A stretch of 14,813 nucleotides of DNA from contig DAHL01000041.1 of the NCBI GenBank assembly GCA_002509225.1, positions 1 to 14,813 of the forward strand, written 5' to 3'. Shown one piece after another: positions 1-14,813 of this stretch. Source of the stretch: Euryarchaeota archaeon UBA102 (GTDB lineage Archaea > Thermoplasmatota > Poseidoniia > MGIII > CG-Epi1). Made by a program: the position numbers and the translations under genes. A model generated the notes under the pieces. That model did no database searches and was not told where the DNA came from. It saw only the letters and a list, made by a program, of their open reading frames with translations. How positions within the stretch are numbered: the first letter of the stretch is position 1; the number at the start of each line of letters is the position of its first letter.

Positions 1-51
1 CTGACAACTTGATAAAACTAACACTGTCTACATCAAAGGGCGTTAGGATAA

Positions 52-71
52 GGTACATCTCTCGATGCACC
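52..71 (-). terminator. 3' hairpin downstream of the giant surface-protein gene
   Basis: Read on the minus strand, the 8-nt arms GGTGCATC and GATGTACC pair fully (seven Watson-Crick pairs and one G-U) around a GAGA loop, a GNRA-type tetraloop. The hairpin begins 24 nt after the TAA stop of the large surface protein. On the plus strand the wobble would become an A-C mismatch, so the structure fits minus-strand RNA better. No clear T-run follows, so it may be an mRNA-stabilising 3' end rather than a terminator. The rest of 1-95 shows nothing else recognisable. Confidence 0.4.
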
Positions 72-95
72 TTTCCCTTTTGCTGGAAGAAGGCC

Positions 96-3000
96 TTAGT
101 GGTCTTCTTCTCTGCGGTTGCGTAGTGAGATTCCTACAGCGGCTATCAAACCACTAACCATCATAGATAGGGCGGTTAAGCCGAATGATGGTGTCGTTAT
201 GACCTGCCTTACAGCAGTAATCGTAAACGACTTCTTGTTGTTGCCTTCATCGGATTCGTCTACTGCGAATAGACAGTCAACGAAGACGTTGAATGTGTAG
301 TCTGATCTGCCCTGTCCTTCTGCTGGACCATCGATACCTAGTTCATAGGCTGATGCTGCGAAGTGTAGGTGACCATCGGAGTCTATGAATGAATCATAGG
401 AGCCGTCGGTTGCCCAACCATCGCCAGTCCATGTTAGGCCAATCTGCACACCAGTTAGACCGAGAGCACTCTCGATACCGACTGTAACTGTGCCGACTGT
501 CTCTGTACCATCATTGAGGATTTCTGCCTCAAAGTGGAATAGATTATCGCCTTCTGGACCGCTCTGTTTGACCCATTGTCCGTCTGCAACATAACCGAAG
601 GCACTCATTGTCCATGAGAAACTTCCGATTGATAAGTCAGGCTTGTCAATTATCATGTCAGCTTGACCATCTGCATCTTGGAATTGACCATCACAAGTGC
701 CACTAGATTCAGAGTATGTAGCCCATGTACAAGCATCTGCCTGTAGTGAATAGGTTCCTGGTGGTGCCCATTCAGCGAGTCCTGCAGTTACTTCCATTGT
801 CATAGACATACTAGCTCCTGGAGATACGACTCCAGATGCAGGTCCTGCGAGTGGCTTATCGAAGCCCCAGCTGCTCTTCGATGGGTTGCTTATATCCCAA
901 CCGTGAGGAGCTTCCTGAGACATTGTACCACTTGGCCATGCTACAACACCATTTGCATCTATGAAAGCAGTGTTATCGCCGTCGCCATTTCTTGGATCTG
1001 CAGTATCAGTACCCCAGAATCCTAGAGGTGGTTGAATAGCTACAACAGTGTCGCTGCCATCTTGACCAACGTAGTATAGATTAGCGACTTCGCCGCCATC
1101 TAATGATATCTGTGAACCAGATGGGAATTGAGCTGCAAAGTTAACTACTGCCTGATCCGAACTAGCACCTAGATTTCGTACTGTAACTTCGAAAGGTACA
1201 GCGGTGCTTAGACCGGTAGCTGAAGTTGGTACAGCCTTGGATCCTGAACCGGACATGCCGGTTACGTCCATCTCATATTGGTTTAGACCAAGTACGTAGG
1301 CTGTTGCGTGGAAATCGTCGCCTTCGTAATCATGGCTGAATTCCACACCCCAGTGGTCACTGTTCATTGCATCAGTGTTGATTAGTTTGTTACCATCGTT
1401 ATCTACTACATCACCTAGACGGGCCCAGTATGTTCCTGAACCTGTGCCAGTCCATGCAGCTCCATCACCGTAGAATGATTCTCCACCAGTGTTCTGGTTA
1501 AGCACGTCGTAGCAGTCATCGTGGACACAAACGTCCATTGAGACCATAGCATCGTTCATGTCATAATCAGCTGAAACGACCAAATATGGATCACTGTTCC
1601 ATGGTGCGAACTCTTCACAGCCGTGGTCTGAATCGTGGTCATGGTCACCATGACCATCATCTTCATCACTGAAAGAGCAGGCGTCCATCAAGGTTGCACC
1701 GAGCATCAAGGTCATAGACATACTGTTGTCTGAACCATCTTCATCAGCGGTGCCGTCATTTCTGTTGAGCTCAGCAGATACTACCAGATTATAGATACCT
1801 GGGTCGAGATCTGCACCCCACATCCAGCCGGAGCCGGGTGCTGGGTTAGCGCTGCTAACAGTGTATGAATCTCCTTTAGCCATTTCTACTGGAACGGTGA
1901 ATGGATCAGCTTCCCAGACTGGAGTCATATCGTCATCTACAGAGTAAATTGCTGCAGACACTCTTATGATATCAGTTGAACCATCTTGTGAAACTGTACC
2001 TCTGTTGGTTACAGTTACAGAAAGATCGTGTGCTTCATTAGCTGCCGATAGTGAATCTGTATCGACACCAGAGATACCGATGTTGTTTGCATATTCGTTA
2101 CCTAGAACTGCAATTTCATCGAGTGCAATACCGTCTCCTTCATCAGAACCATCGGTTATGACACGGAAGTCGATATGTATTATCTCGCCCGCGTACGAGC
2201 TCAAGTCGATAGTTGCTTCATTCCATGCGTATGGGAAACCTGGTGTTGAACCAGTGAATTCAGCTAGAACATCCCAGTGAACAGTGTCCCAATACTCATC
2301 GTTAGTATTGCCAACACCTTCTGAGGTTGCTCTGACTTCCATTCTGTCTCCGTTACCCAAATCAGTCATGTAACCGAATGTTAGTATTGGTTCGAAAGCA
2401 GCTCTCAAATCGATTGCTGCATCGTCACCGTACATATTTCCGGAACCATCACGGTCGAATGAACTTGGAGATATGAAACTGTAATCGCCATTTGGACCAT
2501 ATCCTGATGGACCACTAGCAGATACGTCTCCATAGAACCAAGCCTTACATGTGTTCAGATAAGAGTTACATTGACCTGCAGAATTCTTGACTTCATAGTC
2601 AGCGAATACGTCAGATGCTGAGTTTCTCTTTACTTCAAACCATGTATTGTACACACTACCGTCTTCCTGGGCATCATCTACGAAGAATGAATCCAAGATA
2701 CGGAAAGTAGCAGACATTCCATTGTTTGTTGGTATCTGATCATCACCAGGAACTGCAGTAGCAGTCAAGGTGTATGTGTTAGGCTCTAAAGCAGTGAATT
2801 TCATGAAAAGAGCTGTGTCATCAGGGTTCTCTTCGACGTTTCCATAAGTCTGTTCACCAGATAGTGAAATATCAAGAACGGCTGGGTCGCCGAGCTGAAC
2901 ACCATCGCGTGTTAGTTGATTGGTTACGTCATTACCCTGCATATCAGTTACTGTGAGTTCTATTGGCATAACTTCGTATGCTTTTGTACCTAGATTCTGT

Positions 3001-5732
3001 ACAGTAATGTTGATTTCACGGTCTTTGTCCTCGCCTGAAGGCTCATCTTCAATCAAGAATCCTTTATCTCTAACAGAAACGTCAGTGACTGTAACATCAC
3101 GTGATATTCTCTCAGAACCTTGAACTCTAAACTGATCGAATGAGTGTCCGGTAATTCCTTGACCTTCTTCAGCGTATGCACCGTATGCTACACAGATTGA
3201 ATTACATTCGGTCATTTCTTCAGGAGCATACCCGTCACCATTTAGGTCCTCATCATCGTCTGCATTTAGAGCAACGAATCTTACTTTAGTTTGATAGTTT
3301 GTTTCGTCACCAAAGTATGCACCTGGCATATTAGCGCCTAGCCAATCGTATTGATACAATGAACCTAGATGCCCCCAATAACTCATACCTAGACAGGACC
3401 AGATGGACTCATCCCAAACCCAGAAAGTATCCCAAGTTCCTCCACCATCATTTGAAATCTGCCAAACTAAGGCTGAATCGTGAGCTTGGCACATCTTGAA
3501 CCAAGCATGCATGACGACATTTTCCATAGCTGAAAGATCCATAGTAGAGAATTCTACCCACTGATAGATACCTGCAGGTGGAGCGAATTTGATACAATCG
3601 TCATCAGATTCTGTATCTCCTGAATTCCTTTCAGTTGTGGCACTGTCATCATAATCACAGACGCCATCAACGTTATCGTTCATGTACTGGTCTTCTTTGT
3701 ACCAACCTTCCTTGCTAGTAAAGGAGAAACCATATTGGTAAAGGTCCTGATGGAACGGAGCATTCTGAACGTTTGATAACCGAGTCCAGTTGTCAGTTCC
3801 GACATCGTATCCTTGACCTACACGAGGTTGACAAGATTCATCATTTTCTGTATCTGGGTTATCTGCCCAGCAACCATCTTGATCTTCATCAATGTCACTA
3901 ACTCTACGTGCCTCTAGGGTGTAATCATAGTTTCCATCCCATTCTGAAGCGTCTGCACCAAACTCAGCGGTAGCGCCGGTTAGAGCGTCGACTGGTTCTC
4001 CAGAATCTACGATTCTGGCAACAGTTGAATCGAGTAACATGTGGTCGTTAGAAGCGAACGAATCGCTAGAGTCTATGGCTGTGATTAAAGCATGGTCAAA
4101 ACCTGAGCTTGTAAACATTGGATCGTAGCCTATTGCAGAGCCACCATCGAATGAAGTCTGAACACCATAATTATCTGCGTTGAATGTGAACATTACTGAG
4201 TCACCAGGTAGCAGACCTTCGCCAATATTCATAGCGTGGCCGTCCATACCTGCGAAAGCGTCTGTACTGAGGGTGATAGAGTACATTATCTGATCATATT
4301 GATTCACAAGCTGTAAGCTTGCAGATACACTTTCTCTGGTTAAATAACCGTTGTTAGTAACTTCTACTTCTACCTGCATAGGAGTATCAGCTTCAATCTG
4401 TCTTGGGTTCCATTGTGTACCTAGACAGCACTGTACTGGCATGTATACGTGAGTGATAGAAAGATCGACTTCTGCAGTTGCAGAGCTATCTGCTGAAACT
4501 GAGAAGAAATCCATTACAGTTTCAAAGAAAGCTAGACGGTCACTATCAGTATCGAAAACTGATGGTTCTTCAGCGAATAAGAAGGTGTTATAGAAATCAC
4601 CATCATATTCAACAGCGTGCCAATCGTATTCCTTTCCATCGCCTCTCTCATTAGATTCATCTGCATAATAATCGAAGATTATAGAACCTTGAGAAACTGG
4701 ATTACCAGTGATATCTGTACAGCCTGAACCGGCCAAATCACATGGTCTGTATCCACTAGGCCATGAAGGGTATTCCCATGCACGACCGTTACTGGCTAAA
4801 GATGACAAGCCTGCGTCATCGAAAATAGAGCCTGATTCAGATGTCATTGGCACGGAAGTTCCGCCCCAAACATACTGACCACTGAACATACTTCCAGTCC
4901 AGCAGCAGGTTTCGGCCTTGAAGTAACGTGGAATCAAATCCGACTCGTCGGCTAGACTGCCATCATTATCCATGTCAACACCGTATGCTTTAGCTGAATT
5001 GAATTGGAATACAACATCCATGTTCTGAGTCATCAACATTACGTTTCTGTTAGTAGTACAGAAACTGTCACCGTCTCCACATTCACCATCTAGGTACATC
5101 TGAAGAACTAATGATTCACTGTCGGACATTGTCATTTCACCAGGTTCTACACAATTGTAGTTCTCGGCACAGTTCCAGATGACTGCTTCGTAATCGTCCA
5201 TAATGGACAGACCAGCGTCACCGTATGGGAAGTGCCTTGCATCCAGACCACGGTTACCTGCCTGGAAAACATCGTATGAGAATCCACCTTGGTTCAGAGA
5301 CGATAGAACATATTGCTGAGTTGTTAGCGCACTTAGGTAGTCGAAATCAGTTACATCGTCTACTACTAAAATTTTAGCGTCGCCTGCAGGCTGTTTGGCT
5401 GGATAGAACCATCCATCTGCCTCTTGATCAGCGTATATTCCATTGCCGTAGTAATCCTGAGCCCAGTGTTGTTCGAGTTCGGTAGTTCTACCGTTAGCGA
5501 AAGACACTTGTGGAACATCTCTTTCATATACTCCATGAAGTTCATCTGGAGCAAATCCTAGTGCAACTCCCTGAGAATCATTTATCATCTCATGAAGTGC
5601 AACTTCTTGATCTGTGCTGTAGTCATTAGTGGACTCACTTTCCGCGAATATTGCGAAACTGGTGAGGACCATTATGGCTACGACAAAAATCGAGCTTACT
5701 TTTCCTATGTTTATTGCGTTGTTTGCGTTCAT
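96..5732 (-). CDS. Giant secreted, C-terminally membrane-anchored multidomain surface protein
   Basis: This protein of about 1,880 residues is predicted to be exported and held on the outside of the cell. Numbering here is from a GTG three codons upstream (5739-5741). I prefer the ATG at 5730-5732, which has a GAGG-type ribosome-binding match 11 nt upstream. A signal peptide covers about residues 4-33 (hydrophobic core, FAIFA then ESE). Residues 121-415 begin with ILVVDD and resemble the Rossmann-like (ThuA/flavodoxin-like) domain seen in archaeal surface proteins. CARDB-like beta modules lie near 425-560, 880-1000, 1220-1340, 1500-1680 and 1700-1840. Jelly-roll/MAM-like modules lie near 605-870 and 1030-1210 (the latter with IDLSSYAGE and a GIALDEI-type end). 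The C-terminus has PSFG, a hydrophobic helix at 1852-1873 and a RNRREE tail, like a PGF-CTERM-type sorting signal. Asp-rich EF-hand-like loops and more than 25 cysteines suggest calcium binding and disulfides. No catalytic motif was recognised; a role in adhesion or polymer binding is an inference. Confidence 0.88.
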   Translation of the reverse strand: MNANNAINIGKVSSIFVVAIMVLTSFAIFAESESTNDYSTDQEVALHEMINDSQGVALGFAPDELHGVYERDVPQVSFANGRTTELEQHWAQDYYGNGIYADQEADGWFYPAKQPAGDAKILVVDDVTDFDYLSALTTQQYVLSSLNQGGFSYDVFQAGNRGLDARHFPYGDAGLSIMDDYEAVIWNCAENYNCVEPGEMTMSDSESLVLQMYLDGECGDGDSFCTTNRNVMLMTQNMDVVFQFNSAKAYGVDMDNDGSLADESDLIPRYFKAETCCWTGSMFSGQYVWGGTSVPMTSESGSIFDDAGLSSLASNGRAWEYPSWPSGYRPCDLAGSGCTDITGNPVSQGSIIFDYYADESNERGDGKEYDWHAVEYDGDFYNTFLFAEEPSVFDTDSDRLAFFETVMDFFSVSADSSATAEVDLSITHVYMPVQCCLGTQWNPRQIEADTPMQVEVEVTNNGYLTRESVSASLQLVNQYDQIMYSITLSTDAFAGMDGHAMNIGEGLLPGDSVMFTFNADNYGVQTSFDGGSAIGYDPMFTSSGFDHALITAIDSSDSFASNDHMLLDSTVARIVDSGEPVDALTGATAEFGADASEWDGNYDYTLEARRVSDIDEDQDGCWADNPDTENDESCQPRVGQGYDVGTDNWTRLSNVQNAPFHQDLYQYGFSFTSKEGWYKEDQYMNDNVDGVCDYDDSATTERNSGDTESDDDCIKFAPPAGIYQWVEFSTMDLSAMENVVMHAWFKMCQAHDSALVWQISNDGGGTWDTFWVWDESIWSCLGMSYWGHLGSLYQYDWLGANMPGAYFGDETNYQTKVRFVALNADDDEDLNGDGYAPEEMTECNSICVAYGAYAEEGQGITGHSFDQFRVQGSERISRDVTVTDVSVRDKGFLIEDEPSGEDKDREINITVQNLGTKAYEVMPIELTVTDMQGNDVTNQLTRDGVQLGDPAVLDISLSGEQTYGNVEENPDDTALFMKFTALEPNTYTLTATAVPGDDQIPTNNGMSATFRILDSFFVDDAQEDGSVYNTWFEVKRNSASDVFADYEVKNSAGQCNSYLNTCKAWFYGDVSASGPSGYGPNGDYSFISPSSFDRDGSGNMYGDDAAIDLRAAFEPILTFGYMTDLGNGDRMEVRATSEGVGNTNDEYWDTVHWDVLAEFTGSTPGFPYAWNEATIDLSSYAGEIIHIDFRVITDGSDEGDGIALDEIAVLGNEYANNIGISGVDTDSLSAANEAHDLSVTVTNRGTVSQDGSTDIIRVSAAIYSVDDDMTPVWEADPFTVPVEMAKGDSYTVSSANPAPGSGWMWGADLDPGIYNLVVSAELNRNDGTADEDGSDNSMSMTLMLGATLMDACSFSDEDDGHGDHDHDSDHGCEEFAPWNSDPYLVVSADYDMNDAMVSMDVCVHDDCYDVLNQNTGGESFYGDGAAWTGTGSGTYWARLGDVVDNDGNKLINTDAMNSDHWGVEFSHDYEGDDFHATAYVLGLNQYEMDVTGMSGSGSKAVPTSATGLSTAVPFEVTVRNLGASSDQAVVNFAAQFPSGSQISLDGGEVANLYYVGQDGSDTVVAIQPPLGFWGTDTADPRNGDGDNTAFIDANGVVAWPSGTMSQEAPHGWDISNPSKSSWGFDKPLAGPASGVVSPGASMSMTMEVTAGLAEWAPPGTYSLQADACTWATYSESSGTCDGQFQDADGQADMIIDKPDLSIGSFSWTMSAFGYVADGQWVKQSGPEGDNLFHFEAEILNDGTETVGTVTVGIESALGLTGVQIGLTWTGDGWATDGSYDSFIDSDGHLHFAASAYELGIDGPAEGQGRSDYTFNVFVDCLFAVDESDEGNNKKSFTITAVRQVITTPSFGLTALSMMVSGLIAAVGISLRNRREEDH

Positions 5733-5755
5733 TTGAAACACACCCTCGTTTCTTA

Positions 5756-5780
5756 CTTAGCCTCGTTGCGAGAAGCCAAG
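5756..5780 (-). promoter_or_regulatory. 5' leader hairpin of the surface-protein gene
   Basis: On the minus strand, CTTGGC pairs with GCTAAG (one G-U). A 2-nt TT bulge separates this from an inner CTCG/CGAG stem with a CAA loop, giving ten pairs in 25 nt. It lies 23 nt upstream of the ATG at 5732, inside the leader predicted from the upstream TATA box. The plus strand would have an A-C mismatch instead of the wobble. It could influence translation or mRNA stability; no riboswitch class was recognised. Confidence 0.4.
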
Positions 5781-5828
5781 AACTGACCCAGAGCGGGGCT
5801 AATAAATAAACAATGCTCTATTTTTGAT

Positions 5829-5842
5829 AGGTTATATATAAG
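5829..5842 (-). promoter_or_regulatory. TATA-box promoter of the surface-protein gene
   Basis: The minus strand reads CTTATATATAACC, a strong archaeal TATA box, preceded by an A-rich stretch (AAAAACC) that could serve as BRE. A start about 26 nt downstream, near 5809, would leave a leader of roughly 75 nt. A second AT element, TTTATTTATT at 5800-5809, could instead give a start near 5779. The whole 5742-5868 gap is upstream region for this gene, and the preceding trm5 gene ends just before it. Confidence 0.5.
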
Positions 5843-5868
5843 TATATTGGTTTTTATTTTTGACAATG

Positions 5869-6852
5869 CTAGTCGCTAAGATAGAGCTCATAAGCCCTTA
5901 ATTCTTTAGAAGGAGAGTAAGCATGAACTACCCTAGAATCTTTAATCAACCAATGAGGACTTTCCATAAAGGGTAGATTGGGTGTCGGTTCTTCTTTCAA
6001 TCTGTCGGCTATTAAATAAAAATTAATGACCCCTTGATCTTTCAATAAATTCTTTGAGATATCGAGATAATTTAAAGAAGAAGTTGGATGATTCATTATT
6101 ATTCGGTCAAATTTACTGGTTAGTGTAGGGGCAACATCCTCTGCAAACCCCTCTATGAATGTAAATTTAGCTTCATCGATTTTATTTTTACAGATATTAT
6201 TAAAAAACCACTTTTTGGCTAGTGGGTTAGCATCGATTGCGGTGATATGAGATGCTTTTTTTGATAGATAGATTGAGAATGGACCAACACCTGTGAACAT
6301 ATCTAAAACAGATTCATTAATCTTAGCCCGATTCAACACTAAAGATCTTTCAAGGGATAAACGTGGTGAGAAATAAACTTCAGATATATCGAATTCAAAA
6401 ATAAAATTGTTTTCTTTATGTAAGACGACAAAATTTTCATCACCGGAAACGTATTTCAAATCCCTAACTCTAAAATCTCCACCAACCCCTCCATCTGTAG
6501 CGACGGTTTTGATATTTTTATGTTTCGTCAAAAGAGCTTTTGAGATTTCTGGAATAAAATCGGAAAATGAATCTTCTGGACTTATGATTGCTACGTGCCC
6601 TAAAACATCGAAGGCCCTTGGGGCCAAAATAGCAATCTCTTTTGGAAGAAGGGATCTGTAATCACCACTAGAATCTTTAGAAGGTATCCCTGATCTAAAA
6701 ATTATATCTCCAGTGGTGCCTTCCGTAACGGGCCAAAGAATGTACCCCTCTTCTTTAATTGGACGAAAATTCTTATTTAAATTTCCTGAAAGCTCCAAGG
6801 CTAAACGTGTTTTTTCAGCGTTTTCAGTTTCAACTTTGAGATGTGGTATCAA
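5869..6852 (-). CDS. trm5: tRNA (guanine37-N1)-methyltransferase, Trm5 family
   Basis: This enzyme is predicted to transfer methyl from S-adenosylmethionine to N1 of G37 in tRNA, which prevents frameshifting and is the first step of wyosine synthesis in archaea. The 327 residues match the usual archaeal Trm5 length. Visible motifs are GHVAII at 85-90 in the D2 domain, the Trm5 hallmark YFSPRL at 160-165, SAM-binding DMFTGVGPFS at 184-193, AIDANP at 205-210 and MNHP at 253-256. The last corresponds to the catalytic NLP motif, with Asn kept and Leu replaced by His. The FSPRL signature argues against the related Taw2/TYW2 enzyme. The start is a TTG whose TTGA overlaps the gcvH stop; an in-frame TAA five codons upstream rules out a longer start. 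It is the last gene of the gcvT-gcvH-trm5 unit. Confidence 0.9.
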   Translation of the reverse strand: MIPHLKVETENAEKTRLALELSGNLNKNFRPIKEEGYILWPVTEGTTGDIIFRSGIPSKDSSGDYRSLLPKEIAILAPRAFDVLGHVAIISPEDSFSDFIPEISKALLTKHKNIKTVATDGGVGGDFRVRDLKYVSGDENFVVLHKENNFIFEFDISEVYFSPRLSLERSLVLNRAKINESVLDMFTGVGPFSIYLSKKASHITAIDANPLAKKWFFNNICKNKIDEAKFTFIEGFAEDVAPTLTSKFDRIIMNHPTSSLNYLDISKNLLKDQGVINFYLIADRLKEEPTPNLPFMESPHWLIKDSRVVHAYSPSKELRAYELYLSD

Positions 6853-7226
6853 CCTATTGATTCCTTATATTTCTCTGGAGTTAGAAGATTGTCGGTATTG
6901 TCTGTTGATGCTAGAACCAATAACCATCCCAATTCGTAAGGAGATTCATTAATTAATTCAGGATTATCCTCTAAAGATGAATTTGTTTCTATTACTTTAC
7001 CATTCAATGGTGCATAGATATCGCTGGCAGCCTTTACCGATTCGACTACTGCCATTGAATTACTGGATTCGAATTCAGCATCAGAGTCTGGAAGCTCCAC
7101 GTAAACTAAATCTGTTAATTCTTTTTGAGCGTGATCTGTTATCCCTACACGAAAAGTACCGTTGCCGAGATCCATGACCCATTCGTGACTAGCTGTGTAC
7201 ATTAAATTATCCGGAATTTCAGACAT
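6849..7226 (-). CDS. gcvH: Glycine cleavage system H protein
   Basis: GcvH is the lipoyl carrier of the glycine cleavage complex. It shuttles the aminomethyl group from the P protein to the T protein and is reoxidised by lipoamide dehydrogenase. The 125 residues match the usual size. The N-terminal YTASHEWV and the VESVKAASDIYAPLNG segment are diagnostic, with Lys65 as the expected lipoylation site. The ATG at 7224-7226 follows the gcvT stop by 10 nt, with a weak AGGA upstream. Its TGA overlaps the TTG start of trm5. GcvP and lipoamide dehydrogenase are not in this window. Some H-like proteins serve as lipoate relay carriers instead, but the adjacent GcvT favours glycine cleavage. Confidence 0.95.
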   Translation of the reverse strand: MSEIPDNLMYTASHEWVMDLGNGTFRVGITDHAQKELTDLVYVELPDSDAEFESSNSMAVVESVKAASDIYAPLNGKVIETNSSLEDNPELINESPYELGWLLVLASTDNTDNLLTPEKYKESIG

Positions 7227-7236
7227 ATTATTATTC

Positions 7237-8271
7237 CTAAAGGAACGGGGGCTTTACAACTTTACCTTTCAAATGTTTATTACGTACCAGGATAGATACA
7301 TCAGAGCCTATTTCTTGAGTTAAATATGCTAAAGCTATTCCTTTTCCTAATGAAGGGGATAAAGAACCGCTAGTTAATTGAGAAACTGGTTTATCATTAT
7401 AGTAAACTTCACAATCATGTCTAGGTATTCCCCTATCTTCAAGGAGTATACCTTTCATAACGGGATAATTTTGCATTTTCTGTTCTAAAAGAGCTTTTTT
7501 ACCAATAAAATCATGGTCCCAATCTATAACCCACTCATGGCCCGTATTCAATGGTGTTTGTGAGCCGTTGAAATCTTGACCCGAAAGAAGCATACCTTTT
7601 TCGAGTCGTAAAGTATCGCGAGATGCTAAACCGCATGGAATTGAACCTAAATCTAAAGCTTGAGACCAAACATCTGTAGAAGCATCTAATGGAATGAACA
7701 ATTCATAGCCAATTTCACCAGTATATCCAGTACCACTTATGATTATGTTATTGACGATTTCAACAGAAAAAGGTTGAAGATCTAAATCGAGTAATGATTT
7801 TAGGACTGAAGGGCTATTTGGGCCCTGTAATGCGATGCAGGAATACTCATTTGAACGATCTGTTATTTTAACATCTAAATCAGCACGATAACTATTTAAA
7901 TGATTTAAAACAGATTCTATCATTGAAGCATTGGGAACGAGTAGAAATGAATCTGAATCCAAACGGGAGACTATTGTATCATCCAAAATAGTGCCATTTT
8001 CTCTTAAAATATGACAATACCTACACCTGCCAACGGATAAATTACTAAAATCCCAAGTTGTTACCTTCGAAAGAAAAATTTCAGAGTCTTTTCCTTTTAC
8101 AAAGAATTGGCCCATGTGTGACACGTCAAAAATTCCAGATGAATTTCTAACTGAGTTGTGCTCTTCTAAAACTGAAGAGAAGAGTATTGGCATTTCCCAA
8201 CCGGCAAAATCTACCATTTTGGCATTCATCTCATGATGCATTTGATTCAGAGCTGTTTTTTGTTGAGACAC
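7237..8271 (-). CDS. gcvT: Glycine cleavage system T protein (aminomethyltransferase)
   Basis: GcvT releases ammonia from the aminomethyl group carried on lipoyl-GcvH and transfers the one-carbon unit to tetrahydrofolate (or an archaeal pterin analogue). I choose the GTG at 8269-8271, giving 344 residues. Homologues begin about here, and the ORF's further 27 codons are hydrophobic, non-homologous and overlap the divergent aIF1A gene. With this start the conserved KMVDFAGWEMP is at 18-28, GIFDVSHMG at 46-54 and ILDD with the likely catalytic Asp97 at 95-98. The folate-site RDTLRLEKGM and DFIGKKAL follow. A GYTGEIGYE segment replaces the commoner GYTGEDGFE. The GTG lies about 26 bp from a TATA-like element, so the transcript may be leaderless. 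First gene of gcvT-gcvH-trm5. Confidence 0.93.
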   Translation of the reverse strand: MSQQKTALNQMHHEMNAKMVDFAGWEMPILFSSVLEEHNSVRNSSGIFDVSHMGQFFVKGKDSEIFLSKVTTWDFSNLSVGRCRYCHILRENGTILDDTIVSRLDSDSFLLVPNASMIESVLNHLNSYRADLDVKITDRSNEYSCIALQGPNSPSVLKSLLDLDLQPFSVEIVNNIIISGTGYTGEIGYELFIPLDASTDVWSQALDLGSIPCGLASRDTLRLEKGMLLSGQDFNGSQTPLNTGHEWVIDWDHDFIGKKALLEQKMQNYPVMKGILLEDRGIPRHDCEVYYNDKPVSQLTSGSLSPSLGKGIALAYLTQEIGSDVSILVRNKHLKGKVVKPPFL

Positions 8272-8290
8272 GTGTAGTAGAAAGAAAACG

Positions 8291-8302
8291 GGTGCATAAA
8301 CC
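8291..8302. promoter_or_regulatory. Shared TATA-like element between gcvT (-) and aIF1A (+)
   Basis: GGTGCATAAACC lies in the 55-bp divergent gap and is partly symmetric (GGT...ACC). Read on the minus strand it is GGTTTATGCACC, with its centre about 26 bp from the GTG chosen for gcvT. On the plus strand the centre is about 30 bp from the aIF1A ATG. One element could therefore serve both directions, giving a leaderless gcvT mRNA and a very short aIF1A leader. No other good TATA box fits in the gap. Confidence 0.45.
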
Positions 8303-8326
8303 TTCTGGGGGCACTCTTTTAAGGAT

Positions 8327-8806
8327 ATGACAATCAGACAGGAAGTGAGCACTGAAGAAAAACCTGTAGAAGAAGAGCAAGCAGAATCTGATGAAGAGAA
8401 AAATCAGGATGAAAATAAAGAAACTGAAACATCGGAAAAGCCGGAAGTAAAAAAGCCTGAAAAACATGTAAAATGGGTAGAGAGTAGTCAACAAGATGCA
8501 GCAGGTGTTGAAAGAACAATAAGAGTACCACTCCCCTATAAACCGAAAGGAGAAATGTTTGCAGTTGCTGATTCGTTTCAAGGCGGTTCAAGATTACAAG
8601 TAATATGTGAAGATGGAAATCGTAGACTTGCGAGAATACCTGGTAAATTAAGAAGAAGAATGTGGATAAGAGAAAATGATCTTCTAATAATTATACCTTG
8701 GAGTTTTCAAGATAGTAAAGCAGATGTGAAGTGGAGATATACACCTACACAATTTGCAAATTTACAACGTATGGGAAAGATACCTGAAATATTAGAAATT
8801 CAATGA
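8327..8806 (+). CDS. eif1a: Translation initiation factor aIF1A with acidic N-terminal extension
   Basis: aIF1A binds the small ribosomal subunit A site and helps scanning and start-codon selection. The S1/OB-fold core spans roughly residues 64-150. It shows RTIRVPLP, a variant EMFAVADSFQGGSRLQV, CEDGNRRLARIPGKLRRRMWIRE and the WRYTPTQ motif near 136-142, all typical of the family. Archaeal members are usually about 95-115 residues, while this one has 159. The extra length is an N-terminal tail (about residues 8-60) rich in Glu and Lys. The ATG at 8327 is the first possible start, and the promoter lies just upstream, so the tail is probably translated. The gene overlaps rio1 by ATGA. The aIF1A-rio1-dim2 order is conserved among archaea and links initiation to small-subunit maturation. 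Confidence 0.93.
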   Translation: MTIRQEVSTEEKPVEEEQAESDEEKNQDENKETETSEKPEVKKPEKHVKWVESSQQDAAGVERTIRVPLPYKPKGEMFAVADSFQGGSRLQVICEDGNRRLARIPGKLRRRMWIRENDLLIIIPWSFQDSKADVKWRYTPTQFANLQRMGKIPEILEIQ

Positions 8807-9540
8807 AGTTCTCGCTTGATAGATTAGATAGGCTAAAGGATTCGTTAAAATCTGCAACGGACAGAGAGTTAAGAAAAACAGAAGATGCAGTATTTGATTT
8901 TCATACTTTGAAGGTTATTCAGAGACTTTTTAATCAGAAAAAAATAAGAACGCTAGAAAATATAATTGCAACCGGAAAAGAGGCAAATGTATTCAGAGGT
9001 AAAACATTAGATAATCGGAATAGAGCAGTCAAAATATATAGAATGAATACATCTACATTCAGAAAATTGGCACCTTACATAGAAGGGGATCCGAGATTTC
9101 AAGATGTGGGACATGGACACTGGGATCGAATATATACATGGGCTCAAAAAGAATACAAAAATTTACATTCAATGTGGGCTGCTGGTGTAAAAGTTCCAAA
9201 ACCGATAGCAGTGGATAGTAATGTAGTAATTATGGAATATTTTGGATGGAGATATAGACCGTATCCAATGGTAAAGGAAAAAAGACCTGAAGATCCAGAG
9301 GATTTTTTTAATAAACTGAATGATTTTATTAAAAAATACAGAAAAATAGGTTTAAGTCATGGTGATTTAAGCGAATACAATATACTAAATTGCCGTGAAA
9401 CCCCAATAATAATAGATGTTGGGCAGGCTGTGAGCAAGGGTCATCCAATGTTTGATGAAATGCATGAAAGGGATCGGAAAAATATTTACCGTTTTTTTAA
9501 TAAGATGATTCCTGAATTAAAAATGGAGGATGTTGAATAA
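8803..9540 (+). CDS. rio1: RIO1-family atypical serine kinase/ATPase
   Basis: Rio1 is an atypical protein kinase/ATPase that acts in the final maturation of the 30S/40S ribosomal subunit. In 245 residues all the family marks are present: the P-loop-like ATGKEANVF at 56-64, AVKIYR with the ATP-contacting Lys77, the flexible-loop YIEGDPRF at 92-99, the catalytic-loop SHGDLSEYN with Asp188 and Asn193, and the metal-binding IIDVGQ with Asp205. STGKEANVY and HADLSEYNIL are the usual RIO1 forms, so this copy has small substitutions but no lost catalytic residue. The ATG overlaps the aIF1A stop (ATGA) and the TAA overlaps the next start (TAATG), indicating coupled translation of the three genes. Confidence 0.96.
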   Translation: MKFSLDRLDRLKDSLKSATDRELRKTEDAVFDFHTLKVIQRLFNQKKIRTLENIIATGKEANVFRGKTLDNRNRAVKIYRMNTSTFRKLAPYIEGDPRFQDVGHGHWDRIYTWAQKEYKNLHSMWAAGVKVPKPIAVDSNVVIMEYFGWRYRPYPMVKEKRPEDPEDFFNKLNDFIKKYRKIGLSHGDLSEYNILNCRETPIIIDVGQAVSKGHPMFDEMHERDRKNIYRFFNKMIPELKMEDVE

Positions 9541-10061
9541 TGAATTATGTGAGAATTCCGAAGGCTCGTGTAGGTGTACTTATTGGACCGAAAGGAGAAT
9601 ACAAGAAAAATTTAGAAAAGAGAACTAAATGTATAATAGATGTTGATTCGAAAAGCGGTATAGTGGAAGTGACGCCACAAGAAGGAGCCGATTCATTGAA
9701 AGCATTGCAAGTTATATCTGTTGCTAAAGCTATCGGAAGAGGATTTGCAGTTGAGGATGCGGAGAATTTATTAGACTATGAATACTATTTAGAAGTTTTA
9801 GATATAAAAAATCATAGCAGTAAATCGAAGAAAAGAATGGAGCAGATTAGAGCTCGATTGATAGGTAAAAATGGTAAGACAAAACATCTGATAGAAGAAC
9901 ATAGTGGAGCGGTGATAGCTGTTAAAGGAAATACTGTTTCAGTAATAGGTTACTTAGAACAAGTAGATGTAGCTAAAACTGCGATATCAATGATATTGAA
10001 TGGAGCAGAGCATAGTTCCGTTTATCGCTACTTAGAAGGGCACAGAAGAAGAAGACATTAG
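9540..10061 (+). CDS. Dim2/Pno1-type two-KH-domain rRNA-processing protein
   Basis: This 173-residue protein is the archaeal counterpart of Dim2/Pno1 (Krr1-like). Such proteins bind the 3' end of small-subunit rRNA during ribosome biogenesis. The first KH domain has the GPKG loop at 16-19 and the second has GKNG at 109-112. Between them is the AIGRGF segment (64-69) typical of the family, and the tail ends in the basic EGHRRRRH. Start and stop are shared with rio1 as TAATG, a one-base overlap. It is the last gene of the aIF1A-rio1-dim2 unit, and the following 186 bp are non-coding. Confidence 0.93.
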   Translation: MNYVRIPKARVGVLIGPKGEYKKNLEKRTKCIIDVDSKSGIVEVTPQEGADSLKALQVISVAKAIGRGFAVEDAENLLDYEYYLEVLDIKNHSSKSKKRMEQIRARLIGKNGKTKHLIEEHSGAVIAVKGNTVSVIGYLEQVDVAKTAISMILNGAEHSSVYRYLEGHRRRRH

Positions 10062-10095
10062 AAATTAAATACAAAAATAACTGTGATATCTGGCA

Positions 10096-10110
10096 AATTA
10101 TTAAATAATT
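10096..10110. repeat. Perfect AT-only inverted repeat after the dim2 gene
   Basis: Seven-base arms AATTATT and AATAATT flank a single A. The element lies 35 bp past the dim2 stop. It is perfectly symmetric but made only of A and T, so it would be a weak hairpin in RNA. It could be part of a transcription end or a protein-binding site. Confidence 0.3.
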
Positions 10111-10183
10111 CCAATGCTAGCTGTAGAATCAGACGTACAACTTTCTGAACGCAAAGAAGAGACATATTTTACATGAAAGATGA

Positions 10184-10200
10184 GTAAATTATTGATTTAC
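10184..10200. promoter_or_regulatory. Inverted repeat upstream of the RNase Z-like gene
   Basis: GTAAAT and ATTTAC flank a 5-bp spacer (TATTG), centred about 56 bp upstream of the ATG at 10248. Its AT-rich middle could include the TATA element of this promoter, or it could be an operator. A second TATA-like string, TGTATAAA at 10223-10230, is too close to the ATG to place a start upstream of it. GGGAG at 10235-10239, 8 nt before the ATG, is a fair ribosome-binding site, which implies a leadered transcript. The rest of 10062-10247 shows no ORF or RNA gene I can support. Confidence 0.3.
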
Positions 10201-10247
10201 AAGTCGGAATGTAGTATGTCAGTTGTATAAAGTAGGGAGAAAAATAA

Positions 10248-11012
10248 ATGAAAATAACGTTCTTGGGTGTTGGAGAAGCTTTTGATGAAAAAGAGAGTCA
10301 TGTTTGCATACTTGTTGAGGCAAGCGGAAGAAGAATGATAATTGATTGTGGGGCCACTGCGCCTCCTGCAATATGGAAAAACTGTGAAAGAGCAGATTAT
10401 CTCGATGGTATTTTCATATCGCACTTTCATGCAGATCATTTCTTTGGGCTACCTGCCCTTATGATGAGAATGTGGGAAGATGGAAGAACAAGGCCGTTCT
10501 ATCTATTTGGACCGCTCGGAATGCAAAAGAAAGTGGAAGTGTTAATGGAAAGTGCTTATCCAGGTAGTATGCCAAGAAGAGATGGAAAAGAAGGTGGAAT
10601 ACCATTTACATTAAGATTTAGAGAATTACAAAGATCTCACCGATGGGATGATTGGAATTTGAGAGTTGTCAATACTAAGCATTCAGTACAGAATCTGGGT
10701 CTAAGATTGGAAGCTGGAAAAAAGGTCCTATGTTATTCAGGCGATGGAATGTTTACACCGACCGCAGCTAAACTTTATTCAGGTGCAGACTTGATAGTGC
10801 ATGAAGCGTACTTAGAATCATCAGCAGAATTAAGAAAAAAGACTCATTGTACAGTAGATCAATTAGAAAGATTGGATGATATGGCGAGACCTAAACAAAT
10901 GGCACTTGTTCATCTTCAAAGAAATCTAAGGAAAAAGAAGGCATCGATATTGAAAAAGAATAGAACCCGAAATTGGATAATTCCAAAACAGGGTGAAGTT
11001 ATAGAGATATAA
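10248..11012 (+). CDS. RNase Z-like metallo-beta-lactamase-fold hydrolase
   Basis: This 254-residue protein has the metallo-beta-lactamase fold of the RNase Z/ElaC type, probably a phosphodiesterase. The zinc ligands are visible: HFHADH at 59-64, His145 in TKHS, Asp166 in YSGDG and His222 in VHLQ. VHEAY at 184-188 and the Thr-His at 199-200 also match RNase Z homologues. Canonical RNase Z enzymes are about 300 residues with a long flexible tRNA-binding arm. Here the corresponding region (about 103-130) is short, so pre-tRNA 3' processing is possible but not certain. A neighbouring tRNA gene encodes its own CCA. The ATG has a GGGAG site 8 nt upstream. The queD-like gene follows 9 nt after the stop, so the two are probably co-transcribed. 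Confidence 0.85.
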   Translation: MKITFLGVGEAFDEKESHVCILVEASGRRMIIDCGATAPPAIWKNCERADYLDGIFISHFHADHFFGLPALMMRMWEDGRTRPFYLFGPLGMQKKVEVLMESAYPGSMPRRDGKEGGIPFTLRFRELQRSHRWDDWNLRVVNTKHSVQNLGLRLEAGKKVLCYSGDGMFTPTAAKLYSGADLIVHEAYLESSAELRKKTHCTVDQLERLDDMARPKQMALVHLQRNLRKKKASILKKNRTRNWIIPKQGEVIEI

Positions 11013-11021
11013 TCGAAATTG

Positions 11022-11384
11022 ATGGGTGAATACGAGCTAGTACACACAATAAGATTTGAGTCTGCTCGAAAATTAACGAAAGTTCCAGATGGGCATCCAT
11101 GTGGCAACATCTATGGTTTGTCTTTCAAATTGGATATACACGTAAGAGGTCCGCTAGATAATGAGACCGATTGGGTAATCGATTTTGATGATATAGAAAA
11201 AGATTTTGAACCGCTAAAAAAACAGATAGATCATAATTATCTAAATGACGTGAAGGGGCTTGAAAATCCGACTACAGAAGTGTTGATAACTTGGATATGG
11301 AATGAATTGAAACCGGTAATGCCGAACCTTACTAAACTGGTATTGAAAGAGAATGAAAAATCTAGAGTGATCTATTCTGGATAA
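11022..11384 (+). CDS. QueD/6-pyruvoyltetrahydropterin synthase homologue lacking the zinc ligands
   Basis: This 120-residue protein has the T-fold sequence of QueD (6-carboxytetrahydropterin synthase, queuosine/archaeosine and pterin pathways). From the ATG at 11022-11024, numbering matches E. coli QueD (recalled from memory) without gaps over the N-terminal region and on to Glu110. Kept are Cys27 (GHPCG), Asp70-His71 (IDHNYLND), ENPTTEVL and Glu110. The three zinc-binding histidines are not kept: the usual AAH is A-R at Arg16, and HGH is Tyr31-Gly-Leu33. Codons CGA, TAT and TTG were read directly; two of the three changes need more than one base difference. It may be a catalytically altered or pterin-binding paralogue. 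A TTG one codon upstream (11019) is a less likely start. It sits 9 nt after the RNase Z-like gene and ends 2 nt from the convergent tRNA. Confidence 0.85.
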   Translation: MGEYELVHTIRFESARKLTKVPDGHPCGNIYGLSFKLDIHVRGPLDNETDWVIDFDDIEKDFEPLKKQIDHNYLNDVKGLENPTTEVLITWIWNELKPVMPNLTKLVLKENEKSRVIYSG

Positions 11385-11386
11385 GA

Positions 11387-11462
11387 TGGCGCCCGGACCG
11401 GGATTTGAACCCAGGTTCGAAGCTCCGCAAGCTCCAGTGATTCCAGACTACACTATCCGGGC
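11387..11462 (-). tRNA. tRNA-Arg (anticodon GCG), 3' CCA encoded
   Basis: The minus strand folds as a full cloverleaf. The acceptor GCCCGGA pairs with TCCGGGC, followed by discriminator G and an encoded CCA (11387-11389). The D arm has a GTG/CAC stem with G15, the GG pair and A20. The anticodon stem GGAGC/GCTTC encloses the loop TTGCGGA, giving anticodon GCG, which reads CGC and CGU. The variable loop has 4 nt. The T arm is CTGGG-TTCAAAT-CCCGG. A20 and discriminator G fit archaeal arginine identity. No intron is needed. G15 is the position modified to archaeosine in archaea. The gene is antisense to, and only 2 nt from, the end of the queD-like gene. Confidence 0.95.
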
Positions 11463-11484
11463 GCATCATTCCCATTGGATAGAT

Positions 11485-11493
11485 GTTAAAAAC
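11485..11493 (-). promoter_or_regulatory. TATA box of tRNA-Arg
   Basis: The minus strand reads GTTTTTAAC, centred 27 bp upstream of the first tRNA nucleotide (11462), the expected distance for archaeal stable-RNA promoters. The stretch between it and the tRNA has no other AT element. Confidence 0.55.
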
Positions 11494-11511
11494 ATGAGTA
11501 CAGGACAGCGT

Positions 11512-11523
11512 GAATATTATATG
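11512..11523 (+). promoter_or_regulatory. TATA box of purE
   Basis: GAATATTATATG is centred about 25 bp upstream of the purE ATG at 11542, so transcription should begin at or next to the start codon. This predicts a leaderless mRNA; no ribosome-binding match lies before the ATG. Confidence 0.5.
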
Positions 11524-11541
11524 TGGGACGCTTAGCATAAT

Positions 11542-12012
11542 ATGGCTAAAGTAGTCATCATGATGGGTTCAGCTAGTGACAGACCTGTTACTGACAAGTC
11601 TGAAAAAATTCTCGAAAAATTGGGAATTGAAAATGAATGTTATGTAGCTTCGGCACATAGGACACCAGATAAGGTGCGTGAATTGATTGAAACGTCAGGA
11701 GCTGATGTGTTCATAGCAGTAGCCGGATTATCTGCCGCACTACCGGGTGTTGTAGCTGCTCATACATTGAAACCTGTAATTGGCGTTCCATGTACATCCA
11801 GTAGCTCCCCTGGAAGTTTAGATTCTTTACTTTCAGTAGTTCAAATGCCGCCAGGAATTCCAGTTGCTGCGGTCGGTTTGAATAGAGGAGATAACGCTGC
11901 ACTGTTAGCTGCAGAAATGATAGCGCTTTCTGATGAAGATGTAGAAAATAGCCTGAAAGCTTATCGTGAAGAGATGGCTCAGAAAGTTTTAGACTCGAAT
12001 AATAGAGACTGA
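11542..12012 (+). CDS. purE: N5-carboxyaminoimidazole ribonucleotide mutase (class I PurE)
   Basis: PurE converts N5-CAIR to CAIR in de novo purine synthesis, normally after PurK. The 156 residues match class I enzymes. Motifs include MGSASD at 8-13 for phosphate binding, the active-site SAHRTP at 37-42 (catalytic His39), AGLSAALPGVVAA at 61-73 and LLSVVQMPPGIPVA at 96-109. The SVVQMP and LPGVVAA segments fit class I rather than the animal-type class II AIR carboxylase. A TATA box about 25 bp upstream suggests a leaderless transcript. purK is not in the window. The gene ends 2 bp from the convergent RNase P subunit gene. Confidence 0.95.
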   Translation: MAKVVIMMGSASDRPVTDKSEKILEKLGIENECYVASAHRTPDKVRELIETSGADVFIAVAGLSAALPGVVAAHTLKPVIGVPCTSSSSPGSLDSLLSVVQMPPGIPVAAVGLNRGDNAALLAAEMIALSDEDVENSLKAYREEMAQKVLDSNNRD

Positions 12013-12014
12013 AA

Positions 12015-12338
12015 TTATTTTTGACTATATGGAAAACGATAGGTCCTATCACAACTATCGCAGGTAATAGAGATTGTTTTGTTGGTAGCTAAGCGTCGTC
12101 TAGATGTACTTGGATTTAGATAAGAATTGCAAGAACGACAAATTTTCATCCGAGCATCAGAAGATAAACGAACATTGTATTTCATACCTATATTACGAAC
12201 TAATTTGGTGCAAGAATTAGATAGCTCCAAATTTCCATCAACGCATGATTGATCTGCTAACTTCATAAGATAATTAATTCTCTGTGTAGCTATCTCGAGT
12301 TGTTGCTTCTTCTTACGTGCAGGCCGTCTTTTTGACAC
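12015..12338 (-). CDS. rnp4: RNase P protein subunit Rpp21/Rpr2 (component 4)
   Basis: This small basic protein is the archaeal Rpp21 subunit of RNase P, which with Rpp29 supports the RNA subunit in 5' processing of pre-tRNA. It shows the family pattern: a basic N-terminus (SKRRPARKKK), two helices with RINYLMKLADQ and a zinc ribbon. The ribbon cysteines are Cys67, Cys70, Cys93 and Cys96 in ICRSC and ITCDSC, followed by RTYRFPY. I chose the GTG at 12336-12338 (107 residues). The basic segment begins there and a TATA box lies 25 bp upstream. A TTG at 12375-12377 would add 13 residues. The gene is tail-to-tail with purE. Confidence 0.88.
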   Translation of the reverse strand: MSKRRPARKKKQQLEIATQRINYLMKLADQSCVDGNLELSNSCTKLVRNIGMKYNVRLSSDARMKICRSCNSYLNPSTSRRRLATNKTISITCDSCDRTYRFPYSQK

Positions 12339-12358
12339 ATAGAGACAATATCGGGTCC

Positions 12359-12367
12359 TTTTTTTAA
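12359..12367 (-). promoter_or_regulatory. TATA box of the Rpp21 gene
   Basis: The minus strand reads TTAAAAAAA, centred 25 bp from the GTG at 12338, which supports that start and a leaderless mRNA. It would lie inside the coding region if the upstream TTG were used. Confidence 0.45.
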
Positions 12368-12392
12368 CTACGTGCAAACAAGTTATAATCCC

Positions 12393-12400
12393 GAATATAG
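12393..12400 (+). promoter_or_regulatory. TATA-like element of the membrane-protein gene
   Basis: GAATATAG is centred about 26 bp upstream of the ATG at 12422, consistent with a leaderless or nearly leaderless start. TTATAAT at 12384-12390 is an alternative slightly further away. Together with the Rpp21 promoter this makes a compact divergent promoter region. Confidence 0.4.
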
Positions 12401-12421
12401 TGTGAAAATAGGTTAATCGAC

Positions 12422-13117
12422 ATGATAGAATGGATTGAAGGGATTTGGAGTAGTCCTTGGGAGCTGTACTTCAGAGGGTTAATCCTATTACCTGTAATAG
12501 TCAGAATTATACTGTGGTCAGGACCTGTAGCTACGGGAATTAGAATTCACGGTATTCATGTTAGATGGATATTTGAAAGACTTGGAGATTTCCCAAGAGG
12601 ATATGCGATAGCTGCCAGTGCAATTGTTGGATTACTTGTTCCAGCCATTGTTGGACTTTCGAGATTTGCAATAGGATCGTTTGGAGGAAGTTGGGGAAGT
12701 ACGAGTGATGAGCAAATTTATGCAATACTAATATTCATATTCATACATACGATATTAGACTCTAGAAGAGTATGGAATGGAAGGGGGTTGTTAGTAAAAA
12801 TGGTTAAATTTGATATTGAAAAATATAAACCATTAATAGACAGAATGGTCTCAATGAGGAATTGGTTGAAACCTGAACACCATGATGATGGTAATGAACC
12901 GTGGGAAGAAGGAACTGCTCTTTTCAATGTAAAAAAAATGTTTCAAGAGACAGTTGGAACTATAGCAGATATGGCGATAGACAAAACAACAGATATAGCC
13001 GATAAGATAATGGAAAAACCTGATGTTATGTTAAAGAAATGGGTTCCCAGAAACATAGCTGTTGCTGTTGGCTTCCATCTTGCACCAGTAGTCTTTGTCT
13101 ACTTTATGTTAAGTTAA
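12422..13117 (+). CDS. Uncharacterised membrane protein with four predicted helices
   Basis: I do not recognise this 231-residue protein. Hydrophobic segments lie at about 17-34, 61-84, 98-113 and 211-230. Between the third and fourth is a soluble, charged region of about 95 residues with EHHDDGNEPWEEG at 152-164. An amphipathic stretch follows (about 172-206) with repeated spacing of DMAIDKTTDIADKIME type. No signal peptide cleavage site or catalytic motif is evident. The ATG has a TATA-like element 26 bp upstream. The stop TAA overlaps that of the convergent UPF0200 gene: the palindrome TTAA at 13114-13117 supplies both stops. It appears to be a single-gene unit. Confidence 0.75.
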   Translation: MIEWIEGIWSSPWELYFRGLILLPVIVRIILWSGPVATGIRIHGIHVRWIFERLGDFPRGYAIAASAIVGLLVPAIVGLSRFAIGSFGGSWGSTSDEQIYAILIFIFIHTILDSRRVWNGRGLLVKMVKFDIEKYKPLIDRMVSMRNWLKPEHHDDGNEPWEEGTALFNVKKMFQETVGTIADMAIDKTTDIADKIMEKPDVMLKKWVPRNIAVAVGFHLAPVVFVYFMLS

Positions 13118-13668
13118 GTAGATTCCATTTCAGCTAAGAAAATGTTTATTTTAGAATGATAATCTTCTAGTGAGTCTTCATTAATTATTTGTCTTTCTGC
13201 AGAAGCTATAGCCTCTTTTAGATTCCAACTTAATTCACGTTTGTCCCTTTCACGAAAATCAGATTCAGCACCATCATCAATACGTTTTCTAGACATCGCT
13301 CGAGCCAATCTAATATCGAATGAAGAAGTGACCGCGAGCGTTACTAAATTATCACCAAAATTAGATTTGAATGTCTCTTGTTCAGGAATGCCTCGCATTC
13401 CATCAATCAAAACATTAGAGCCGTTAGCAAGTAAATCTTTGATAATTGGAATCGATCTGATTGCCCAGATATCCATACCGTGAGTTTCACGTTCACCATT
13501 AGCTACCTTCCCAACATTGGAAGGAGTTAGCTCCAATCCCCGTCTTTCTGTTTCAGCCCAAACTAAGGCCCCTATTCGATGAATTGACCATCCACGTTCC
13601 TTAGCTATATTGGAAACCTCCCCCTTGCCCGAAGCGGGCATTCCAGTTAATGCAATGACCCTGCTCAA
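13114..13668 (-). CDS. UPF0200-family P-loop kinase-like protein
   Basis: This 184-residue P-loop protein belongs to the archaeal UPF0200 family, which resembles dephospho-CoA and nucleotide kinases but has no settled function. The Walker A motif is GMPASGKGE at 9-17, with Gly in place of the usual Ser/Thr after Lys15, as is normal in this family. LIDGMRGIPEQETF (about 87-100) is the second family signature, and an Arg-rich lid-like stretch (SRKRIDDG, RERDKRE) follows. It begins with TTG, and the TTGA overlaps the stop of the small upstream gene; the P-loop begins right after, so a later start is unlikely. Assignment as coaE would not be safe, since archaea commonly use a different dephospho-CoA kinase family. 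Confidence 0.85.
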   Translation of the reverse strand: MSRVIALTGMPASGKGEVSNIAKERGWSIHRIGALVWAETERRGLELTPSNVGKVANGERETHGMDIWAIRSIPIIKDLLANGSNVLIDGMRGIPEQETFKSNFGDNLVTLAVTSSFDIRLARAMSRKRIDDGAESDFRERDKRELSWNLKEAIASAERQIINEDSLEDYHSKINIFLAEMEST

Positions 13669-13871
13669 AAATCTGGCTCAAACTCCGTTTCGGATAAATC
13701 CGGTTCCAACTCCGATTGAAGTTCCGTCATAAGTTGACTTAGAAGACCGTCAAAACTACTACTCTGATATTCTCTTGGACCGCCCATATCCGACTGTATC
13801 TTTGCGATGTAAACGCCGTCTGAAGATTCTAATTCTATACGGCAAATAGACTCTTCCATAATTGAGTTCAT
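13665..13871 (-). CDS. Small acidic protein coupled to the UPF0200 gene
   Basis: I do not recognise this 68-residue protein. It reads as two or three short strands (ICRIELESSDG, VYIAKIQSD), then a helix (FDGLLSQLMTELQSEL) and a Glu/Asp-rich tail. That beta-beta-alpha order loosely recalls the HicB-like partial RNase H fold, but similarity is only in outline. Its TGA overlaps the TTG start of the UPF0200 gene, so the two are probably translated together. ATG at 13869-13871 is the longest start. An ATG at 13857-13859 would fit a leaderless mRNA from the TATA box at 13880-13888 and give 64 residues. Confidence 0.6.
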   Translation of the reverse strand: MNSIMEESICRIELESSDGVYIAKIQSDMGGPREYQSSSFDGLLSQLMTELQSELEPDLSETEFEPDF

Positions 13872-13879
13872 ATTGGGTT

Positions 13880-13888
13880 CTATTTAAT
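13880..13888 (-). promoter_or_regulatory. TATA-like element before the small protein-UPF0200 pair
   Basis: The minus strand reads ATTAAATAG in the 33-bp gap after the carboxyltransferase gene. Its centre is 25 bp from the internal ATG at 13859 and only about 13 bp from the ATG at 13871. It therefore supports the shorter start if it is the real promoter. Confidence 0.35.
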
Positions 13889-13904
13889 CCCAACGTTAGA
13901 ACAG

Positions 13905-14813
13905 TTACATTCTGAAAACGCCGAAACCGGAATCATCGAAGGGGGCGTTTAGTGAGGCTGAGATACCGAGGGCTAAAACCATACGAGTATCTATCGGATC
14001 TATAATTCCATCATCCCAGATGCGTGCTGTTGAGTAGTAAGGATTACCTTCGGTTTCGTATTTCTCTAGAATAGGGGCACGGATTGAATCGATATCTTTC
14101 TCACTCAAAGATTTACCGGCTGCTGTCGCTTGATCCTGTTTAACAGTTGAGAGAACTGTGGCCGCCTGTTCACCACCCATTACTGAGATACGGGCATTTG
14201 GCCACATCCAGAGTTGTCGTGGCTGATAAGCACGACCACACATTCCGTAATTACCGGCACCGAAAGAGCCTCCTACAATAACTGTAAACTTCGGTACAGA
14301 GGCATTCGAAACAGCCATTACCATCTTAGCACCATCCTTCGCAATTCCACCGGCCTCATATTGACTCCCGACCATGAAACCGGTTATATTCTGAAGAAAG
14401 ATAAGTGGTATTCCTCTCTGGCAGCAGACCTCGATGAAATGGGTGCCTTTCAATGCAGATTCAGAGAAGAGAACTCCATTGTTAGCGATAATACCTACCG
14501 GATAACCCATCAAACGAGCGAACCCGGTAACCAAAGTCTTGCCGTATTCGCTTTTGAATTCATGGAACTTAGAATCATCAACTAAACGAGCAATAACCTC
14601 TCTAATGTCATAAGGTTGGCGTGAATCAGCAGGAATAATACCGTACAGTTCCTTAGGATTATAGAACGGATCTTGTGGAGGGCTAACATCTAGAGAAGAT
14701 TTAGATGGACGATTCAAATTTTCTAAAATATCACGAGTAATAGCTAGAGCGTGTTCATCGTCATCTGCGAAGTGATCAGTTACACCACTCTGTTTAGTGT
14801 GAACCTCAGCACC
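13905..14813 (-). CDS. mccB: Methylcrotonyl-CoA carboxylase carboxyltransferase (beta) subunit, C-terminal part
   Basis: This is the C-terminal 302 residues of a biotin-dependent acyl-CoA carboxyltransferase, closest by eye to the beta subunit of methylcrotonyl-CoA carboxylase (leucine breakdown). The reading frame is open to the right edge, and its first residues, [19 protein letters not shown], are conserved family sequence. The gene therefore continues beyond the window; family members are about 530 residues. Further motifs are [85 protein letters not shown] and the terminal FGVFRM. These match MCC more than propionyl-CoA carboxylase; geranyl-CoA carboxylase cannot be excluded. The biotin carboxylase/carrier subunit is not seen. 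Confidence 0.93.

Follow-up and report, generated by a model that had tools for sequence, protein, structure and literature searches.

Can a protein of the QueD/PTPS family lose all three of the histidines that should hold its zinc and still be a maintained, working protein, and if so, what might it do? This question is raised by an open reading frame at positions 11022..11384 (+ strand) of the stretch of DNA analysed here (14,813 nucleotides from Euryarchaeota archaeon UBA102, hereafter the window), which contains no inner stops and is translated into a protein of 120 residues, P0001. P0001 scores 82.6 bits against Pfam family PF01242 (curated cut-off 22.4), which places it in the PTPS superfamily (PF01242/COG0720), and no other Pfam family matches it at E ≤0.001. 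Phmmer pairs its residues 9-120 without a gap with residues 9-120 of E. coli QueD (chain 4ntm_A), so the residue numbers of the two proteins are equal, as the initial annotation of this locus had assumed.

The zinc site of P0001

Three residues of E. coli QueD, His16, His31 and His33, we take to be its zinc ligands. At their places P0001 has Arg16 (codon CGA, 11067..11069, + strand) and the stretch Tyr31-Gly32-Leu33 (11112..11120, + strand; Y31 is TAT at 11112-11114 and L33 is TTG at 11118-11120), so that the QueD motif CxxxHGH reads CxxxYGL. Cys27 (TGT, 11100..11102, + strand) and Asp70-His71 (11229..11234, + strand; GAT at 11229-11231 and CAT at 11232-11234), presumably the catalytic residues of QueD, are kept, as is Glu110 (GAG, 11349-11351), presumably its pterin anchor; Glu110 and three further residues that the alignment of relatives (below) marks as typical, Asn111, Ser114 and Arg115, lie within 11349..11366 (+ strand). 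Both the codons and the alignment with QueD thus agree with the initial annotation about which residues have been replaced and which retained. We refer below to proteins by their residues at positions 16, 31 and 33, so that P0001 is of the RYL type and E. coli QueD of the HHH type.

The NCBIfam equivalog model for QueD, TIGR03367, separates these two types: P0001 scores 74.6 bits against a cut-off of 89.25 and five of five RYL proteins tried fall below it (68.6-83.1), whereas seven of seven HHH controls pass (98.6-116.2). One RHN protein (83.9) and one RHH protein (84.3) also fall short. The broader 6PTHBS cut-off is missed by the HHH controls as well, and does not discriminate.

An AlphaFold2 model of P0001 has a mean pLDDT of 97.7 and superimposes on QueD structures at about 1 Å, and in this predicted model the protein is a tunnel-fold monomer.

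The RYL proteins are a maintained subfamily of COG0720

A protein search gave 124 homologues, of which 120 are listed; with the query, 121 sequences were aligned (P0014 lacks the zinc-site columns). In the other 120 aligned sequences the residues at positions 16, 31 and 33 are R-Y-L in 81, H-H-H in 38 and R-H-N in one. Because Cys27, Asp70, His71 and Glu110 are kept and so many of these sequences share one triad, the triple change goes beyond what chance would give. Arg16, Tyr31, Leu33, Asp70 and His71 are each present in 81/81 RYL sequences (His16 in 38/38 of the HHH type), Cys27 in 80/81 and Glu110 in 78 of the 80 that have a letter there. The change extends beyond the three zinc residues: position 26 is proline in 79/81 RYL sequences versus lysine in 37/38 of the HHH type, and the clade also has His40 (81/81), Asn111 (77/79), Ser114 (78/79) and Arg or Lys at 115 (78/79). 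Residue 28 is S in 54, G in 19, A in 6 and K in 2 of the 81, and His25 is retained alongside His71.

Does this group hold together when the residues that define it are left out? In three trees built without columns 16, 31 and 33, the 44 RYL rows and one RYQ row that were sampled group together as a single clade (support 99/100, 100/100 and 100/99), although the alignments behind these trees are only 116-118 columns long and many internal forks lack resolution. A quick tree places the window protein outside a group that contains the 19 other MGIII-type rows (below) and P0053. Over 12 pairs of RYL coding sequences with more than 84% protein identity, Nei-Gojobori dN/dS values are 0.046-0.338, which indicates purifying selection; the two top values come from pairs with the RYQ copy at locus L099 and the third from a pair in which synonymous changes are very scarce, and the pairs leave out P0002 and P0003, the closest relatives of the window protein.

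R16/Y31/L33 are thus conserved as a clade, and these results bear out the view of the initial annotation that the gene encodes a maintained protein, for which the confident AlphaFold2 model also speaks. Normal motifs at this locus in sister genomes, which would have pointed the other way, were not seen: the gene is in the same place in 18/18 related archaeal loci compared, and R16 and Y31 are present in 19/19 genomes. Strain-specific decay or a sequencing or assembly error is so improbable that we set it aside, being ruled out by the triad in 81/120 homologues, the support of the clade and dN/dS values well below 1. The RYL proteins are a new subfamily of COG0720.

Carriers

A genome scan, of which the best 80 loci were kept, found the RYL type in four of them, three in Myxococcota MAGs (L001-L003) and one in an MGIII archaeon (L004); the other 76 comprise 75 HHH loci and one RHH locus (L045, Tepidiphilus). 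In the class of the L004 archaeon 19 of 292 genomes have a match, 18 of them RYL and one R-Y-Q (G005, locus L099, with Q33). We call these genomes MGIII-type after L004 (Candidatus Poseidoniia archaeon, A2.5-MGIII) and their shared gene order; they are incomplete and were selected for carrying a RYL match. Eight further genomes of this class, which serve as controls (G006, G008, G010, G012, G014, G016, G018 and G020), bear the inferred label MGII-type. Of the 377 genomes in the phylum to which one Myxococcota carrier belongs, 17 match at E 1e-35, with 10 RYL and 7 HHH proteins. An insertion that seemed to split the copy in MGIII-type genome G023 was rejected, as the scaffold has a run of unknown bases there instead. 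A phage origin of the RYL type was likewise rejected: a scan of viral contigs with P0020 gave one distant match (36% identity), and P0001 matched four records of a phage collection, one of them Salmonella, all at less than 60% identity.

Gene neighbourhood

The gene that ends 9 bases upstream of RYL (10248..11012, + strand) encodes, by profile match, an RNase Z-like protein of the metallo-beta-lactamase fold, and a tRNA-Arg(GCG) gene was called just downstream of RYL on the other strand (11387..11462, - strand). The RNase Z-like/RYL pair is kept in 18/18 related archaeal loci compared (G031 lies outside this comparison). Gene order in the window is that of the MGIII-type loci, namely Trm5-like, GcvH, GcvT, eIF1A, Rio1, KH protein, RNase Z-like and RYL, and in those loci PurE and Rpr2 follow RYL where the stretch extends far enough. 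This makes an MGIII-like archaeon the most probable source of the window, although the quick tree sets its RYL protein apart. No que or fol genes were recognised beside RYL in the window.

Two other reading frames of the window recur in MGIII-type loci. Positions 96-5741 (- strand) encode a 1881-residue protein with weak CARDB and MAM-type matches, and related reading frames (~29-35% identity) occupy the same place in other loci. Positions 12422-13117 (+ strand) encode 231 residues, possibly a membrane protein, which match no Pfam or NCBIfam family and are conserved across the MGIII-type loci at 38-41% identity.

In the ten Myxococcota stretches compared (L001, L002, L003 and L268-L274) none of the other window genes, an RNase Z-like relative included, and no recognised pathway gene lies near RYL. 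In nine of these ten loci a reading frame that clusters with protein-kinase reading frames lies next to or near RYL, and in L001 and L003 a kinase domain is found by profile. Protein kinases are common in Myxococcota, and for that reason we give this neighbour no weight.

The preQ0 and folate pathways

Is RYL part of preQ0 synthesis, or of some other pterin pathway? The initial annotation had suggested a search of the genome for a second, canonical QueD and for QueC, QueE and archaeosine enzymes. A second PTPS exists in some carriers and is HHH in G001, G002 and G023, but none was found in 8/19 MGIII-type genomes. Full-length QueC is present in six of the 19 (on another contig than RYL in five, ~25 kb away in G005), is partial in G023 and elsewhere gives weak short matches; QueE-like matches are strong in five but none is over the cut-off; TGT is found in 15, two of them partial. 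In these incomplete genomes RYL neither clusters nor co-occurs with FolE, QueE and QueC, and in 8/19 it is the sole PTPS found, with FolE, QueE and full QueC not found either. The 19 MGIII-type genomes thus show no connection between RYL and preQ0 genes; a role of RYL in preQ0/archaeosine synthesis is unsupported, and RYL is not tied to the preQ0 pathway.

For folate the picture differs between the two groups of carriers. FolB appears in the 19 MGIII-type genomes as one fragment only (G011) and was not found in the other 18, while a FolP-sized pterin-binding protein is full-length in eight and fragmentary in two more. FolE was found in 7/19 of these incomplete genomes, FolE2/MptA in none of the 30 genomes searched (0/19 MGIII-type) and HPPK in none of 27 archaeal genomes (0/19 MGIII-type). 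The pattern of FolP with no FolB thus fits the MGIII-type genomes, unlike the Myxococcota RYL carriers, where FolB is found in 9/10 and HPPK in 10/10. All eight MGII-type controls have FolB, FolP, FolE, QueC and TGT and one PTPS each (HHH in seven, while the G008 protein has a gap at aligned position 16), and at E 0.001 the window protein has no match among these PTPS proteins. Within the class, then, RYL goes with near-absence of FolB, though the genomes were picked for carrying RYL.

Other zinc-site variants and second PTPS copies

Partial changes of the triad occur elsewhere in the family. With the R-H-N protein P0102 as query, a search gave 16 proteins including P0102 itself, 11 R-H-N and 5 H-H-H. 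The 11 R16/H31/N33 protein clusters (P0102 and P0122-P0131) form their own branch (support 100/99), with Cys27, Asp70, His71 and Glu110 in all and Asn111 in 9/11; one of them, P0127, is from a Rhodospirillales MAG and is named QueD at its source. A second archaeal PTPS with R16 and an intact HGH is present at L083, L107-L111 and L113 (G004, G005, G017, G031 and G033). At L114, L117 and L118 the R16/HGH PTPS stands between genes recognised from sequence as MetRS-like and XTP-pyrophosphatase-like, and in G033 and G031 a TGT gene is on the contig of this PTPS. A stand-alone QueD-like protein with R16/H31/H33 is encoded in the Tepidiphilus MAG (L045:6417-6743), where by eye the neighbours are ATPase-, HslU- and topoisomerase-like and que genes were not recognised. 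Arg16 is thus found in several branches (RYL, RHN, the RHH of MGIII-type genomes and L045), and the trees prefer two or three changes, which suggests that the step from His16 to Arg may be recurrent; a tree in which every R16 row falls into a single clade is not rejected, however (p-AU 0.337), with long branches meeting.

Further copies are of other kinds. FolE-QueE-QueC-QueD clusters in which QueD has HGY for HGH are present at L208-L212 (G011, G027, G021, G019 and G035). The one copy tested, that of G027, matches phage family phrog_2389 at 130.7 bits. The preQ0 genes of these MGIII clusters are possibly virus-derived. The HHH PTPS copy in G023 resembles MGII-type rows and may be a binning error.

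What might the RYL proteins do?

A large clade that is under selection and has no zinc site leaves two possibilities: the chemistry can do without zinc, in which case its mechanism would have to be reconsidered, or marine archaea and Myxococcota contain a hidden function. We consider it most likely, with about an even chance, that the RYL proteins are enzymes that act on pterin-like substrates without a catalytic zinc, probably as lyases or aldolases of the pterin side chain, and from the conserved residues a mechanism can be proposed as follows: the tunnel-fold pocket would retain a pterin through Glu110, the Cys27-Asp70-His71 set would perform acid-base chemistry on its side chain, and Arg16, in place of the zinc, would offer a positive charge to the side-chain hydroxyl or oxyanion, with Arg115 and Asn111 as its likely helpers. 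Tyr31 is a possible proton donor, and Leu33 would shut the empty metal site. FolB, which has the same fold, is a precedent for doing without a metal. Several observations count against an enzyme of this kind: HPPK, to which the kinase MptE is the archaeal alternative, was found in none of the 27 archaeal genomes, the PTPS-III motif ExxHGH is absent, Glu110 differs in 2/80 and Cys27 in 1/81 sequences, and the supply of the candidate pterin is doubtful for most MGIII-type genomes, given FolE in 7/19 and FolE2/MptA in 0/30.

The main rival, which we regard as possible but clearly the less probable, is that RYL is a pseudoenzyme, a binder of a pterin or nucleotide without catalysis that serves as a sensor, a carrier or a partner, for example of the RNase Z-like protein. 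The loss of all three zinc positions would suit such a protein, as would its place 9 bases behind the RNase Z-like gene in a block of tRNA and ribosome genes (a pair kept in 18/18 archaeal loci) with que and fol genes unrecognised among its neighbours in the window. However, the pairing does not extend to the Myxococcota, where an RNase Z-like relative is absent near RYL in 10/10 stretches, and a pure binder would have no need of Cys27, Asp70 and His71, which are nearly invariant in the 81 sequences. Among the readings offered by the initial annotation (metal-free lyase, pterin-binding regulator or pseudoenzyme) we lean towards an enzyme over a pure binder, since the catalytic set is kept clade-wide and RYL is the sole PTPS found in 8/19 genomes. 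Could RYL instead be a normal CPH4 synthase (QueD) in which different residues bind zinc or another metal? Its fold is that of QueD, His25 and His71 are kept and His40 is invariant in the clade. Yet Arg16 and Leu33 are unable to serve as zinc ligands, the link to preQ0 genes is absent, and His40 should face away from the site, its parity on strand 31-44 being opposite to that of residues 31 and 33 in the predicted model; we think this reading improbable. Slightly less probable again is a regulatory or structural subunit that mixes into a hexamer with ordinary QueD. Some carriers do have another PTPS (HHH in G001, G002 and G023, RHH in five archaeal genomes and the phage-type HGY in five), but these candidate partners are of unlike types and in 8/19 MGIII-type genomes, which are incomplete, a second PTPS was not found.

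If the RYL proteins are metal-free pterin enzymes, which reaction might they carry out? FolB was not found in 18/19 MGIII-type genomes, and this makes folate synthesis a likely place for such a job there: the protein would cleave the side chain of 7,8-dihydroneopterin, or of its phosphate, to give 6-hydroxymethyl-dihydropterin. That RYL takes the FolB step in these archaea is nonetheless a tentative proposal, which we hold rather unlikely. FolB in 9/10 and HPPK in 10/10 Myxococcota carriers would make a folate role redundant in that phylum and disfavour a general replacement of FolB. Wider in scope, and in our view also unlikely, is that RYL is the end state of an escape from zinc by a His-to-Arg ligand swap, replacing FolB in MGIII folate synthesis; the partial triads RHN and RHH would then be steps towards RYL or parallel attempts. 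If true, this would be a third solution of the FolB step, besides FolB and the zinc-dependent PTPS-III.

Some matches of the RYL type (P0018, for example), like RHN protein P0127, carry 6-pyruvoyltetrahydropterin/6-carboxytetrahydropterin synthase or QueD as their source names, and such automatic names on RYL and RHN proteins mean that archaeosine or queuosine synthesis is possibly mispredicted from them.

Comparison with known systems

How do the RYL proteins compare with the described members of the tunnel fold? With FolB (dihydroneopterin aldolase) they have no family match: P0001 has no match to PF02152 and is 7-15% identical to FolB in structural alignments, and the catalytic residues of RYL are presumably those of the PTPS type rather than the FolB set. 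To QueD/PTPS-I (E. coli QueD, PDB 4ntm and 4ntk) RYL is alike in fold, in length, in its gapless alignment and in Cys27, Asp70, His71 and Glu110, residues whose roles we take from QueD; it differs in its three replaced zinc histidines, in reading CxxxYGL for CxxxHGH and in lacking a preQ0 gene context. PTPS-III, which forms 6-hydroxymethyl-dihydropterin, belongs to the same family and has ExxHGH; an assignment of RYL to it by motif was rejected, as position 28 is never E in 81/81 sequences and HGH is absent.

COG0720 is itself a case study of one family that serves several pterin pathways, and the motifs given for its three subfamilies, CxxxHGH of QueD among them, all contain HGH (PMC5041015). 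QueD appears among zinc-requiring proteins in another study (PMC9508795), and in the literature searched, of which coverage was partial, no description of a QueD without zinc ligands was recognised. The phage-type QueD (phrog_2389, HGY) and the RHN and RHH types have a changed triad as RYL does, but in each of them one or two zinc histidines remain, and RHN and RHH branch apart from RYL (the phage type is outside these trees). Zur-regulated QueD2 paralogues, second QueD copies tied to low zinc, are the remaining comparison: they are reported to retain the zinc residues that RYL has lost (PMC2770081), and a metal-free QueD-like enzyme, if RYL is one, would extend zinc-sparing biology beyond them.
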